A DNA stretch of 64,000 nucleotides. Origin: Cyanobium sp. NS01. Its GTDB lineage: Bacteria > Cyanobacteriota > Cyanobacteriia > PCC-6307 > Cyanobiaceae. Location of the stretch: NCBI RefSeq assembly GCF_014280235.1, contig NZ_CP047940.1:1364001-1428000 (forward strand). Direction: 5' to 3'. The notes under the pieces are model-generated. The model searched no databases. It was not told the DNA's origin and was given only the letters and a program-made list of their open reading frames with translations. Positions 1 to 64,000 of the stretch are shown here, one piece after another (position 1 is the stretch's first letter; each line of letters starts with the position of its first letter). The position numbers were made by a program, and so were the translations under genes.

Positions 1-161
1 GGCGTGCGGCAGCGCTCCAGCCGCTGGTGCAGTTCCCACACGGCATCGCCGAGCCAGGCCAGCTGCAGCGGGCCCAGGTCTGAGTCAGGGGGGCGGGCCT
101 GCAGATCCGCCAACCAGCTCAACCGGGCTGGGACGGCCGGCTCAGGGGGCGAGGCGCTCAA
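1..161 (-). CDS. mrnC: Mini-ribonuclease III, partial (N-terminal part; continues off the left edge)
   Basis: Only about 53 codons are inside the window. After a short N-terminal extension the protein reads GPLQLAWLGDAVWELHQRL, which matches the opening catalytic helix of mini-RNase III, whose family signature is LAYLGDAVYE. Mini-RNase III is an RNase III catalytic domain without the dsRNA-binding domain and matures 23S rRNA. The aspartate of GDAVWE is one of the expected metal ligands. I chose the TTG at 161-159, which overlaps the end of the STAS gene by 20 bp, so the two are probably translated together with carA upstream. The start could lie a few codons elsewhere. Confidence 0.72.
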   Translation of the reverse strand, partial: MSASPPEPAVPARLSWLADLQARPPDSDLGPLQLAWLGDAVWELHQRLERCRT

Positions 162-564
162 GGGCTGTGGGCAGGTCGGGCTGCAGGTGCAGGAACTCCT
201 CGAGGCGCACCAGCTTCACGGTCTGCACCACCCGTGCATTGCCCACCACCAGGAACTGCTGCTTGTCGGTGTTGCACTGTTTGGCGAGCTGCACCAGGGC
301 GCCGAGTCCTGAGGAATCGATGAAGTCGATGCTGCTCAGATCAACCACCAGGGGCTGGCCCGGGCTGCGGTGCTCGGCGATGAACGTGCCGAATTGCTTG
401 TCGGAATAGGCATCCAGCTGGCCCGTGAAACGGAACAACTGACAGCGGGCCTGCTGCTCAAAGCCGCCGCGAAGAGACACCGTGAGACGCTGCAGGTCGG
501 TGATAGCACTGCCCCCAAGACGTGACTGCGGGGAGTGTAGAGAGGTCCACCGCTCTTGCAGCAA
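142..564 (-). CDS. STAS-domain protein (anti-sigma factor antagonist type)
   Basis: About 140 residues at most, forming a single STAS domain. The segment VDLSSIDFIDSSGLGAL carries the DSSG motif whose serine is the usual phosphorylation site in anti-anti-sigma proteins (residues 84-85 counted from the TTG at 564). No anti-sigma kinase gene is visible nearby, so its partner is unknown. It lies downstream of carA and overlaps mini-RNase III. The start is doubtful. The TTG at 564 sits inside a possible promoter (TACACT read on the minus strand). The apparent conserved N-terminus ITDLQRLTVSLRGGF begins at an ATC codon (504-502), and the first ordinary alternative is GTG at 480. Confidence 0.85.
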   Translation of the reverse strand: MLQERWTSLHSPQSRLGGSAITDLQRLTVSLRGGFEQQARCQLFRFTGQLDAYSDKQFGTFIAEHRSPGQPLVVDLSSIDFIDSSGLGALVQLAKQCNTDKQQFLVVGNARVVQTVKLVRLEEFLHLQPDLPTALERLAP

Positions 565-595
565 GCCACAACAAAAGTGCGCCTGGGCTGGGGCT

Positions 596-1735
<1,140 letters not shown>

Positions 1736-1899
1736 GGCCTCGGGCAGAGCGGTGTCGAGAAGGGCGGTGTCGGGCACGGGCTGGCGGACGGAGGGTGGCG
1801 GGAAGCAACGGGCGCAGCGGAAGCGTTCTCCCTGCATCGATCATGCCCTGGGTCACCACCGCCGCCGGTGTGCATGGGCACTTCAGGGCTCAGCGGGGC

Positions 1900-2982
1900 T
1901 CAGCCCGGTGCCAGGGCCTCCTGCAGGGCCTCGAGGCTGCGCCAGGCGGCGCCGTCGGCCAGCGCCCGCCGGGCCGGTTCACAGCCCGCTGCCGGGGTCT
2001 CGCTCAGGCCGGCCGCCCACAGCACCAGGGCGGCATTGAGAACCACCACATCGCGCTGGGGCTGGCTGCCCCGGCCCTGCAGCACCGCTTCGAGAATGGC
2101 CCGGTTGGTGGCCAGATCGCCACCCGCCAGCGCCGTGATCGGGGCGCTGGCCATGCCGAGCGCTTCCGGGTCGAGCCACTCATGGCGCACCTGGCCGTCT
2201 TCCACCAGCCGCAGGTCATTCACCCCGGCCAGGGAGGCCTCATCGAGCCCGCCGGCCCCATGCACCACCACGGCCCGGCGCAGGCCGAGGCGGGCCAGGG
2301 CGCCGGCCATCGGGTCGAGCAGGTCGGCGCGGGCCACCCCCAGCACCTGGGCCTGCGGCCGCAGCGGATTCACCAGGGGCCCCAGCAGGTTGAACACGGT
2401 GCGCACCCCCAGGCTGCGGCGCAGGGGGGCCAGACCCACCAGGGCGGGGTGCCAGCCGGGGGCAAACAGAAAGGTGAGTCCGGCCCGGGGCAGGGCGGCC
2501 AGCACCTGCTCCTGCGGCGCCTGCAGGTGGATGCCCAGGGCCTCCAGCACGTCCGCCGAGCCGACCCGACCACTGGCGCTGCGGTTGCCGTGCTTGGCCA
2601 CGGCCGCACCGCAGGCGGCGGCCACGAAGGCCACCGCGGTGGAGATGTTGAAGCTGTCGGCGCCGTCGCCACCGGTGCCGCAGGTGTCCACCAGCGCCAG
2701 GGCCGGCCGCGGCAGCTGCAGGGCGCAGGCCTCCAGCAGCACCTCAGCCATCGCCGCCAGTTCCTCCGCCTCCACCCCCTTGGCCCGCAGGGCGGCCAGC
2801 AGGGCGCCGGTGAGCACCGCTGGTATCTGCTCATCCAGCCAGCCGCGCATCAGGGCCGTGGCCTGCTGCGCCGACAGGGCCTCGCCGGCCAGCAGCTGCT
2901 CCAGCAAAGCGCTCCAGGCGGCCGGGCTGCCCGACGCAGCGGAACCGGAAGACGGACTGGCAGGAGGGGGAGTGGCGGCCAT
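1900..2982 (-). CDS. trpD: Anthranilate phosphoribosyltransferase
   Basis: 360 residues from the ATG at 2982. The enzyme transfers phosphoribose from PRPP to anthranilate in tryptophan synthesis. The glycosyltransferase signature CGTGGDGADSFNIS is intact, followed by AVAKHGNRSASGRVGSAD, which is diagnostic of TrpD. An N-terminal helical domain (LLAGEALSAQQATALMRGW) precedes it. The first 20 residues are Ala/Pro/Ser-rich and nonconserved. The frame stays open upstream to 3090, but that part crosses a strong terminator hairpin and is unlikely to be translated. No other trp gene is adjacent, so the trp pathway is dispersed, as is usual in cyanobacteria. Confidence 0.97.
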   Translation of the reverse strand: MAATPPPASPSSGSAASGSPAAWSALLEQLLAGEALSAQQATALMRGWLDEQIPAVLTGALLAALRAKGVEAEELAAMAEVLLEACALQLPRPALALVDTCGTGGDGADSFNISTAVAFVAAACGAAVAKHGNRSASGRVGSADVLEALGIHLQAPQEQVLAALPRAGLTFLFAPGWHPALVGLAPLRRSLGVRTVFNLLGPLVNPLRPQAQVLGVARADLLDPMAGALARLGLRRAVVVHGAGGLDEASLAGVNDLRLVEDGQVRHEWLDPEALGMASAPITALAGGDLATNRAILEAVLQGRGSQPQRDVVVLNAALVLWAAGLSETPAAGCEPARRALADGAAWRSLEALQEALAPG

Positions 2983-3003
2983 GGCTGGGCAGAAATCGGC
3001 AAG

Positions 3004-3032
3004 AAAAAGCCCGGGTGCAGAGCACTCCGGGC
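3004..3032 (-). terminator. Rho-independent terminator or attenuator in front of trpD
   Basis: Read on the minus strand, the sequence forms a stem GCCCGG/CCGGGC extended by GTGC/GCAC around a three-base loop, with one unpaired A on the 5' side, followed at once by TTTTTCTT. The U-tract ends about 22 bases before the trpD start codon. It may end the DUF3288 transcript, whose stop is 140 bp upstream. If a trpD promoter lies upstream of it, it would act as an attenuator. Confidence 0.75.
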
Positions 3033-3063
3033 CGGGTGATGGGGACCCACCCACTATCACCCG
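3033..3063 (-). promoter_or_regulatory. Second hairpin in the trpD leader
   Basis: A perfect 8-bp inverted repeat, CGGGTGAT at 3056-3063 and ATCACCCG at 3033-3040 as read on the minus strand, encloses a 15-base loop. It abuts the terminator hairpin directly, so the two helices could stack or compete. I found no leader peptide rich in Trp codons. Confidence 0.45.
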
Positions 3064-3171
3064 AAGCGGGGCTCTCCGGGACACACCCATGCCGCAACAT
3101 GCTCAGCCCAGGACCAGCTGACAGGCGAACAGGCCCTCGGGCCGAGCCGTGAGCACCTGGGGCCAGGGGCC

Positions 3172-3543
3172 TCAGCTCTCTTGGGCGGAGGTGTCAAAGC
3201 CCGATCCCACGGCCTCGCCGCCGCTGGGCGATGGCCGGAAGTCGGCGGCCCAGATGGCGCGGGTGCGCTCGTGCAGGGCGGCACGGCTGAGCGTCCAGAA
3301 GCGCAGCACCTTGGCCAGGTCGTCCTGGATGTCCTGGGCACCCGGAAACCCTTCGTAACGCATCAGCAACCGGGCCGCATCCACCAGATCCGCATCGGTT
3401 GGTTCGGCGGCCGCCAGCAGCCGATCCACCACCACCCGATCGAGGGCATGGAGGGGATGGCTCTGGGGCTGGGGCGCATCGGCAGCGGCAGCGCCACCGG
3501 GAGAGGGCTGGGGCATGGGGGAGGAGGCAGGCGCGGGGTGCAT
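3172..3543 (-). CDS. DUF3288 family protein
   Basis: 123 residues from the ATG at 3543; a later ATG at 3516 is possible. After a Pro/Ala-rich N-terminus the conserved part reads HALDRVVVDRLLAAAEPTDADL, then LMRYEGFPGAQDIQDDL and the RFWTLSRAALHERTRAIW helix. The family is known from cyanobacteria and has no assigned function that I know of. The protein is soluble and largely helical, with no catalytic motif I can see. It is divergent from the ABC exporter gene and is followed by the trpD leader terminator, so it is probably monocistronic. Confidence 0.85.
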   Translation of the reverse strand: MHPAPASSPMPQPSPGGAAAADAPQPQSHPLHALDRVVVDRLLAAAEPTDADLVDAARLLMRYEGFPGAQDIQDDLAKVLRFWTLSRAALHERTRAIWAADFRPSPSGGEAVGSGFDTSAQES

Positions 3544-3555
3544 GGCCGCGATCCC

Positions 3556-3561
3556 TAGGTT
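3556..3561 (+). promoter_or_regulatory. Possible -10 element of the ABC exporter gene
   Basis: TAGGTT lies 24 bp before the GTG start, in the short gap between divergent genes. The same CCTAGG core is palindromic and could serve the minus-strand gene too. No good -35 element is visible, so this is a weak call. Confidence 0.3.
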
Positions 3562-3584
3562 GGTCCCACTTTGGCGAAGGCCGC

Positions 3585-5378
3585 GTGGGCGGGTTCCGGC
3601 TCGATCTGATCAGGCGCTATCTGCGGCCCCACCGGCGCACCGTGCTGATCGGGGCGGCCGCCCTGGTGGTGGTGAACCTGCTGAGCGTGAGCATTCCGCT
3701 GCTGGTGCGCGGCGTGATCGACGACCTCCAGGACGGCTTCGCCCTGCGCGATGTGTACCTGCAGGCCGCCCTGATCATGGCCCTGGCCACGGCCATGGGC
3801 GCCGTGCGGCTCTATTCGAGGGTGCTGGTGTTCGGGGTGGGGCGCCAGGTGGAGGCCGACCTCAAGCAGCAGATCTTCGACCACCTGCTGCTGCAGGAGC
3901 CCGGCTGGGTGCAGAGCACCGGCAGCGGCGAGGTGATCAGCCGCGCCACCAGTGACGTGGAGAACGTGCGCCGCCTGCTCGGCTTCGCCGTGCTCAGCCT
4001 CACCAACACCGCCCTGGCCTACGCCCTCACCCTGCCGGCGATGCTGAGCATCGACCCCTGGCTGAGCCTGGCGGCCGTGGGGCTCTACCCGCTGATGCTG
4101 ATCACGGTGCGCCTGTTCGGCGGCCGCATGATGCGCCAGCAGCGCCGCCAGCAGGAGGCCCTGGCCGGCCTGAGCGATCTGATCCAGGAAGACCTCTCCG
4201 GCATCAGCGCCATCAAGATCTACGGCCAGGAGGCCACCGAACAGGAGGCCTTCGCCTGGCGCAACCGCCTCTACCGCGATGCCGCCCTGGGCCTGGCCCG
4301 CACCCGCAGCACCCTCTTCCCCCTGCTGGAGGGCATCTCCTCGATCAGCCTGCTGCTGCTGCTGGCCCTGGGCAGTGGCCAGCTGGAGAGCGGCCGGCTC
4401 AGCATCGGCAACCTGGTGGCCCTGATCCTGTTCGTGGAGCGGCTGGTGTTCCCCACCGCCCTGCTGGGCTTCACCCTCAACACCTTCCAGACCGGGCAGG
4501 TGAGCCTGGAGCGGGTGGAGGACCTGCTGCGCCGCAAGCCCCTGGTGGAGTCGCCCCCCGATCCGGTGCCCTTCCGGGGCCGCGGACGCGGCGCCGTCGA
4601 GGCACGCGGCCTCACCGTGCGCTATCCGGGGGCCGTGCGGCCCGCCCTGGTGGACGTGAGCTTCCGGATCCGGCCCGGCGAGCTGGTGGCAGTGGTGGGG
4701 CCGGTGGGTTGCGGCAAGACATCCCTGGCCCGCGCCCTGGGCCGGATGGTGGAGGTGGACCCCGGCGAGCTCTGGATCGATGGCTACGACATCACCAGCC
4801 TGAGCCTCAGCGACCTGCGCCGGCAGGTGGCCCTGGTACCCCAGGAGGGCTACCTGTTCACCGCCAGCCTGGCCGACAACCTGCGCTACGGCGAACCCCA
4901 GGCGCCGCTGCAGGCGGTGGAGCAGGCCGCCCGCGACGCCCGGCTGGAGGGCGACATCAAGGCCTTCCCCGACGGCTACCGCACCCTGGTGGGCGAGCGG
5001 GGCATCACCCTCAGCGGCGGCCAGCGCCAGCGCACAGCCCTGGGCCGCGCCCTGCTGGTGGATGCGCCGCTGCTGGTGCTCGATGACGCCCTGGCCAGCG
5101 TGGACAACACCACCGCGGCCGAGATCCTGCGCACCATCCGCCGGGGGCAGCAGGGGGGCGGCGGCACCAGTGGGGTCACCGGTGGCGTCACCGACCGCAC
5201 GATCCTGATGATCAGCCACCAGCTCTCGGCGGCGGCTGCCTGTGATCGGATCCTGGTGCTGGAGCAGGGCCGCCTGGTGCAGGAGGGCCATCACGACGCC
5301 CTGCTGGCCCAGCCCGGCACCTACCGGCGGCTGTGGGCCCGCGAACAGGCCTCCGAGCAGCTGCGCGCCGCCGGCTGA
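3585..5378 (+). CDS. ABC exporter half-transporter (permease fused to ATPase)
   Basis: 597 residues from the GTG at 3585. The N-terminal half is a six-helix exporter membrane domain, beginning LIRRYLRPHRRTVLIGAAAL and including the conserved GEVISRATSDVENVR. The C-terminal ATPase has Walker A GPVGCGKTS near residue 372, signature LSGGQRQR near 475, Walker B LLVLDDALASVD near 500 and the H-loop histidine in ISHQL near 543. The residue after the Walker B aspartate is Asp rather than the usual catalytic Glu. That DD form is seen in some exporters that work as heterodimers, so a partner elsewhere is possible. The substrate cannot be told from sequence, and no second half is adjacent. Confidence 0.93.
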   Translation: MGGFRLDLIRRYLRPHRRTVLIGAAALVVVNLLSVSIPLLVRGVIDDLQDGFALRDVYLQAALIMALATAMGAVRLYSRVLVFGVGRQVEADLKQQIFDHLLLQEPGWVQSTGSGEVISRATSDVENVRRLLGFAVLSLTNTALAYALTLPAMLSIDPWLSLAAVGLYPLMLITVRLFGGRMMRQQRRQQEALAGLSDLIQEDLSGISAIKIYGQEATEQEAFAWRNRLYRDAALGLARTRSTLFPLLEGISSISLLLLLALGSGQLESGRLSIGNLVALILFVERLVFPTALLGFTLNTFQTGQVSLERVEDLLRRKPLVESPPDPVPFRGRGRGAVEARGLTVRYPGAVRPALVDVSFRIRPGELVAVVGPVGCGKTSLARALGRMVEVDPGELWIDGYDITSLSLSDLRRQVALVPQEGYLFTASLADNLRYGEPQAPLQAVEQAARDARLEGDIKAFPDGYRTLVGERGITLSGGQRQRTALGRALLVDAPLLVLDDALASVDNTTAAEILRTIRRGQQGGGGTSGVTGGVTDRTILMISHQLSAAAACDRILVLEQGRLVQEGHHDALLAQPGTYRRLWAREQASEQLRAAG

Positions 5379-5495
5379 GGCCCGCTGCTCAGGGGTCAGG
5401 GGGTCTTGTCCAAACAGTTGTTGAGCACCACGGCCAGGTCCCCCGGAGCTGGCTTGAGTGGGGTGGGACCTTCTGCCCCTCGCCCCCACCCCGCC

Positions 5496-5783
5496 ATGTC
5501 GTCCGCCAGCAGCCTGCAACCCCGGCTCGACACCCAGGCCTACGCCCTGCGTTGCACCCTCACCTTCGGGGACATCTACGGCCAGATCCTGATCTGGATG
5601 GCGGTGATCTTCGCCAGCCTGGCGGCGGGCCTGGCCCTGATGGGGGCCAGCAAACCGATCGTGGCCCTGGTGGGAGTGGGCCTGATCCTGGTGCTGTCGC
5701 TGCCGTTCCTGCTGTTCGCCTTCACCACCACCCTGCTCAACCACATCGCCCTGGAGCCGAGGCCGGCCGCCCCCTCACCCTGA
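5496..5783 (+). CDS. Small conserved membrane protein, unknown function
   Basis: 95 residues from the ATG at 5496. Two predicted transmembrane helices are evident: ILIWMAVIFASLAAGLALM and an adjacent stretch from IVALVGVGLILVLSLPF to FTTTLL. The N-terminus (SSLQPRLDTQAYALRCTLTFGD) is hydrophilic. I do not recognise a family. It lies 117 bp after the ABC exporter and 28 bp before msrA on the same strand. The coding choice rests on G/C-ending codons and the two clean hydrophobic segments. Confidence 0.7.
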   Translation: MSSASSLQPRLDTQAYALRCTLTFGDIYGQILIWMAVIFASLAAGLALMGASKPIVALVGVGLILVLSLPFLLFAFTTTLLNHIALEPRPAAPSP

Positions 5784-5811
5784 CTAGGCTGAAACCAGTT
5801 GCCTGAAGCCG

Positions 5812-6540
5812 TTGTTCGGCCTCTTCCAGAAGCCCGACTCCTCCACCAGCAGCCAGCAGCCGGGGGTCCAGCAGGAGCGGCTGCATGCCGTTCTGGGCAC
5901 CCCCATTGACGCCCCCGCGGCCGACGGTCAGCAGGAGGTGTTCTTCGGCTGCGGCTGCTTCTGGGGAGCGGAGAAGGGGTTCTGGCGCCTGCCCGGGGTG
6001 GTCACCACCGCCGTGGGCTATGCCGGTGGCTCCCTCACAGACCCCAGCTACCAGCAGGTGTGCTCGGGCCGCAGCGGCCACAGCGAAGTGGTGCGGGTGG
6101 TGTGGGAGTCCAGCGCCATCGGCTTTGCCGACCTGCTCAAGCTCTTCTGGGAATGCCACGACCCCACCCAGGGCGATCGCCAGGGCAACGACCGCGGCTC
6201 CCAGTACCGCTCGGCCCTCTTCGTGACCAGCGCCGCGCAGCTGCAGCTGGCCGAGGCCAGCCGTGAGAGCTACCAGGCTCTGCTCAGCGCCGCCGGCCTG
6301 GGCACGATCACCACCGAACTGCGTCAGGACGTTCCCTTCTGGCCCGCCGAGACCTACCACCAGCAGTACCTGGCCAAACCCGGCAGCAGGCCCTACTGCT
6401 CGGCCCAGCCCACCGGCGTGCCGCTGGGGGCGTTCGTGGACGCCGACTACAGGCTTGACCCCAGGGTCTGGCAGGCCTACGACTGGTCGATCAGCCACTG
6501 CGTGCTGCGGGGCGACAACGCGCCCATCCGCCTCGACTGA
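5812..6540 (+). CDS. msrA: Peptide methionine sulfoxide reductase A
   Basis: 242 residues from a TTG at 5812. The enzyme reduces methionine-S-sulfoxide in proteins and protects photosynthetic cells from oxidation. The active-site motif is GCGCFWGAEKGFW, with the catalytic cysteine in GCFWG at about residue 49. It is followed by the conserved GYAGGSLTDPSYQQVCSGRSGHSE, the DPTQGDRQGNDRGSQYRSA substrate loop and AETYHQQYL. The first 35 residues are a hydrophilic extension outside the family core, so a later start cannot be excluded. A TAGGCT element at 5785-5790 could be its -10 box. The small genes downstream follow closely. Confidence 0.96.
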   Translation: MFGLFQKPDSSTSSQQPGVQQERLHAVLGTPIDAPAADGQQEVFFGCGCFWGAEKGFWRLPGVVTTAVGYAGGSLTDPSYQQVCSGRSGHSEVVRVVWESSAIGFADLLKLFWECHDPTQGDRQGNDRGSQYRSALFVTSAAQLQLAEASRESYQALLSAAGLGTITTELRQDVPFWPAETYHQQYLAKPGSRPYCSAQPTGVPLGAFVDADYRLDPRVWQAYDWSISHCVLRGDNAPIRLD

Positions 6541-6550
6541 TCCCGCCCTG

Positions 6551-6850
6551 ATGTCCAGCCTGCTGCTGTCGTCGATGCTGCTGTTGAGCCAGTTCTCCCC
6601 CTGGTGGGAGAACTACGACAGCACCGAGAGTTTCATCTGCCCGAACAAGGGCCGGGTGCTGGTGGAACGCAACGACTCCCAGGCCTCGCTGATCAGCGGC
6701 GGCACCCGGGCCACCTTCTTCAGGGAGTCGTCCCAGCTGCCGGGCCTGCGCTACCGCAACCGCAGCCGCACCCTGATCCTGCGGGGCGACATCCTCACCC
6801 TCGAGCAGCTGCCCAGCCGCATTGACTGCACCCGCACCGAGCGGGTCTGA
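6551..6850 (+). CDS. Small exported protein of unknown function
   Basis: 99 residues from the ATG at 6551, 10 bp after msrA. The first residues (MSSLLLSSMLLLSQFSPWW) look like an uncleaved or short signal segment without basic residues. The rest is polar, with two cysteines (FICPNKG and IDCTRTERV) far apart that could form a disulfide if the protein is exported. I do not recognise a family. Codon use matches its neighbours, and its position between msrA and two other short genes suggests a shared transcript. Confidence 0.65.
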   Translation: MSSLLLSSMLLLSQFSPWWENYDSTESFICPNKGRVLVERNDSQASLISGGTRATFFRESSQLPGLRYRNRSRTLILRGDILTLEQLPSRIDCTRTERV

Positions 6851-6872
6851 GCCCACCTCTGCCCCTGAGCCC

Positions 6873-7055
6873 ATGACCCCCCTGCCGGACCGTGTCGTGA
6901 TCGTGGCCGTGGTCAGCACCATCGGGGTGTGCTTTGCCCTGGTGCTCTGGACCGTGAAGCTCAATCCCCGCCTCGAGCTGCCGATGCAGTGGCGAGACGC
7001 CCCAGCCGCCGAGAGCCCGGCCTGGCCGACCGGCGACCGCGGCCGGCTGCTGTGA
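6873..7055 (+). CDS. Single-pass membrane microprotein
   Basis: 60 residues from the ATG at 6873. One transmembrane helix, VVIVAVVSTIGVCFALVLW, is followed by a short proline-rich polar tail. There is no family I recognise. Its stop codon overlaps the GTG of the next gene in the sequence GTGA, a sign of translational coupling. The size, the single helix and the coupling suggest an accessory subunit or an anchor for the following protein, which is inference. Confidence 0.6.
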   Translation: MTPLPDRVVIVAVVSTIGVCFALVLWTVKLNPRLELPMQWRDAPAAESPAWPTGDRGRLL

Positions 7056-7408
7056 CCCCTGCCCCCGACCCCCAGCAGACCGAGCAGGAGAGAGGCGAGC
7101 GCCAGCTGCACCCCCTGCCGCGGGGGCTGGTGGAGCTCTACGGCCTGCTGGCGGTGCTGTTCGTGCTGGTGCCCGAGTGGATGGCCGGCAGCGTGCTGAG
7201 CGGCTTCCGCGACCAGCGCAGCGGGCAGCTGCTGGCTCCGGCCTCCGCAGCCTGGAGGCGGCTGCCGGAACTGCGGCTGGCCGGCATGTCCCTGGCGGAG
7301 CTGAGGCTGCTGGCTCGGCAACTCCGCCTTCCCGGCTACGCGGGGCTGTCGCGCCAGCAGCTCGCGGCCCGGCTGCTGAGGCGGCTGAGAAGGCGCAAAG
7401 CGCTGTGA
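7052..7408 (+). CDS. Membrane-anchored protein with a C-terminal SAP-like helical motif
   Basis: 118 residues from the GTG at 7052. A hydrophobic segment (LVELYGLLAVLFVLVPEWMAG) lies near residues 25-50. The C-terminus, MSLAELRLLARQLRLPGYAGLSRQQLAARLLRRLRRRKAL, resembles the helix-turn-helix of SAP or Rho N-terminal motifs, which bind nucleic acid. It ends in a strongly basic tail. A membrane segment plus a basic SAP-like end is unusual. The coupled 60-residue gene precedes it and tRNA-Pro starts 15 bp after its stop. Function unknown. Confidence 0.68.
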   Translation: MTPAPDPQQTEQERGERQLHPLPRGLVELYGLLAVLFVLVPEWMAGSVLSGFRDQRSGQLLAPASAAWRRLPELRLAGMSLAELRLLARQLRLPGYAGLSRQQLAARLLRRLRRRKAL

Positions 7409-7423
7409 TAGCTTCTGTTCTGC

Positions 7424-7497
7424 CGGGGCGTAGCGCAGCTTGGTAGCGCACCACTTTGGGGTAGTGGGGGTCGTGGGTTCAAATCCCGCCGCTCCGA
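7424..7497 (+). tRNA. tRNA-Pro, anticodon GGG
   Basis: The cloverleaf is complete. The 7-bp acceptor stem is CGGGGCG with CGCTCCG (one G-T pair), the D arm is GCGC/GCGC around AGCTTGGTA, the anticodon stem is CCACT/AGTGG with loop TTGGGGT, and the T arm is GTGGG/CCCGC around TTCAAAT. The anticodon in positions 34-36 is GGG, which reads CCC and CCU. The discriminator base is A and CCA is not encoded. A terminator follows at 7555. A sequence TGTGATAGCT just upstream (7404-7413) may be an extended -10 element. Confidence 0.96.
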
Positions 7498-7841
7498 TTC
7501 AACCGGCCCCTTGAGGGCCCAGCCTGAGCCCGCTCAGCTGTGATGTCTTCCTCCGCCGGCTTCCCCAGCCGGCTTTTTGCTGGGCTGGGCACCAGGCGGG
7601 TGCGCACCCTGAAACCCACCAGCCAGCGGTTCACCCGGCCGCGCAGCAGGCCGGGCACCTCCTCGTGCAGCTGGCCCAGTTCCTGGGCGGCCAGGCGATG
7701 CAGCGCCCGCACATCCACGCGCCAGAGCCCTTCGGCTTCCCGGATCAGCCGGGCCCAGGAGCGGCTCACCTGCCAGCGGTTGAGCCGCAGCCGCGGCGAA
7801 GGCCTGCCGGCCCGGCGGCAGGGTCGATAGGGCATGACCAT
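7479..7841 (-). CDS. Small basic protein of unknown function, ending inside the tRNA-Pro gene
   Basis: 120 residues from the ATG at 7841. The first 80 residues have nearly all G/C-ending codons and read as coherent helices, for example NRWQVSRSWARLIREAEGLW and RLAAQELGQLHEEVPGLLRGRVNRW, which argues for a real gene. The last 35 codons lose this bias and run through the tRNA terminator into the antisense of tRNA-Pro, where the stop lies. The ancestral stop may have been lost. I recognise no family. An alternative is that only the N-terminal part is functional. Confidence 0.55.
   Translation of the reverse strand: MVMPYRPCRRAGRPSPRLRLNRWQVSRSWARLIREAEGLWRVDVRALHRLAAQELGQLHEEVPGLLRGRVNRWLVGFRVRTRLVPSPAKSRLGKPAEEDITAERAQAGPSRGRLNRSGGI
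7555..7578 (+). terminator. Rho-independent terminator of tRNA-Pro
   Basis: GCCGGC (7555-7560), loop TTCCCCA, GCCGGC (7568-7573), then five T residues. It lies 58 bp after the tRNA 3' end, on the tRNA strand. Confidence 0.7.
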
Positions 7842-7974
7842 CGGTTGAACAACCCTGATAGCCCCAGGATGCAGAGCGCGCTGCGGCTGAGGCCGGAACC
7901 CACCGCTGCGCTTCAACCACTGGAAGCAAAACGGTGCAGGCGGCCCATCAGGAGGCCGGGCAACAGGCTGGCCA

Positions 7975-8913
7975 TCAGGCCGCGGCGCTGCCCTCCGCCA
8001 CGGGCTCCACGGCAAAGGGCAGGGCCATGGCCTCCCGGGCACTCAGGCGCCGCGTCCAGGCGCCGGCCACGGGGTTGTTCCAGCGGAATCCGGCCTGCTT
8101 GGCCTGATGACGTTCCGCATAGGGCAGCTGGGCCCGGAACAGCTGCCTCGGTTCCAGGGCTGCCTCGAGCAGGGGCTCCAGATCGTCGCAGCGGGCGAAC
8201 ACCTCCGCCAGGTAGATGCAGTCGGTGAGCGCCCGGTGGGCGGCCCACACCGGCACCCCATAGGCGAGGGCCAGATCGCGCACCGAGGGGCTGGGCCGCA
8301 GCTGACGCTCGGCCGGCCAGCGGATATCGTCCATGGAGCAGATCCAGGGCAGCGCCAGCTCCGGCAGCTCCTGACGGCCAAACCACTGCCGATCGAAGCG
8401 GGCGTTGTGGGCCAGGGCCGCATCGGCGTGGGCCGCCATCGCTTCGAAGCAGGCCAGGCCCTGCCGCCAGGGCTGGGGCAGCCGGGTGATGGCCGGGGCG
8501 ATGCCATTGATCGCCTCGGCCGGATTGCTGTGGGCCGGCAGCAGGAAAGACACCTGGTTGAGCACAGCCCGGCCGCTCACGTGAAACAGAATGGCCCCCA
8601 CCTCGAGGCAGACGTGCTCGCGGGGATCCAGCCCGCTGGTTTCGGTGTCAAGGATCAGCAGAAACTCGGGCACAGCCCGCTGTTCCCCTGAAGGCCCTCG
8701 GTCCAGTTGCGGTTCGGGTTCGGGTTCGGCGCTCGGCAGCAGCTGCAGCTCGGCCTCAGGGCCCCGAGCTGGTGTGGGCTCAGGCTCTGCGCAAGCGGGA
8801 GCAGCCAGCAGACTCCCCAGCAGGTCCTGCTGCTGCCACAGGCTGTCCTGTTCCGGAGGAGGTCCACTCACAGGGCTGGCGGTCGCGCCCCTCCATCCTC
8901 CCAGCCCCGGCAA
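7975..8913 (-). CDS. DnaQ/DEDD-type 3'-5' exonuclease
   Basis: 312 residues from a TTG at 8913. Residues 84-240 are an exonuclease domain of the DNA polymerase III epsilon kind. The ExoI motif is LILDTETSGL (Asp89 and Glu91), ExoII is AHNARFDRQW, and ExoIII is HRALTDCIYL, with the His five residues before the Asp. A C-terminal segment, YAERHQAKQAGFRWNN to WTRRLS, is typical of small cyanobacterial exonucleases. The N-terminal 80 residues are low-complexity and include a Glu-Pro repeat, so the true start could be later. There is no polymerase or ligase domain. Role in repair or nucleotide turnover is inferred. Confidence 0.88.
   Translation of the reverse strand: MPGLGGWRGATASPVSGPPPEQDSLWQQQDLLGSLLAAPACAEPEPTPARGPEAELQLLPSAEPEPEPQLDRGPSGEQRAVPEFLLILDTETSGLDPREHVCLEVGAILFHVSGRAVLNQVSFLLPAHSNPAEAINGIAPAITRLPQPWRQGLACFEAMAAHADAALAHNARFDRQWFGRQELPELALPWICSMDDIRWPAERQLRPSPSVRDLALAYGVPVWAAHRALTDCIYLAEVFARCDDLEPLLEAALEPRQLFRAQLPYAERHQAKQAGFRWNNPVAGAWTRRLSAREAMALPFAVEPVAEGSAAA
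8711..8728. repeat. Short tandem repeat inside the exonuclease gene
   Basis: Three copies of the hexamer GGTTCG on the plus strand. On the coding strand they give the Glu-Pro repeat in SAEPEPEPQ. A likely slippage site in a nonconserved linker. Confidence 0.8.
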
Positions 8914-8963
8914 GCGATGAGCCCCTGCCGCTGCTTAGGGTCTGGGCACCACGACTGCTGACC

Positions 8964-9422
8964 ATGGGTGTTGCCGTCGGCGATCGGGCCCCCCTGATCG
9001 CCCTCCCCGACCAGAGCGGCTGCGAGCGGCGCAGCGACCAGCTGGGGGGCCGGGCCCTGGTGCTGTTCTTCTACCCCAAGGACGACACCCCTGGCTGCAC
9101 CATGGAGGCCTGTGCCTTCCGCGACAGCTTCGCCGACCTGCAGGCCCTCGGCGCCGAGGTGTGGGGCGTGAGTGGCGATGACGCCGCCAGCCACAGCCGC
9201 TTCGCCCAGCGCCACAACCTCCCCTACCCGCTGCTGGTGGATCAGGGCAATGCCCTGCGCAAGGCCTACGGGGTACCGAGCGTGCTGGGCCTGCTGCCCG
9301 GCCGGGTCACCTATGTGATCGATGGGGCGGGGGTGGTGCGCCACCAGTTCAACAACCTGCTCGATGGCCCAGCCCATCGCCGCGAGGCCCTGCAGGCCCT
9401 GCAGGCGCTGCAGCCGACCTAG
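8964..9422 (+). CDS. bcp: Peroxiredoxin of the PrxQ/Bcp family
   Basis: 152 residues from the ATG at 8964. Thiol peroxidase that reduces H2O2 and organic peroxides using thioredoxin. The motif FFYPKDDTPGCTMEACAFRD contains the peroxidatic cysteine (TPGCT) and a second cysteine five residues later (EACAF), the atypical two-cysteine arrangement of PrxQ. The typical VWGVSGDDAASHSRFAQRHNLPYPLLVD follows. Length is normal for the family. It is divergent from the exonuclease and 30 bp upstream of the DUF1350 gene, which is probably on the same transcript. Confidence 0.96.
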   Translation: MGVAVGDRAPLIALPDQSGCERRSDQLGGRALVLFFYPKDDTPGCTMEACAFRDSFADLQALGAEVWGVSGDDAASHSRFAQRHNLPYPLLVDQGNALRKAYGVPSVLGLLPGRVTYVIDGAGVVRHQFNNLLDGPAHRREALQALQALQPT

Positions 9423-9452
9423 AGAGCCCACCACCGACACGGAGCGAGCGCC

Positions 9453-10220
9453 ATGGCGCCCTGGCAACAACGGGACAAGCTCTGGTGCCTGGAGCCGGCG
9501 GGCAGGCCCCGCGGTCTGATCGAGTTCATCGGGGGCAGCTATCTGGCCGCCAGCCCCCAGCTCAGCTATCGCCGCCTGCTGGAGGCCCTGGCCGCCCAGG
9601 GCTGGCGGGTGCATGCCTGGAGCTACGTGCCGGGCTTCGACCACCAGGCCCAGGCCAATCAGGCCTGGCGCCTGTTTCGGCTCAGCCGGGCCGGCGACGG
9701 CGCCCTGCTGGAATCGGCGGCGGCGGCCCGGCTGCCGGTGCTGCGCCTGGGCCACAGCCTCGGCTGCAAGCTGCACCTGCTGGCGCCGGATGGCGGCCGC
9801 CGCAACGCCGCTCTGGTGGCCCTGAGCTTCAACAACTTCTCAGCCGAGCGCTCCGTGCCGCTGCTGGCGGAACTCGGCCAGCAGCTGCGCTTCCGCAGTG
9901 AGTTCAGCCCCTCGCCGGAGCAGACGCTGAGCCAGATCAGCGCCACCTATCTGCAGCCCCACAACCTGCTGGTGCGCTTCAGCCGCGACGGCATCGACCA
10001 GAGCAGCCGCCTGCTGGGGGTGTTGCAGGCCCGTGCCGGCGACGACTCCACTCTGCTGGAGCTGCCCGGCGACCACCTGACGCCGGCCAGCGGTGGCCTG
10101 CGCAAGCAGGTGCTCGGGGCCTGGGCCGATGATCCGGCCCGCCAGCGGGGCATGGAGCGGCTGGTGGGGCAGATCAGCAGCTGGAGTGACGCCGTGGCCA
10201 CCCGCCTGGCGCGAAGCTGA
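9453..10220 (+). CDS. DUF1350 family alpha/beta-hydrolase-like protein
   Basis: 255 residues from the ATG at 9453, with a GGAGCGAG ribosome-binding stretch upstream. It matches the DUF1350 family of cyanobacteria and plastids: GLIEFIGGSYLAASPQLSYRRLLE near the start, then LGHSLGCKLHLL, a nucleophile-elbow-like GHSLG. SFNNFSAERSVPL, which is characteristic of the family, follows. A later GDHLTP has the position of a catalytic His. The substrate is unknown. It follows prxQ by 30 bp on the same strand and converges with acs. Confidence 0.87.
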   Translation: MAPWQQRDKLWCLEPAGRPRGLIEFIGGSYLAASPQLSYRRLLEALAAQGWRVHAWSYVPGFDHQAQANQAWRLFRLSRAGDGALLESAAAARLPVLRLGHSLGCKLHLLAPDGGRRNAALVALSFNNFSAERSVPLLAELGQQLRFRSEFSPSPEQTLSQISATYLQPHNLLVRFSRDGIDQSSRLLGVLQARAGDDSTLLELPGDHLTPASGGLRKQVLGAWADDPARQRGMERLVGQISSWSDAVATRLARS

Positions 10221-10240
10221 GGGCCTATCGGCCCGGAGCC

Positions 10241-12208
10241 TCACACCCGCAGCTGATCGAGCACGGAGCGGTCCTCCAGGGTGGAGGTGTCGCCACTCAC
10301 CTCCTGGCCCGCCGCCAGGGAGCGCAGGATGCGCCGCATGATCTTGCCGCTGCGGGTCTTGGGAAGGGCATCGCTGAAGCGGATGTCATCGGGGCGGGCG
10401 ATCGGGCCGATTTCCTGGCCCACGTGGGCGCGCAGCTCAGCCACCAGGGCCTGGTCGCCGGCGCGCCCGCTTTCGAGGGTCACGAAGGCCACCACCCCCT
10501 CGCCCTTGAGGTCATCGGGCCGGCCCACCACGGCGGCTTCCGCCACGGCCGGATGGCTCACCAGGGCCGATTCGATCTCCATCGTGCCCAGGCGGTGACC
10601 GCTCACATTGATCACGTCATCGACGCGGCCCATCACCCAGAAGTAGCCGTCGGCATCGCGGCGGGCACCGTCGCCAGCGAAGTAGAGCCAGGAGCCGTCG
10701 GCCGGGCGGATCTCCTCCCAGTAGCTCCTGCGGAAGCGCTCCGGGTCGCCGTGGACCGTGCGCATCATCCCCGGCCAGGGGCGCCGCACCGCCAGGTAGC
10801 CGCCGGCATCGGCGGGCTGAGACACCCCCTCATGGTCCACCACATCGGCCACGATGCCCGGCAGGGGCAGGGTGCAGGAGCCGGGCTTGGTGGGGGTGGC
10901 CCCCGGCAGCGGGCTCACCATCACCCCACCGGTCTCGGTCTGCCACCAGGTGTCCACCACCGGGCAGCGGTTGCCGCCGATCACCTCCCGATACCACATC
11001 CAGGCCTCGGGGTTGATCGGCTCGCCCACCGTGCCGAGGATCCTGAGGCTGCTCATGTCGTGCTGATCGGGCACCTCGCGTCCGCTCTTCATGAAGGCCC
11101 GGATCGCCGTGGGGGCCGTGTAAAAGAGGGTCACCCGGTGCTTCTCGATCACCTCCCAGAAGGCACCCGGCTTGGAAGGACGCGGTGCCCCCTCGTACAT
11201 CACCGTGGTGGCGCCGTTGGAGAGGGGCCCGTAGACGATGTAGCTGTGGCCCGTGATCCAGCCCACATCGGCGGTGCACCAGTGGATGTCGTCCTCGCGC
11301 AGGTCGAAGATCCACTGGAAGGTGAGATGGGCCCAGAGGTTGTAGCCGGCGGTGGTGTGTACCACCCCCTTGGGCTTGCCGGTGGAGCCGGAGGTGTAGA
11401 GCACGAACAGCCGGTCTTCGCTGGCCATCGGCTCGGCCGGGCAGCTGTCGGCCTGGGGATCCACCAGCTCCTGCCACCATTCATCCCGCCCCGGCTCCAT
11501 GGCGCAGTTCTCGCCCGTGCGCCGCACCACCAGCACATGCTCAACGCTGGGGGCGGCACCGCCCGCCAGGGCCGCATCCACCGCCGGCTTGAGGGCCACG
11601 GGCTTGTCCTTGCGGAAGCCGCCGTCGGCGGTGATCACCAGCTTCACGTCGCCGTCGATCAGCCGGTCGCGCAGGGCCTCGGCCGAGAACCCCCCGAACA
11701 CCACCGAATGGGGTGCCCCGATGCGAGCGCAGGCCAGCATGGCGATGGCCGCCTCCGGCACCATCGGCATGTACAGGGCCACCAGATCGCCCTTGCCGAT
11801 GCCGAGGGCCTTGAGGGCATTGGCCGCCCGGCACACCGCCCCATGCAGCTCGCGGTAGCTGAAGCGGCGGGTATCGCCGGGCTCTCCCTCCCAGATCAGG
11901 GCCGTCTTGTCGGCCCGGGGCCCCGCCAGGTGGCGGTCGAGGCAGTTGTAGCTGAGGTTGGTGCGGCCACCCTCGAACCAGCGGGCAAAGGGCGGATCGC
12001 TCCAGTCGAGCACCGTGTGGAACGGCTCGAACCAGTGCAGGTGCTCGCGGGCCTGCCGGCCCCAGAAGCCATCCGGATCCGCCTCCACCTCGGCCACGAG
12101 ATCGCGGTAGGCCTGCATGGAACCGATCCCAGCGCTGGCGGCCAGCTCTGCCGGCGGCGCAAAGACCCGCTCCTCGTGGAGCACCGATTCGATCGTGACC
12201 TCAGACAT
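10241..12208 (-). CDS. acs: Acetyl-CoA synthetase
   Basis: 655 residues from the ATG at 12208. It makes acetyl-CoA from acetate, ATP and CoA through acetyl-AMP, as a cytoplasmic salvage route. The N-terminal ACS domain ([22 protein letters not shown]) is followed by the AMP-binding P-loop [20 protein letters not shown], the acetate-pocket segment [19 protein letters not shown] and WWQTETGG. The C-terminus contains [12 protein letters not shown], whose lysine is the regulatory acetylation site in this family. Full length. It starts 19 bp from a divergent small gene, so the promoters overlap or lie inside that gene. Confidence 0.98.
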
Positions 12209-12227
12209 CGCCATGGCAGCAGTCAGG

Positions 12228-12698
12228 ATGCATTCTGAGCTGCGACGCCCCGACCCAGAGGAACAGCCACTGCCACCAGCAGGATCCACTGAAGCGGCCA
12301 GTGCCCACCCTTACCAGGCCCGCGGCATTGTGTATTCCACCTACGGCAACCATGCCGTGAGCGGGCACGCCTGGGGGTTCTGGTACCTCCGCACCAGCAA
12401 GAGGGTGTGGTTCCGGGTGGATCGCGGGGCGGTGAAAGGTCTGCAGCCCGTGTTCACCTACAACGGCCGGGTCATCCTGCACAGGAGCGAGCTGGCCAGG
12501 GGCCCGGCCCAGTCTTCCCAGGGCAGCGGCCCACCCGTGGTCTGGGGGCACTACCTCGGCAGCGACTGGGCCGAGGGTCCCAAGAACACCCAGCTCTCTC
12601 TACTGATCTGGACCCGCTGGAGCTGGCTCCACCCCGAGGCCTGTGGCCAGCCGGGGCGGTTTGCAGTGTCGTTCAGCCGGCCGGCGCCAGCGCCGTGA
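12228..12698 (+). CDS. Hypothetical protein, unknown function
   Basis: 156 residues from the ATG at 12228; ATG 12213 is also possible. A proline-rich N-terminus is followed by a segment rich in Trp, Tyr and Gly, such as [21 protein letters not shown] and [11 protein letters not shown]. This looks like a beta-rich fold. There is no signal peptide or membrane helix and I recognise no family. The reading frame has strong G/C third-position bias and aromatic content unlike shadow frames, which supports it as a gene. It is divergent from acs and 27 bp upstream of the HAD gene. Confidence 0.62.
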
Positions 12699-12725
12699 GG
12701 GCAACCCCCCTGAGAGAATGGCGCC

Positions 12726-13391
12726 ATGAACCGTCCCGCGGCCTGCCTGTTCGATCTCGACGGGCTCCTGCTCGACACCGAACCGCTCCATGCCAGGGCC
12801 TGGCAGGAGGCCGCCAGCCGCTTCGGCCGACCCCTGAGCCCCGAGGAGCTGAGCAGCCTGCGGGGACGGCGCCGCCTGGACTGCGCCGAGCAGGTGTGCG
12901 CCTGGATCAGCGCCAGCCCCAACGCCAGCCCAGCTGCCAAGCCCGCTGTGGCCGAACTGCTGGCCGTGCGCCAGCCGATCGCGGAGGCCCTGCTGGTGCA
13001 GGCCCCTCCGATCCAGGGAGCCCCGCAGCTGTTGCAGCGCTGCCGCGAGCGGGCGATCCCGATGGCGCTGGTGACCAGCAGCGCCGAAGCCTCCGTGGCG
13101 CTCAAGTGCGCCCCCCACGACTGGCTGGGCGGCATGAAGACCTGCGTCTATGGCGATGACCCCGAGCTCAGCGCCGGCAAACCGGCGCCTGATCCGTTCC
13201 TGATGGCAGCGCAACGTCTCGGGGTGCCGAGTTGCGACTGCTGGGCCTTCGAGGACTCCCTTGCCGGCAGCCAGGCGGCCCTGGGGGCCGGCTGCCAGGT
13301 GTATGTGCTGCTGCCCGATGGAGCCCTCAGGGAGCACTATCCAGCGGCAGTGCAGTGCCTGCGCTCACTCGAGGACGTGCTGCTCGAGTAG
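12726..13391 (+). CDS. HAD-superfamily hydrolase, beta-phosphoglucomutase/phosphatase-like
   Basis: 221 residues from the ATG at 12726. Motif I is FDLDGLLLDTEPLH, with the nucleophile Asp10 and acid/base Asp12. Motif II is LVTSSAE, motif III is GKPAPDPF, and motif IV is FEDSLAGSQAALGAG. The helical cap lies between motifs I and II. The family includes sugar-phosphate phosphatases and beta-phosphoglucomutases. The substrate cannot be assigned. The gene stands between an unknown plus-strand gene and the convergent sds. Confidence 0.92.
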   Translation: MNRPAACLFDLDGLLLDTEPLHARAWQEAASRFGRPLSPEELSSLRGRRRLDCAEQVCAWISASPNASPAAKPAVAELLAVRQPIAEALLVQAPPIQGAPQLLQRCRERAIPMALVTSSAEASVALKCAPHDWLGGMKTCVYGDDPELSAGKPAPDPFLMAAQRLGVPSCDCWAFEDSLAGSQAALGAGCQVYVLLPDGALREHYPAAVQCLRSLEDVLLE

Positions 13392-13419
13392 CTCTGCTGG
13401 GGGATCAGTGCGCAGGTGA

Positions 13420-14391
13420 TCAGTAGAGCCGGCTGAGCACAAAATCCGGCAGACCTCGCAGGGCACTGCGCGGCTCGGATGGGGCCAGCCAGTCGATCGA
13501 CTCGGCCGCCTCCCGCGCAAACTGCTCCGCCAGGGCCCGGGAGCGGGGGATGGCCTCGCAGCCCCGCACCAGGTCCAGGGCCTGGTCGAGATCGTCGTCC
13601 TCGGAGAACTCGCGCTCGATCAACCCCGCCAGGGCAGGCCGCTCCTGCAGGGCGTAGAGCACCGGTGCCGTGAGGTAGCCGGAGGCGAGATCGCTGGCGG
13701 CGGGCTTGCCCAGCTGCTGGTCGCTGCCGGTGAAGTCGAGGATGTCATCCACCACCTGGAAGGCCAGGCCGAGCTGGCGGCCGAACCGGTAGAGATCGTC
13801 CAGGTGGCTGGGGGGAAGGGCCGAGAGCACGCCGGCGGCCCGGGCGCTGTTGGCGATCAACGAGGCCGTTTTGCAGTAGCTCTTCTCGAGGTAGCTCTCG
13901 AAGCTCTGGGTGGTGTCGTAGCGGAACAGGCCCTGCTTCACCTCGCCATCGGCCAGATCCATGATCACGCGGCTGAGCAGCTTCACCACGTCGAGGTCGT
14001 CGAGGTTGGCGAGGTGCCAGCTGGCCTGGGCGAAGAGGAAGTCTCCGGCCAGCACGGCCACGCGGTAGTTGAAGCGGCTGTGCACGGTGTCCACGCCGCG
14101 GCGGGTGGCCGCCTCGTCCACCACGTCGTCGTGGACGAGGGAGGCGGTGTGGATCATTTCGGTGATCTCAGCCAGCCTCCGGTGGCGCGGCGTGAGCTCC
14201 CCATCCGGAGCCACCGCCCGCGAGAGCAGCAGCACGATGCCCGGCCTCAATCGCTTGCCGCCTGCGGCGAACAGGTGCTCGGCCGCCGCTTGAAGAATGG
14301 GATGCCCCGCGCCGATGAGGCTGCGCAGATCCGAGAGCAGGGTGTCGAGATCGGCCTCCACCGGCTGGAGCAGCTCTGCAACCGTTGCCAC
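13420..14391 (-). CDS. sds: Solanesyl (long-chain polyprenyl) diphosphate synthase
   Basis: 323 residues from a GTG at 14391. It makes the C45-type side chain of plastoquinone from IPP and FPP/GGPP. The first aspartate-rich motif is HDDVVDEAATRRG (residues 87-99) and the second is VVDDILDFTG, preceded by GGKRLRP for IPP binding. Small residues ahead of the first motif (TASLVHDD) fit a long-chain product. The gene lies 23 bp after murI on the same strand, an order common in cyanobacteria. Confidence 0.95.
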   Translation of the reverse strand: MATVAELLQPVEADLDTLLSDLRSLIGAGHPILQAAAEHLFAAGGKRLRPGIVLLLSRAVAPDGELTPRHRRLAEITEMIHTASLVHDDVVDEAATRRGVDTVHSRFNYRVAVLAGDFLFAQASWHLANLDDLDVVKLLSRVIMDLADGEVKQGLFRYDTTQSFESYLEKSYCKTASLIANSARAAGVLSALPPSHLDDLYRFGRQLGLAFQVVDDILDFTGSDQQLGKPAASDLASGYLTAPVLYALQERPALAGLIEREFSEDDDLDQALDLVRGCEAIPRSRALAEQFAREAAESIDWLAPSEPRSALRGLPDFVLSRLY

Positions 14392-14414
14392 ATCACCTCC
14401 GCCGTGCCGAGATC

Positions 14415-15239
14415 CTAGAAGGCACGTGCTGCCGTCCGCAGGTCCACCCGCTCCACGGCGGGGCGATGACCCAGCCAGTCCTCAGCGCCGGCGGCGAAGG
14501 TGTCTGGACAGCCGGTCACGCAGAGGCGGGAACGCTGCTGCAGCGGCAGCACCAGCTCGCTGCGGCGCTCCACCTCCGGCGATTCGCCGAGGCTGCCGAG
14601 CAGGGGGCCGAGCCGCTCCACCACCGCCAGGGCCGGATCCACCAGTTCCACCCCCGCCGGCAGCAGTTCGGTGAGCAGGGGCCGCAGCAGGGGGTAGTGG
14701 CTGCAGCCCAGCACCACCATGTCCACCTCGGCGGCCAGCAGCGGTGCCAGGTAGGCCTGAGCCACCCGACGCAGGACATCGGAATCGCGGTGGCCAGCCT
14801 CGATCAGGCCCACGAACTCCGGGCAGCCCACCTCGGTGACCACGGCCATGGGGCGGCTGGCATGGATGGCCCGGCGGTAGGCACCGCTGGCGGCGGTGGC
14901 GGGGGTGGCCAGCACGCCCACCCGATCACTTTTGATCACAGTGGCCACGCTGTCAATCAGCCCGAGCACCGGCACGGCGGCCTCGGAAACGGCCACGTCC
15001 AGCGCCAGGGCGTTGCAGGTGTTGCAGGCCATCACCAGCACCCCCACCTCCTCGGCCCGCAGCCACCGCACCACCTCGGCGGCGATCTGCCGGATCTCCT
15101 CCGGGCTGCGGCTGCCATAGGGCACCCGGGCCGTGTCCCCCAGGTAGAGACAGCGGGAGTGGGGATGCCGTTCCGTGACCCGGCGCAGCACCGTGAGCCC
15201 GCCGACGCCACTGTCGAACAGGCCCACGAGCAGCTCCAT
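14415..15239 (-). CDS. murI: Glutamate racemase
   Basis: 274 residues from the ATG at 15239. It supplies D-glutamate for peptidoglycan. The N-terminal FDSGVGGLTVLR holds the active-site Asp9. The two catalytic cysteines are Cys72 in MACNTCNA and Cys179 in VLGCSHYPLL. The usual family forms are CNTAS and GCTHYP, so both loops carry small substitutions next to intact cysteines. The start overlaps the stop of amiC by one base, so the two peptidoglycan genes are translationally coupled. Confidence 0.96.
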   Translation of the reverse strand: MELLVGLFDSGVGGLTVLRRVTERHPHSRCLYLGDTARVPYGSRSPEEIRQIAAEVVRWLRAEEVGVLVMACNTCNALALDVAVSEAAVPVLGLIDSVATVIKSDRVGVLATPATAASGAYRRAIHASRPMAVVTEVGCPEFVGLIEAGHRDSDVLRRVAQAYLAPLLAAEVDMVVLGCSHYPLLRPLLTELLPAGVELVDPALAVVERLGPLLGSLGESPEVERRSELVLPLQQRSRLCVTGCPDTFAAGAEDWLGHRPAVERVDLRTAARAF

Positions 15240-16354
15240 CAGCGCCCCCCCAGGAACTGCAGGATGCCCGTGGCCAGCGCCATGGCGAGGCGGCGGCGAT
15301 GGGAGGGATCGGCCAGGCGCGGCGCGTCGAAGGCCCCGGTGACAAAACCCATCTCCACCAGGGAGGCCGGCATCACGGTGCGGCGGATCACGAAGAAGCG
15401 GCCGGCCTTGACGCCCCGATCCGGCGAACCCGGTGACACAGCCATCATCTGGGCCTGCAGCAACCGCGCCAGGCGCAGCGACCGACCTCCGGAGAAATAG
15501 AAGGTCTCAACGCCGTTCACATCCGGGCGGGCCATGCTCAGGGCGTTGGCGTGGATGCTCACGAACGCATCGGCACCCACGCGGTTGGCCAGCGCCACCC
15601 GCGGCGGCAGGTCCACATCCACTTCCGAGGTGCGGGTCATCACCACGTTCACGCCGCGGGCCTGCAGCAGGCGGGCCACCTGCAGCGACACGTCGAGCAC
15701 GATGTCGGTTTCGCGCAGGCCGCGGATCCCGACAGCGCCGGGGTCCGGGCCTCCGTGGCCGGGGTCGATCACCACCCGGAAACGGCCGCGGGGCACCACG
15801 GGCAGGCCGTCGGCGGAGAGAGGTGTGCTGGCCGTCGGGAAGGCGGGGCCGGGCCTCGAGGCGATCGGGGTGCGGCGGTCCACATCCCCCTCGCCCAGGC
15901 CCAGCAGCACCGGCCGGCTCAGACCCTTGAACTCCAGTTTCCAGCGGTCCGAGGCGGTGCCCACCAGGCGCAGGTCCGCAGGGTCGAGCTGGGTGCCCGG
16001 TCTGAACTCCACCACGATCCGGGTGGTGGTGGGCGTGGGCTTGCCGATCCGCACCTCGCGCACATCGCCGCTGCCGCGGATCGAGCGGGAGCGGGAAGGA
16101 GCCCCCGGCAGATCCACCCACACCCGCGGGCCGCGCAGCCGTGTGCCGTCTTCAAAGAAGGCCTGCAGCCGCACATTGGGGCTGGTGCGCAGCTCCAGGG
16201 CACCCTGACGGGTGATCCGCCAGGCGGCCAGGCTCGAGGCTAGGGCCGGCAGGTCGGCGAGCACCAGGGCCACGGCCAGCAGCAGCCGCAGCAGGCCGAG
16301 GCGTCGCGGGGACCTGGCGCTGCCGGAGCGCCTCAGTGGCATGGGGGCCGCCAC
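15239..16354 (-). CDS. amiC: N-acetylmuramoyl-L-alanine amidase with AMIN domain
   Basis: 371 residues from a GTG at 16354; ATG 16342 is possible. An N-terminal signal segment (LGLLRLLLAVALVLADLPALAS) is followed by an AMIN domain around residues 45-150 for envelope targeting. The C-terminal Amidase_3 domain has zinc ligands in VIDPGHGGPDPGA, a Glu in LRETDIVLD, a His in FVSIHANA, and the catalytic Glu in SLVEMGFVT. It cleaves peptide stems from septal peptidoglycan. The gene abuts the amidase gene nit upstream and overlaps murI downstream. Confidence 0.95.
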   Translation of the reverse strand: MAAPMPLRRSGSARSPRRLGLLRLLLAVALVLADLPALASSLAAWRITRQGALELRTSPNVRLQAFFEDGTRLRGPRVWVDLPGAPSRSRSIRGSGDVREVRIGKPTPTTTRIVVEFRPGTQLDPADLRLVGTASDRWKLEFKGLSRPVLLGLGEGDVDRRTPIASRPGPAFPTASTPLSADGLPVVPRGRFRVVIDPGHGGPDPGAVGIRGLRETDIVLDVSLQVARLLQARGVNVVMTRTSEVDVDLPPRVALANRVGADAFVSIHANALSMARPDVNGVETFYFSGGRSLRLARLLQAQMMAVSPGSPDRGVKAGRFFVIRRTVMPASLVEMGFVTGAFDAPRLADPSHRRRLAMALATGILQFLGGR

Positions 16355-17173
16355 TCAGAACAGGGCCGGACGACGGTGCTGCAGGCTCGGCATCTGAGCC
16401 CTGACCCGCTCGCCGTGGCGTGGGTCAACCGGGGCCACCGCCAGACCGGGCGCATCGCCGGCATCGGCCAGCACCGTGCCCCAGGGGTCGATCACCAGGG
16501 CATGGCCATGGCTCTGGCGGCGGCCGTAGTGGTGGCCCGTCTGGGCCGGGGCCAGCACGTAGGCGGTGTTTTCGATCGCCCTGGCCTGCAGCAGCACCTG
16601 CCAGTGATCCTTGCCGGTGAAGGCCGTGAAGGCGGCGGGCACCATCAGCAGATCGGCGCCGGCCCCGGCCAGGTGGCGGTAGAGCTCAGGAAAGCGCACG
16701 TCGTAACAGATGGAGATGCCGATGCGACCCAGCCCCGGCACCGCCACAACCGGGGGCAGCTCGGTGCCGGGACGCACCGTGGCCGACTCGCGGTAGGTGT
16801 TGCCGTCCGGGAGGTCCACGTCGAACAGGTGGATCTTGTCGTAGCGGGCCAGCAGCTGGCCCTCGGTGCCCACCAGTTCCGCCCGGTTCAGGGTCTGGCC
16901 GTCCCCGGCCGGCACGGGGAAGCCCCCACCCAGCAGGGTCACCTGGTAGCGGCGCGCCATGGTCACCAGAAAGCTGCTGCAGCGCTGCCCCAGGCTGGGG
17001 GCCAGCTCCAGACGCAGCTCGTCGTCTCCCATGAAGGCGAAGTTCTCGGGCAGACCCACCAGCTCGGCCCCACGCCGGGCGGCCAGCTCGATCTGTTCCT
17101 CGGCGGCGGCGAAGTTGTCGTCCGGGACCGGAGTGCTGGTGAGCTGCACCGCTGCCGCCAGATAACTGCTCAC
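16355..17173 (-). CDS. Nit-family carbon-nitrogen hydrolase (deaminated glutathione amidase-like)
   Basis: 272 residues from a GTG at 17173. The nitrilase-superfamily triad is Glu43 (LPENFAF), Lys113 (YDKIHLFDVDL) and Cys156 (ISICYDVRFPE). The YDKIHLFDVDLPDG segment and the RFPELYRHLAGAGADLL region match the Nit1/NitA group, which repairs deaminated glutathione, rather than plant nitrilases. An omega-amidase role is the main alternative. The stop codon is immediately followed by the amiC start. comB lies 42 bp upstream. Confidence 0.93.
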   Translation of the reverse strand: MSSYLAAAVQLTSTPVPDDNFAAAEEQIELAARRGAELVGLPENFAFMGDDELRLELAPSLGQRCSSFLVTMARRYQVTLLGGGFPVPAGDGQTLNRAELVGTEGQLLARYDKIHLFDVDLPDGNTYRESATVRPGTELPPVVAVPGLGRIGISICYDVRFPELYRHLAGAGADLLMVPAAFTAFTGKDHWQVLLQARAIENTAYVLAPAQTGHHYGRRQSHGHALVIDPWGTVLADAGDAPGLAVAPVDPRHGERVRAQMPSLQHRRPALF

Positions 17174-17215
17174 CTGATGCCGAAAAAGAATCGCCGCACT
17201 GTAAGGGCCTCCCCC

Positions 17216-17971
17216 TCAGCCGGCTCTGAGCACCCCAGGCTCGCTCTGGGTGGGCACGATCGTCAGGGTGTCCACGGCGCTGCAGCAGGCGAAATCGGCG
17301 TCGTGGTCGCCCAGGGCGATCAGTCGCTTGCCATGGCTGGCGGCCCGCAGGCAGGTTTCAGGGTCGCTGTGCCACTGCTGCCAGAGGGCCAGGGCGGCCA
17401 GCATCTCGTCATTGCCCAGGTCCACTCCCCGGTGGGGAGCCACCGCCAGCTCGATGGCGGCTGAGGCCACGGCCCCCGCCGCCAGGCTGTCCTCCAGGGA
17501 GTAGTCGCCCTCCCAGCCGCTGCCCACGATCCACACCCGCTCCACGCCCGCTTCCAGCAGCCGTCGCACCACGGCAGTGCGGTTGGGCAGGCAGGCGGTG
17601 ACCAGCAGGGGCACCGCGCGCACCGCCTGCAGCGAGCGGGTGCCGTTCGTGGTGCTCATGAAGATGCGCTTGCCCCCCACCCGCTCAGCGGTCACCGCCA
17701 GGGGTGAGTTGCCCAGGTCGTAGCCCGCCACCCGCTGGCCGCCCCGCTCCCCGGCCCGCAGGCTCTGCGCTGGGGGCCAGGCGGCGGCGGCCCGGTCCAG
17801 GGCCTCCAGATCGGCGAAGGCCTCGATCGCCTCGGCGCCGTTCTGCAGCGACCAGGCGATGGTGGTGGTGGCCCGCAGCACATCGATCACCACGGCGGCC
17901 TCGGGCCCGCCCTCGGCCGCGGCGACCACGGGTGGCACGCACTCGGATGTGGGGTAGTAGGAGATCTGCAC
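17216..17971 (-). CDS. comB: 2-phosphosulfolactate phosphatase family protein (ComB-like)
   Basis: About 251 residues from a GTG at 17971, chosen because homologues begin near QISYYPTSE; an upstream ATG at 18016 would overlap the ubiD region. Conserved parts include [16 protein letters not shown], the [10 protein letters not shown] motif, and [19 protein letters not shown]. In methanogens ComB makes sulfolactate for coenzyme M. Cyanobacteria lack that pathway, so the physiological substrate here is uncertain. It heads the minus-strand run comB-nit-amiC-murI-sds. Confidence 0.9.
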
Positions 17972-18115
17972 GAAGGCGGCAACGCTGGCGGCCTCAGCGT
18001 AGGGAGCGTGCCCCACGAGGCTCAGGCCGCAGCGGCGGGAGTGGCTGCGGCACAGTGCATCAGGCGGCGCGTCCTGGCGTGCCGCGGCTCGATGTCACCG
18101 AATTCCCTCTCCGCG

Positions 18116-19702
18116 ATGACCGCCACCGAGGCTGCCCCCGTCACCCGTCGCCGCAACCGCCGGGATCTGCGCGGTTTCCTGGAGCTGCTGGAGAGCCGCC
18201 AGCAGCTGCGGCGCATCCAGGCCCCGGTGGACCCGGACCTGGAGCTGGCGGCGATCTCCGATCGGGTGCTGAGCTGCGGCGGGCCTGCCCTGCTGTTCGA
18301 GAACGTGCTGGGCTCCTCGATGCCGGTGGCCATCAACCTGCTCGGCACCCAGGAGCGGGTGCTGTGGAGCATGGGCATGGAGCGGCCCGAAGAGCTGGAG
18401 GCCCTGGGCGAGCGCCTGGCCCTGCTGCAGCAACCCAGGCCGCCCAAGGGCCTGCGCGAGGCCACCCGCTTCGGCGGGGTGCTCTGGGACGTGGTGAAGG
18501 CCCGCCCCGACCTCGACCTGCTGCCCCCCTGCCAGCAGCAGGTGTTCCGGGGCGAGGACGTGAACCTCGATGCCATCCCGATGCTGCGCCCCTGGCCGGG
18601 CGATGCCGGCCGGATCATCACCCTGGGCCTGGTGATCACCAAGGACCCCGAGACCGGCACCCCCAACGTGGGCGTCTACCGGCTGCAGCAGCAGTCGATC
18701 AACACCATGACCGTGCACTGGCTGAGCGTGCGCGGCGGTGCCCGCCACCTGCGCAAGGCGGCGGCCCTGGGCAGGAAGCTGGAGATCGCCATCGCCATCG
18801 GCGTGCACCCCCTGTTGGTGATGGCGGCGGCCACACCGATCCCGGTGCAGCTCAGCGAGTGGCTGTTCGCGGGCATCTACGCCGGCGAAGGCGTGCGGCT
18901 GGCCAAATGCAAGACGGTGAACCTCGAAGTGCCCAGCCACAGCGAAGTGGTGCTGGAGGGCACGATCACCCCCGGCGAGGCGTTGGCCGATGGCCCCTTC
19001 GGGGATCACATGGGCTTCTACGGCGGCGAGGAGCCCTCGCCGCTGGTGCGCTTCCAGTGCGTCACCCAGCGCCGCCAGCCGATCTACTTCACCACCTTCA
19101 GCGGCCGTCCCCCCAAGGAGGACGCCATTCTGGCCATCGCCCTGAACCGCATCTACACGCCGATCCTGCGGCAGCAGATCCCGGAGATCGTGGATTTCTT
19201 CCTGCCGATGGAGGGCCTCAGCTACAAGCTGGCTGTGATCGCCATCGACAAGGCCTTCCCCGGCCAGGCGAAGCGGGCGGCGATGGCCTTCTGGACGGCC
19301 CTGCCCCAGTTCACCTACACGAAGTTCGTGGTGGTGGTGGACAAGGCGATCAACATCCGCGATCCCCGCCAGGTGATCTGGGCCATCAGCGCCCTGGTGG
19401 ATCCCCAGCGGGATCTGTTCGTGCTGGGCGACACGCCCTTCGACAGCCTCGACTTCGCCAGCGAGCGGCTGGGCCTGGGCGGCCGCCTGGCCATCGATGC
19501 CACCACCAAGGTGGGCCCGGAGAAGCGCCACCCCTGGGGCGAGCCCCTGCAGCGCCCCGCCGAGCTGGAGGCCCGCCTCGACGGCCGCTGGCAGGAGCTG
19601 GGGCTGGGGGATGTGGGCAGCCAGCAGGCGGACCCCGCCCTGTTCGGCTACACCCTCGAACACGTGCTGGAGCGACTCAGCCAGGCCGGCCTGGGCGGCT
19701 GA
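18116..19702 (+). CDS. ubiD: UbiD-family decarboxylase
   Basis: 528 residues from the ATG at 18116; ATG 18092 is an alternative. UbiD uses prenylated FMN to decarboxylate polyprenyl-4-hydroxybenzoate. In cyanobacteria it is proposed for plastoquinone synthesis, in line with sds nearby. Family features are DLRGFLELLESRQQLRRI at the start, the TPNVGVYRLQQQ cofactor region, the substrate loop LEGTITPGEALADGPFGDHMGFYGG with its catalytic glutamate, and SYKLAVIAIDKAFPGQAKRAA. The stop overlaps the ATG of the Rrf2-like gene in TGATG. Confidence 0.95.
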   Translation: MTATEAAPVTRRRNRRDLRGFLELLESRQQLRRIQAPVDPDLELAAISDRVLSCGGPALLFENVLGSSMPVAINLLGTQERVLWSMGMERPEELEALGERLALLQQPRPPKGLREATRFGGVLWDVVKARPDLDLLPPCQQQVFRGEDVNLDAIPMLRPWPGDAGRIITLGLVITKDPETGTPNVGVYRLQQQSINTMTVHWLSVRGGARHLRKAAALGRKLEIAIAIGVHPLLVMAAATPIPVQLSEWLFAGIYAGEGVRLAKCKTVNLEVPSHSEVVLEGTITPGEALADGPFGDHMGFYGGEEPSPLVRFQCVTQRRQPIYFTTFSGRPPKEDAILAIALNRIYTPILRQQIPEIVDFFLPMEGLSYKLAVIAIDKAFPGQAKRAAMAFWTALPQFTYTKFVVVVDKAINIRDPRQVIWAISALVDPQRDLFVLGDTPFDSLDFASERLGLGGRLAIDATTKVGPEKRHPWGEPLQRPAELEARLDGRWQELGLGDVGSQQADPALFGYTLEHVLERLSQAGLGG

Positions 19703-20133
19703 TGCTGAGCAAGGGCAGCACCGATGCCCTGCGGGCCCTGCTGGAACTGGCTGAGGCCCCGGAGCGCTGGCGCTCCACCAGGGAGCTGGCCGAGGCCCAG
19801 CAGCTGGCCGAGCCGATGCTGGAGCAGCTGCTGCTGAGGCTGCGCCGGGCCGGCCTGCTGCAGGCGCGGCGCGGCCGCCTGGGGGGCTACCGCCTGGCCC
19901 GACCACCCCATCAGATCGGCGTGCAGGAGGTGATCGCCGCCGTGCAGGGACCCTCCAGCGCCCCTGCCGAGAGCGGTGGCTCCGCCGCCGACCAGGTGAC
20001 CCGGGCCCTGGAGGCCCGGCTGCAGCGGGCCGTGACCCGGGCGCTGCTGGAGCTGAGCCTGGAGGAGCTGCTGTTCGATCTGCGCAGTGCCGAGGCCTGC
20101 CGCGACGGCGAGGCCGGTCTGCTGCTGGGCTGA
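19702..20133 (+). CDS. Rrf2-family transcriptional regulator, no cluster cysteines
   Basis: 143 residues from the ATG at 19702. The N-terminal winged helix reads [11 protein letters not shown]...[47 protein letters not shown], which matches the Rrf2/IscR DNA-binding domain. Only one cysteine (SAEACRDG) occurs, so the three-cysteine iron-sulfur ligand set of IscR is absent. It may sense something else or be constitutive. Overlap with ubiD implies coupled translation. Confidence 0.86.
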
Positions 20134-20147
20134 GCAGGCGCGCTCCA

Positions 20148-20153
20148 TAGGAT
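20148..20153 (+). promoter_or_regulatory. Possible -10 element of aroA
   Basis: TAGGAT in the 43-bp gap between the Rrf2-like gene and aroA, 24 bp before the proposed TTG start. There is no convincing -35 element. Confidence 0.3.
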
Positions 20154-20176
20154 CGCCACAACGCGAAGCCGCCGCC

Positions 20177-21499
20177 TTGGTCCAGCTCTCCAGAAGTACG
20201 CCGCTCCCCCTGCCGGCCGGAGGCCGCCTGCGCGGCAGCGTGCGGGTGCCGGGGGACAAGTCGATCTCGCACCGGGCCCTGCTGTTCGGCGCCATCGCCG
20301 GCGGTGAGACCCGCATCGAGGGCCTGCTGCCGGCCGAAGACCCGCTCAGCACGGCGGCGTGCCTGCGGGCCATGGGTGTGGAGGTGTCACCGATCGCCGC
20401 GGGCCAGCTGGTGCGGGTGCAGGGGGTGGGGCTCGATGGGCTGCAGGAGCCGGGCGAGGTGCTCGAGTGCGGCAACTCCGGCACCACCATGCGGCTGATG
20501 CTGGGCCTGCTGGCCGGCCGGCAGGGGCGCCACTTCGTGCTCAACGGCGATGGCTCCCTGCGGGGCAGGCCAATGCGGCGCGTGGGCGACCCCCTGACCG
20601 CGATGGGGGCCTCGATCCACGGCCGCAGCGGCGGCAACTTCGCGCCCCTGGCCGTGCTGGGCCGCCCGCTCCAGGGCAGCACCCTGCACACCCCGGTGGC
20701 CTCGGCCCAGGTGAAGAGCGCCATCCTGCTGGCGGCGCTCACGGCCAGGGGCGACACCACGGTGATCGAACCGGCCCAGAGCCGCGACCACAGCGAGCGC
20801 ATGCTGCGGGCCTTCGGGGCCGATCTGGAGGTGGGCGGGGAGGCGCGCACCTGCGTCACCGTGCGGCCGGGAGCCAGCCTGACGGGGCAGCACGTGGTGG
20901 TGCCAGGCGACATCAGCTCGGCGGCCTTCTGGCTGGTGGCCGCTGCCGTGATCCCCGGTGCCGAGCTCACGGTGGAGAACGTGGGCCTCAACCCCAGCCG
21001 CACCGGCATCCTGGACGTGCTGGAGCAGATGGGGGCCCGGCTGGAGGTGCTGCAGCGGCGCACTGTGGCCGGGGAACCGGTGGGGGATCTGCGGGTGAGC
21101 CATGGTCCACTGCAGGCCTTTGACATCGGCGGCGACCTGGTGCCGCGGCTGGTGGATGAAATTCCGGTGCTGGCGGTGGCCGCCTGCTGCGCCGAGGGCA
21201 TCAGCCGCATCCGCGATGCCGCCGAGCTGCGGGTGAAGGAGACCGACCGGCTGGCCGTGATGACCCGTCAGCTGGGGGTGATGGGGGCCCGCATCGAGGC
21301 CTTTGACGACGGCCTGGCGATCACGGGCGGTGTGCCGCTGCACGGGGCCGAGCTCGACAGCGAGACCGACCACCGGGTGGCCATGAGCCTGGCGGTGGCC
21401 AGCCGACTCGCCAGCGGCGACAGCCTGCTGCACCGGCCCGAGGCGGCGGCCGTGTCCTACCCCGGCTTCTGGGATGACCTGCAACGCCTCAGCGCTTAG
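20177..21499 (+). CDS. aroA: 3-phosphoshikimate 1-carboxyvinyltransferase (EPSP synthase)
   Basis: 440 residues from a TTG at 20177. It joins shikimate-3-phosphate and PEP in the shikimate pathway. Key segments are [16 protein letters not shown] (substrate lysine and serine), [19 protein letters not shown], the arginine in [27 protein letters not shown], and [11 protein letters not shown] near the C-terminus. The [18 protein letters not shown] form is like the class II enzymes with lower glyphosate sensitivity, but I cannot settle the class. The last 26 bases overlap the following methyltransferase gene. Confidence 0.97.
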
Positions 21500-22400
21500 G
21501 CCAGCGGCCGGGGCCGACGGCAGCTTCAGCCTGCACAGCGGTGCGTTCGGTGAGGGCTTCCACAGCCCGGCGGGTGCCCGCTGGGAGGCGGACCACACCT
21601 ACCTGGGGCCGGCCGAGCTGCAGCGCTACGCGGCCGGCGCCGAGCTGCGGGTGCTCGATGTGGGGGTGGGGCTGGGCTACAACAGCGCCGTTCTGCTGGA
21701 AGCCGCGGCGGAGCGGGGCCTGACGCTGCGCTGGTGGGGACTGGAGCAGGACCTGCGGCCGCTGCAGCTGGCCCTGGCCGATCCAGGCTTCTGTGCCCAG
21801 TGGCGGCCCTCCACCCTCCAGCAGCTGGGCCAGGTGTTGCGGGGTGAGGCCGGCTGGTCCGGGCGGATCCTCTGGGGCGATGCCCGCCAGCAGCTGGCGG
21901 GCCTGGAGCCCTGGCTGCGGGGCCGCTGTGATCTGGTGCTGCTCGACCCCTTCTCTCCCCGGCACTGCCCCCAGCTCTGGAGCCAGGACTTCCTGGGAAG
22001 GCTGGCCCGCCTGCTGGCCCCAGGCGGCAGGCTGCTCACCTACTGCTCAGCGGCAGCCGTGAGGGGCAGTCTGCGGGACGCCGGCCTTGAGCTCGCTGCA
22101 CTCCAGGCCCCCGCAGGGACTCCAGGCCTGCGGCCCCGCTGGAGTGGGGGCACGGCGGCAAGCCCCCGGCCCCTGGCCCCGAGCACCCTGCTTCGCCCCC
22201 TCAGCGCCATGGAGGAGGAGCACCTGCTCACCAGGGCAGGTGAGCCCTACCGCGACCCCTCCGCTCGGGCCGGCGCCACGGAGATCCAGGCCAGCAGGCT
22301 GCAGATGCAGGCCCAGGCCGGCCGCAGCAGCACGGGGGCCTGGCGCCGCCGCTGGGTCCTGGACCATCCCCGCCGCAACGGCGTGGTTGGGCCCACGTAG
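21474..22400 (+). CDS. MnmC/MnmD-like SAM-dependent methyltransferase
   Basis: 308 residues from the ATG at 21474, overlapping aroA. The Rossmann SAM motif is [19 protein letters not shown] near residue 61. The later [32 protein letters not shown] corresponds to the DxFxPxxNPxLW motif of the MnmC methyltransferase half, which completes mnm5U at tRNA position 34. The FAD-dependent oxidase half of MnmC is missing, as in stand-alone MnmD. The C-terminal 90 residues are low complexity and variable. Confidence 0.85.
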
Positions 22401-22420
22401 ATTCCCGCCAGCCGTTGCTT

Positions 22421-23779
22421 ATGCCCATGCTCGCCGTTGCCGTGCTGGCCGCTGGGAAGGGCACACGGATGAAGAGCGAGCTGCCCAAGGTGCTGCAGCC
22501 GCTGGCCGGGGCCACGCTGGTGGAGCGGGTGCTGGGCAGCTGCCGGCACCTGGCCCCCGACAGGCAGCTGTTGATCGTGGGTCACCAGGCCGAACGGGTG
22601 GAGGCCTCGCTGGCGGCGCTGGAAGGCCTCGAGTTCGTGTTGCAGCAGCCCCAGAACGGCACCGGCCATGCGGTGCAGCAACTGCTGGAGCCCCTGCAGG
22701 GGTTCAGCGGCGACCTGCTGGTGCTGAACGGGGATGTGCCCCTGCTGCGGCCGGAGACTCTGGAGGCGCTGCTGGAGCAGCACCGCAGCAGGGGCGCCGG
22801 CGTGACCCTGCTCACGGCCCGGCTGGACGACCCCAGTGGCTACGGCCGGGTGATGGCCGATGCCTCCGGGCGGGTGAGCGCCATCGTCGAGCATCGCGAC
22901 TGCAGCCCCGAGCAGCGCCTCAATCCCCTGATCAACGCCGGCATCTACTGCTTCAACTGGGCCCAGCTGGCGGCGGTGCTGCCCAGGCTCAGCAGCGACA
23001 ACGACCAGGGCGAGCTCTACCTCACCGACACCGTGGCGATGCTGGAGTCGGCCACGCACCTGGAGGTGGCCGACGCGGCCGAGATCAACGGCATCAACGA
23101 CCGGATCCAGCTGGCCCAGTGCGAGGCGGTGCTGCAGGAGCGGCTGCGGCGCCACTGGATGGCGGAGGGGGTGAGCTTCGTGGATCCTTCCAGCTGCACC
23201 CTCAGCGAGGGCAGCCGCTTCGGGCGGGATGTGGTGGTGGAGCCCCAGTGCCATTTCCGCGGCCACACCGAAGTTGGCTCGGGCTGCCGGATCGGCCCAG
23301 GCTGCCTGCTGGAGAACGCCCGCCTCGGGGCTGGGGTGGAGGTGCTCTACAGCGTGGTGCGCGACGCGGTGGTGGGGGCCGGCTGCTCGATCGGCCCCTA
23401 CGCCCAGGTGCGGCCGGGCTCGAACCTCGGGGAGCGCTGCCACCTGGGCAACTTCGTGGAGGTCAAGAACAGCAGCCTGGCCAGCCACGTGAAGGTGAAC
23501 CACCTCAGCTACATCGGCGACGCCGACCTGGGTGCCGGGGTGAATGTGGGGGCCGGCACGATCACCGCCAACTACGACGGCGTGCGCAAGCACCGCACCG
23601 TGATCGGCGCGGGCAGCAAGACCGGCGCCAACTCGGTGCTGGTGGCGCCGATCCAGCTGGGCGAGAACGTGACCGTGGGCGCCGGCTCCACCCTCACCCG
23701 CAACGTGCCCTCCGGCGCCCTGGCGCTGGGTCGCGCCCGCCAGCTGGTGAAGGAGAACTGGGCTGGCCCCCAGGGCTGA
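22421..23779 (+). CDS. glmU: Bifunctional GlmU (GlcNAc-1-P uridyltransferase / GlcN-1-P acetyltransferase)
   Basis: 452 residues from the ATG at 22421; ATG 22427 would also fit. It makes UDP-GlcNAc for peptidoglycan and surface glycans. The N-terminal pyrophosphorylase has [32 protein letters not shown] and LNGDVPLL. The C-terminal left-handed beta-helix hexapeptide repeats run from about residue 250 and include [25 protein letters not shown] and [19 protein letters not shown], the acetyltransferase active site. It converges on murF with a 25-bp gap. Confidence 0.97.
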
Positions 23780-23804
23780 ACACGAAGGCTCAGGCGGCGA
23801 AGGC

Positions 23805-25229
23805 TCAGCTGCTCTCCGGCTCCAGCAGCAGGGGGAACGCCCGCTCCAGGGCCACCCCGCGGCTGGCCTTGAACAGCACGGTGTCGCCAGGAGCCAGCCA
23901 GCCGCGCAATTCGGCGGCCGCCGCCTCCGGGCTGCTCACCCTGGCCAGCCGGCCCAGGCCATGGGCCGCCGCCTCCATCGCAGCCCCCTCCTGGCCGCCA
24001 TCCACAATCAGCAGACCCTCCAACCCCAGGTCCAACGCCCGCTGGGCCACCTGGCGGTGCAGGCTGAGGCTCTGCTCGCCGAGCTCCAGCATGGTGCCCA
24101 GCACCGCGAAGCGGCGACCGCTGCTGTGGCGGGCGAGCAGCTCCAGGGAGGCCAGCACGGCCTCGGGCGAGGCGTTGTAGGTCTCATCGAGAAGCACCAC
24201 GCCGCCCCGTTCCAGGCGCCGGCTGCGGCCACCAGGCAGGTCCACCTCCAGGTGGCCTAGGCGATCAGGGCCCACCCCCTGCTCGCGGGCCACGGCCAGG
24301 GCCAGCATCAGGTTGCGGGCATGGTGGCGGCCCTCGAGGGGCAGCCTCAGCCGATGGCCATCGAGCCACAGCAGGCCCTCCGCTTCATCCAGCTCGCCCA
24401 CCCAGTCGGCCTTGGCCTCGAAACCCTCTCCGGCCAGGGCGACGCGCACCACCCGCCCCGCCCAGCTGCTGGCCAGGGCCGCATCCAGCAGAGGGTCACC
24501 GGCCGGAATCACCATCAGGCCGCCCGGGCGCAGGCCAGAGGCGATCTCACACTTGGCCTGGCCGATCGCTTCGCGGCTTCCCAACCGGCCGATGTGGGCC
24601 GTGCCGATGTTGGTGATCACCGCCACATCGGGCTCGGCGCAGCGGCTGAGCCGATCGATCTCCCCCAGCCCGCGCATGCCCATCTCCACCACCACCGCCC
24701 GGTGCTCGGAGGTGGCCTGCAGCAGGGTGAGCGGAACGCCGATGTCGTTGTTGTTGTTGCCGCTGGCGGCCAGCACCGGACCCAGGCGGGCGAGCGCCGC
24801 CCGGATCAGCTCGCGGGTGCCGGTCTTGCCGGCGGAGCCGGTCACGGCCACCACCGGGGCCTTCAGCTGCCGGCGCCAGTGCCGCGCCAGCTGCTGGTAG
24901 GCCGCCAGGCTGTCGGGCACCACCCAGAGCTGGCAGCTGCGCTCGGCGGCGGCCTGCTCCAGGGCAGCGAGGGCTTCAGAAGTGAGGCGGTCGCGTTGCA
25001 CCACGACAGCCCGGCTGCCGGCCTCGATGGCCTGCTGAACGAAGGCATGGCCATCGTGGCGCTCGCCCACCAGGGCCAGGAACAGGCCACCGGGCTCGAG
25101 CCGGCGGCTGTCAGTGCTCACGGCACTGAGGACCGTTTCGGAATCCAGCCGGCTGCCCGGATGGCCAGCCCCTGCCCCACCCGGAGGTTCAGCCCAGATC
25201 GCATCCAGCTCGGCGAGGCGCAGGGCCAT
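23805..25229 (-). CDS. murF: UDP-N-acetylmuramoyl-tripeptide--D-alanyl-D-alanine ligase
   Basis: 474 residues from the ATG at 25229. It adds D-Ala-D-Ala in cytoplasmic peptidoglycan precursor synthesis. The N-terminal substrate domain contains DSRRLEPGGLFLALVGERHDGHAF. The Mur ligase P-loop is VTGSAGKTGTRELI, followed by GNNNNDIGVPLTLL, VVEMGMRGLGEI and NIGTAHIGRLGS. The C-terminal domain has LLDETYNASPEA. The gene closes the minus-strand run that starts at menD and has the expected length. Confidence 0.97.
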   Translation of the reverse strand: MALRLAELDAIWAEPPGGAGAGHPGSRLDSETVLSAVSTDSRRLEPGGLFLALVGERHDGHAFVQQAIEAGSRAVVVQRDRLTSEALAALEQAAAERSCQLWVVPDSLAAYQQLARHWRRQLKAPVVAVTGSAGKTGTRELIRAALARLGPVLAASGNNNNDIGVPLTLLQATSEHRAVVVEMGMRGLGEIDRLSRCAEPDVAVITNIGTAHIGRLGSREAIGQAKCEIASGLRPGGLMVIPAGDPLLDAALASSWAGRVVRVALAGEGFEAKADWVGELDEAEGLLWLDGHRLRLPLEGRHHARNLMLALAVAREQGVGPDRLGHLEVDLPGGRSRRLERGGVVLLDETYNASPEAVLASLELLARHSSGRRFAVLGTMLELGEQSLSLHRQVAQRALDLGLEGLLIVDGGQEGAAMEAAAHGLGRLARVSSPEAAAAELRGWLAPGDTVLFKASRGVALERAFPLLLEPESS

Positions 25230-25237
25230 GGTGCAGC

Positions 25238-26038
25238 TCAGGGCGCAGAAAGCAGGATCATGCCTGAACCCACCCGGGCCGATCGGGCCAGCAGCCGGCC
25301 CTCCGGATCCCGCAGCTCCAGGGCGTCGTAGTCCAGCTGCCGGCTCAGCAGCAGCCAGCGATCGGCCAGCTGCTGCTGCTCTGCGGCCGCCAGCTCCGGC
25401 CAAGCCGGCCCGAGCAGAAGCTGCAGCAGGGGCAGACGGGCGGCCACGGCCGGCTCCAGTTTGAGCACGAGATCCTCCCGCCCCGGGATCGCCGCCTGAA
25501 AGGCCTCCAGCAGAGGATCCTCCACGGCAAGGGGGGCGCTTTCGGGCGCTTCAGGCTCAGGGGACTGGCTGAGGCCGCCCGGAGGCGGCACGGAAGGCGC
25601 TGGCGACGTAGAGGAGGGGAGGGATGGGGGCAGCGGCTCGGGCTGCGGGGAACCGTCCGGGGACGCAGCCCCATCCCCAGCAGTGTCCAGGCCCTCCACC
25701 ACGACGGTGGGCTCGGCCGGGGCGATCGCGGCGGGTCGCGACCAGGGCAGCGCCGGCATCAGGAGAGCAGCCAGGGCCAGCAGGCTGCCCAGGGCCGCCG
25801 CCAGCACCAGGGGCCAGAACCAGGCCGCCCAGGAGGCGGGCCAGAAGCCCGGGCGCGGCAGCTGACCCTCCCGATTGAGCCTCGCCAGCTCCTGCAACCG
25901 CAGGCGCGTGCTGGCCGCCACAGCCCGCAGATCGCGGCGCAGCAACCGCCACGGGTCGAGATAGGGAGCCGGCAGGGCCGACGCGGCATCAACGCGGCCG
26001 GGGCCGTCGCCCTCAGGACTGGACCCGGCCACAGGCAC
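25238..26038 (-). CDS. Membrane-anchored proline-rich protein, unknown function
   Basis: 266 residues from a GTG at 26038. After a cytoplasmic N-terminus (DPWRLLRRDLRAVAASTRLRLQEL) comes one transmembrane helix (WFWPLVLAAALGSLLALAALLM, about 70-95). A long Pro/Ser/Glu linker (105-175) follows, then a folded C-terminal part with helices LLEAFQAAIPGREDLVLKLEP and LAAAEQQQLADRWLLLSRQL and a terminal strand. This topology suggests an inner-membrane protein with a periplasmic domain. It lies between glgA and murF, 8 bp from the latter. Involvement in the envelope is inference only. Confidence 0.75.
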   Translation of the reverse strand: MPVAGSSPEGDGPGRVDAASALPAPYLDPWRLLRRDLRAVAASTRLRLQELARLNREGQLPRPGFWPASWAAWFWPLVLAAALGSLLALAALLMPALPWSRPAAIAPAEPTVVVEGLDTAGDGAASPDGSPQPEPLPPSLPSSTSPAPSVPPPGGLSQSPEPEAPESAPLAVEDPLLEAFQAAIPGREDLVLKLEPAVAARLPLLQLLLGPAWPELAAAEQQQLADRWLLLSRQLDYDALELRDPEGRLLARSARVGSGMILLSAP

Positions 26039-26063
26039 TGCCCCCAGCAGATGCGGATCTCAC

Positions 26064-27536
26064 TCAGCGGCGGCGCAGCAGGGCCGCCAGCCCCTTGCGG
26101 CTGGGGTCGGCATCCTGACCCTGGGAGAAGCGCTCCACCTCGGCGGCCTCGGGCGTGGGCTCCTTGATGCCACACACGTCCCGGTACATGGCCTCGTAGG
26201 CGAGGGCTGAGCTGGCCCAGCTGAGGTCCATGCCCATGCCGCGGCGCTGCAGCTGCTGCCAGCTGTCCTGGTGCCGGTAGGCCTCCCAGGAGCGCACGAT
26301 CGCGGTGTAGAAGTCGATCGGCTCGAAGCGGTCGAAGCCATAGCCCGTGCCCGTGCCGGCCAGGGGGTCGTTGGGGGGCACGGTGTCCACCAGACCCCCC
26401 ACCATCCTCACCACGGGCACCGAGCCGTAGCGCATCGCCAGCATCTGGCTGATGCCGCAGGGTTCAAAGCGGCTGGGCATCAGGAAGGCATCAGTGCCGG
26501 CATAGATCAACCGCGCCAGGGCGTCGTCGTAGGTGAGGAACACCGAGAAGCGGCCGGGATGGCGGGCCGCCATCTGCCACAGGCCCGATTCGATGTTGCG
26601 ATCCCCCGTGCCCAGCACCACGATCTGGCTGTCGGTGTAGGCGAGCACCCGATCAGCCACCTGCAGCAGCAGATCCACCCCCTTCTGGTCCACCAGCCGG
26701 CTCACCACTCCCATCAGGTAGGAGCGCGGACTCGGCGTCAGGCCGAAGTGTTTCTGCAGGGCCTGTTTGTTCTCGGCCCGGGGGGTCAGGTCGGCGGCAC
26801 TGAAGCGGGCCGGCAGGGTGGGATCGGTGGCGGGGTTCCAGTCCTCGGTGTCGATGCCGTTGAGGATGCCGCGCAGCTTGCCGCTGATGAAATTGAGCAG
26901 GCCGTCCAAGGCCTCGCCGTACTGCGGCGTGCGGATCTCCTTGGCGTAGGTGGGGGACACCGCATTGACGCGGTCGGCATAGAGCAGCGCCGCCGCCATC
27001 GTGTGGTCCCCCTGCATGTACCAGGGGCACCAGGTCATGCCGTCCAGCTTCCAGCGCCAGGGGCCCTGATAGCGGAGGTTGTGGATGGTGAACACCGTGC
27101 TGACTTCCGGGTCCTGATGCATCCACACCGGCAGCATGCCGGTGTGCCAGTCGTGGCAGTGCAGCACCTGGGGCTTCCAGTGGTGCCAGCAGAATTCGGC
27201 TGTGGCACTGGCGAAAAAGGTGAAGCGCCAGTCCTCATCGTCGCCGCCGTAGATGCGCTCGGCATCGAACACCGGGTGGCCCACCAGATAGAGCGGCAGA
27301 CCGTTGCTGGGATGGTGCGCCTCGAACACCGCGAAGTCGTTGCCCATGGTGTGACCGCGCCACACCGGTTCAGCGGCAATCTGCAGGCGCGACCACAGGC
27401 GGCCATAGCCCGGGAGGATGATCCGCACGTCGTGGCCGAGGGCGGCCAGGGCCGGCGGCAGCGAACCCACCACATCCCCCATGCCCCCCACCTTGACCAG
27501 CGGGGCGCATTCAGCAGCTGCAAACAGAACCCGCAT
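26064..27536 (-). CDS. glgA: Glycogen synthase (ADP-glucose type)
   Basis: 490 residues from the ATG at 27536. It elongates glycogen from ADP-glucose. The GT5 N-terminus has [16 protein letters not shown] for ADP-glucose binding. [26 protein letters not shown] and the C-terminal [24 protein letters not shown] with the catalytic glutamate follow. Length is typical. An ACTTTA at 27561-27566, TAAAGT on the minus strand, could be a -10 element 25 bp upstream, but the gene may also be cotranscribed with ldt, which ends 42 bp away. Confidence 0.97.
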
Positions 27537-27578
27537 GCAGATCGGCCCAGGGAGGGCGCAACTTTAGGGGGGGTCCCG

Positions 27579-28150
27579 TCAGGGCAGCACGGTGACGGGG
27601 GTGCCCAGGCTGACCAGCTCGTAGAGCTCCCTGGCATGCTCATCGAGCAGCCGCACACAGCCGTGGGAGACGGCCTGGCCGACACTGTCGCGGTTGGGGG
27701 TGCCGTGGAAGCCGGAGCTCACGCAGCCCTCCACCACCAGGTACTCGCGGCCATTGAAGCCGCTGCGGCCCAGGCAGTCGCGGTGAAAGCCGATCCAACG
27801 GCTGCCCAGGGGATTGGCAGGTCCAGGCGGCACCCGCTGGCCTGTGGCGGGATGCTCCCAGATCGGATCCTTCACCAGCTCGATCACCTCAAAGCGGCCC
27901 ACCGGCGTCTCCCAGCCGGGGCGGCCCACCGCCACGGGAAAGCGGCGCACTTCCCGACCACCGGCCATCACCCGCACATGGCGCCGGCGCCGATCGAGCA
28001 CCAGCTCCCGTTGCGGCCTGGAGTCCTCAGATACCGCCTGGGCGGCCTGCTGAGCGGCCATGCCCCCTGCCGGCTGCAGGGAGGCCAGCAGAGCGCCGGC
28101 AAGGGCAGACAGGGCCAGACGGCGCAAGGGCCTGGGCAGGCGACATGAAC

Positions 28151-28154
<4 letters not shown>
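27579..28154 (-). CDS. L,D-transpeptidase (YkuD domain), exported
   Basis: 191 residues from a GTG at 28154. An N-terminal signal peptide ([25 protein letters not shown]) precedes a YkuD domain. The active-site signature is [25 protein letters not shown], with the catalytic Cys in SHGCVRL and its His and Gly partners. Such enzymes make 3-3 peptidoglycan cross-links or attach proteins to the wall. Its GTG overlaps the menB stop in GTGA, so it is translationally coupled to phylloquinone genes, an unexpected pairing. Confidence 0.93.
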
Positions 28155-28992
<838 letters not shown>

Positions 28993-28996
<4 letters not shown>

Positions 28997-30810
28997 GGGG
29001 GCGGGGCCGGGACGCTGGCCATTCTGCGCAGGGCCTGCCGCGCGGCGGCGTCGCGGCGGCGGTCGCTGCAGAGCCGCAGCAGGGCCAGCGGTTGCTCCAG
29101 GGCCCAGCTCAGGGCGAGGGGCAGTTCGGCGGCGGCGGCCACCTCCCGGCCGGGCACGCCGTGGGCTGCGGCCAGGGCGAGGGGGTCCACGGCCTGGGGC
29201 ATGGCGAACAGCCGCTCGAAATCCAGGGGCGCCGGTTGCTGCGGACGGATCGCCAGCTGCTCGAAGATGCCGCCGCCGCCGTTGTCGATCAACACCACCG
29301 TGAGCCGCCCGCCCAGCTGGCGCCGCCACAGCCAGCCGTTGCTGTCGTGCAGCAGGGCCAGATCGCCGCAGAGCAGCACCGCCGCGCCAACGGCCTCCGC
29401 CACGCCGCAGGCCAGCGACAGGGTGCCGTCGATGCCGGAGGCGCCGCGGAAGGCATACACCTCCCGGAAGGGAGCGGCGGCGGCGGCAAAGCTGTCCCAA
29501 TCGCGCACGGGGGAGCTGTTGGCGATCACCAGCGGCAGGGAGGGCGGCAACAGCAGGCTCAGCTGGCGCGCCAGGGCCGGCTCGCCCCAGGCCGGTGCGG
29601 CCAGGGCCGTGTCGAGCCCGGCCTGCAGCTGCCGCTCCAGGACGTGCCAGCGGCGGGCAAGGGCCAAGCTGGCGGACCCCGGGGCTCCGCAGCACGCCTC
29701 AGGGGGCAGCTGGGCGATCCAGGCGGCCAGCCCTGCCGGCCACTGGCCCGAGGCCGTGCCGAGCGGATCGAGGTGGCGCGGCTCGCCTTCGGTGATCAGC
29801 AACTGCCGGCCGCCACAGCAACGCAGCAGCTGCTGCAGCCGCCGACTCGCCGGCAGGGGACCGAGCCGCAGCACCTGGGGGGCCAGCAGGGCGGCAGGCA
29901 CGGGGTCTGGCAGCAGATCCGCCACCGTCACCAGCTCCAGGCCCGGCCAACCCCGCAGACCGCTGAGGCCATCGGCCAGCACGGGCCAGCCGCTGCGCCG
30001 CTGCCAGGCCGCCACGGCCTCGCGGTAGGCCGGGCCGTGCTGGGGCAGTCCCCGCCAGGGCCCGGCCACCACCAGCCCGGGCTGGTCGGGCTCCAGACCA
30101 CCGCTGCCGATCGCTGGAACGCCCAGGGGCCGGGTCCAGGTCTGGTTCCCGGCCCCGGCTGAGCCAGGCTCGGGCCCGGCGCCCGTGTCCCGAGCCCGCT
30201 GCGCCGCCTCAAGCCGGGTCGCCAAGGCCCTGGTGCTCTCCAGGGCCGGCCCATCCCCGTGCAGGGGTTCCTCGATGGGCAGGTTCAGATGCACCGGCCC
30301 GGGAGGCCTCCCCGGGCAGACCGTCGTGGCGGCCAGCGCCTGGGTCGCCAGCTGCTCGAGCTCCCCGGCCGCCATCGCCGCCAGCCCCTCGGCGTGCCCC
30401 TGCAGCAGCAGGCGCACGCTGGCCATCAGAAACTGCTCCTGGTTCACGGCCTGGTTGGCACCACAGCCCTTGAGGCGCTGCGGACGGTCGGCGCTGATCA
30501 GCAGCAGCGGGATCGCGCCGAGATCGGCCTCCACACAGGCGGGCAGCAGGTTGGCCACCGCCGTGCCGGAGGTGGTGATCACGGCGGCGGCGTGCCCCGA
30601 GGCGCGGCCATGGCCCAGGGCGAAAAAGGCCGCCGAGCGCTCATCCAGCGCGGTGCGCAGCCGCAGGCTCTGACCCTCCAGCAGACCGGCGGCCACCGCG
30701 AGCGGGCCGGAGCGGCTGCCGGGGCAGACCACCACCAGCTCCAGCCCAGCCGCCATCAGCGCCTGCAGCAGGCGAACGGAGGCCTCCAGATTGCGGCGAG
30801 CCAGGTCCAC
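28993..30810 (-). CDS. menD: 2-succinyl-5-enolpyruvyl-6-hydroxy-3-cyclohexene-1-carboxylate synthase
   Basis: 605 residues from a GTG at 30810, chosen because the conserved region begins [31 protein letters not shown] and upstream residues overlap the lepB promoter area. A thiamine diphosphate enzyme of phylloquinone synthesis. Motifs include [37 protein letters not shown], and the ThDP-binding [15 protein letters not shown] with INDNGG-like [10 protein letters not shown]. About 40 residues in the middle (residues 200-240) are a Gly/Pro-rich insertion. It opens the run menD-menB-ldt-glgA. Confidence 0.95.
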
Positions 30811-30851
30811 GCTCTCAGGAGCAGGATGGGTGCACCATCCTTGCCACCGGC

Positions 30852-31475
30852 TTGTCCCCCTCCCCATCTGAGCCCGAAGCCAGCCTGGCGCCGGCCACGA
30901 CGCAGCAGAGGCTGCGCCGCCAGCTGCTGCCTCTGCTGCTCTGGGTCGCCGTGGCCTTGCTGCTGCGCTGGGCCGTGGTGGAGCCGCGCTGGATTCCCTC
31001 CGGTTCGATGCTGCCCACCCTGGAGTTGGGCGACAGGGTGCTGGTGGAGAAGGTGCGCACCCGCCTGCACCGGCCCCTGCCCGTGGGTTCCGTGGTGGTG
31101 TTCCACCCCCCCGCCGTGCTGGTGGCGGCGGGCTATGCCCCGGAGGCCGCCCTGATCAAACGGGTCGTGGCCAGGGCTGGGGATCAGGTGGAGGTGCGTC
31201 AGGGCAGGCTCTGGCGCAACGGCGAGGCCGTTCAGACCGACTGGGCCGCCGAACCGATGGACTACAGCTTCGGACCCGTGCTGGTGCCGCCCCAGCAGCT
31301 GCTGGTGCTGGGGGACAACCGCAACGCCAGCCTCGATTCCCACCTCTGGGGCCCCCTGCCGGAGGACCAGCTGGTCGGGGCGGCGGTGTGGCGCTACTGG
31401 CCCCTGCAGCGCTTCGGTGCGATTCGGTTTTCCCGAACAGCCGATGATCTCGGCTTGTCACAAGGACTGGGTTAA
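30852..31475 (+). CDS. lepB: Signal peptidase I
   Basis: 207 residues from a TTG at 30852. It removes signal peptides at the cytoplasmic or thylakoid membrane. One transmembrane helix (LLPLLLWVAVALLLRWAVV) is followed by the catalytic serine in WIPSGSMLPTLELGDRVLVEK (Ser52) and the catalytic lysine in ALIKRVVARAGD (Lys103). Box E is VLGDNRNASLDSHLWGPL. The length fits the compact cyanobacterial type. It is divergent from menD, with 41 bp between starts. Confidence 0.95.
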   Translation: MSPSPSEPEASLAPATTQQRLRRQLLPLLLWVAVALLLRWAVVEPRWIPSGSMLPTLELGDRVLVEKVRTRLHRPLPVGSVVVFHPPAVLVAAGYAPEAALIKRVVARAGDQVEVRQGRLWRNGEAVQTDWAAEPMDYSFGPVLVPPQQLLVLGDNRNASLDSHLWGPLPEDQLVGAAVWRYWPLQRFGAIRFSRTADDLGLSQGLG

Positions 31476-31506
31476 GGTTCCGTGGTGATGCGGAGCACAC
31501 CGGAAG

Positions 31507-31869
31507 ATGTTCAACCCGGAGTTCCTGACCACGGACAATGAAGCCATCAGTGGCAATTCGCTGATCCAGTACCTCCAGGAACAGTCTCCGGATGTGTTGC
31601 AGCGGGTGGCGCGCTCGGCCAGCGGCGACATCCAGGACATCATTCGCCACAACGTGCAGGGTCTGCTCGGCATGCTGCCGGGCGAGCACTTCGAGGTAAA
31701 GATCCAGACCAACCGCGACAACCTGGCCGGCCTGCTGGCCTCGGCCATGATGACCGGCTATTTCCTGCGCCAGATGGAGCAGCGCATGGAGCTGGACTCC
31801 AGCCTGCTCTCCAGCGATGGCGACGATTCCGACTCCTGCGACGCCGACCCCGGCGAACTGAGGCTCTGA
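31507..31869 (+). CDS. DUF760 family protein
   Basis: 120 residues from the ATG at 31507. It matches the DUF760 domain of cyanobacteria and plastids: SLIQYLQEQSPDVLQRVARSASGDIQDIIRHNVQGLLGMLPGEHFEVKI, then ASAMMTGYFLRQMEQRMEL. The C-terminal tail is acidic (SSDGDDSDSCDADPGEL). The protein is helical and soluble, with no known catalytic residues. Plant relatives are chloroplast proteins of unclear role. It sits 31 bp after lepB on the same strand. Confidence 0.86.
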   Translation: MFNPEFLTTDNEAISGNSLIQYLQEQSPDVLQRVARSASGDIQDIIRHNVQGLLGMLPGEHFEVKIQTNRDNLAGLLASAMMTGYFLRQMEQRMELDSSLLSSDGDDSDSCDADPGELRL

Positions 31870-31899
31870 AGCAGGCATCCGCGGGGCCCAACGGGTCCT

Positions 31900-33093
31900 T
31901 CAGCAGCCCGGTTGCTCGGGAACCACGCCCCAGCGCAGCAGGGCCCCATCCACGCTGGCCAGAAACGTCCAGCTGGATTCAGCCGGAGCCCAGGGACGGG
32001 CCTCCAGGGCCGTGGCCAGCGCCTCAAGGCCGGCGCCGTCACAGGGCACGGGCGCCTCGTAGTGGGCCGGGATCAACTGGCGCACCCCCTCCAGGGCGGC
32101 CAGACGGCGGATCCAGGCCAGCAGCGCCGGCCGGCAGCGCGGAAACACCAGCCGCTCCAGCACCGGAGCCACCTGCAGCTGCAGGCCACCGGAGGGCACC
32201 AGGGAGGCAAACTCCTCCTCCCAGCCCGGCAGCCACTGAAAGGGATACAGCCCGAAGTAGGCCTTTGACCGCCGCAGCCCCGGTGCCATGGCATAGCGCA
32301 GCTGCTCCAGCAGGCCAGGCACCTGGAGCCGCTCGGGCCTGAGGTAGGAGGCAAACAGCACCAGCCGCTGCCAGCCCCGCTGGCGCCGCTCGGCGCTGTC
32401 GTGCAGGGGCTCGTCGCCGCGGTCGCGGGCATGGAACAGCAGGGGGGTGGGGTCGGCCTCGAACAGGGCGGGGGGCTGGGGGCCGATCGCCACCAGGGCA
32501 TCGGTCACCAGCAGGCTGCCGCTGCTGCGGTGCAGGCAGGCCACCTCCATGAACGTGCCCAGCCCCAGGTCCAGCGGGCCCAGGGCCACCCAGTCGAGCT
32601 CCTGGGGGAAGGGCACCCCCTGCTCCAGCAGCACCCGCGTGCGCTCCCGGGGGAAGCCCAGCCAGCCCAGGGGCAACGGCAGCGGGAAGCTCCACTGGCG
32701 CGGACTGATCCACACCTGGGCGGCGGGGAAGGCCCGGGCCAGGGCCGGCAGGGGCAGCTTGTGCTCCAGCCCTGAACTGGTGGGCAACACGATGCTCAGC
32801 ACAGGCCCGTAGCGCTGCTCCAGCTGCTCCAGGGCCCGGCGCAGTTCCCGGGTGGGCGGCAGGGCGCCGTAGAGCAGCAACCCGCCGGCCAGCCGCAGCA
32901 CCGTCATGCGAATCGGCACGGCCACGTAGAGCAGCCCCTGCAGCTGCTCGAAGCTCCACACCTGATCGGGGATCAGCTCCCGCACCAGGGTGCGGCGGCG
33001 GCCGTAGGGGTAGAGCGGCAACAGGGGCCACCAGGGCCAGCGCTGATCGCCGCGGGCGGGGTGAGGCTGGGGGACGGCAGGGGGAGGTGGCAC
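31900..33093 (-). CDS. DUF4336 domain-containing protein
   Basis: 397 residues from a GTG at 33093; a later start is possible because the first 20 residues are proline-rich. The conserved DUF4336 part includes WPLLPLYPYGRRRTLVRELIPDQVWSFEQLQGLLYVAVPIRMTVLRL, SIVLPTSSGLEHKLPLPALARAFPAAQVWISP and GTFMEVACLHRSSGSLLVTDALV. This arrangement recalls metallo-beta-lactamase folds, but the HxHxDH metal motif is missing. Function unknown. It converges with the DUF760 gene. Confidence 0.87.
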   Translation of the reverse strand: MPPPPAVPQPHPARGDQRWPWWPLLPLYPYGRRRTLVRELIPDQVWSFEQLQGLLYVAVPIRMTVLRLAGGLLLYGALPPTRELRRALEQLEQRYGPVLSIVLPTSSGLEHKLPLPALARAFPAAQVWISPRQWSFPLPLPLGWLGFPRERTRVLLEQGVPFPQELDWVALGPLDLGLGTFMEVACLHRSSGSLLVTDALVAIGPQPPALFEADPTPLLFHARDRGDEPLHDSAERRQRGWQRLVLFASYLRPERLQVPGLLEQLRYAMAPGLRRSKAYFGLYPFQWLPGWEEEFASLVPSGGLQLQVAPVLERLVFPRCRPALLAWIRRLAALEGVRQLIPAHYEAPVPCDGAGLEALATALEARPWAPAESSWTFLASVDGALLRWGVVPEQPGC

Positions 33094-33129
33094 TGGCGCG
33101 GACGAAGGGGGTTGCCGTGACCGGCTGGC

Positions 33130-33990
33130 TCAGGTCTGTTGCTGCCTGAAGATGCCGTGTCGAGGGGCAAAGAAGAAGGCCAGCAGGAACAGGAACGTCT
33201 GCACCAGAACGATGCATCCGGCCGTGGAACTGTCGCTCCAGTAGCTCACATACACCCCTCCCACGCTGGAGAACACGCTGCTGGCCACTGCCAGCAGGGT
33301 CATGCGATCGAAGCGGTCAGTGAGCAGGTAGGCCGTGGCCCCGGGGGTGACCAGCATCGCCACCACCAGGATGATGCCCACGGTCTGCAGGCCCGCCACC
33401 GCCGCCAGCGACAACACCGAGAGCAGCAGGTAATGCAGCAGCCCGGTGTTGATGCCGATCGAGCGGGCGTGGGTGGGATCGAAGCAGAACAGCATCAGAT
33501 CGCGGCGCAGCACCAGCAACACCGCCAGCACGATGGCGCAGATCACCAGGGTGTCGGTGATGTCGCCGGCAGAGATGCCAAGCACATTGCCGAACAGGAT
33601 GTGGGTGAGGTCGATGTTGCTGCGGATCTTCGAGATCAGCACCAGGCCCAGGGCAAAGAAGCCTGTGAACACCAGGCCGATCACTGTGTCTTCCTTCACC
33701 CGCGACTTCTGCTTCACGAAGCCGATCACGGCCACCGAGCCCACCCCGAACACGAAGGCTCCCACCGAGAACGGCAGGCCCAGGGCGTAGGCCACCACCA
33801 CGCCGGGCATCACCGCGTGGGACACGGCATCCCCCATCAGCGCCCAGCCCTTGAGCGTCATGTAACACGACAGCAGGCCACACACACCCCCCACCAGGGC
33901 ACTCACCAGCAGGGCCCGCACCATGAAGCCATGGCTGATCGGCTCGAGCAGCCAGGTGAGCGGCAGGCCCGTTGCCAGGGAGGCCGTCAT
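33130..33990 (-). CDS. mntB: Manganese (or zinc) ABC transporter permease
   Basis: 286 residues from the ATG at 33990. An ABC-3 family integral membrane protein with about eight helices, for example ALLVSALVGGVCGLLSCYMTLKGWALMGDAVSHAVMPGVVVAYALG. The family loop LQTVGIILVVAMLVTPGATAYLLTDRFDRM is intact. It forms the channel of the importer whose ATPase overlaps it in ATGA and whose binding protein precedes that. Order binding protein, ATPase, permease and the position next to psbA favour Mn2+. Confidence 0.94.
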   Translation of the reverse strand: MTASLATGLPLTWLLEPISHGFMVRALLVSALVGGVCGLLSCYMTLKGWALMGDAVSHAVMPGVVVAYALGLPFSVGAFVFGVGSVAVIGFVKQKSRVKEDTVIGLVFTGFFALGLVLISKIRSNIDLTHILFGNVLGISAGDITDTLVICAIVLAVLLVLRRDLMLFCFDPTHARSIGINTGLLHYLLLSVLSLAAVAGLQTVGIILVVAMLVTPGATAYLLTDRFDRMTLLAVASSVFSSVGGVYVSYWSDSSTAGCIVLVQTFLFLLAFFFAPRHGIFRQQQT

Positions 33991-34781
33991 CGCTCGTTCT
34001 CGCGGGAGGGGGTGGGGCCCATCAGCAGATTGGGCGGCAGGCCCCCGAAGGTGAGCGAGAGGTTCTCCGGGGTGAACACCTCGGAGGTCTCGCCGTAGGC
34101 CAGCACCGTCTTGTTGATCAGCACCACCCGGTCGCAGAAGTTGCGCACGTGGCTGAGGTCGTGGGTGGAGATCAGGATCGAGCGCTGCTCCTTGCGGAAC
34201 TGCATGAACAGATCGGCCATCAGCTTCTCCGTGCGCACGTCCACGCCATTGAAGGGTTCATCCAGCAGCAGCACCGAGGCGTCCTGGGCAATGGCCCTGG
34301 CCAGGAAGGCCCGCTTGCGCTGGCCACCCGAGAGGGAGCCAATCGGCCGATCGCGCAGCTCCAGCAGCTCGACGCGCTCCAGGGCATGGCGCACGGCGGC
34401 CCGGTCCGAAGCACGGGCCAGCCGCAGCAGGTTCATCGAGCCGTAACGTCCCATCATCACCACATCCCACACCGACACGGGGAAGGCACAGTCGACGCCA
34501 TCGCTCTGGGGCACGTAGGCCACCGCTTGCTGGCGCTGGGCCTGGTGCACCGGCAGACCATTGATGCGGATGTAGCCCCTGGAGGGCCTCAGAAACCCCA
34601 TCAAGGCCTTGAACAGGGTGGTCTTGCCGGCACCGTTCATGCCCACCAGGCCGCAGATGCAGCCGGCCTCCAGCCGCAGGCTGGCGTCGTGCAGGGCCAT
34701 GGTGCCGTTGTAGTCAACGCAGACCTGGTCGGCCTCGATCCGCAGCCGCTCGGCGCCCAGCGGTGGTCGGGCTGCCCTCAT
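33987..34781 (-). CDS. mntA: Manganese (or zinc) ABC transporter ATP-binding protein
   Basis: 264 residues from the ATG at 34781. Walker A is GMNGAGKTTLFKALMG, the signature is GSLSGGQRKRAFLARAIAQDASVLLLDEPFNGVD with Walker B and the catalytic glutamate, and the H-loop is LISTHDLSHV. Length and sequence fit the metal-importer ATPases. Start and stop both overlap the neighbouring genes by 4 bp in ATGA, so mntC, mntA and mntB are translated as a unit. Confidence 0.95.
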   Translation of the reverse strand: MRAARPPLGAERLRIEADQVCVDYNGTMALHDASLRLEAGCICGLVGMNGAGKTTLFKALMGFLRPSRGYIRINGLPVHQAQRQQAVAYVPQSDGVDCAFPVSVWDVVMMGRYGSMNLLRLARASDRAAVRHALERVELLELRDRPIGSLSGGQRKRAFLARAIAQDASVLLLDEPFNGVDVRTEKLMADLFMQFRKEQRSILISTHDLSHVRNFCDRVVLINKTVLAYGETSEVFTPENLSLTFGGLPPNLLMGPTPSRENER

Positions 34782-35761
34782 GGGGTCACTCCGTTGCTCT
34801 GAGGGGTGCCCAGACCCCGCTGGATCAGACCCACATTGTGGCGCTGCATGGCGAGCAGAGTGGGAGCCGGCCCATCGGGCGTGGAGAGCGAGTCCACGTA
34901 GAAGGTGCCGCCAAAGGTGGCACCGGCGGCCCTGGCCACCTCCCGCTGGGAGGCGTCGCTCACGGTGCTCTCGCAGAACACCGCGGGCACCTGACGGTCG
35001 CGGACGGTGTCGATCAGGCGGGCCATCCGCTTGGGGGTGACCTGACTCTCGGCGTTCACCGGCCAGAGATAGGCCTCAGTGAGGCCGTAGTCGTGAGCCA
35101 GATAGGTGAACGCGCCCTCGCAGGTGGCCAGCACTCGCCGCGATTCCGGAATCGTGGCCAGGGAGGCACGCAACTCCTGATCCAGCTGGGCCAGCTGTTG
35201 CTTGTAGGCCTCACCATTGGCCTGGAAGCTGGCGGCGCCCTCGGGGTCCAACCGGCTGAAGGCGCTCACGATGTTGTCGATGTAGCGCTTGGCCTTCCGG
35301 GGCGACATCCAGGCGTGGGGATTGGGCTTGCCGGCGTAGGCATCCTCGGCGATGGGCAGGGGTGCGATCCCCTCGGTGAGGGTGGCCACGGGCACGTTGC
35401 CGGCCGCCGCGGTGAACCTGCGGGACCAGAGCTCCAGGTTGAGGCCGTTCTCCAGGATCAGGTCGGCCCGGCTGGCGCGCTCGACGTCACTGGGGGTGGG
35501 TTCGTAGCCATGGATCTCCGAGCCCAGCTTGGTGATCGAGTCCACCTGCAGGCGATCACCGGCCACCTGGCGGGCCATGTCCGCCAGCACCGTGAAGGTG
35601 GTGAGCACCACCGGGCGGTCGTCCGCGGGGTCCTGGCGCGCTTCGGGGCTGGGGGCGTCGCAGGCGGCCAGCAGCAGGGAAGCCAGCGCCGCCGCCAGGG
35701 GGCGCCCAAAGCCACTCAACGCCTTCAGGGGGCCGCAGGCAGGAGCCGGTCGTGGGTCCAT
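34778..35761 (-). CDS. mntC: Manganese-binding lipoprotein of the ABC importer
   Basis: 327 residues from the ATG at 35761. The lipobox is LLLAACDAP, so the protein is lipid-anchored and periplasmic. A cluster A-I binding protein: VVLTTFTVLADMARQVAGDRLQVDSI, then the metal ligand region GSEIHGYEPTPSD, NPHAWMSPRKAK with the second His, VLATCEGAFTYLAHDYGL with the Glu position, and GTFYVDSLS with the Asp. The His-His-Glu-Asp set matches Synechocystis MntC. Two cysteines in the mature domain (ATCEG, VFCEST) could form the known redox disulfide. Confidence 0.94.
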   Translation of the reverse strand: MDPRPAPACGPLKALSGFGRPLAAALASLLLAACDAPSPEARQDPADDRPVVLTTFTVLADMARQVAGDRLQVDSITKLGSEIHGYEPTPSDVERASRADLILENGLNLELWSRRFTAAAGNVPVATLTEGIAPLPIAEDAYAGKPNPHAWMSPRKAKRYIDNIVSAFSRLDPEGAASFQANGEAYKQQLAQLDQELRASLATIPESRRVLATCEGAFTYLAHDYGLTEAYLWPVNAESQVTPKRMARLIDTVRDRQVPAVFCESTVSDASQREVARAAGATFGGTFYVDSLSTPDGPAPTLLAMQRHNVGLIQRGLGTPQSNGVTP

Positions 35762-35786
35762 GCCCCAGCGTGGTCTTTCGTTAGGG

Positions 35787-35792
35787 ACTATA
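35787..35792 (-). promoter_or_regulatory. Possible -10 element of the mntCAB operon
   Basis: TATAGT on the minus strand, preceded by TTTTG, 25 bp upstream of the mntC start codon. No TTGACA-like -35 element stands 17 bp further up, which would fit an activator-dependent or ManR-type regulated promoter, but no operator is recognised. Confidence 0.45.
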
Positions 35793-35898
35793 CAAAACAC
35801 GGCCCTGGCCCCTGCGGTGGCCCCGGAGCGCGCAACGCTCTGCAACATGACGGCCCTGGTTGTCAGTGCTTGGGCGGAGGCGACGGCAGACGCCCAAG

Positions 35899-35921
35899 AA
35901 AAACCCCTGCCGAAGCAGGGG
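35899..35921 (-). terminator. Rho-independent terminator of psbA
   Basis: On the minus strand CCCCTGC, loop TTCG, GCAGGGG, then TTTTTC. A seven-base-pair GC-rich stem with a stable UUCG tetraloop. It lies 59 bp after the psbA stop, separating psbA from mntC. Confidence 0.92.
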
Positions 35922-35979
35922 AGGGGACAGCGGCCGCCTGGTGACGGCGCACTGGGGCTGGATCAGCAGGGTGGCTGGA

Positions 35980-37056
35980 TCAGCCGATCGCCGGAGCCGT
36001 GAGCGCCACGGGGATGGACTCCACCGCAGCCAGATCCAGGGGGAAGTTGTGGGCGTTGCGCTCGTGCATCACCTCCATGCCGAGGTTGGCGCGGGTGATC
36101 ACATCGGCCCAGGTGGGCACCACCTTGCCCTGGGCGTCCAGGATCGACTGGTTGAAGTTGAAGCCGTTCAGGTTGAAGGCCATCGTGCTCACCCCGAGGC
36201 TGGTGAACCAGATGCCCACCACCGGCCACACCGCCAGGAAGAAGTGCAGGCTGCGGCTGTTGTTGAAGCTGGCGTACTGGAAGATAAGGCGACCGAAGTA
36301 ACCGTGGGCAGCCACGATGTTGTAGGTCTCTTCCTCCTGGCCGAACTTGTAGCCGTAGTTCTGGCTCTCGCTCTCGGTGGTTTCACGCACCAGCGAGGAG
36401 GTGACCAGCGAGCCGTGCATGGCGGAGAACAGCGAGCCACCGAACACACCGGCCACACCCAGCATGTGGAACGGATGCATCAGTATGTTGTGCTCGGCCT
36501 GGAACACCAGCATGAAGTTGAAGGTGCCGCTGATGCCGAGGGGCATGGCATCAGAAAATGAGCCCTGACCGAAGGGATAGATCAGGAACACGGCAAAGGC
36601 AGCCGAGAGCGGAGCGCTGTAGGCCACGCAGATCCAGGGCCGCATGCCGAGGCGGTAGCTGAGCTCCCACTGACGGCCCATGTAGGCCGAGATGCCGATC
36701 AGGAAGTGGAACACAACCAGCTGGTAGGGACCGCCGTTGTAGAGCCACTCGTCGAGGCTGGCGGCTTCCCAGATGGGATAGAAGTGCAGGCCGATGGCAT
36801 TGCTGGAGGGCACAACAGCACCGGAGATGATGTTGTTGCCATACAGGAAAGAGCCGGCTACGGGCTCACGGATCCCGTCAATGTCAACGGGGGGAGCGGC
36901 GATGAACGCCACAATGAAGCAGATGGTGGCCGCCAGAAGGCAGGGAATCATCAGCACGCCGAACCAACCGACATAGATGCGGTTGTTGGTGGAGGTGATC
37001 CACTGGCAGAAGCTTTCCCAGCTTGTTGCGCGGCCGCTGCGTACAGCAGTGGTCAT
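35980..37056 (-). CDS. psbA: Photosystem II reaction centre protein D1
   Basis: 358 residues from the ATG at 37056. D1 binds P680, pheophytin, QB and the manganese cluster. TyrZ is Tyr160 here (161 in the usual numbering), with Asp169 and His189 also in place. Residue 129 in [11 protein letters not shown] corresponds to position 130 and is Gln, so this is the D1:1 (low-light/standard) type rather than D1:2. The C-terminus [25 protein letters not shown] includes the extension removed by CtpA. The length is normal for a host gene. It has its own promoter and terminator. Confidence 0.99.
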
Positions 37057-37180
37057 GGCAGGAGGACCCAGAAGGGTCGGGTATGGAGGAACAGGACGGG
37101 CTTCTTGATCAGAAGCTCTTCAAAACCCTACGCAGAACGCCCTGAAGGAACCCCGAATCTCAACAAACGTGGGAATGCTT

Positions 37181-37207
37181 CGTATAACTTAATTGCGGCT
37201 GCAACAA
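37181..37207 (-). promoter_or_regulatory. psbA promoter
   Basis: TATACG at 37181-37186 (minus strand) is a good -10 element. TTGTTG at 37202-37207 is a candidate -35 with a 15-bp spacing; an overlapping TTTGTT gives 17 or fewer. The transcript would carry a leader of about 115 bases, and no GGAGG-type ribosome site is seen just before the ATG. Confidence 0.55.
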
Positions 37208-37221
37208 AGGCTTCACATGAT

Positions 37222-38748
37222 TCAGGCCGAAGCGGAGCTGGCCTGCCGCGCTCGCCACCACTGCTGACCCTGCTGCAGGAAGCCGCTCCAGTCGAGTTTT
37301 TCCGCCTCGGCCGCCCGGGCGACCAGCAGCGGCGCTTCCCGTTTGATGCGCTGCAGGTCCGGTTCCGTCACCCCCGCTGAGAGGGCGAGCATGTCGGCCA
37401 TGGCCCGGCCCACCACCCGGGTGAGGTAGGCGGCGCTGAGGGCCTGAATGGCGCCGCCCACCAACCAGGTGGCGCCATGCAGCTTGATCAGCGAAGCCAG
37501 CATCTGGGTGCTCCACTCCACCACCCCCAGGGCCAGGGAGGCGCGGCCGAGCTCGAGCGCGGCCGCGCGCAGCTGCTCCGCCGTCCAGGGACACTGCCAA
37601 AGCCTGGCCATCTCCTGCAGCATCAGGCCGTTGGCCACCGCCAGCACCACCAGATCCAGAGAGGGCAGCGGTGCCGCCACCACGCCAGCGGCAACCAGCC
37701 ACTGGGTGCGTTGCTGCAAGCTGATGAAGCGCAGGCGCCGCAGCGCTTCCAGCTCCACCTGCCAGCGGTCGTGCAGGGTGCGCAGCCCCCGCAGCTGGCG
37801 GTCATGGCGCAGGGCCGCAGCCCGCCGTCCGAGCTGGGAGGCCAGGGGCGCCAGCAGCCGCTGCAGCGACGTCGCCTGGGGAGACCAGAATAGAAGATTG
37901 TGGGCTGGTCCCAGGGGCAGCTGGGCCTTCAGCTCCTCGGCCAGGGCGGCGGGCTCGCAGCCGTCGTCGTGCTCCACCAGCAGCCAGGTGGGCAGGCCCG
38001 GCGGCAGGGCCTCAATCCAGCGCAGGTCTGCAGCCCCCAGGGGCATCCGCAGCCAGTAGATGAGGGCGTCGGCCGATGCCAGGGGCTCAGGCCAGGTCCA
38101 GCTGTCACTCCAGCTGGGCAGGGGGCGCGACCACTGCAGCGTCAGGGGCGCGGAGCCGCGCAGGGCCTGGGCCAGCAGGGGTTGGCGCTCCTGGGGGCAC
38201 TCCAGGGTGGCAGCCACTCCCAGGGTGAGACCGGAACGCTCAAGCAGGGCCCGCTGGCTCTCCAGGGCCAGGGCACGCCGATGGGCGCGGCGATCGGCAG
38301 CACGCTGCAGATCAGCTGAAGGCCTTGTTGACGGCGTGGGGCTCGCCTCAGCCAACGCCAGAGGCGCAGTCAGCTGGGGAGCCTCTGTTCTGAAGGGAAA
38401 CCGCTGGCCCCCAGGGTCCTCCAGCTGTCGAAACTGCTCCTGCATGGCCTCCAGCCGCTTCAGCCAGCCCGCCACATCGCCGGGATCGACCACCGCCAGA
38501 GGGGCGGGCCGGCGCAGAAGCCACCACCCGGCGGCCAGTACCGCCACCCCGGTGCCGGCGGAAACCACAGGAACGCTGGAGAGGTGAGCCACCCCATCCA
38601 GCACCACGCCCCCCGTCACGACGGCGGCGCCCAGCGGCCACCAGCGGCGCCCCAAGCTGGACAGCAGGGTCGCAGGCGGCCAGCTGCTCTGGGCTGCCCG
38701 GTTCGCGGCCGCTGTGTGAGGAAGCTCGGACAGCAGGGGCGACGTCAA
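37222..38748 (-). CDS. DUF697/YcjF-like membrane protein with a degenerate GTPase-like middle
   Basis: 508 residues from a TTG at 38748. Two hydrophobic helices (PLGAAVVTGGVVLDGVAHL and VPVVSAGTGVAVLAAGWWLL) lie near the N-terminus. The C-terminal DUF697 part contains QWLVAAGVVAAPLPSLDLVVLAVANGLMLQEMARL and GATWLVGGAIQALSAAYLTRVVGRAMADML. The middle (150-290) has the order of a small GTPase, but the P-loop position reads TLGVAATLECPQERQPLLAQAL without GxxxxGK[ST], and LLVEHDDGC stands where NKxD would be. It is therefore a candidate pseudo-GTPase. It ends just before the psbA promoter. Confidence 0.82.
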   Translation of the reverse strand: MTSPLLSELPHTAAANRAAQSSWPPATLLSSLGRRWWPLGAAVVTGGVVLDGVAHLSSVPVVSAGTGVAVLAAGWWLLRRPAPLAVVDPGDVAGWLKRLEAMQEQFRQLEDPGGQRFPFRTEAPQLTAPLALAEASPTPSTRPSADLQRAADRRAHRRALALESQRALLERSGLTLGVAATLECPQERQPLLAQALRGSAPLTLQWSRPLPSWSDSWTWPEPLASADALIYWLRMPLGAADLRWIEALPPGLPTWLLVEHDDGCEPAALAEELKAQLPLGPAHNLLFWSPQATSLQRLLAPLASQLGRRAAALRHDRQLRGLRTLHDRWQVELEALRRLRFISLQQRTQWLVAAGVVAAPLPSLDLVVLAVANGLMLQEMARLWQCPWTAEQLRAAALELGRASLALGVVEWSTQMLASLIKLHGATWLVGGAIQALSAAYLTRVVGRAMADMLALSAGVTEPDLQRIKREAPLLVARAAEAEKLDWSGFLQQGQQWWRARQASSASA

Positions 38749-38807
38749 CGGGTGACCAGCGGAGCTGCATCTGTTTAGCTCACCTCACGGCGTCACGCCT
38801 CACCCGT
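38748..38807. repeat. Nested inverted repeats between divergent genes
   Basis: ACGGGTGA (38748-38755) is matched by TCACCCGT (38800-38807), and GGCGTCACGCC (38789-38799) is a near-perfect 11-bp palindrome within it. The span covers the gap between two divergent genes and could hold operators or overlapping promoters. No regulator can be assigned. Confidence 0.4.
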
Positions 38808-38817
38808 CACCAATAGC

Positions 38818-39390
38818 GTGGCCGCCATGGCAGGTCCATCCAGTGGCAGGGGCAGCGCCGACAGAGGACCCGAGGCCATGACAGGCCATCGGGAGGAGGC
38901 GTTCACGCCGAGCCAGCATCGCCAGCTGCTGGCCTGGCAGGCCGACCTGGCCAGGGCCGGCGGCTGGAGCGGCGACCTGCCCGTGGTGGTGCATGAACGC
39001 TGCTGGCTGCGCCTGCGGGCGGTGCCCGTGGGCCAGCTGGCCCGGCAGTGGCCGCCCGACTGCAGCGCTGAGGCGCCGGAGCTCAGCCGTTACCGCGAAC
39101 GGCTGCAGGCCGGGGAAGACCCATGGCTGGCGGAGCTGCACTGCTGGGAGGAGTTCGGCCAGCTGGCCTGCCAGCAGGCCCTGCGCACCTACTGGCAGCA
39201 GCAGACCAGGAGCCCTGGCTGGACCCTCGCCACCTACCAGGCGCTGCTGGCCCGCTACCGCCAGCAGATGGAGCACAGTGCGCCGCGATCGCTGCCGCTG
39301 CTGCAGTTGGCGCGGCCCTACAGCCCCGAGCCGCATCGGCTCCTCTGGCTGAAACCTCCGCGCCCGTCGATGCGGCACACTTGCGCCTGA
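38818..39390 (+). CDS. Conserved hypothetical protein, unknown function
   Basis: 190 residues from a GTG at 38818; ATG 38827 and ATG 38878 are alternatives, and the latter agrees with the start of the ordered part (MTGHREEAFTPSQHRQLLAWQADLA). The protein is helical and Trp/Gln-rich, with no signal peptide or membrane segment. Blocks such as WLAELHCWEEFGQLACQQALRTYW look conserved in style, but I recognise no family. It is divergent from the DUF697 gene and 8 bp upstream of the next small gene, so the two and trpS may form one transcript. Confidence 0.68.
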   Translation: MAAMAGPSSGRGSADRGPEAMTGHREEAFTPSQHRQLLAWQADLARAGGWSGDLPVVVHERCWLRLRAVPVGQLARQWPPDCSAEAPELSRYRERLQAGEDPWLAELHCWEEFGQLACQQALRTYWQQQTRSPGWTLATYQALLARYRQQMEHSAPRSLPLLQLARPYSPEPHRLLWLKPPRPSMRHTCA

Positions 39391-39398
39391 CTGCTTAG

Positions 39399-39887
39399 AT
39401 GGCCTTCATGGCTGACGAGACGAGCACGGCCCTGCCCCAGGGTGGCAGACCCGGCGGCAACCGTGAGCCCGGAGGGTTCCGGATCCGCCTGAGCGACAAC
39501 GAAATGCGCGCGGCCCGGGCCGTGCAGGAGGCCTTCCGCCTGCGCTCAACCGTGGCCGTGCTCGGCTTCTGCCTGCGCACCGTGGCCCAGCTGCTCGAGG
39601 AAGGCAAACTCGACGCCCTGGTGAATGAGATGCGCAACCAGCCCGCCGCTGGCCGTCGCCCCGGCTCCGAGGGGCGCGGGCCCAGGCCCGAGCGGCAGGA
39701 CCGCGTCGATCCCTTCGCGCGGCCGAGCAAGCCCAAACCCAGCCCAGTGGCCGCCGAGCCCGCTCCAGAACCCGTGAGCGCCGACACGGCCGACACCGAC
39801 AGCAGCAATCCGGCCGATCCCGCAACCGCAGCAGAGGCTTCCAGCGCTGCGGCAGAGGCTGAAGAGCCCAGCGCCCAGGGGGGCTGA
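39399..39887 (+). CDS. Conserved hypothetical protein with an acidic disordered tail
   Basis: 162 residues from the ATG at 39399; ATG 39408 is also possible. Residues 28-80 form the only ordered segment, RIRLSDNEMRAARAVQEAFRLRSTVAVLGFCLRTVAQLLEEGKLDALVNEM. That segment resembles a short ribbon-helix-helix-like or helical region seen in cyanobacterial hypotheticals. The second half is Pro/Ala/Glu/Asp-rich and probably disordered. It lies 5 bp upstream of trpS, suggesting coexpression. Function is unknown. DNA binding by the ordered part is only a possibility. Confidence 0.75.
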   Translation: MAFMADETSTALPQGGRPGGNREPGGFRIRLSDNEMRAARAVQEAFRLRSTVAVLGFCLRTVAQLLEEGKLDALVNEMRNQPAAGRRPGSEGRGPRPERQDRVDPFARPSKPKPSPVAAEPAPEPVSADTADTDSSNPADPATAAEASSAAAEAEEPSAQGG

Positions 39888-39892
39888 GCGCG

Positions 39893-40924
39893 ATGGCACG
39901 GCCCCGGGTGCTCTCCGGCGTTCAGCCCACCGGGGGCCTGCACCTCGGCAACTGGCTCGGCGCCATCCGCAACTGGGTCGACCTGCAGGAGAGCCACGAC
40001 ACCTTCTTCTGTGTCGTGGACCTGCACGCGATCACGGTGCCCCACGATCCCGCCGCCCTGGCGGAGGCCACCCTGAGCACCGCCGCCCTCTATCTGGCCT
40101 GCGGCATCGACCCGGCCCGCTCGACCGTGTTCGTGCAGAGCCATGTGCGCGCCCACAGCGCCCTCTGCTGGCTGCTGAACTGCGTGACGCCGCTCAACTG
40201 GCTGGAGAGGATGATCCAGTTCAAGGAAAAGGCCGTGAAGCAGGGCGACCAGGTGTCGGCTGGGCTGCTCGACTACCCGGTGCTGATGGCGGCTGACATC
40301 CTTCTCTATGACGCCGATCTGGTGCCCGTGGGCGAAGACCAGAAGCAGCACCTGGAGCTGGCCCGCGACATTGCCCAGCAGCGCATCAACGCCCGCTTTG
40401 GCCCCCCGGGGCCCGACGGGGAGCGTCAGCCGGTGTTGAAGGTGCCCGAACCCCTGATCCTGCCTGAGGGGGCCCGGGTGATGAGCCTCAGCGACGGAAG
40501 CAGCAAGATGAGCAAGAGCGATCCCAACGAGGGCTCCCGCATCGCCCTGCTGGATCCGCCGGAGCTGATCAGCCGCAAGATCAAGCGCGCCAAGACCGAT
40601 CCCACCCTGGGGCTGGAATTCGGCAACCCGGAGCGTCCCGAAGCCGACAACCTGCTGGGCCTCTATGCCCTGCTCAGCGACCAGAGCCGCGACGCCGCTG
40701 CCCTGGAATGCGCCGAGATGGGCTGGGGGCGCTTCAAGCCCCTGCTCACCGAGGCCCTGATCGGGGCGCTCAGCCCGGTGCAGGAGCGCTACCGCCAGTG
40801 GCGGGCCGACCCCACAGCCCTGGACCAGGTGCTCGCCGACGGCCGGGCCCGGGCAGACGCCGTGGCCGAGAGCACCCTGCAGCGGGTGGAGCACTGCCTG
40901 GGGTTCCTGCCGCCGCGGCGCTGA
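39893..40924 (+). CDS. trpS: Tryptophanyl-tRNA synthetase
   Basis: 343 residues from the ATG at 39893. Class I synthetase. The HIGH-like motif is PTGGLHLGNWLGAI, the tryptophan pocket contains YPVLMAADILLYDADLVPVGEDQKQHLEL, and KMSKS is intact in DGSSKMSKSDPNEGSRI. Length matches bacterial TrpRS. It is the last gene before a 275-bp gap. Confidence 0.98.
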   Translation: MARPRVLSGVQPTGGLHLGNWLGAIRNWVDLQESHDTFFCVVDLHAITVPHDPAALAEATLSTAALYLACGIDPARSTVFVQSHVRAHSALCWLLNCVTPLNWLERMIQFKEKAVKQGDQVSAGLLDYPVLMAADILLYDADLVPVGEDQKQHLELARDIAQQRINARFGPPGPDGERQPVLKVPEPLILPEGARVMSLSDGSSKMSKSDPNEGSRIALLDPPELISRKIKRAKTDPTLGLEFGNPERPEADNLLGLYALLSDQSRDAAALECAEMGWGRFKPLLTEALIGALSPVQERYRQWRADPTALDQVLADGRARADAVAESTLQRVEHCLGFLPPRR

Positions 40925-41199
40925 GACCTGCAGCCTGAGTCTTAACAGTCTCTGCAGAAATGATCAGGCCTGCTGATGCCTGGCCATGGGCCACCGCATC
41001 ACGCCAGTCCATCGGCGCTGGCGACAAAACTGAGTAAAAGCACTTACACAGCAGGGGGCTGGGGACTGTCGCCATGGTCACACCATCAGCAGATGCACAC
41101 GGCGGCGCCGCTGTCTACCCCCCAGCGGGTGGGGTCGCTGGAAACACCCCCTGATCAGCAAGGTATGGCGACTCGCCCAAGCCCTGCCTGACCACCCCC
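40925..41199. other. Intergenic gap between trpS and the lysozyme gene
   Basis: 275 bp with no ORF I can support. It contains a short hairpin TGGCC-ATG-GGCCA at about 40982-40994 without a T-tract, and an A/T-richer patch (AAAACTGAGTAAAAGCACTT near 41025-41044) that could belong to a promoter. No tRNA or known small RNA is recognised. Confidence 0.5.
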
Positions 41200-41880
41200 T
41201 TGTTCCAGAAGCTCTCCCGCAGGCCCCTGGCCGTCGCCCTGTGTCTGGCCGCCACGGTGCCCACCACCCTGGCCTCCTCGGCCGAGCTGCCTGGAGGCCC
41301 TGCACGGCTGGCGGCCCCGAGCCCCCAGCTGCCTGCCGCCACAAAGGTGGCCGTGCGCACCGCCAACGGCCCCTTCACGGTCACGCCAGAGCGGCGGGCC
41401 CTGCTCAACACCATCCGCTATGCCGAGGGCACCTGGAAGGGGGGGCGCGCCGAGGGCTACCGGGTTCTGTATGGCGGACAACTCTTCCAGGGCTTTCAAC
41501 GCCACCCCGAAATCAGCGTGCGGCGGATGTACACCAGTGCTGCCGCAGGCGCCTACCAGTTTCTGCCCAGCACCTGGCACGAGGTGTCGCGCCGACTGGG
41601 GCTGCGCAGCTTCGAGCCCCACAACCAGGACCAGGCCGCCCTCTACCTGATCCAGCGCCGCCGCGCCCTGACCCGCTTCGACCGCCAGGGCCTCGACAGC
41701 GAGGTGATGGCGCGGCTGGCGCCCGAGTGGGCCTCGATCCCCTACCGCCATGGCGGCAGCTACTACGGCCAGCCGGTGAAGAGCCGCCAGGAGCTCAGCC
41801 GCTTCTACCAGGCTGCCCTGGGCGAGGCCCGGCGCAACGGCAGCAGCAGTGACTCCCGCGAGAACGCCAACCCGGCCTAG
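41200..41880 (+). CDS. Exported GH104 lysozyme-like muramidase/transglycosylase
   Basis: 226 residues from a TTG at 41200. A signal peptide (KLSRRPLAVALCLAATVPTTLASSA) precedes a domain that matches the lambda-type endolysin family. The catalytic glutamate is Glu76 in LLNTIRYAEGTWK, followed by YRVLYGGQLFQGFQRHPEISVRR, the SAAAGAYQFLPSTW core, FEPHNQDQAALYLIQRRRAL, and EWASIPYRHGGSYYGQP. Phage endolysins of this family lack a Sec signal, so here the enzyme is a secreted host protein acting on peptidoglycan. No holin or other phage gene is nearby. Confidence 0.9.
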   Translation: MFQKLSRRPLAVALCLAATVPTTLASSAELPGGPARLAAPSPQLPAATKVAVRTANGPFTVTPERRALLNTIRYAEGTWKGGRAEGYRVLYGGQLFQGFQRHPEISVRRMYTSAAAGAYQFLPSTWHEVSRRLGLRSFEPHNQDQAALYLIQRRRALTRFDRQGLDSEVMARLAPEWASIPYRHGGSYYGQPVKSRQELSRFYQAALGEARRNGSSSDSRENANPA

Positions 41881-42305
41881 GGCTCGCGGTAGATCACCCG
41901 GCCGCGCTCGTCGTTGCCCACATCCAGAAGATGCCCGTGGAGCAGCCGCTCGATCTCGCTGCGCAGCTGCTCACTGCCGACCCCAGGCTGCCCCTCGAGG
42001 GCCAGCAGGGCATCGTTGAGAGTGAAGCCGGCAGTACCGTTCCGGCGGGCCAACTCAAGCAACTGGCGCTCGAGGGAGGCGCCCCTGGACCGCAGCAGGT
42101 GCACGGCATTGGCCTGCTCCACCACATCCGGTAGCAGCCACAGATCCACCAGCTGGCCGATGAAGCAGAGCCCGAAGGTGAACAGGTAGAGGGTGCCGCT
42201 GATCGGCCGGCGGCTGTAGAAGCGCTGGATGCCGCACACCCCCACCAGTCCCAGCGCCCAGAGCAGGTAGGCCACCCCGAGGTGGCGCGGCTGGGTGAGA
42301 GCCAT
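41877..42305 (-). CDS. TM2-domain protein
   Basis: 142 residues from the ATG at 42305. Two helices, VAYLLWALGLVGVCGIQRFYSRRPISGTLYLFTFGLCFIGQLVDLWLLP, form a TM2 domain with the GxQRFY motif that defines the family. The cytoplasmic remainder is helical and resembles a winged-helix fold (GFTLNDALLALEGQPGVGSEQLRSEIERLLHGHLLDV). Its end overlaps the lysozyme gene by 4 bp (convergent), and its ATG overlaps the DUF2605 stop. Function unknown. Confidence 0.88.
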   Translation of the reverse strand: MALTQPRHLGVAYLLWALGLVGVCGIQRFYSRRPISGTLYLFTFGLCFIGQLVDLWLLPDVVEQANAVHLLRSRGASLERQLLELARRNGTAGFTLNDALLALEGQPGVGSEQLRSEIERLLHGHLLDVGNDERGRVIYREP

Positions 42306-42700
42306 CAGGCGGATGCCTCGGGGGGCGGCAGCAGAGCGGGCATGGCGGGGGGTTCGGGCCAGTCCATCGGCGGCAGGGCCACGCCACTGCGCCGCAGGCT
42401 GGCCGAAAGGGACCAGACCCGCAGCACCAGCTGGTGCCAGGGGGCCATGGCGTCGAGCCCGAGGGCCATCGGCACCGGAGCCGCCCGGCGCAGGCTGGCG
42501 GCGGCGGCCAGCTCGCGGCGGGCCTCGTCCAGCCGCTGGCGCAACTGCAGCCGCTCGGGCTCGGCCATCACCCGGTCGGGGCAGAGGTCAAGCAGCAGCT
42601 CGCCGCGGCTGAACCAGACCCCGAAATCGGCGAGCAGGGAGCCAAGCAGGTGCTCCAGCAGATCGGCCGCAGGCTCCTGGGGAGGTGGGGAGGCTGTCAT
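42305..42700 (-). CDS. DUF2605 family protein
   Basis: 131 residues from the ATG at 42700. Conserved stretches are ADLLEHLLGSLLADFGVWFSRGELLLDLCP and LGLDAMAPWHQLVLRVWSLSASLR, matching DUF2605, a helical protein found in cyanobacteria. The C-terminus is proline-rich. It overlaps the TM2 gene by one base (TGATG), implying coupling, and is divergent from thrS, with 58 bp between their starts. No function is known. Confidence 0.84.
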   Translation of the reverse strand: MTASPPPQEPAADLLEHLLGSLLADFGVWFSRGELLLDLCPDRVMAEPERLQLRQRLDEARRELAAAASLRRAAPVPMALGLDAMAPWHQLVLRVWSLSASLRRSGVALPPMDWPEPPAMPALLPPPEASA

Positions 42701-42758
42701 GGGGCCCAGCCTAGAAGGGCTGCGTAGGATCGGCCTTCGCCGTTGACAGCTCCCGCCC

Positions 42759-44654
42759 GTGCCCGCTTCCGCGCCCCCGTCCCGTCCCCACCCGGAGGCA
42801 GTGGCCAGGCAGCAGCAGGGAACAGCCGAGCCGGTGGCCCTGCCCAGGACCAGCGAGAGCGAGCAACTGCTGCGCATCCGCCACTCGATGAGCCATGTGC
42901 TGGCCATGGCCGTGCAGCGGCTGTTCCCCAAGGCCCAGGTCACGATCGGCCCCTGGACCGAGAGCGGCTTCTACTACGACTTCGACCACCCGGAACCCTT
43001 CACCGAGGCCGATCTCAAGGCGATCAAGAAGGAGATGGGCAAGATCATCGGCCGCCGCTTGCCGCTGCAGCGGCTTGAGGTGAGCCGCGCCGAGGCCGAG
43101 GCGCGCATCCGGGCCCAGAACGAGCCCTACAAGCTGGAGATCCTGGCCTCGATCGAGGAGCCGATCAGCCTCTACACCCTCGGCGAGGAGTGGTGGGACC
43201 TCTGCGCCGGGCCCCACGTGGCCAACACCAGCGAGCTCAACCCCAAGGCCTTCGAGCTCGAGAGCGTGGCCGGGGCCTACTGGCGCGGCGACGAGACCAA
43301 GGCCCAGCTGCAGCGCATCTACGGCACCGCCTGGGAAACCCCCGAGCAGCTGGCCGAGCACAAGCGCCGCAAGGCCGAGGCCCTGCGCCGGGACCACCGC
43401 CGCCTCGGCACCGACCTGCACCTGTTCTCGATCGAGGACGAAGCCGGCGCCGGCCTGGTGTTCTGGCATCCCCGCGGTGCCCGCATGCGCCTCGAGATCG
43501 AGAACTTCTGGCGCGAGGCCCACTTCGCGGCCGGCTACGAGCTGCTTTACACACCCCACGTGGCCGATCTGGGCCTGTGGAAGACCTCCGGCCACCTCGA
43601 CTTCTACAGCGAGAGCATGTTCGGGCCCATGCAGGTGGATGAGCGTCAGTACCAGCTCAAGCCGATGAACTGCCCCTTCCACGTGCTCACCTATGCCAGC
43701 ACCCTGCGCAGCTACCGGGAGCTGCCGATCCGCTGGGCCGAGCTCGGCACGGTGTACCGCTACGAGCGGCCCGGGGTGATGCACGGGCTGATGCGGGTGC
43801 GGGGTTTCACCCAGGACGACGCCCACGTGTTCTGCCTGCCGGAGCAGATCAGCGACGAAATCCTGGCCATTCTCGATCTCACCGAGCAGATCCTCTCCAC
43901 CTTCGACTTCCGCAGCTACGAGATCAACCTCTCCACCCGGCCCGCCAAGTCGATCGGTGAGAGCGCCGTGTGGGAGCTCGCCACCCAGGGCCTGGTGGAG
44001 GCCCTGGAGCGCAAGGGCTGGAACTACAAGGTGGATGAGGGCGGCGGTGCCTTCTACGGCCCCAAGATCGACCTCAAGATCGAAGATGCGATCGGAAGGA
44101 TGTGGCAGTGCTCCACCATCCAGCTCGACTTCAACCTGCCGGAACGTTTTGATCTGCACTACGTGGCCGCCGACGGCAGCCGCCAGCGGCCGATCATGAT
44201 TCACCGCGCCATCTTCGGATCGCTGGAGCGGTTCTTCGGGATCATGACCGAGAACTACGCCGGCGATTTCCCCTTCTGGCTGGCACCGGAACAGATCCGG
44301 CTGCTGCCCGTCACCGACGAGGTGCGCCCCTACGCGGCCTCGCTCAGCGAGCAGTTCCGCCGGGCGGGCATCCGCTGCAGCGTGGATGGCTCCGGCGACA
44401 GGCTCAACAAGCTGATCCGCACGGGCGAGCAGATGAAGATCCCCGTGCTGGGGGTGATCGGCGCCAAGGAGGTGGAAGCGGGTGCCATCAGCCTGCGCAG
44501 TCGCCGCGACGGCGATCTGGGCACGCTGGCGGCCAGCGATGTGCTGGCGGCAGCCCGGCAGGCCAACCAGCAGCGGGGGGCAGGTCTCGCTCTGGAAGTG
44601 GACGCTCTGGAGGCCGCAGCCCAGGCAGCCGGCGGCGACGGGACACCCCGCTGA
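42759..44654 (+). CDS. thrS: Threonyl-tRNA synthetase, without a TGS domain
   Basis: 631 residues from a GTG at 42759. The protein starts almost directly with the editing (N2/SAD) domain: HSMSHVLAMAVQRLFPKAQVTIGPW and the LCAGPHVANTSEL zinc/editing motif. The class II catalytic core follows with LKPMNCPFHV, TVYRYERPGVMHGLMRVRGFTQDDAHVFC and RPIMIHRAIFGSLERFFGI, then the anticodon-binding domain. The N-terminal TGS domain of about 60 residues seen in most bacterial ThrRS is absent, replaced by 40 nonconserved residues. A C-terminal tail of about 50 residues is extra. Confidence 0.97.
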   Translation: MPASAPPSRPHPEAVARQQQGTAEPVALPRTSESEQLLRIRHSMSHVLAMAVQRLFPKAQVTIGPWTESGFYYDFDHPEPFTEADLKAIKKEMGKIIGRRLPLQRLEVSRAEAEARIRAQNEPYKLEILASIEEPISLYTLGEEWWDLCAGPHVANTSELNPKAFELESVAGAYWRGDETKAQLQRIYGTAWETPEQLAEHKRRKAEALRRDHRRLGTDLHLFSIEDEAGAGLVFWHPRGARMRLEIENFWREAHFAAGYELLYTPHVADLGLWKTSGHLDFYSESMFGPMQVDERQYQLKPMNCPFHVLTYASTLRSYRELPIRWAELGTVYRYERPGVMHGLMRVRGFTQDDAHVFCLPEQISDEILAILDLTEQILSTFDFRSYEINLSTRPAKSIGESAVWELATQGLVEALERKGWNYKVDEGGGAFYGPKIDLKIEDAIGRMWQCSTIQLDFNLPERFDLHYVAADGSRQRPIMIHRAIFGSLERFFGIMTENYAGDFPFWLAPEQIRLLPVTDEVRPYAASLSEQFRRAGIRCSVDGSGDRLNKLIRTGEQMKIPVLGVIGAKEVEAGAISLRSRRDGDLGTLAASDVLAAARQANQQRGAGLALEVDALEAAAQAAGGDGTPR

Positions 44655-44656
44655 CC

Positions 44657-45673
44657 ATGGCCGACGCGACGCAATGCCTCACGGTGCTGGCGGGCGACAT
44701 CGGCGGCACCAAGACCCTGCTGGCCCTGTATGCCCTGTGCGGCCCCCGATTGGAGCTGCTGCGCAGTGAGCGCTACCCCTCGGCCGAGTGGCCCGATCTC
44801 GCCCCGATGGTGCAGGCCTTCCTGGGCAGCGACTCCCCTCCTGCCGCGGCCTGTTTCGCCGTGGCCGGACCGGTGCAGGGCGGGGAGGCCCATCTCACCA
44901 ACCTGCCGTGGCAGCTCTGCGAGGCGGAACTCAGCCGGGACACCGGCATCGAGCGGGTGAACCTGGTGAACGACTTCGCCGTGCTGGTCTACGGCCTGCC
45001 GCATCTGGAGCCCCACCAGCAGGCTCCGGTGGTGGCGGGGCAGGCCGTGGCCGCTGAGCCGCTGCTGGTGCTGGGGGCGGGCACCGGCCTGGGGGTGGCG
45101 ATCGGGCTGCCGGCGCGGGATGGAGCGGAGCTCACCGCCCTGGCCAGCGAGGCAGCCCATGGCGAGTTCGCGCCGCGCAGCGCCCAGGAGTGGGCGCTCA
45201 AGCAGTGGCTGCTGGCCAGCCTGGACCTCGAGCGCCTCTCGATCGAGCGGGTGGTGAGCGGCACCGGGCTGGGCCATGTGACCCGCTGGCTGCTGGACTC
45301 CCAGGACCCGGGCGGCGCCCATCCCCTCCAGACCCTGGCGGCCACACAGCCGGATGAGCTGCCCGCCGCCACCACCGCGGCAGCAGCCGAGGGCGATCCC
45401 CTGGCGACAGCGGCCCTGGAGGTGTGGCTGGGCGCCTACGGCAGTGTCTGCGGCGACCTGGCCCTCACCAGCCTCAGCCGGGGTGGCATCTGGCTGGCGG
45501 GGGGCACCGCCGCCAAGTTGCTGGAGCCCCTGCGGGGCAACACCTTCCGCGAGGCCTTCCTGGCCAAGGGGCGGTTGGGGCGGGTTCTGGCCAACATGCC
45601 GATCACGGCGGTGCTGGATCCCGCCATCGGCCAGTTCAGTGCCGCCTGCCGGGCCCGGATGCTGCTGGGCTGA
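44657..45673 (+). CDS. glk: Glucokinase
   Basis: 338 residues from the ATG at 44657, two bases after thrS. Bacterial-type ATP glucokinase with LAGDIGGTKTLLALY (phosphate 1), NLVNDFAVLVYGLP with the catalytic Asp, VLGAGTGLGVAIG (phosphate 2) and EAAHGEFAPRS for glucose binding. The C-terminal GIWLAGGTAAK helix is present. It phosphorylates glucose in the cytoplasm, feeding glycogen breakdown and the oxidative pentose phosphate path. Confidence 0.96.
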   Translation: MADATQCLTVLAGDIGGTKTLLALYALCGPRLELLRSERYPSAEWPDLAPMVQAFLGSDSPPAAACFAVAGPVQGGEAHLTNLPWQLCEAELSRDTGIERVNLVNDFAVLVYGLPHLEPHQQAPVVAGQAVAAEPLLVLGAGTGLGVAIGLPARDGAELTALASEAAHGEFAPRSAQEWALKQWLLASLDLERLSIERVVSGTGLGHVTRWLLDSQDPGGAHPLQTLAATQPDELPAATTAAAAEGDPLATAALEVWLGAYGSVCGDLALTSLSRGGIWLAGGTAAKLLEPLRGNTFREAFLAKGRLGRVLANMPITAVLDPAIGQFSAACRARMLLG

Positions 45674-45763
45674 GTCTCGAGGTCACCAACCAGCCCGGAT
45701 GCCAGGCACGAACCAAACCGCCGCCGATGAACTGAGACACTGAGCCGAACCGAGGAAGCTTCG

Positions 45764-46726
45764 ATGGCGCGCCCCCGCATCGGCCAGGGCGTGGTGGTGC
45801 ATGTGCCAGCCACCACCGCAAATGTGGGGCCTGGATTCGACTGCCTCGGGGCGGCCCTCGACCTCGACAACGTGTTCGAGATGCGCTGCATCGCCGGCGG
45901 CAGCCAGCGCTTCGACCTGATCATCGAGGGCCCGGAGGGGGCCCACCTGCGCGGCGGGCCCGACAACCTCGTCTACCGCTCCGCCCAGCGGGTGTGGAAG
46001 GAAGCCTGTGAGGAGCCGGTGGGGCTGGAGGCCAGGGTGCGCCTGGCCGTGCCCCCCGCCCGCGGCCTGGGCAGCAGTGCCACGGCGATCGTGGCCGGCC
46101 TGATGGGCGCCAACGCCCTGGTGGGCGAGCCGCTCAGCAAGGAGAAGCTGCTGGAGCTGGCCATCGATATCGAGGGCCATCCCGACAATGTGGTGCCCTC
46201 CCTGGTGGGCGGGCTGTGCATGACGGCGAAGGCCGCCTCGCACCGCTGGCGGGTGGTGCGCTGCGAGTGGTCGGCGGAGGTGGTGGCCGTGGTGGCGATT
46301 CCGGCGGTGCGGCTCACCACCAGCGAGGCACGGCGGGCCATGCCCAAGGCGATCCCCGTGGCCGATGCGGTGACCAACCTCGGCGCCCTGACGCTGCTGC
46401 TGCAGGGGCTGCGCACCGGCAACGGCGATCTGATCACCGACGGCATGCACGACCGCCTGCACGAGCCCTACCGCTGGGGGCTGATCCCTGGGGGTCGCAA
46501 GGTGCGTGAGGCGGCCCTGGAGGCCGGGGCCTGGGGCTGCGTGATCAGCGGTGCCGGCCCGAGTCTGCTGGCGCTCTGCCGCCAGGAGGTGGCCGAAACG
46601 GTGAACCGGGCGATGGTGCGCACCTGGTACTACGCCGGCGTGGAGTCGCGGGCGGAGGTGCTGAGCGTGCAGCACCGCGGCAGTCACTGGCTGCCGCTGC
46701 CGGATCGGCCTGAGAACGCTGAGTAG
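45764..46726 (+). CDS. thrB: Homoserine kinase
   Basis: 320 residues from the ATG at 45764. A GHMP kinase in threonine synthesis. The N-terminal VHVPATTANVGPGFDCLGAALDLDN and the ATP-binding PPARGLGSSATAIVAGLMGAN are intact, as is HPDNVVPSLVGG. Length is usual. It lies 90 bp after glk and 58 bp before ndhD on the same strand. Confidence 0.97.
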   Translation: MARPRIGQGVVVHVPATTANVGPGFDCLGAALDLDNVFEMRCIAGGSQRFDLIIEGPEGAHLRGGPDNLVYRSAQRVWKEACEEPVGLEARVRLAVPPARGLGSSATAIVAGLMGANALVGEPLSKEKLLELAIDIEGHPDNVVPSLVGGLCMTAKAASHRWRVVRCEWSAEVVAVVAIPAVRLTTSEARRAMPKAIPVADAVTNLGALTLLLQGLRTGNGDLITDGMHDRLHEPYRWGLIPGGRKVREAALEAGAWGCVISGAGPSLLALCRQEVAETVNRAMVRTWYYAGVESRAEVLSVQHRGSHWLPLPDRPENAE

Positions 46727-46784
46727 TTCTACCCAGCCGCCTTGCTGCAACTGGTAAGTTGCTCCAGATCTTGACGGGACTCGG

Positions 46785-48431
46785 ATGGACGGCTCTTTGG
46801 CGCTTGTGGCCGCGTCCATTCCGCAGACCCCCTGTTCCTCTCCTCCCCTGGGCCCCCTGGCCGCGGCCCTGCCCGACGCCCTGATGGCAGGCGGGCTGGC
46901 CGGTTTCCCCTGGCTCAGCCTGATCGTGCTGCTGCCGGCGGCTGTCGCCCTGGCGATGCCATTGCTGCCGGGGGACGGCAGCGATCCCCGTTGGCCCCGC
47001 AGCCTGGCCCTCGGCACCCTGGGGGTGGATCTGGTGCTGATGCTGGTGTGCTTCAGCCAGCACTTCGAGGGCTCCAGCGCCGAGCTGCAGCTGGTGGAGC
47101 GCGTCAGCTGGGTGCCGGCCCTCGGGCTGGAATGGTCGCTGGGGGCCGATGGCCTCTCGGCGCCCCTGGTGGTGCTCTCCGGCCTCGTCACCCTGCTGTC
47201 GGTGGCCGCCAGCTGGAACATCAACCGCAAGACGCGCCTCTATTTCGCCCTGATGCTGGTGCAGGCCTCAGCCCAGGGGCTGGTGTTCCTCTCCCAGGAC
47301 TTCCTGCTGTTCTTCCTGGCCTGGGAACTGGAGCTGGTGCCGGTGTACCTGCTGATCGCCATCTGGGGCGGCCAGCAGCGCCAGTACGCCGCCACCAAGT
47401 TCATCCTCTACACCGCCACCGCCTCGCTGCTGATCCTGGTGAGCGGCCTGGCCCTGGCCTTCTACGGCGGCCCCTTCAGCTTCAACCTCAGCGAGATGGC
47501 CAGCCGCAGCCCCGGCGGGGTCTTCGGCCTGCTCTGCTACGTGGGCTTCCTGATCGGCTTCGGCGTGAAGCTGCCGATGTTCCCCCTGCACACCTGGCTG
47601 CCCGATGCCCATGGCGAGGCCAATGCGCCGGTGTCGATGCTGCTGGCCGGGGTGCTGCTGAAGATGGGCGGCTATGCCCTGCTGCGCTTCAACGTGCAGA
47701 TGCTGCCGGAGGCCCACCTCACCCTGGCGCCGGCCCTGATCGTGCTCGGCATCGTCAACATCGTCTACGGCGCCCTCAACGCCTTCGCCCAGGACAACGT
47801 CAAGCGCCGGATCGCCTGCAGCTCCGTGAGCCACATGGGCTTCGTGCTGGTGGGGATCGGCGCCATTGACGCCCTCGGCATGAGTGGCGCCATGTTGCAG
47901 ATGATCAGCCATGGCCTGATCGCCGCCGCCATGTTCTTCGTGACCGGCGTGTTCTACGAGCGCACCAAGACCCTCTCGATTCCCAACATGGGCGGCCTGG
48001 CCAAGGCCCTGCCGATCACCTTCGCCTTCTTCCTGGCAAGCTCCCTGGCCTCCCTGGCTCTGCCGGGCATGAGCGGCTTCGTGAGCGAGATCACGGTGTT
48101 TCTGGGGGTCACCGCCAACGACGGCTTCACGATCGGCTTCCGGGTGATCACCATCGTGCTGGCCGCCGTGGGGCTGGTGCTCACGCCGGTGTATCTGCTC
48201 AGCCTCTGCCGGCGCGTGTTCTTCGGGCCCAGGATCCCGGCCCTGGCCGTGGTGGGCGACATGAATCCACGCGAACTGCTGATCGGCCTCACCCTGCTGG
48301 TGCCCACCCTGGTGATCGGCTTCTGGCCGCGGGTGGCGATCGATCTCTACGAGGCCAGCACCAATGGCCTCTCCAGCCAGCTGGCCAGCGTCACGGCCAT
48401 CACCCTGGGCAGGATCCCCGCCCTCGGCTGA
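46785..48431 (+). CDS. ndhD: NAD(P)H-quinone oxidoreductase subunit 4 (NdhD)
   Basis: 548 residues from the ATG at 46785. A proton-pumping subunit of the NDH-1 complex in the thylakoid. About 14 transmembrane helices are predicted. Conserved parts are [27 protein letters not shown] with the key Glu, [40 protein letters not shown], and [17 protein letters not shown]. The N-terminus has a nonconserved stretch before [17 protein letters not shown]. Whether it is the respiratory/cyclic (D1) or CO2-uptake type is not decidable from motifs alone; I favour D1. Confidence 0.97.
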
Positions 48432-48483
48432 ACCACGGCCCACCGCATCGATCGGCTGAAATAGGCCCAGCTGAACCGCGCTG

Positions 48484-50574
48484 ATGGGCCACGCCACCGC
48501 CACCCTGCCGTTGCTCGAGGGCCAGGGATTGCCTGCCTTCGCCCAGATCACCGCCGATCAGGTGGCCACGGCGATTCCGCTGCTGCTGGAGCAGTTGCAC
48601 AGCGAGCTCAGTGCCCTCGAGACCAACCTGGAGCAGCAGCTCAGCGACCCGAACGCTCCCCTGGCCTGGGAGGCGGTGATGGAGCCCCTGCAGCGGCTGG
48701 GCGAGAGGCTGCGCTGGAGCTGGGGAGCGGTGAGCCATCTCAACGGCGTGTGCAACAGCCCTGAGCTGCGCGAGGCCTACCAGCAACAGCAGGGGGCCGT
48801 GGTGGCCTTCGGCAGCCGGGCCGGCCAGAGCCAGGTGCTCTACCGGGCCCTGGAGCGGTTGGCCGGCAGCGCGCTCGATGCCGTGCAGCGGCGCATCCTC
48901 GAGGCCGAGCGCCGCGACATGCAGCTGCGCGGGGTGGGGCTGGAGGGTACCGAGCAGGAGGCCTTCAATGCCGCCACCGCCGAGCTGGCCAGTCTCGCCA
49001 ACGACTTCGGCAACCACGTGCTCGACGCCACCAACAACTGGAGCCTCAGCCTCAGCAGCGAGGCCGACCTGGCTGGTCTGCCCCCGAGCCTGAGGGAGCT
49101 GCTGGCCCAGGCCGCCCGCGAGGCCGGCGAAGAGGGCTGGCGCATGGGGCTCGACATGCCCAGGGCCATGCCCTTCCTGAAGTTCAGCCAGCGGCGCGAC
49201 CTGCGCGAAACGGTCTACCGGGCCCAGGTGAACCGCGCCTCCAGCGGCGACCTCGACAACCGGCCCCTGATCGAGCGGATCCTGACCCTCAAGCGGCAGC
49301 AGGCCCAGCGCCTGGGCTACGGCTCCTGGGCGGAGGTGAGCCTGGCCACCAAGATGGCCGGCTCGGTGGCCGAGGTGGAGCAACTGCTGGAGGAGCTGCG
49401 CGCGGCAGCCCTGCCGGCTGCCCAGCGGGAGATCGAGGAGCTGCGCGCCTGCGCCCGTCGCCATGGCGCCCCGGAGGCCGAGGATCTGCAGCCCTGGGAC
49501 GTGAGCCACTGGGCCGAAGTGCTGCGGCGGGAGACCTTTGAGCTGGATGCCGAGGCCCTGCGCCCCTGGTTCCCCCTGGAGCAGGTGCTGCAGGGGCTGT
49601 TCGGCCTCTGCCAGCGCCTGTTCGACATCCGCATCGTGAGCACGGAGGGGGAGGCGCCCCTGTGGCACCCGGATGTGCGCTACTTCCGTGTGCTCAGCGG
49701 CAGCAGCGGCGACGAGCTGGCCGGCTTCTACCTCGATCCCTACAGCCGACCGGGCAGCAAGCGCGGCGGCGCCTGGATGGATGAGTGCCTGGGCCGCTCC
49801 CGCAGCCCCGAGGGCACGCCGGTGTTGCCGGTGGCCTATCTGATCTGCAACCAGAGCCCGCCGGTGGGCAGCACTCCCAGCCTGATGACCTTCGACGAAG
49901 TGGAAACGCTCTTCCACGAGTTCGGCCATGGCCTGCAGCACATGCTCACCACGGTGGAGCGTCCCCAGGCGGCCGGCATCAACAACGTGGAGTGGGATGC
50001 GGTGGAACTGCCCAGCCAGTTCATGGAGAACTGGTGCTACGACCGCGCCACCCTGATGGGCATGGCCCGCCACTGGCAGAGCGGTGAACCGTTGCCCGAG
50101 GCGGAATACCACAAACTGCTGGCGGCACGCACCTTCATGGGCGGCAGCGCCACCCTGCGTCAGGTGCACTTCGCCCTCACCGACCTGCGGCTGCACAGCC
50201 AGTGGACCCCCGGCTGCGGCCAGACCCCTGACCAGCTGCGCCGCGACATCGCCCGCACCACCACGGTGCTGGAGCCGATCGCCGAAGACGCCTTTCTCTG
50301 CGCCTTCAGCCACATCTTCGCCGGCGGTTACGCGGCCGGCTACTACTCCTACAAGTGGGCCGAGGTGCTCAGCGCCGATGCCTTCAGCGCCTTCGAGGAG
50401 GTGGGTCTGGAGCAGGAGGACGCGATCGTGGCCACCGGCCGCCGCTTCCGCGACACCGTGCTCAGCCTGGGCGGCAGCCGCTCCCCCAGCGAAGTGTTCG
50501 AGGCCTTCCGCGGCCGCCAGCCCAGCAGTGAAGCCCTGATCCGGCATTCGGGGCTGGCGGCGGCCAACGCCTGA
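48484..50574 (+). CDS. prlC: Oligopeptidase A-like M3 metallopeptidase
   Basis: 696 residues from the ATG at 48484. The zinc motif is EVETLFHEFGHGLQHML near residue 477, with a second ligand region in INNVEWDAVELPSQFMENW. The long N-terminal helical part (GLEGTEQEAFNAATAELASLANDFGNHVLDATNNW) and the C-terminal FSHIFAGGYAAGYYSYKWAEVLSADAF are family hallmarks. It degrades short peptides, including cleaved signal peptides, in the cytoplasm. Full length. Confidence 0.96.
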   Translation: MGHATATLPLLEGQGLPAFAQITADQVATAIPLLLEQLHSELSALETNLEQQLSDPNAPLAWEAVMEPLQRLGERLRWSWGAVSHLNGVCNSPELREAYQQQQGAVVAFGSRAGQSQVLYRALERLAGSALDAVQRRILEAERRDMQLRGVGLEGTEQEAFNAATAELASLANDFGNHVLDATNNWSLSLSSEADLAGLPPSLRELLAQAAREAGEEGWRMGLDMPRAMPFLKFSQRRDLRETVYRAQVNRASSGDLDNRPLIERILTLKRQQAQRLGYGSWAEVSLATKMAGSVAEVEQLLEELRAAALPAAQREIEELRACARRHGAPEAEDLQPWDVSHWAEVLRRETFELDAEALRPWFPLEQVLQGLFGLCQRLFDIRIVSTEGEAPLWHPDVRYFRVLSGSSGDELAGFYLDPYSRPGSKRGGAWMDECLGRSRSPEGTPVLPVAYLICNQSPPVGSTPSLMTFDEVETLFHEFGHGLQHMLTTVERPQAAGINNVEWDAVELPSQFMENWCYDRATLMGMARHWQSGEPLPEAEYHKLLAARTFMGGSATLRQVHFALTDLRLHSQWTPGCGQTPDQLRRDIARTTTVLEPIAEDAFLCAFSHIFAGGYAAGYYSYKWAEVLSADAFSAFEEVGLEQEDAIVATGRRFRDTVLSLGGSRSPSEVFEAFRGRQPSSEALIRHSGLAAANA

Positions 50575-50632
50575 GCCGGCGAGACGCCCCACCGGGGCTT
50601 GCCCGAAAGACCCCACTGGGCAGGATGGGGCC

Positions 50633-51787
50633 ATGCTCCCCCCCCAGCCCCAGCTGCAGCGCCTGGCCCAGCGCTTCGCGATTCCAGGCACGGTCACCAG
50701 CGTGGCGCCCCTGGGCAACGGCAATGTCAACGACACCTACCTGGTGGAGACCTCAGCCGCGCAGCGCTTCGTGCTGCAGCGGCTCAACACCGCCGTGTTT
50801 CGCCAGCCCGAGCTGGTGATGGCCAACATCGTGGCCCTGAACCGGCACATGGCCAGGCGGGCAGGCGCCGGGGGAGCCGGCGCTGAGCGGCAGGATCGGC
50901 CCTGGCAGCTGCCCGAGGCGATCCCGTTGCGCCAGGCGGAGCCACCAGAGCCCCAGGCCGGTGGCGGCAGCCATCACCTCACGGAGCCGAGCGGCAGCTG
51001 GCGGCTGCTGAGCTACGTGGAGGGGGCCACCACCCACGACACCGTGCTCGATCTCGCCCATGCGGCCGAGGTGGGGCGGGCCCTGGGCCGCTTCCACGCC
51101 CAGATCCACGACCTCCCCTGCGAGCAGCTGGCCGACACCCTGGAGGGGTTCCACATCACCCCGGCTTACCTGAGCCAGTACACCGCCGTGTGCCGGCAGG
51201 CCCTGGCCGAGCGGTCAGCCGCGGGGCTGGATCGGGCCGAGCAGGAGTGCGTGGCCTTCGTGGAGCAGCGCCAGGGCCAGGCGGCGGTGCTGGAGGAGGC
51301 CAAGGCCCGGGGACTGCTGCAGCTACGGCCGATCCACGGTGACCCCAAGGTGAACAACGTGATGCTGGACGCCGGCAGCGGCCGCGCCGTGGCCCTGGTG
51401 GACCTGGACACGGTGAAGCCCGGCCTGGTGCACTACGACATCGGCGACTGCCTGCGCTCCGGCTGCAACCCCGCCGGCGAGGAGACCAGCGACCTCCAGG
51501 CGGTGGTGTTCGATCTGGAGCGCTGCGGAGCGATGCTCGGCGGCTACCTGGAGCAGGCCAGGGCCTTCCTCACACCAGCGGATTTCGATCACCTCTACGC
51601 GGCGATGCGGCTGATCAGCTTCGAGCTGGGTCTGCGCTTCTTCACCGACCACCTGGCTGGGGACCGCTATTTCAAGGTGACCCATCGGGGCCACAACCTG
51701 CAGCGGGCCAGGGTGCAGTTCCGGCTCACCGAGAGCATCGAGGCCCAGGAGGCCGAGATCCGTGCCCTGGTGGAGGCCCTGCGCTGA
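50633..51787 (+). CDS. APH-fold sugar kinase, N-acetylhexosamine kinase-like
   Basis: 384 residues from the ATG at 50633. An aminoglycoside-phosphotransferase-type fold: PLGNGNVNDTYLVET with the glycine-rich loop, FVLQRLNTAVFRQPELVMANI, then the catalytic loop RPIHGDPKVNNVMLD and LVDLDTVKPGLVHYDIGDCLR with the metal-binding Asp. These features are shared with bifidobacterial NahK and related kinases, not with antibiotic-resistance enzymes. The likely substrate is a free hexosamine or sugar. Its stop overlaps the next ATG in TGATG. Confidence 0.85.
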   Translation: MLPPQPQLQRLAQRFAIPGTVTSVAPLGNGNVNDTYLVETSAAQRFVLQRLNTAVFRQPELVMANIVALNRHMARRAGAGGAGAERQDRPWQLPEAIPLRQAEPPEPQAGGGSHHLTEPSGSWRLLSYVEGATTHDTVLDLAHAAEVGRALGRFHAQIHDLPCEQLADTLEGFHITPAYLSQYTAVCRQALAERSAAGLDRAEQECVAFVEQRQGQAAVLEEAKARGLLQLRPIHGDPKVNNVMLDAGSGRAVALVDLDTVKPGLVHYDIGDCLRSGCNPAGEETSDLQAVVFDLERCGAMLGGYLEQARAFLTPADFDHLYAAMRLISFELGLRFFTDHLAGDRYFKVTHRGHNLQRARVQFRLTESIEAQEAEIRALVEALR

Positions 51788-52407
51788 TGGCCCGCCATCC
51801 GTTTGAGCTCGTCCCCTTCCCGGACCCAACGCCTACAGACTCCACGGCCTCGGGCCCCACGACCGCGCTCACCAACCCCAAGCTGACGATCCAGGGCCAG
51901 CTGAGCCTCGATCCCCGGGAGCAGGGCGGGCCCGCACTGGAGCTGCTGATCGAGCTCACCACCGCAGCCGGTCACCCCGGCCTCGAAGCGCTGCTGATTC
52001 CAGAAGCGCAGGCCACCCCTGGCGCCCCCCGGCGCGACGGACTGTGGGAGCACACCTGCCTGGAGTGCTTCGTGGCACCGGCAGGCCAGCCCAGCTATCT
52101 GGAGTTCAACCTCTGCCCGGACGGGGCCTGGAACGTCTACGCCCTGGAGGGCTACCGCCAGGGGCTCAAACCCGCCGCCGGCTTCGACGCGCTGCCGTTC
52201 GACTGCCAGCGCAGCGCCTCAGCCCTGAGCCTCAGCCTGCGCTGCCAGCTGCCCGAGGCCTGGGCCACGGCCACGGCCTTCGACTGGCAGGTGAGCGCCG
52301 TGCTGGAGCAGCGCGGTGGCCTGCTCAGCTACTGGGCCCTGCGCCATCCCGCCGGCGCCGCCGACTTCCACGCCAGGCCGCAGTGGACCCAGGCGAGCCC
52401 CCTCTGA
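51787..52407 (+). CDS. DOMON-like domain protein
   Basis: 206 residues from the ATG at 51787. A beta-sandwich of the DOMON-like type used for sugar or heme binding. Characteristic are DGLWEHTCLECFVAPAGQPSYLEFNLCPDGAWNVYALEGYRQG and the closing FHARPQWTQ. There is no signal peptide, so the protein is cytoplasmic. Start and context show coupling to the kinase-like gene (TGATG), and the next ATG follows its stop by one base, so all three genes are likely expressed together. Confidence 0.85.
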   Translation: MARHPFELVPFPDPTPTDSTASGPTTALTNPKLTIQGQLSLDPREQGGPALELLIELTTAAGHPGLEALLIPEAQATPGAPRRDGLWEHTCLECFVAPAGQPSYLEFNLCPDGAWNVYALEGYRQGLKPAAGFDALPFDCQRSASALSLSLRCQLPEAWATATAFDWQVSAVLEQRGGLLSYWALRHPAGAADFHARPQWTQASPL

Positions 52408-52408
52408 G

Positions 52409-53413
52409 ATGACCCACGCTGCAGCTGGCCAAGGCCTGGGCGGCCGCTTCGGGATCGTGGTGGTGCACCGCTCCGCCAGTCCTTATCTGGCGGTGTGCCT
52501 GCAGCAGGCGCGGCGCTGCAACCCCGGCGTGCCGATCGTGCTGGCGGGCGATGCCAGCAACGAGGCCCTGGCGGTGGATCGCTTCGTGGCCATCGACGCC
52601 CTGCCCCGCTCCGACGCGCATCGCCGCTTTCTGCAGGACTACCGCCACCACAGCCCCTCCCAGAGCCTCGAGTGGGAGCGCTTCTGCATTGAGCGCTGGT
52701 TCGTGCTGCTGGCCGTGATGGAACGGGAAGGGCTCGACCAGGTGCTGGCCCTCGATTCGGATGTGCTGCTGTTCTGCGATGCCCGGCAGGAGGCCCTGCG
52801 CTGCAGCCGCTATGCCGTGGCCCTCAGCCACTGGGATGAGCAGCGGGCCCTACCCCACTGCACCTACATCCAGGCCCGCGCCGCCCTGGAGGAGTTCTGC
52901 CGTGAGGTGAGCCGCACCTACGCCAGCGGCAGCCGCCTGGCCGAGCTGATGGCGCGCAACAGCAAACAGCATGGCCGCCACTGGATCTCCGACATGTCGC
53001 TGTGGCGGGCCTGGTGCCGCAGCACCGGCCACGCCGTGCTGATCCGCGAGCGCCTGCCGGCGGATGACGCCCTCTACGACAGCTGCATCGAGCATGTGCG
53101 CGGCTTTGAGGCGGTGAGGCCGCTGCCGCTGCTGGTGCGCCCCTGGAAACGGCTGGTGTTCGAGCAGGGCCAGGCCTATGGGTTCCGCAGGGCCAATGGC
53201 CAGCGGGTGCGGCTGCTCTGCGTGCACTACCACGGTCGCTTCAAGGTGCTGATGGCACGCCATGCCCGGGGGCAGCGCGATGGGCTGCTGGCGGGGCTGC
53301 TGCTGCTGCGCCTCAAGCTGGCCGACCTGCCCCGGAAGCTGGCCCGCCTGCTGGGCAGCCGCCTGCGGCGGCCGCCGGCGCTCAGGAGGGATCGCTCCGC
53401 ACCTGCTCCCTGA
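52409..53413 (+). CDS. Glycosyltransferase-like protein (GT-A type)
   Basis: 334 residues from the ATG at 52409. The start FGIVVVHRSASPYLAVCLQQARRCNPGVPIVLAGD is a Rossmann-like nucleotide-sugar entry, and the metal-binding motif is QVLALDSDVLLFCDA. A later SDMSLWRAW lies where acceptor-site residues occur. No signal peptide, and the C-terminus is basic, with a helix LLAGLLLLRLKLADLPRKLARLLGSRLRRPP that may sit on the membrane. The donor and acceptor are unknown. Its last 32 bases overlap the convergent pyruvyl transferase gene. Confidence 0.8.
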   Translation: MTHAAAGQGLGGRFGIVVVHRSASPYLAVCLQQARRCNPGVPIVLAGDASNEALAVDRFVAIDALPRSDAHRRFLQDYRHHSPSQSLEWERFCIERWFVLLAVMEREGLDQVLALDSDVLLFCDARQEALRCSRYAVALSHWDEQRALPHCTYIQARAALEEFCREVSRTYASGSRLAELMARNSKQHGRHWISDMSLWRAWCRSTGHAVLIRERLPADDALYDSCIEHVRGFEAVRPLPLLVRPWKRLVFEQGQAYGFRRANGQRVRLLCVHYHGRFKVLMARHARGQRDGLLAGLLLLRLKLADLPRKLARLLGSRLRRPPALRRDRSAPAP

Positions 53414-54443
53414 TCAGCGCCACCGAGGCCTCCACGGCCTGGCGCGAGAGCACCAGCATCCGCGCCTGGCTGGCGGCGATCGCCTCAAGGGGACAGGCCT
53501 CGATGCAGCCCTGCATCAGCGCCAGCAGGCTGTCGGGCGTGAGATCTTCGGCTGCAAACAGCAGCGGCCAGCTGATGCGGCCCAGCACCTCGGTGAGCTT
53601 GCCGCCGCCGGCGATCTGGTCCACGGCGATCACCGGCACGCCAGCCGCCAGGCCCAGCAGGGAGCCGTGCAGGCGGGTGGTGAGCACCAGGTCCACCGCC
53701 GCGAACTGGGCCTCGATGCGCTCCCGTGGATTGGTGGCCGAGAGCACGGTGTCGATCGGCTGCACCAGCCCTGGCTGGCGCTCCAGCACCTCGGTGAACA
53801 GCGCCTCCACGGCCGCAGAGCGATCGCGACCGAGGCCGTAATCCTTCTGGCGACCGCGCAGACAGAGGCCGATGCGGGCCTCGGCCAGGCTGGCGGGCCG
53901 GGAGCGCTCCAGGGGAGGCTCACAGTGGCTGATGGCCAGATCGAAGCGGCCAGGGTTGACGCCCTCTCCTGCGCCTGGGCTGCCAGGGGCCTCCGCGCCG
54001 TCGCGGGCCACCACGCCATCGAGTTGGCGGTTGAGGGGCTGCTGGCTCTGCAGCAGCGACACGCCGGCGGCCAGCTTGCGCGTGTGACCACTGGCCGCCA
54101 GCAGGCGCCGCATGCGCTTGGTCTGCACCAGGGGGCCGCAGACGAACACCAGGGTGCTGAGCTGGGGAGCCAGGGCCGAGGGATCCGGGGTGGGTCGATG
54201 GGCCGGGCCCGCATGGCTGGGGTGGGACAGCACGCTGTGCTCAATCCCGGCCCGGGTGAGGGCCGCCGAGAGGTTGTCCACCGCCAGCAGATCCCCCAGG
54301 GTGGCGCCGCGGGGCCAGCTGCCCCACCAGATCTGGGCGATCGGTCCGCAGCCCTGGGGTTGCAGCCAGGGCAGGCCTTGCAGCCAGGGCAGGCCTTGCA
54401 GCCAGGCCTGCCCCCGCAGCCAGTGGCCGAGGCGATCAGCCAT
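53382..54443 (-). CDS. Polysaccharide pyruvyl transferase family protein
   Basis: 353 residues from the ATG at 54443. Typical parts are IWWGSWPRGATLGDLLAVDNLSAAL with the family start, VFVCGPLVQTKRMRRLLA, FAAVDLVLTTRLHGSLLGLAAGVPVIAVDQIAGGGKLTEVLG, and a final AIAASQARM helix. The family adds pyruvate ketals to wall or capsule sugars in some members. Here the acceptor is unknown. An N-terminal WLQGLP repeat (residues 14-27) arises from a DNA tandem repeat. The start overlaps the folB stop by 8 bp. Confidence 0.86.
   Translation of the reverse strand: MADRLGHWLRGQAWLQGLPWLQGLPWLQPQGCGPIAQIWWGSWPRGATLGDLLAVDNLSAALTRAGIEHSVLSHPSHAGPAHRPTPDPSALAPQLSTLVFVCGPLVQTKRMRRLLAASGHTRKLAAGVSLLQSQQPLNRQLDGVVARDGAEAPGSPGAGEGVNPGRFDLAISHCEPPLERSRPASLAEARIGLCLRGRQKDYGLGRDRSAAVEALFTEVLERQPGLVQPIDTVLSATNPRERIEAQFAAVDLVLTTRLHGSLLGLAAGVPVIAVDQIAGGGKLTEVLGRISWPLLFAAEDLTPDSLLALMQGCIEACPLEAIAASQARMLVLSRQAVEASVALIREQVRSDPS
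54360..54412. repeat. 18-bp tandem repeat in the pyruvyl transferase gene
   Basis: TTGCAGCCAGGGCAGGCC occurs twice in tandem, followed by a partial third copy, giving the peptide repeat WLQGLP twice and then WLQ. It looks like a recent slippage duplication in a nonconserved N-terminal region. Confidence 0.8.
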
Positions 54444-54873
54444 GGGGGAACCCCGCAGCTCCAGATGCGCTCTCAGCGGCGGCGGGCCAGCGGCGCTGGC
54501 GCCGCACGGCCACCTGGCCGCCGAAGCCGGGCACCGGCGGCGAGCACTTGCGCAACTCCAGCTGGATCGGCACGGCGCCATAGAGCTGCTCAGCCCGCTC
54601 GAGGATGCGCTCGCTGAACTGCTCCAGAGTGAGGCAGACCGTGGCGCGGGCCAGCTGCTGCAGGGCCGTGATCAGGAGGCTGTAGTCGAGGCTGGCGGCC
54701 AGGTCGTCCTCGCGGGCGGCCCGGCTCAGGTCAGCCGCCAGGGTGAGGTCAAGCTCAAACCACTGGCCCAGCTGCCGCTCCTGCTCCAGCACTCCCACGT
54801 GGGCCCACAGCCGCAGGCCGCGGACCAGGATCTGATCGCTATAGACGTCTGCTGCCCTCGCCTCTGCGCTCAC
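54436..54873 (-). CDS. folB: Dihydroneopterin aldolase
   Basis: 145 residues from a GTG at 54873. It cleaves dihydroneopterin to 6-hydroxymethyl-dihydropterin in folate synthesis. Signature parts are [54 protein letters not shown], including the catalytic Glu in VGVLEQER. The SLDYSLL part is near the usual DTVDYSAL. Basic C-terminal residues are extra. The start overlaps the proA stop (GTGA), so it is coupled to proA. Confidence 0.93.
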
Positions 54874-56264
54874 AGCGGCAGTGGCCTGTGGCTGAATTGC
54901 CGCTCGCCACTGGCGTAGTCGGCGGCGGTCTGCCCCTGGCCGCGCAGCCGGTAGCGGTAGGTGATCAGGCCCTCCAGTCCCACCGGCCCCCGGGGCGGCA
55001 GGGTCTGGGTGCTGATGCCCACCTCGGCGCCGAAGCCGTAGCGGAAGCCATCGGCGAAGCGGGTGCTGCAGTTCAGAAACACACCGGCGCTGTCGACACC
55101 GGCCAGGAAGCGGTCGGCGGCCTGCTCGTCGGCGGTGCAGATGGCCTCGGTGTGACGGGAGCCGTAGCGGCTGATGTGCTCCAGGGCGCCATCGAGGTCT
55201 TCCACCACCTTCACCGCCAGGATCAGATCGGAGTACTCGCAGCCCCAGTCGTCCTCGCTGGCCGCCACGGCCACTCCGAGGGCCTGGCTGGCCGCATCGC
55301 CACGCAGCTCCACCCCGGCTGCCGCAAAGGCCGGCAGCGCCAGCGGCAAGAACCGGTCCGCAATCGCCTGGTGCACCAGCAGGGTTTCAATCGCGTTGCA
55401 AGCGGCTGGGTAATGGGTTTTGGCATCCAGGGCCACCCGCAGGCTCAGCGCGCAGTCGGCGGCCGCATCCACGTAGAGATGGCAGACACCGTCGGCGTGG
55501 CCCAGCACCGGAATGCGGGTGTTGTCCTGGATGAACCGCACCAGGGCGTTCGAGCCCCGGGGAATGATCAGGTCCACCAGCCCATCGAGTTTCAGCAGGG
55601 CCAGACTTTCCTCACGACTGGTCAGCAGGGCCAGGGCCTCGGGCGCCACGGCACTGCGGGCCAGGCCCTCCTGCAGGGCGTCGAGGATGGCGGCACAGCT
55701 GCGGCTGGCCTCGCGGCCGCCCTTGAGGATGGCGCCGTTGCCGGAGCGGATCGCCAGTGAGGCGATCTGCATCACCGCATCGGGGCGCGCCTCGAAGATC
55801 ACGCCCAGCACGCCGAGGGGCACGGTGATCCGCTCCAGCACCAAGCCCTGATCAAGCTCGGTGTGCAGCTGACGCTGGCCGAGGGGGTCGGGCAGCGCCG
55901 CCACCTGCCGCACCCCCTCAATGGCAGCCTCGAGCTTGGCCGCATCGAGCTTCAGCCGGGCCACGAGCGCCGGCGCCAGCTGATCGGCGGCGGCGGCCTC
56001 CAGATCGGCGGCATTGGCGGCCAGGATCGCCTGCCGGGAAGCCTGCAGCGCCTCCGCCATCGCCAGCACCGCCTGCTGGCGCTGCCGATCGGAGCACTGG
56101 CCCAGGTCCATGGCACTGCGCCGCACCGTGACCGCCCGCTGCAGCAGCTCAGGGCTGGGATCGGGAACAGCTACAGCTGCGGGCGAAGCAGCACGGGCCG
56201 AATCAGCCGTGGACGAATCAGCCGTGGACGAGGCCGCAGGAGAGCTGGAGACGATGGAGGTCAT
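54870..56264 (-). CDS. proA: Glutamate-5-semialdehyde dehydrogenase
   Basis: 464 residues from the ATG at 56264. It reduces gamma-glutamyl phosphate in proline synthesis. The catalytic cysteine lies in [15 protein letters not shown]. Also present are [43 protein letters not shown] and [18 protein letters not shown]. The N-terminal 35 residues are a low-complexity Ser/Ala stretch containing a short tandem repeat ([10 protein letters not shown]). Glutamate 5-kinase is not in the window. Confidence 0.96.
56195..56229. repeat. 15-bp tandem repeat in the proA 5' end
   Basis: The unit AATCAGCCGTGGACG is present twice on the plus strand. It encodes the STADS repeat in the nonconserved N-terminus of ProA. 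Confidence 0.7.
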
Positions 56265-56271
56265 GGCTCCA

Positions 56272-57183
56272 TCATCTCAATCCGCCGGGCTGCAGCCGCT
56301 CGAAGGCCAGGCGCGCCGCCCCCAGCCGGCCGGCGCCGTTGCCCAGGGCACAGCGTTCAATGCGCAGATCGTGGCGGCTCACGGCCAGCACCCGCTCCTG
56401 AACCTGCTCCCACACCGCCGGCAGAAAGTGGTGGCTGGCGCCGCTGAGGCCGCCACCGAGCAACACCAGCTCCGGGGTGAGCACATAGAGCAGGGAGCAG
56501 AGACCGATGCCGAGCAGGCGCCCATAGCGGTGCCATACCGCCAGGGCCTCGGCATCGCCGGCGTCGGCCAGACGGCAGAGCTCCCGCGGATCAAGCGGGC
56601 TCAGACGGCCCAGACCGGCAATGCTGCAATAGCTCTCCAGGGATCCCCGGTTGCCGCTTTTGCAGGGCGGGCCATCGGGCTGCAGGCCGATCAGGCCGGG
56701 CTCGGCGGCCGCGCCGGCGTGCCCGGTGAACAGCCGCCCGCCCAGCAGCACCGCCCCCCCCACCCCCGTGCCGAGGGTGAGCAGCAACACGTCGGCAGCA
56801 CCGCGGGCGGCGCCGTGCCAGAGCTCACCGATGGCGGCACAGTTGGCGTCGTTGGCCAGGGTCACGGGACGCTGCAGCAGCGGCTCCAGCCAGTCGGCCA
56901 GGGGCACATCCCGCCAGCCGGGCAGGTTGATGGCAATGCTGGCGCGGCGGCAGGAGCGGTCGCTGGGCCCCGGATGACCGATGCCCACCCGCTCGGCCAG
57001 CCGTTGCGGATCCAGCGCTTCCACCGCCTCCTGGATCGCCATCGTCACGGCGCCGGGCATGGCCGGCTGGGGGGTGGGGCAGACGGCCTCGGCCAGCAGG
57101 TCGCCAGCCTCGCTGAAGCGGCCCAGCTTGATGGCACTGCCGCCCAGATCCACCCCGATCGCCTGCCGTCCGGAGCCCGCCAT
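56272..57183 (-). CDS. ROK-family sugar kinase lacking the zinc ligands
   Basis: 303 residues from the ATG at 57183. ATP-binding [14 protein letters not shown], catalytic Asp112 in [20 protein letters not shown], and [15 protein letters not shown] are intact. At the place of the ROK zinc site (GEIGHI...CxCGxxGCLE) the sequence reads [26 protein letters not shown]. The histidine is Leu164, and only Cys174 of the three cysteines remains (Ser176, Ser181). Glucose or another hexose is the likely substrate, alongside the separate glk. It is the gene after tamB, 1 bp away. Confidence 0.92.
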
Positions 57184-57184
57184 C

Positions 57185-60100
57185 TCAGAAGCGCAGGAAC
57201 ACCTGCAGCTGGCCTTGCCACACCCCCTGGGTGTCGACGGATCCCTGCAGGTTGATCAGATCGCTGGCCTTGTAGTTGAGGTTGAGCTGGGGGGCCACGT
57301 CACTGCGGTTCGGGGCCGCGAGTACCGAGGCGTTGAAGCGCTCATTGATGTCGAGGCCGATCTCGGAGCCCAGCACCAGCTGGGGGGGCACCTGCTGGGA
57401 GCGACGCTCGGAGCGGCTGCTGAGGGTGGGGGTCACGTAGGCGGGGTAGAGGGCGAAGCTGAGCCGCTGATCGAAGGCGTCGCTGAGGTTACCGAGCAGG
57501 GGGGCGAGCAGGGTCTGGCCCAACACCGTGGCCAGGGCGGCGCCGGCCCCGCCTTCGGTGAGGCCCGCCAGGGAGTTGCCGCCGATCAGGGCCAGCAGCC
57601 GGTCCTGGGGCAGCGGCGGGCTGCTGCGCAGCTCGAGCGTGTCGGCAAGCCGATCGGCCGGCCCGCTCACGGACAGAAACACCCGCACCAGGTTGAGCTG
57701 ATCGAGGGTGCCGGCGCCCCCCTGGGTTTCGAGCTCCGCCAGCGAAGGCCCCAGGGAGCCGCTTCCCAGGCCACCCACCTGGAGGGTGTCGGACACCCGG
57801 GTGCGCAGGGCCACATCCACGAAGGGGATCAGCCCTGCCGAGGGCGTGAACACCGCCACGTTGGGGGCCTCGGGGTCGAGGCTGAAGGTGGTGGTGAACA
57901 GAGTGAGGCGGCCACGCTTGAGCCGCACCACCCCCCGCGCCTCCAGGCTGGGATCCAGCCGGCCGTTGATGCGCAGCATCCCCTCGGAGGCAAAGCTGGC
58001 CAGGTTGGGCACCACCACGGTGAGGTCCGGGCCGAGGCTGAGGCGCAGATCGTCGAAACCGATCACGCTCGCGGCGGGCAGCAGGTCGCGCAGGTTGGCG
58101 CTCGCCCGGCTTTCCACGCCAGGCCCCAGCAGGTCCAGAGCTCTGCTGAAGTCCCAGTTCTGGAGCGCCTCACGCGACACCGTCGTGGTGCTGTCACCAG
58201 CTGCCGGCGCCGCACCCTCCGGCTGCACATTGATCGTGCCCTTGGACATGCTCAGGTCGCCGCCGATGTCCAGGGCCGCCAGGCTGCCTGACACCAGCAG
58301 GGAACCGGCCGCCACGGCCTTCACCCGCGGCAGGGCGAAGGGCACGTCCGTGAGCTCCAGACTGAGCTGGGAGGGCTCACCGTCCTCCATGACAGCTGGC
58401 TCCAGCAGGCCAAGGCTGCCACTGCCGCTGATGCTCCCCTGCGGGCCCACCTGGGCGGTGAACTCCTGCAGGAACAGCTGTTCGAAGTCGAAGAGCACGG
58501 TGGCCTGGAGGTTCTCCACCTTCTGGCCCACCAGGGTGAGCGCGGCATCGCGGAAGCGCAGAAAGCCGTTGGCGATCGGATCGTCGAGGCTGCCGCGCAC
58601 CAGCAGCTGCAGGTCGCCGCCTCCCGCGTTCCACTCCAGCTCCGGGCGGGCCAGCTCGGTGAGGAAGCGCAGGCCGTCGTCGCGGCTGGCCAGGCGCAGC
58701 TCCAGCCCCTCCCTGGCTGGATTGAGCGGCACCTGGCCCGCCAGTTCGACGTTGCTCTCCGCCCCCTCGGCGCGCAGAGCCAGATCCACGTTGAGCACGT
58801 CCCCAGCCACGGCCACCGCGCCGCGCTCGAGCAGCAGGGGCGCCTCTCCGAGAGCCCCATCCTCCAGGGCGAAGTCCAGGCTGAGTTCCGGATCAGCGCC
58901 GCCCAGGCTGTAACGCCCTTGAGCGGCGATCCGGCCCCGCAGAGTCTCGGGCACGGGCGTGAGCAGGGCCACCAGGGCCAGGGGCAGGCCGGAGAGCGAG
59001 AGCTGGCCCTGGCCCATGCGGAAGGGGCCCTGCAACGTCACCTGCACGGGCTCGCTGGTGAGGGCCAGGTCCTGGTCCTGACCCGGCAGCCAGAGGTGGG
59101 CCCTGATGGAGAGGTCGGCGCGGGTGTCCACCAGCCTGGGGCCGGTGAGCGTGGCATCGAGGTCGAAGCGTCCCGCCAGCTTCTCCAGCCGTTGGGCCAC
59201 GGTGAGGCCGCTGAGCGGATCGCGGCGGGCCCCCTGCAGGGCCGTGCGCGCCAGCTCAAGGGCCGCCAGCTGGCCATCCAGACTGCCGCCCAGGGTGTCG
59301 ATCAGGAAGGTGCCGAGATCTGACGCCGTGCCCCTGGCCAGCTGGCCCTCGCCCTGCCACAGCGGCCAGGCCTCCAGGAGCTGGCGCACCAGCGGATCCC
59401 GCAGTTCCCGCCCCGTGACCGTGGCCTGGAAGGGGCCCTTCCAGCGGCCACTCCAGTCGATCGCGACTCCGCCTCCACTGAGCGGCACCACATCGACGCG
59501 AGCCTGATAGCGGCGCTCGGTGTAGCGGCCGGAAATGCTGGCCTCCTCGGCCCAGACACCGAGTAACACCGGCCGATCCAGGCTGGCCTGGCCGCTGAAG
59601 GCGAGGGGTTGCAGTTCCAGTTCCCCCGCGCCGCTGAGGGCTCCCTTCAGCGGTTGGCGCTGGCTGCGGGGCCCCAGGGTGAGCATCACGCCATCGAGGG
59701 GGAAGGCGTCGGCGGTCCAGCGGTACAGCCGCGGCGACCCCCTCAGGGCCAGGGCCCCACCACTGCGCCGCAACAGCACCGACTCGGGCACCCAGCGGCG
59801 ATCCAGGCTCGCCTCCAGCGTGGCCGGCTCGGTGGTTCCCACGGCGCGCATCGCCAGCCGCCCGCCTCCTGCGGCGTTGCCGAACCAGTCGCCAGACCAC
59901 GTTTCCGACACCCGCAGGGGGCCGGCTCCCGGGCTGGACACGGTCAGGGCGAAGTCCGGGGTCAGGCCTGTGAGCGGGCCGCGGATGCTGCCGGAGGCAT
60001 TGAGCACCCCTTCGAGGTCGGTGCCCACGGCGGCGCTGAGCTTCGGCAGCGGGAAATCGCTGATCGCCAGGCGCAGATCCAGGGGGCCGGGGCGCAGCGG

Positions 60101-61483
60101 CTGACCGGGATTGAAACGCAGTGGCAGGCTGCCGCTGGCCGTGAGGTGGGCACTGCGCAGCCTCTCCAGGCGCAGCTGCTCGCCATTCCAGCGCAGCAGC
60201 CCGTTCCAGGAGCCGATCACGGGGTTGCTGGCCTGGCTCAGGGCAGCCTCCACCTGGGGCCTGGGCCAGCTGCCGCGCACCTGGAGCTGGCCCCGCAACG
60301 CCTCGCCCAGCAGCCCCGGCGGCGTGCCCTGGGTCTGGGGTAACTCGCTGGGCAGCAGCTGCCAGGAGCCGTCGAGCTGCAGGCGTTTGCCCAGCTCGCC
60401 CCGCACCCGCAGCCAGGAATTGAGGCGGAGCACTTCCAGGGTGTCGAGGGCGAGTTGCTGGCGCTGCCAGCGGGCCTGCAGACCGACGCGGCCATCGAAG
60501 TCACCCCAGCGCCAGCTGGTGGCCGGCAGCGAGATCAGCTGACCCCTGCAGCGCAGGCGGGGCTCCCTGAGGCTCAGCGGCGGGTTGGAGCCCGGGGCCT
60601 GCCACTGCACCCGTTGCAGCTGCAGCTCCCCCTCGCACTGGGGCCCCCCATCCCGCCAGGAGAACGTGAGCCGGCCGCTGCCATCGCCCTTGAGGGAGCC
60701 GGGTAATCCCAGGAACCGGGCAGGCAGCTGCAGCGGAAACCCCTGGCTCAGCAGCTGGGCTTTGGCGCTCTGCTTGCCCCAGTTGCCCTCCCCCACCAAC
60801 CGCAGGCTGCCGTCTTGACCGGCGGCGGGGCCGGAGGGCCGCACCAGCGCCCGCAGTTTGATCGTCTCAAGGTGCAGCTTCAGGTCGGCACTGCCCTCCA
60901 CCTGCAGGCTCACGCCAGCGGGGGCGACGTTCAGCTGGGCGGGCTGCTCCAGCCGCAGCCGCAGGTCCAGCCGCGGCGGTTCGGCGTTCGGATCATCGGG
61001 CGGCAGCACCCAGTAGCGCCCCTGGGCATTGCGGCGCAGGTTGGCCTCCAGACCGACCAGCCCGAGTTGGAGCACGGGCCGGCGCAGCCGCAGGCTGGCC
61101 AGGGGGTCCAGGCTCAGCGACAGCTGGCGCACGTCCAGGGTGGAGGCGTCGTCGGGGCCGGGCAGCACCCGGCTGGGACCCAGCGTCAATCCCGACCAGC
61201 CCAGGCCGCGGTAGGGGCCGAGCTGAAGGGGGTGACCCAGGGCCCGGCCGAGGGTCGACTCCAGGCGTGGCTGCACGCGGCGGTAGACCCCCGCCAGCAG
61301 CGCATCGGCGGAGCCGATCGCCACCCCGGTGGCCGCCATCGTGGCCACGGAAGCCAGCAGCAGGGGGGTCGGCCGCCCCACGCGCAGAGGCCTCTTCCCA
61401 ACTGGCTGATCGTCAGCCTGGCTGGCCTTGTCTGCCGCCTCTGAATGCTCCTCCCCAGGGTTCTGATCCGGCACCACCGCCAT
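57185..61483 (-). CDS. tamB: TamB-like translocation/assembly module protein (DUF490 family)
   Basis: 1432 residues from the ATG at 61483. A single N-terminal anchor (PTPLLLASVATMAATGVAIGSADALL) is followed by about 1200 residues of beta-rich repeat, as in AsmA-like and TamB bridge proteins that carry lipids or assist outer-membrane assembly. The C-terminal 300 residues form the DUF490 domain, including RLKRGRLTLFTTTFSLDPEAPNVAVFTPSAGLIPFVDVALRT, LLALIGGNSLAGL and the final GQLQVFLRF ending in phenylalanine. No TamA/BamA gene is adjacent. It heads the tamB-ROK-proA-folB-pyruvyl transferase run. Confidence 0.9.
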   Translation of the reverse strand: MAVVPDQNPGEEHSEAADKASQADDQPVGKRPLRVGRPTPLLLASVATMAATGVAIGSADALLAGVYRRVQPRLESTLGRALGHPLQLGPYRGLGWSGLTLGPSRVLPGPDDASTLDVRQLSLSLDPLASLRLRRPVLQLGLVGLEANLRRNAQGRYWVLPPDDPNAEPPRLDLRLRLEQPAQLNVAPAGVSLQVEGSADLKLHLETIKLRALVRPSGPAAGQDGSLRLVGEGNWGKQSAKAQLLSQGFPLQLPARFLGLPGSLKGDGSGRLTFSWRDGGPQCEGELQLQRVQWQAPGSNPPLSLREPRLRCRGQLISLPATSWRWGDFDGRVGLQARWQRQQLALDTLEVLRLNSWLRVRGELGKRLQLDGSWQLLPSELPQTQGTPPGLLGEALRGQLQVRGSWPRPQVEAALSQASNPVIGSWNGLLRWNGEQLRLERLRSAHLTASGSLPLRFNPGQPLRPGPLDLRLAISDFPLPKLSAAVGTDLEGVLNASGSIRGPLTGLTPDFALTVSSPGAGPLRVSETWSGDWFGNAAGGGRLAMRAVGTTEPATLEASLDRRWVPESVLLRRSGGALALRGSPRLYRWTADAFPLDGVMLTLGPRSQRQPLKGALSGAGELELQPLAFSGQASLDRPVLLGVWAEEASISGRYTERRYQARVDVVPLSGGGVAIDWSGRWKGPFQATVTGRELRDPLVRQLLEAWPLWQGEGQLARGTASDLGTFLIDTLGGSLDGQLAALELARTALQGARRDPLSGLTVAQRLEKLAGRFDLDATLTGPRLVDTRADLSIRAHLWLPGQDQDLALTSEPVQVTLQGPFRMGQGQLSLSGLPLALVALLTPVPETLRGRIAAQGRYSLGGADPELSLDFALEDGALGEAPLLLERGAVAVAGDVLNVDLALRAEGAESNVELAGQVPLNPAREGLELRLASRDDGLRFLTELARPELEWNAGGGDLQLLVRGSLDDPIANGFLRFRDAALTLVGQKVENLQATVLFDFEQLFLQEFTAQVGPQGSISGSGSLGLLEPAVMEDGEPSQLSLELTDVPFALPRVKAVAAGSLLVSGSLAALDIGGDLSMSKGTINVQPEGAAPAAGDSTTTVSREALQNWDFSRALDLLGPGVESRASANLRDLLPAASVIGFDDLRLSLGPDLTVVVPNLASFASEGMLRINGRLDPSLEARGVVRLKRGRLTLFTTTFSLDPEAPNVAVFTPSAGLIPFVDVALRTRVSDTLQVGGLGSGSLGPSLAELETQGGAGTLDQLNLVRVFLSVSGPADRLADTLELRSSPPLPQDRLLALIGGNSLAGLTEGGAGAALATVLGQTLLAPLLGNLSDAFDQRLSFALYPAYVTPTLSSRSERRSQQVPPQLVLGSEIGLDINERFNASVLAAPNRSDVAPQLNLNYKASDLINLQGSVDTQGVWQGQLQVFLRF

Positions 61484-61550
61484 TCCCCCGGGGATGCCAT
61501 CGCGCTGTGCGGGCGCAATATAACGGCGTTGCCCAGCCCCCTCCAGCCCC
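61484..61550. promoter_or_regulatory. Divergent promoter region of tamB and ycf51
   Basis: 67 bp between divergent starts. A core AATATAAC at 61517-61524 gives TATAAC for the plus strand (27 bp before the ycf51 ATG) and TATATT for the minus strand (34 bp before the tamB ATG). No clear -35 elements. Confidence 0.45.
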
Positions 61551-62021
61551 ATGTCCACCGACCCGATCCTGTTCAGCGCGGGGGAGTGGCTCGGCGCCGC
61601 CAGCGGGGTTCTGGCCCTGCTGACCATCGCCGGCTTCCTGCAGCGCTGGGGCATCCGCTTCCGGCTGGTTGGCATCACCAGCTTCACCGCCTTGCTGGCC
61701 CTCTCCTGCCTGGCCTTCGCGATCAGCTACCGCCCCCGGGTCACCGTGCCGGGCGCCCTGGCCGTGCCGGTGGTGTACGACAACGGCGGGGATCTGGTGA
61801 TCGCCACCGCCAGCGCGGACTTCCCCCTGGAGGCGGCGCTGCCGAGCGTGGAGCAGGTGGCCCTGAACCTGCGCAACAGCGGCCGCAGCACCCCCACGGG
61901 CCTGGTGCACGTGCGGCTGCGCCGGGTCGAGGCGATCGGCCCCGGGCTGAACGCGCCTGTGGTGCTGGCGGAAGCCACGCGCAACCTCAACACCGGCACA
62001 GTGGAGATCGACCCTGGCTGA
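61551..62021 (+). CDS. ycf51: Ycf51-like protein (DUF2518)
   Basis: 156 residues from the ATG at 61551. The family is found in cyanobacteria and some algal plastids. Two transmembrane helices (SGVLALLTIAGFLQRWGIRFRLVGITSFTALLALSCLAFAIS) are followed by the conserved VPGALAVPVVYDNGGDLVIATASADF, LPSVEQVALNLRNSGRSTP and VLAEATRNLNTGTVEI. Function unknown. The next coding frame begins 8 bp before its stop. Confidence 0.86.
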   Translation: MSTDPILFSAGEWLGAASGVLALLTIAGFLQRWGIRFRLVGITSFTALLALSCLAFAISYRPRVTVPGALAVPVVYDNGGDLVIATASADFPLEAALPSVEQVALNLRNSGRSTPTGLVHVRLRRVEAIGPGLNAPVVLAEATRNLNTGTVEIDPG

Positions 62022-62436
62022 GCGCGACGCCAGCCCCCAGGGGGAGCCCCGCTGGAGCCTGCCGCCCCACTTCGCGCGGGAGGAGCGCCAGCTCAGCGCC
62101 GCCGGCATCGGCAGCTGGAGCGGGCTGGCCGGGCTCGACGACACCGCCCTGAGGCGACTGGGCAGGGCCGGTGGGGCCAGTGAAGCGCGCCTGATCCGCC
62201 TGCGCGGCCAGGCGCGGCTGGTGATCGACGTGGGCCTGGAGCCTGCCGAAGCCGCCCTGCTGCTGTACGCCGGCGTGCCCGATCGGCGCGCCCTGGCAGA
62301 GGCCGACCCCCAGCGGCTGCTGGTGCAGATGGGCCGCCTGCAGCGCAGCCTCACCGGCCTGGCAGCCCCGATGCTGAGCCTGGCCCGCTTGAGGCAGTGG
62401 ATCCAGCGGGCCCGGGATCGCCGCACCAGAAACTGA
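62014..62436 (+). CDS. DUF4332-like helix-hairpin-helix protein with an apparent CTG start
   Basis: 140 residues if started at CTG 62014. The frame is open from 61951, and codon bias supports coding from about 62014, but no ATG, GTG or TTG occurs before GTG 62221. The N-terminal half (WSLPPHFAREERQLSAAGIGSWSGLAGLDDTALRRLGRAGGASEARLIRLRGQARLVIDVGL) looks like the DUF4332 HhH fold and would be cut by a start at 62221. The C-terminal half reads EAALLLYAGVPDRRALAEADPQRLLVQMGRLQRSLTG. Overlap with ycf51 (CTGGCTGA) suits translational coupling. Only 62221-62436 has an ordinary start. Confidence 0.7.
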   Translation: MAERDASPQGEPRWSLPPHFAREERQLSAAGIGSWSGLAGLDDTALRRLGRAGGASEARLIRLRGQARLVIDVGLEPAEAALLLYAGVPDRRALAEADPQRLLVQMGRLQRSLTGLAAPMLSLARLRQWIQRARDRRTRN

Positions 62437-62503
62437 CCCCAGCCAGGGGAGTGACCGCCTCACCCCCTTTCAAATGGTGGGGAGCCGGGAAATCTCCAGA
62501 TCC

Positions 62504-62845
62504 ATGGCCGTGTCCAACTTGAACCAGTCCTTCTCCCTCACCCGCCAGCCCTGGTATCGCCGTGCAGCGCCGGCGGTGGCTCTGCTGCTGGCGGCCCTGG
62601 CCCTGGTGCCGCCGCTGCTGAGCCAACCCGCCCGCAGCCAGTCCCAGCTGCTCGAGAGCGTCAAGCGCAATCCAGCCAAGGCCAAGAAGCTCTGTGCCCA
62701 GCTGCGCCAGATGAATGCCGATGGCGTGTCGTACACCAGCCGCAAGGCCACCCGGGTGATCGCCACACAGGAAAACCTCAGCCCCGGCGATGCCGAGGTG
62801 CTCACCACCTACGTGGTGGGCCTCCATTGCCCCGACGTCCGCTGA
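62504..62845 (+). CDS. Small exported protein, unknown function
   Basis: 113 residues from the ATG at 62504; a start at 62474 is also open. A signal peptide is clear: RRAAPAVALLLAALALVPPLLSQPARSQ. The mature part reads SQLLESVKRNPAKAKKLCAQLRQMNADGVSYTSRKATRVIATQENLSPGDAEVLTTYVVGLHCPDVR, with two cysteines that could pair. I recognise no named family, though short periplasmic proteins of this form occur in picocyanobacteria. The next gene starts at the base after its stop. Confidence 0.75.
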   Translation: MAVSNLNQSFSLTRQPWYRRAAPAVALLLAALALVPPLLSQPARSQSQLLESVKRNPAKAKKLCAQLRQMNADGVSYTSRKATRVIATQENLSPGDAEVLTTYVVGLHCPDVR

Positions 62846-64000
62846 GTGGTCCCCCAGGCTGAGGGCTCGGGTCCGCCTTCTCCCCAGGACCACTGGCTCA
62901 CCTGCCGGGATGGCGTGCGGCTGGTGAGCCGGATCTGGGAACCGGAGGGGGAGGGCCCCTGGCCCGTGCTGTTGATGCGCCAGCCCTACGGCCGCGCCAT
63001 CGCCTCCACGGTGACCTACGCCCATCCCAGCTGGTATGCCAGCCACGGCTTCCTGGTGGTGGTGCAGGACGTGCGGGGCCGGGGCGATTCGGAGGGGGAC
63101 TTCGCCGGCTTCGCCCAGGAGGCCCGCGATGGCACAGACACGTTGCGGTGGGCCAGGCAGCTGCCTGGCAGCAACGGCCGTCTTGGTTGCTATGGCTTCT
63201 CCTACCAGGGATTGGCTCAGCTGCTGCTGGACGCTGACGGCCCCCTGCCGGACTGCCTGGCTCCCGCCATGGCCGGACTCGATGAGCGCCTGCACTGGGC
63301 CAGCAGCGGCGGCGCTCACTGGTGGGCCCTCGGCCTTGGCTGGGGCCTGCAGCTGGCGGCCGAGCGCCTGCGTCGCCGCGGCGACAGCCAGGGCTGGCTC
63401 GAGATCCGCGGCGCCCTCGACAGCGGCCAGTTTCTGAGCACGGGCCCGGAGCTGATGCAGCGCCACGACCCGGGCGGCATGGCCCTGCGCTGGTTGCGCA
63501 GCGATGCGGGCGAACCCACCGCCTGGAGCCGCCACAGCCCGCCGGATGCCCTCTGGCGCCAGCCGATGCTGCTGATCGGCGGCTGGCACGACCCCCATCT
63601 CTCAGGAGTGCTGGATCTCTGGCAGCAGGCCCGCCGTCGAGGCGGCCAGCCCCTGTTGCGCCTCGGCGCCTGGAGCCATTTGCGCTGGGACGGTGGCCTC
63701 GATGGGCTGCAACTGCGCTTTTTCCGCCACCACCTCCAGGACGCTCCCCTGGAGCCCACTGGGACGCCTGCCGTGGAGGCCGCCCAGGACCTGGCCCAGG
63801 CTGTGGCCCTCCAGGACTGCCGCGGAGGCCCCTGGCTGCGGGGCCGGAGCGAAGCGCCAGGTGGACGGGAGCAGACCCCTGGGCCTCGCAGCTGGGCGCT
63901 CGGCAGTGCCGGGCTGGCTGCCGTGGACCCGCAGGAGGGCTGGCTGGCGGCCAGCGCCCCTGGCGACGGTGGCGGTGGCGGTGGCGGGGCCCGGCCGCGT
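62846..64000 (+). CDS. CocE/NonD-family hydrolase, partial (3' end off the window)
   Basis: 385 codons in the window from a GTG at 62846; no stop is reached. An S15/X-prolyl peptidase-like alpha/beta hydrolase. The N-terminal part has DGVRLVSRIWEPEGEGPWPVLLMRQPYGR and VVVQDVRGRGDSEGDFAGF, the nucleophile elbow is GCYGFSYQG with the catalytic serine, and LLIGGWHDPHLSG and LRLGAWSHLRWDG supply the expected Asp and His positions. Substrates of the family are esters or acyl compounds. A run of seven glycines (63969-63986) lies close to the edge, in a linker before the missing C-terminal domain. Confidence 0.87.
   Translation, partial: MVPQAEGSGPPSPQDHWLTCRDGVRLVSRIWEPEGEGPWPVLLMRQPYGRAIASTVTYAHPSWYASHGFLVVVQDVRGRGDSEGDFAGFAQEARDGTDTLRWARQLPGSNGRLGCYGFSYQGLAQLLLDADGPLPDCLAPAMAGLDERLHWASSGGAHWWALGLGWGLQLAAERLRRRGDSQGWLEIRGALDSGQFLSTGPELMQRHDPGGMALRWLRSDAGEPTAWSRHSPPDALWRQPMLLIGGWHDPHLSGVLDLWQQARRRGGQPLLRLGAWSHLRWDGGLDGLQLRFFRHHLQDAPLEPTGTPAVEAAQDLAQAVALQDCRGGPWLRGRSEAPGGREQTPGPRSWALGSAGLAAVDPQEGWLAASAPGDGGGGGGGARPR
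63968..63986. repeat. Glycine-coding tandem repeat in the hydrolase gene
   Basis: Three copies of GGTGGC encode a polyglycine stretch (GGGGGGG) in a probable interdomain linker. A slippage-prone site. Confidence 0.7.

Follow-up and report, generated by a model that had tools for sequence, protein, structure and literature searches.

A conserved NahK-like kinase/DOMON-like gene pair in Cyanobium sp. NS01 and its possible role in amino-sugar salvage

The analysed stretch of the Cyanobium sp. NS01 genome (the window, 64,000 nucleotides) contains two adjacent genes, encoding a NahK-like sugar kinase and a DOMON-like protein, that form a conserved pair in changing surroundings. Sequence comparisons give about an even chance that the pair serves the salvage of GlcNAc, or of a close relative, as a sugar-1-phosphate for GlmU. 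The proposal draws on the gene structure, the family and motifs of the kinase, the phylum-wide pairing, the homology of the partner to CBM9_2 proteins, amino-sugar neighbours in two other phyla and a GH3 gene with a NagZ motif in the same genome; from these we infer the substrate, the C1 regiochemistry, the hand-over to GlmU and the mode of action of the DOMON-like protein. Nothing describing the pair, or this kinase in cyanobacteria, was found within the literature searched.

The kinase gene occupies positions 50633..51787 of the forward strand, encodes 384 aa and opens the pair; the DOMON-like, CBM9_2-related gene (51787..52407, forward strand, 206 aa) closes it. The two reading frames share one base, located in the TGATG stop/start overlap at 51785..51789 (forward strand). 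Overlaps of one or four bases are common between neighbouring bacterial genes, so this one is unremarkable when taken alone; the special part is its conservation. Such an overlap was found in 21 of the 28 loci, this one included, in which the kinase end could be found, with start codons set by a script rule and four of the 28 loci doubtful (gaps of 164, -154, -283 and -41). Both frames are considered real genes because homologues are present in other genomes of the family: among 121 family genomes, the kinase has matches in 81 besides its own (25-71% identity) and the DOMON-like protein in 54 (21-61% identity).

Both genes lie less than 1 kb apart on the same strand in 27 of the 29 cyanobacterial phylum genomes holding both, which bears out the coupling of the two proposed in a preliminary description of this DNA. 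Among family genomes, 52 of 55 DOMON-like matches are located beside a kinase match, and none of the 76 genomes at least 90% complete has a DOMON-like match without a kinase match. Simple picking of ORFs made the DOMON-like gene the next one in only 26 of 40 kinase loci, some of the misses being picking errors. A kinase without a detected DOMON-like gene was seen in 8/37 phylum genomes and in 28/82 family genomes, where DOMON-like counts are lower bounds (genome G026, missed by the search, has such a gene in locus L136); the reverse case is found in five phylum genomes, with weak DOMON-like matches. Over 28 loci, the distances of the two proteins show a correlation of 0.91, a value that is given no weight since it is uncorrected for species relatedness. 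Among the 41 loci read, one cluster of neighbours, comprising 13 loci, is an ABC ATPase (assigned by eye; a generic family), and no further cluster besides the pair itself occurs in more than seven. The gene upstream of the pair in the window, an M3-type oligopeptidase gene named by eye (48484..50574, forward strand), was matched in 6/41 loci.

The stop codon of the DOMON-like gene is followed, after one base, by the ATG of a glycosyltransferase-like gene (52409..53413, forward strand, 334 aa), which is probably co-expressed with the pair in this genome. Homologues 76-77% identical in two relatives indicate that this is also a real gene. Its protein has no Pfam or NCBIfam match at E ≤ 1, and so no known glycosyltransferase family model, and no match among phage records; both aspartates of its DxD-type motif (DSD, 52754-52762) are kept in 4/4 aligned proteins, and its structure model is unusable (pLDDT 36.7). 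A polysaccharide pyruvyl transferase-family gene on the reverse strand (53382..54443) overlaps it tail-to-tail by 32 bases; the encoded protein is barely over the Pfam PS_pyruv_trans cut-off (27.2 bits against 25.3). The layout given in the preliminary description, with the TGATG overlap, the one-base gap and the facing pyruvyl transferase, was confirmed from the ORF coordinates. The three-gene pathway suggested there is rejected as a conserved one, since the glycosyltransferase-like gene is present in only 3/121 family genomes, all of one genus; gene order in the relatives separates it from the pair, which persists without it even in G030 of the same genus. The pyruvyl transferase gene is confined to the same 3/41 loci. 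The two genes are local newcomers, inserted together, and in three insertion-free relatives (L127, L131 and L144) the DOMON-like gene is adjoined by a folB-like gene, named by eye and located at 54436..54873 on the reverse strand in the window. Since the pyruvyl transferase gene belongs to this insertion, it is uninformative on the pair and was dropped as evidence.

The insertion does bear on a rather unlikely alternative, in line with the preliminary description, in which the pair belongs to a pathway for exopolysaccharide or lipopolysaccharide; a hexose or hexosamine activated by the kinase would go into glycans, with the third gene and the pyruvyl transferase as clients of the kinase in this genus. 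The close spacing and probable co-expression of the third gene are consistent with such a role, as are a protein of the sister genomes, encoded within the insertion and similar to PMT_2 below threshold, and a distant relative in Methylocystis, which sits among glycosyltransferase, phosphomannomutase and FkbM genes. The rarity of the third gene argues against it, however, and among the loci read the pair has no recurring glycan-assembly neighbour.

The kinase belongs to the APH family (Pfam, 4e-25). A phmmer search of the PDB returned three distinct sequences at E ≤ 1, all of them N-acetylhexosamine kinases (best, 6.6e-52), so the initial NahK-like label holds. The catalytic motif HGDPKVNN comprises residues 235-242 (51335..51358, forward strand) and the metal-binding-type motif DLDT residues 257-260 (51401..51412, forward strand); the patterns HxDxKxxN and DxD(T/S) are each present in 40/40 kinases read. 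According to a hand count on the alignment, the kinase (P0001) is identical at the positions aligned with NahK D208, N213, D228, T231, R306 and Y317, which we take to be catalytic residues and sugar contacts. NahK enzymes take several hexoses, and homology therefore does not fix the substrate.

The DOMON-like protein has no Pfam or NCBIfam match above cut-off; PF16011 (CBM9_2) matches 4/22 members of its family at E ≤ 1 (best E 0.07), the window protein not being among them. Profile comparison nevertheless places it as a remote relative of CBM9_2: hhalign gave a probability of 91.7 (E 7.7e-7, 57 columns) for DOMON-like A4 against CBM9_2 A6, 47.9 (E 1.9e-4, 147 columns) for A1 against A6 and 76.5 for A4 against one Hymenobacter protein, with controls at 0.5 and 0.9. 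The earlier DOMON-like, sugar-binding-fold label is backed by this homology and by relatives in Acinetobacter that are annotated as 'DOMON-like'. The CBM9_2 relative 4jpq is both the best sequence match in the PDB and the top Foldseek match (E 0.022-0.024, TM 0.26-0.33) of a structure model that is mostly beta but weak (mean pLDDT 43.3, pTM 0.47). VIA-align of the same weak model gave Z 4.9 (rmsd 4.5, 144 aligned) with 4jpq and Z 4.8 (rmsd 4.1, 130 aligned) with the CBM9 structure 7nwn, values that antibody domains tie. The most conserved block is DGLWEHTCLECF, residues 84-95 (52036..52071, forward strand); a C-terminal block, ADFH, residues 192-195 (52360..52371, forward strand), aligns with PDFH of CBM9_2. 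Polar residues D84, T90, C91, E93, E106, N108, R124 and H195 are invariant, and H187 and D193 nearly so. By eye, the protein lacks a signal peptide and is thus probably cytosolic. CBM9 modules bind a free or reducing-end sugar, according to the available part of PMC8280721.

Relatives in other phyla are found in amino-sugar contexts. A Prevotella record has the same kinase type next to a CBM9_2 gene, preceded by two nagB-like genes, one of them a fusion with PIG-L; in a Hymenobacter record, the adjacent kinase and CBM9_2 genes follow a sugar-phosphate nucleotidyltransferase gene. The Bacteroidota adjacency rests on few records. In the plasmid collection, the kinase is present in eight records, two of which also have a CBM9_2 gene, adjacent in both; three further strains have both genes, but in separate records, and a Persicobacter record and two Subdoligranulum records with the kinase have no CBM9_2 match. 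Conversely, 19/21 CBM9_2 records of this collection, mostly haloarchaeal, are without the kinase, as 6/8 kinase records are without CBM9_2. A genome-contig search with the DOMON-like protein returned only two Psychrobacter loci. Of 18 DOMON-positive Pseudomonadota genomes, one by a weak match only (G346, 2.8e-4), 15 have the DOMON-like gene adjoining that for the peptidoglycan exo-muramidase NamZ; the kinase is found in 0/19 Pseudomonadota genomes tested, so the DOMON-like gene exists there alone. Together with the GH3 context of the family, the Bacteroidota pairs and the NamZ neighbourhoods suggest a link to amino sugars.

That GH3 context was seen in family genomes at least 90% complete, where GH3 (PF00933) is present in 60/60 genomes with the kinase against 6/16 without (Fisher 8e-9) and, by genus, in 27/27 against 3/7 (p 7.5e-4). 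For NagZ-like GH3 only, the counts are 59/60 against 6/16 (p 8e-8) and, by genus, 26/27 against 3/7 (p 0.003); all these tests ignore shared ancestry. The PF00933 count takes in another type of GH3 that lacks the NagZ motif and is represented by the second gene of this genome (L178); the kinase genome G087 has this type only (match 3.2e-35, in the same profile range as L178). Over all 121 family genomes, 4/82 kinase genomes, 74-82% complete, are without a GH3 match, or 5/82 with G087, and six genomes at least 90% complete keep GH3 with the kinase absent. Absences are clustered, four genera (genomes at least 90% complete) having neither gene, and could reflect general gene loss. In the phylum draw, GH3 occurs in 183/194 genomes, and its 37/37 overlap with the kinase is weak because GH3 is near universal there. 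The main GH3 protein of this genome carries KHFPGHGDTSSDSH, an instance of KH(F/I)PGxGxxxxD(S/T)H, presumably the NagZ motif, which was found in 6/7 GH3 loci read and is absent from the second GH3. Its PDB matches include the GH3 beta-N-acetylglucosaminidase 6k5j (4.9e-66) and, best, 3sql (1.2e-124), named only as GH3; it matches NCBIfam PRK05337 at 4e-52 with 177 bits, below the 207-bit cut-off. By motif and beta-N-acetylglucosaminidase similarity, it is classed as NagZ-type.

According to PMC12903740, a NagZ-type enzyme is present in nearly every cyanobacterium, and the kinase taking freed GlcNAc in the endosymbionts discussed there is only 'probably' of the ROK family. A ROK kinase gene is present in the window (56272-57183) and is a competing candidate for the GlcNAc kinase. 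The available portions of the sugar- and chitin-related PMC8938411 and PMC10651935 name no GlcNAc kinase of the cell.

NamZ was found in 12/194 phylum genomes, all outside the class of the window, and had no match in this genome, where it is ruled out as the sugar source. This distribution weakens an unlikely alternative, in which the kinase acts on MurNAc, or on MurNAc and GlcNAc, at C1 in the manner of AmgK and the pair serves to recycle the muramic-acid portion of peptidoglycan; this would call for a MurNAc-1-phosphate uridylyltransferase elsewhere, as yet unrecognised. In favour of MurNAc are the NamZ genes next to the DOMON-like gene in Pseudomonadota, as NamZ frees this sugar, and the nature of AmgK, itself an APH-family anomeric kinase. 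The kinase is NahK-like, however, and no other kinase, AmgK included, is among its PDB matches at E ≤ 1 in a PDB set that may not include an AmgK chain.

In the salvage of GlcNAc or a close relative, the NagZ-type GH3 would free the sugar, either from products of peptidoglycan turnover or from amino-sugar oligomers that have been imported. The kinase would phosphorylate the free amino sugar, GlcNAc being the likeliest, on the anomeric (C1) oxygen in the cytosol. GlcNAc-1-phosphate could then be converted directly to UDP-GlcNAc by the uridylyltransferase activity of GlmU, a route that would skip deacetylation and resynthesis. The preliminary description had tentatively placed the three genes in a salvage or decoration pathway, of which salvage with sugar phosphorylation is retained and the third gene is not, and had noted the lack of a nucleotidyltransferase. 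The housekeeping GlmU could serve this purpose in cyanobacteria, and a nucleotidyltransferase gene adjoins the kinase in a Bacteroidota relative, so membership in the operon is not required.

The DOMON-like protein, as a cytosolic single-domain CBM9 relative, would be the sugar-handling partner of the kinase; it may bind the free reducing-end sugar and then deliver it, report it or interconvert its anomers. A speculative and rather unlikely extension is that DOMON-like/CBM9_2 single-domain proteins act as enzymes rather than as passive binders, forming a family of amino-sugar mutarotases or anomer-selecting chaperones. In cyanobacteria and Bacteroidota they would supply anomeric kinases with the right anomer of GlcNAc or MurNAc, and in Pseudomonadota they would take the anomer released by NamZ. 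This extension is retained because of the dense set of invariant polar residues, the absence, by eye, of a signal peptide and the gene neighbourhoods. To our knowledge, a mutarotase with such a fold would be new; if true, a function would be suggested for 4jpq and for proteins annotated only as 'DOMON-like' or 'carbohydrate-binding family 9-like'.

It is very unlikely that the kinase phosphorylates another small alcohol and no longer sugars, with the DOMON-like protein binding that ligand or a cofactor. Homoserine and choline kinases do share the APH fold, heme as well as sugars are ligands of DOMON domains elsewhere, and the homoserine kinase model matches the kinase at 7.3e-8 (31.7 bits, where the cut-off is 271); the similarity to NahK is far stronger, however, the counterparts of NahK R306 and Y317 are kept, and homologues in other phyla have amino-sugar genes as neighbours. 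It is most improbable that the two genes are neighbours through inherited synteny only, with no link in function. Closely related genomes do have whole neighbourhoods in common, but across the phylum the pair is kept in many different settings, its frames often overlapping, and a kinase/CBM9_2 pair recurs in two Bacteroidota.

Among known systems, the kinase most resembles NahK/LnpB of bifidobacteria (PDB 4wh1 and 4ocj), with which it is homologous over most of its length, with the catalytic and metal motifs intact and the presumed sugar contacts kept. According to the part of PMC8106489 available, the bifidobacterial lnp operon also encodes a phosphorylase, GalT, GalE and a transporter. At the 41 cyanobacterial loci read, by contrast, the DOMON-like gene is the only specific neighbour that recurs widely, so there is no sign of the lnp pathway genes; the kinase is classed as NahK-like, outside that pathway, with a predicted substrate. 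If the salvage reading holds, a defined subset of cyanobacteria would have, in this pair, a second GlcNAc route acting at C1. By analogy, a sugar released from peptidoglycan is likewise phosphorylated by a cytosolic kinase in the AmgK-MurU and NagZ-NagK recycling routes; they differ in that the kinase here is NahK-like and has a dedicated partner, the ROK-type kinase being encoded by a separate gene. GalK-GalM may offer another analogy, of an anomeric kinase encoded with a possible anomer-supplying partner, if the guessed mutarotase activity is real; the searches made showed no homology to GalK or GalM. The DOMON-like family has its own set of invariant residues and lies below the Pfam cut-off of CBM9_2 (PF16011; 4jpq, a putative carbohydrate-binding protein), but the C-x-E-x-F and DFH blocks are common to both, and two Bacteroidota records likewise have CBM9_2 beside a kinase of this type; the pair provides a neighbourhood-based hint at the function of DOMON-like/CBM9_2 single-domain proteins in three phyla.

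The genome of Cyanobium sp. NS01 that holds the window is a single contig of 2.75 Mb, and the thrB-, ndhD-, folB- and proA-like genes read in the window fit a cyanobacterium of Cyanobium/Synechococcus type. On re-reading of the window, the three ORFs of the preliminary description and their junctions were borne out: a NahK-like kinase gene (50633–51787, +), a DOMON-like gene (51787–52407, +) and a third, glycosyltransferase-like gene (52409–53413, +). The kinase is an APH-fold protein; N-acetylhexosamine kinases are its sole solved-structure matches at E ≤ 1 in a PDB sequence search. The DOMON-like protein (206 aa) matched no family model in Pfam or NCBIfam, and its relatives are annotated as 'DOMON-like domain-containing protein'. 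The third protein had no family match in the same two collections; it contains a DxD-type motif.

The NahK-like kinase and its CBM9-related partner constitute a real, conserved two-gene module. Among 121 Cyanobiaceae genomes, own genome included, 82 have the kinase, 55 the DOMON-like gene and 3 the third gene, so the trio proposed earlier does not stand as a conserved unit. A same-strand kinase match adjoins 52 of the 55 DOMON-like matches; the exceptions are a genome lacking a kinase match (77% complete), one where 4.6 kb separates the two genes and another that has them on different contigs. Thirty loci were read, and in 21 of the 28 where the kinase end was located the two genes overlap by 1 or 4 bases. 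A draw of 194 genomes from the phylum contains the kinase in 37, the DOMON-like gene in 34 and both in 29; the pair lies on one strand, less than 1 kb apart, in 27 of these 29, with a separation of 1.2 Mb in one of the others and different contigs in the last. By a stricter count with simple ORF picking, the ORF right after the kinase is the DOMON-like gene in 26 of the 40 loci, the 14 misses being partly picking errors and partly true absence of the gene. In 41 loci (40 fetched and the window), the largest neighbour cluster is an ABC ATPase, assigned by eye, at 13 loci; no other wide third companion was found, the remaining clusters covering at most 7 loci. Two clusters of unknown proteins, c4 (about 505 aa, upstream of the kinase in 7 family loci) and c10 (about 230 aa, downstream in 6), occur among loci L123, L124, L133, L135, L136, L142 and L143; in the single example scanned, neither gave an NCBIfam match. 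Locus L112 (genome G236) has a 191-aa ORF (9880–10455, oriented) between the kinase and DOMON-like genes, acetyltransferase-like by eye only.

The third gene belongs to an insertion confined to one genus, a putative glycan cassette whose place behind the pair is probably fortuitous. Insertion-free loci of the branch closest to the window (L127, L131, L144) run M3 peptidase, kinase, DOMON-like gene, with folB and proA then facing them. In own genome and two sister genomes (G072, G099), the third gene and a pyruvyl-transferase gene (53382–54443, −, in the window) separate the DOMON-like gene from folB (54436–54873, −). The sister genomes encode, between these two inserted genes, an extra protein with sub-threshold PMT_2 similarity (L125, 11434–12915; L126, 11286–12944); as the window lacks this protein, the cassette has either been trimmed here or been extended in the sisters. 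The sole relatives of the third protein found in the plasmid collection are hypothetical proteins of Methylocystis and Sinorhizobium (27–29% identity; L145 and L146, near 8001). The Methylocystis gene has a glycosyltransferase, a phosphomannomutase and an FkbM methyltransferase gene in its neighbourhood.

PDB entry 4jpq was found weakly by the DOMON-like profile (sequence search, E 0.03) and is the first Foldseek match of a low-confidence model of the protein (E 0.02, TM about 0.3). It belongs with Pfam CBM9_2: the match to it from a CBM9_2 protein of Hymenobacter is at 4e-33. When the DOMON-like family was compared, profile to profile, with seven proteins of CBM9_2, the first conserved block (57 columns) gave prob 91.7 and E 7.7e-7; with A1, a mainly cyanobacterial profile, prob was 47.9 over 147 columns, the C-terminal DFH block included; two unrelated control profiles scored 0.5 and 0.9. 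In VIA-align, the model gave Z 4.9 with 4jpq and 4.8 with the CBM9 structure 7nwn, antibody domains likewise giving 4.5–5.1. An alignment of 17 DOMON-like proteins from cyanobacteria and Pseudomonadota has invariant M1, L8, D84, L86, W87, T90, C91, E93, F95, Y104, E106, N108, P111, Y118, R124, A184, F194 and H195. An anomeric kinase needs a free reducing end. The reducing end of sugars is also what CBM9 modules prefer, as described in PMC8280721.

The pair most likely serves amino-sugar salvage, a reading on which three lines converge: Bacteroidota neighbours, NamZ in Pseudomonadota and GH3 co-occurrence in the family. In Prevotella sp. oral taxon 299 (L184, 1871–6519), a nagB-like gene, a second nagB-like gene fused to a PIG-L de-N-acetylase, a NahK-like kinase gene (32% identity to the window kinase) and a CBM9_2 gene starting 13 bases past it form a putative amino-sugar cluster. 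The order in Hymenobacter tibetensis is sugar-phosphate nucleotidyltransferase, kinase, CBM9_2. Of the 8 plasmid-collection records with the kinase, 2 also contain CBM9_2, adjacent in both; three other Bacteroidota strains have the two in separate records. The kinase was not found in 19 of the 21 CBM9_2 records of this collection, mostly haloarchaeal.

The DOMON-like gene is present in 18 of 299 Pseudomonadota genomes, and in 15 of the 18 (loci within L150–L164) it adjoins the gene for NamZ, the exo-β-N-acetylmuramidase of peptidoglycan; one opposite-strand gene separates them in two of the 15 (L152, L163). Two NamZ proteins tested matched Pfam at 2e-72 and 1.2e-70, and a divergent tyrS-like gene (by eye) lies on the other side in 13 of the 15 loci. 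The kinase was found in none of 17 DOMON-positive Pseudomonadota genomes tested, with own genome as positive control, and in neither of two Psychrobacter genomes. In genome G559 (L164/L166), the DOMON-like gene gives two separate profile matches inside a single open frame, possibly reflecting an insertion in the gene.

For the 76 family genomes at least 90% complete, PF00933 (GH3) occurs in 60 of 60 with the kinase versus 6 of 16 without (Fisher 8e-9), and by genus in 27 of 27 versus 3 of 7 (p 7.5e-4); PF00933 also picks up GH3 proteins of a second type, which lack the NagZ motif. Restricted to the NagZ-like type, the counts are 59 of 60 versus 6 of 16 (p 8e-8) and, by genus, 26 of 27 versus 3 of 7 (p 0.003). 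Across all 121 genomes, 78 have both kinase and GH3, 4 the kinase only, 24 GH3 only and 15 neither (p 7e-6); the strict NagZ-like count gives 77, 5, 24 and 15 (p 2e-5). In the phylum draw, GH3 accompanies the kinase in 37 of 37 genomes, yet it occurs in 183 of 194 overall. The NagZ motif was present in 6 of 7 GH3 loci read; the main GH3 of own genome carries it as KHFPGHGDTSSDSH and resembles β-N-acetylglucosaminidases.

What is observed here are gene facts, from which we infer the kinase substrate and the role of the partner. GlcNAc would be freed by the NagZ-type GH3 and converted by the kinase into GlcNAc-1-phosphate, from which GlmU would make UDP-GlcNAc; the DOMON-like protein may bind the free sugar and then present, sense or anomerise it. 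GlmU is general in peptidoglycan-making bacteria, and this step would answer the question, raised in the preliminary description, of the nucleotidyltransferase missing from the trio; the Hymenobacter cluster offers an example of such an enzyme adjoining the kinase. Some 4 kb downstream from the pair, the window also has a ROK-family sugar kinase gene (56272–57183, −). Its best NCBIfam matches, the TIGR00744 glucokinase family and PRK13310 GlcNAc kinase, are both below cut-off; the protein is a candidate rival or complementary GlcNAc kinase. PMC12903740 reports NagZ with its diagnostic motif in almost all cyanobacteria and, for the endosymbionts it treats, regards the GlcNAc kinase as probably a ROK enzyme. 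For Anabaena, PMC10936207 reports released anhydro-muropeptide sugars and states that neither a NamZ nor a NagZ orthologue was found.

NahK is described in PMC8106489; no description of the kinase/DOMON-like pair was found in the literature searched. Chemically the pair would be a variation on established sugar salvage, and the DOMON-like partner is the part that could surprise. GalK with GalM serves as a working analogy for the kinase and its partner, not as a homology.
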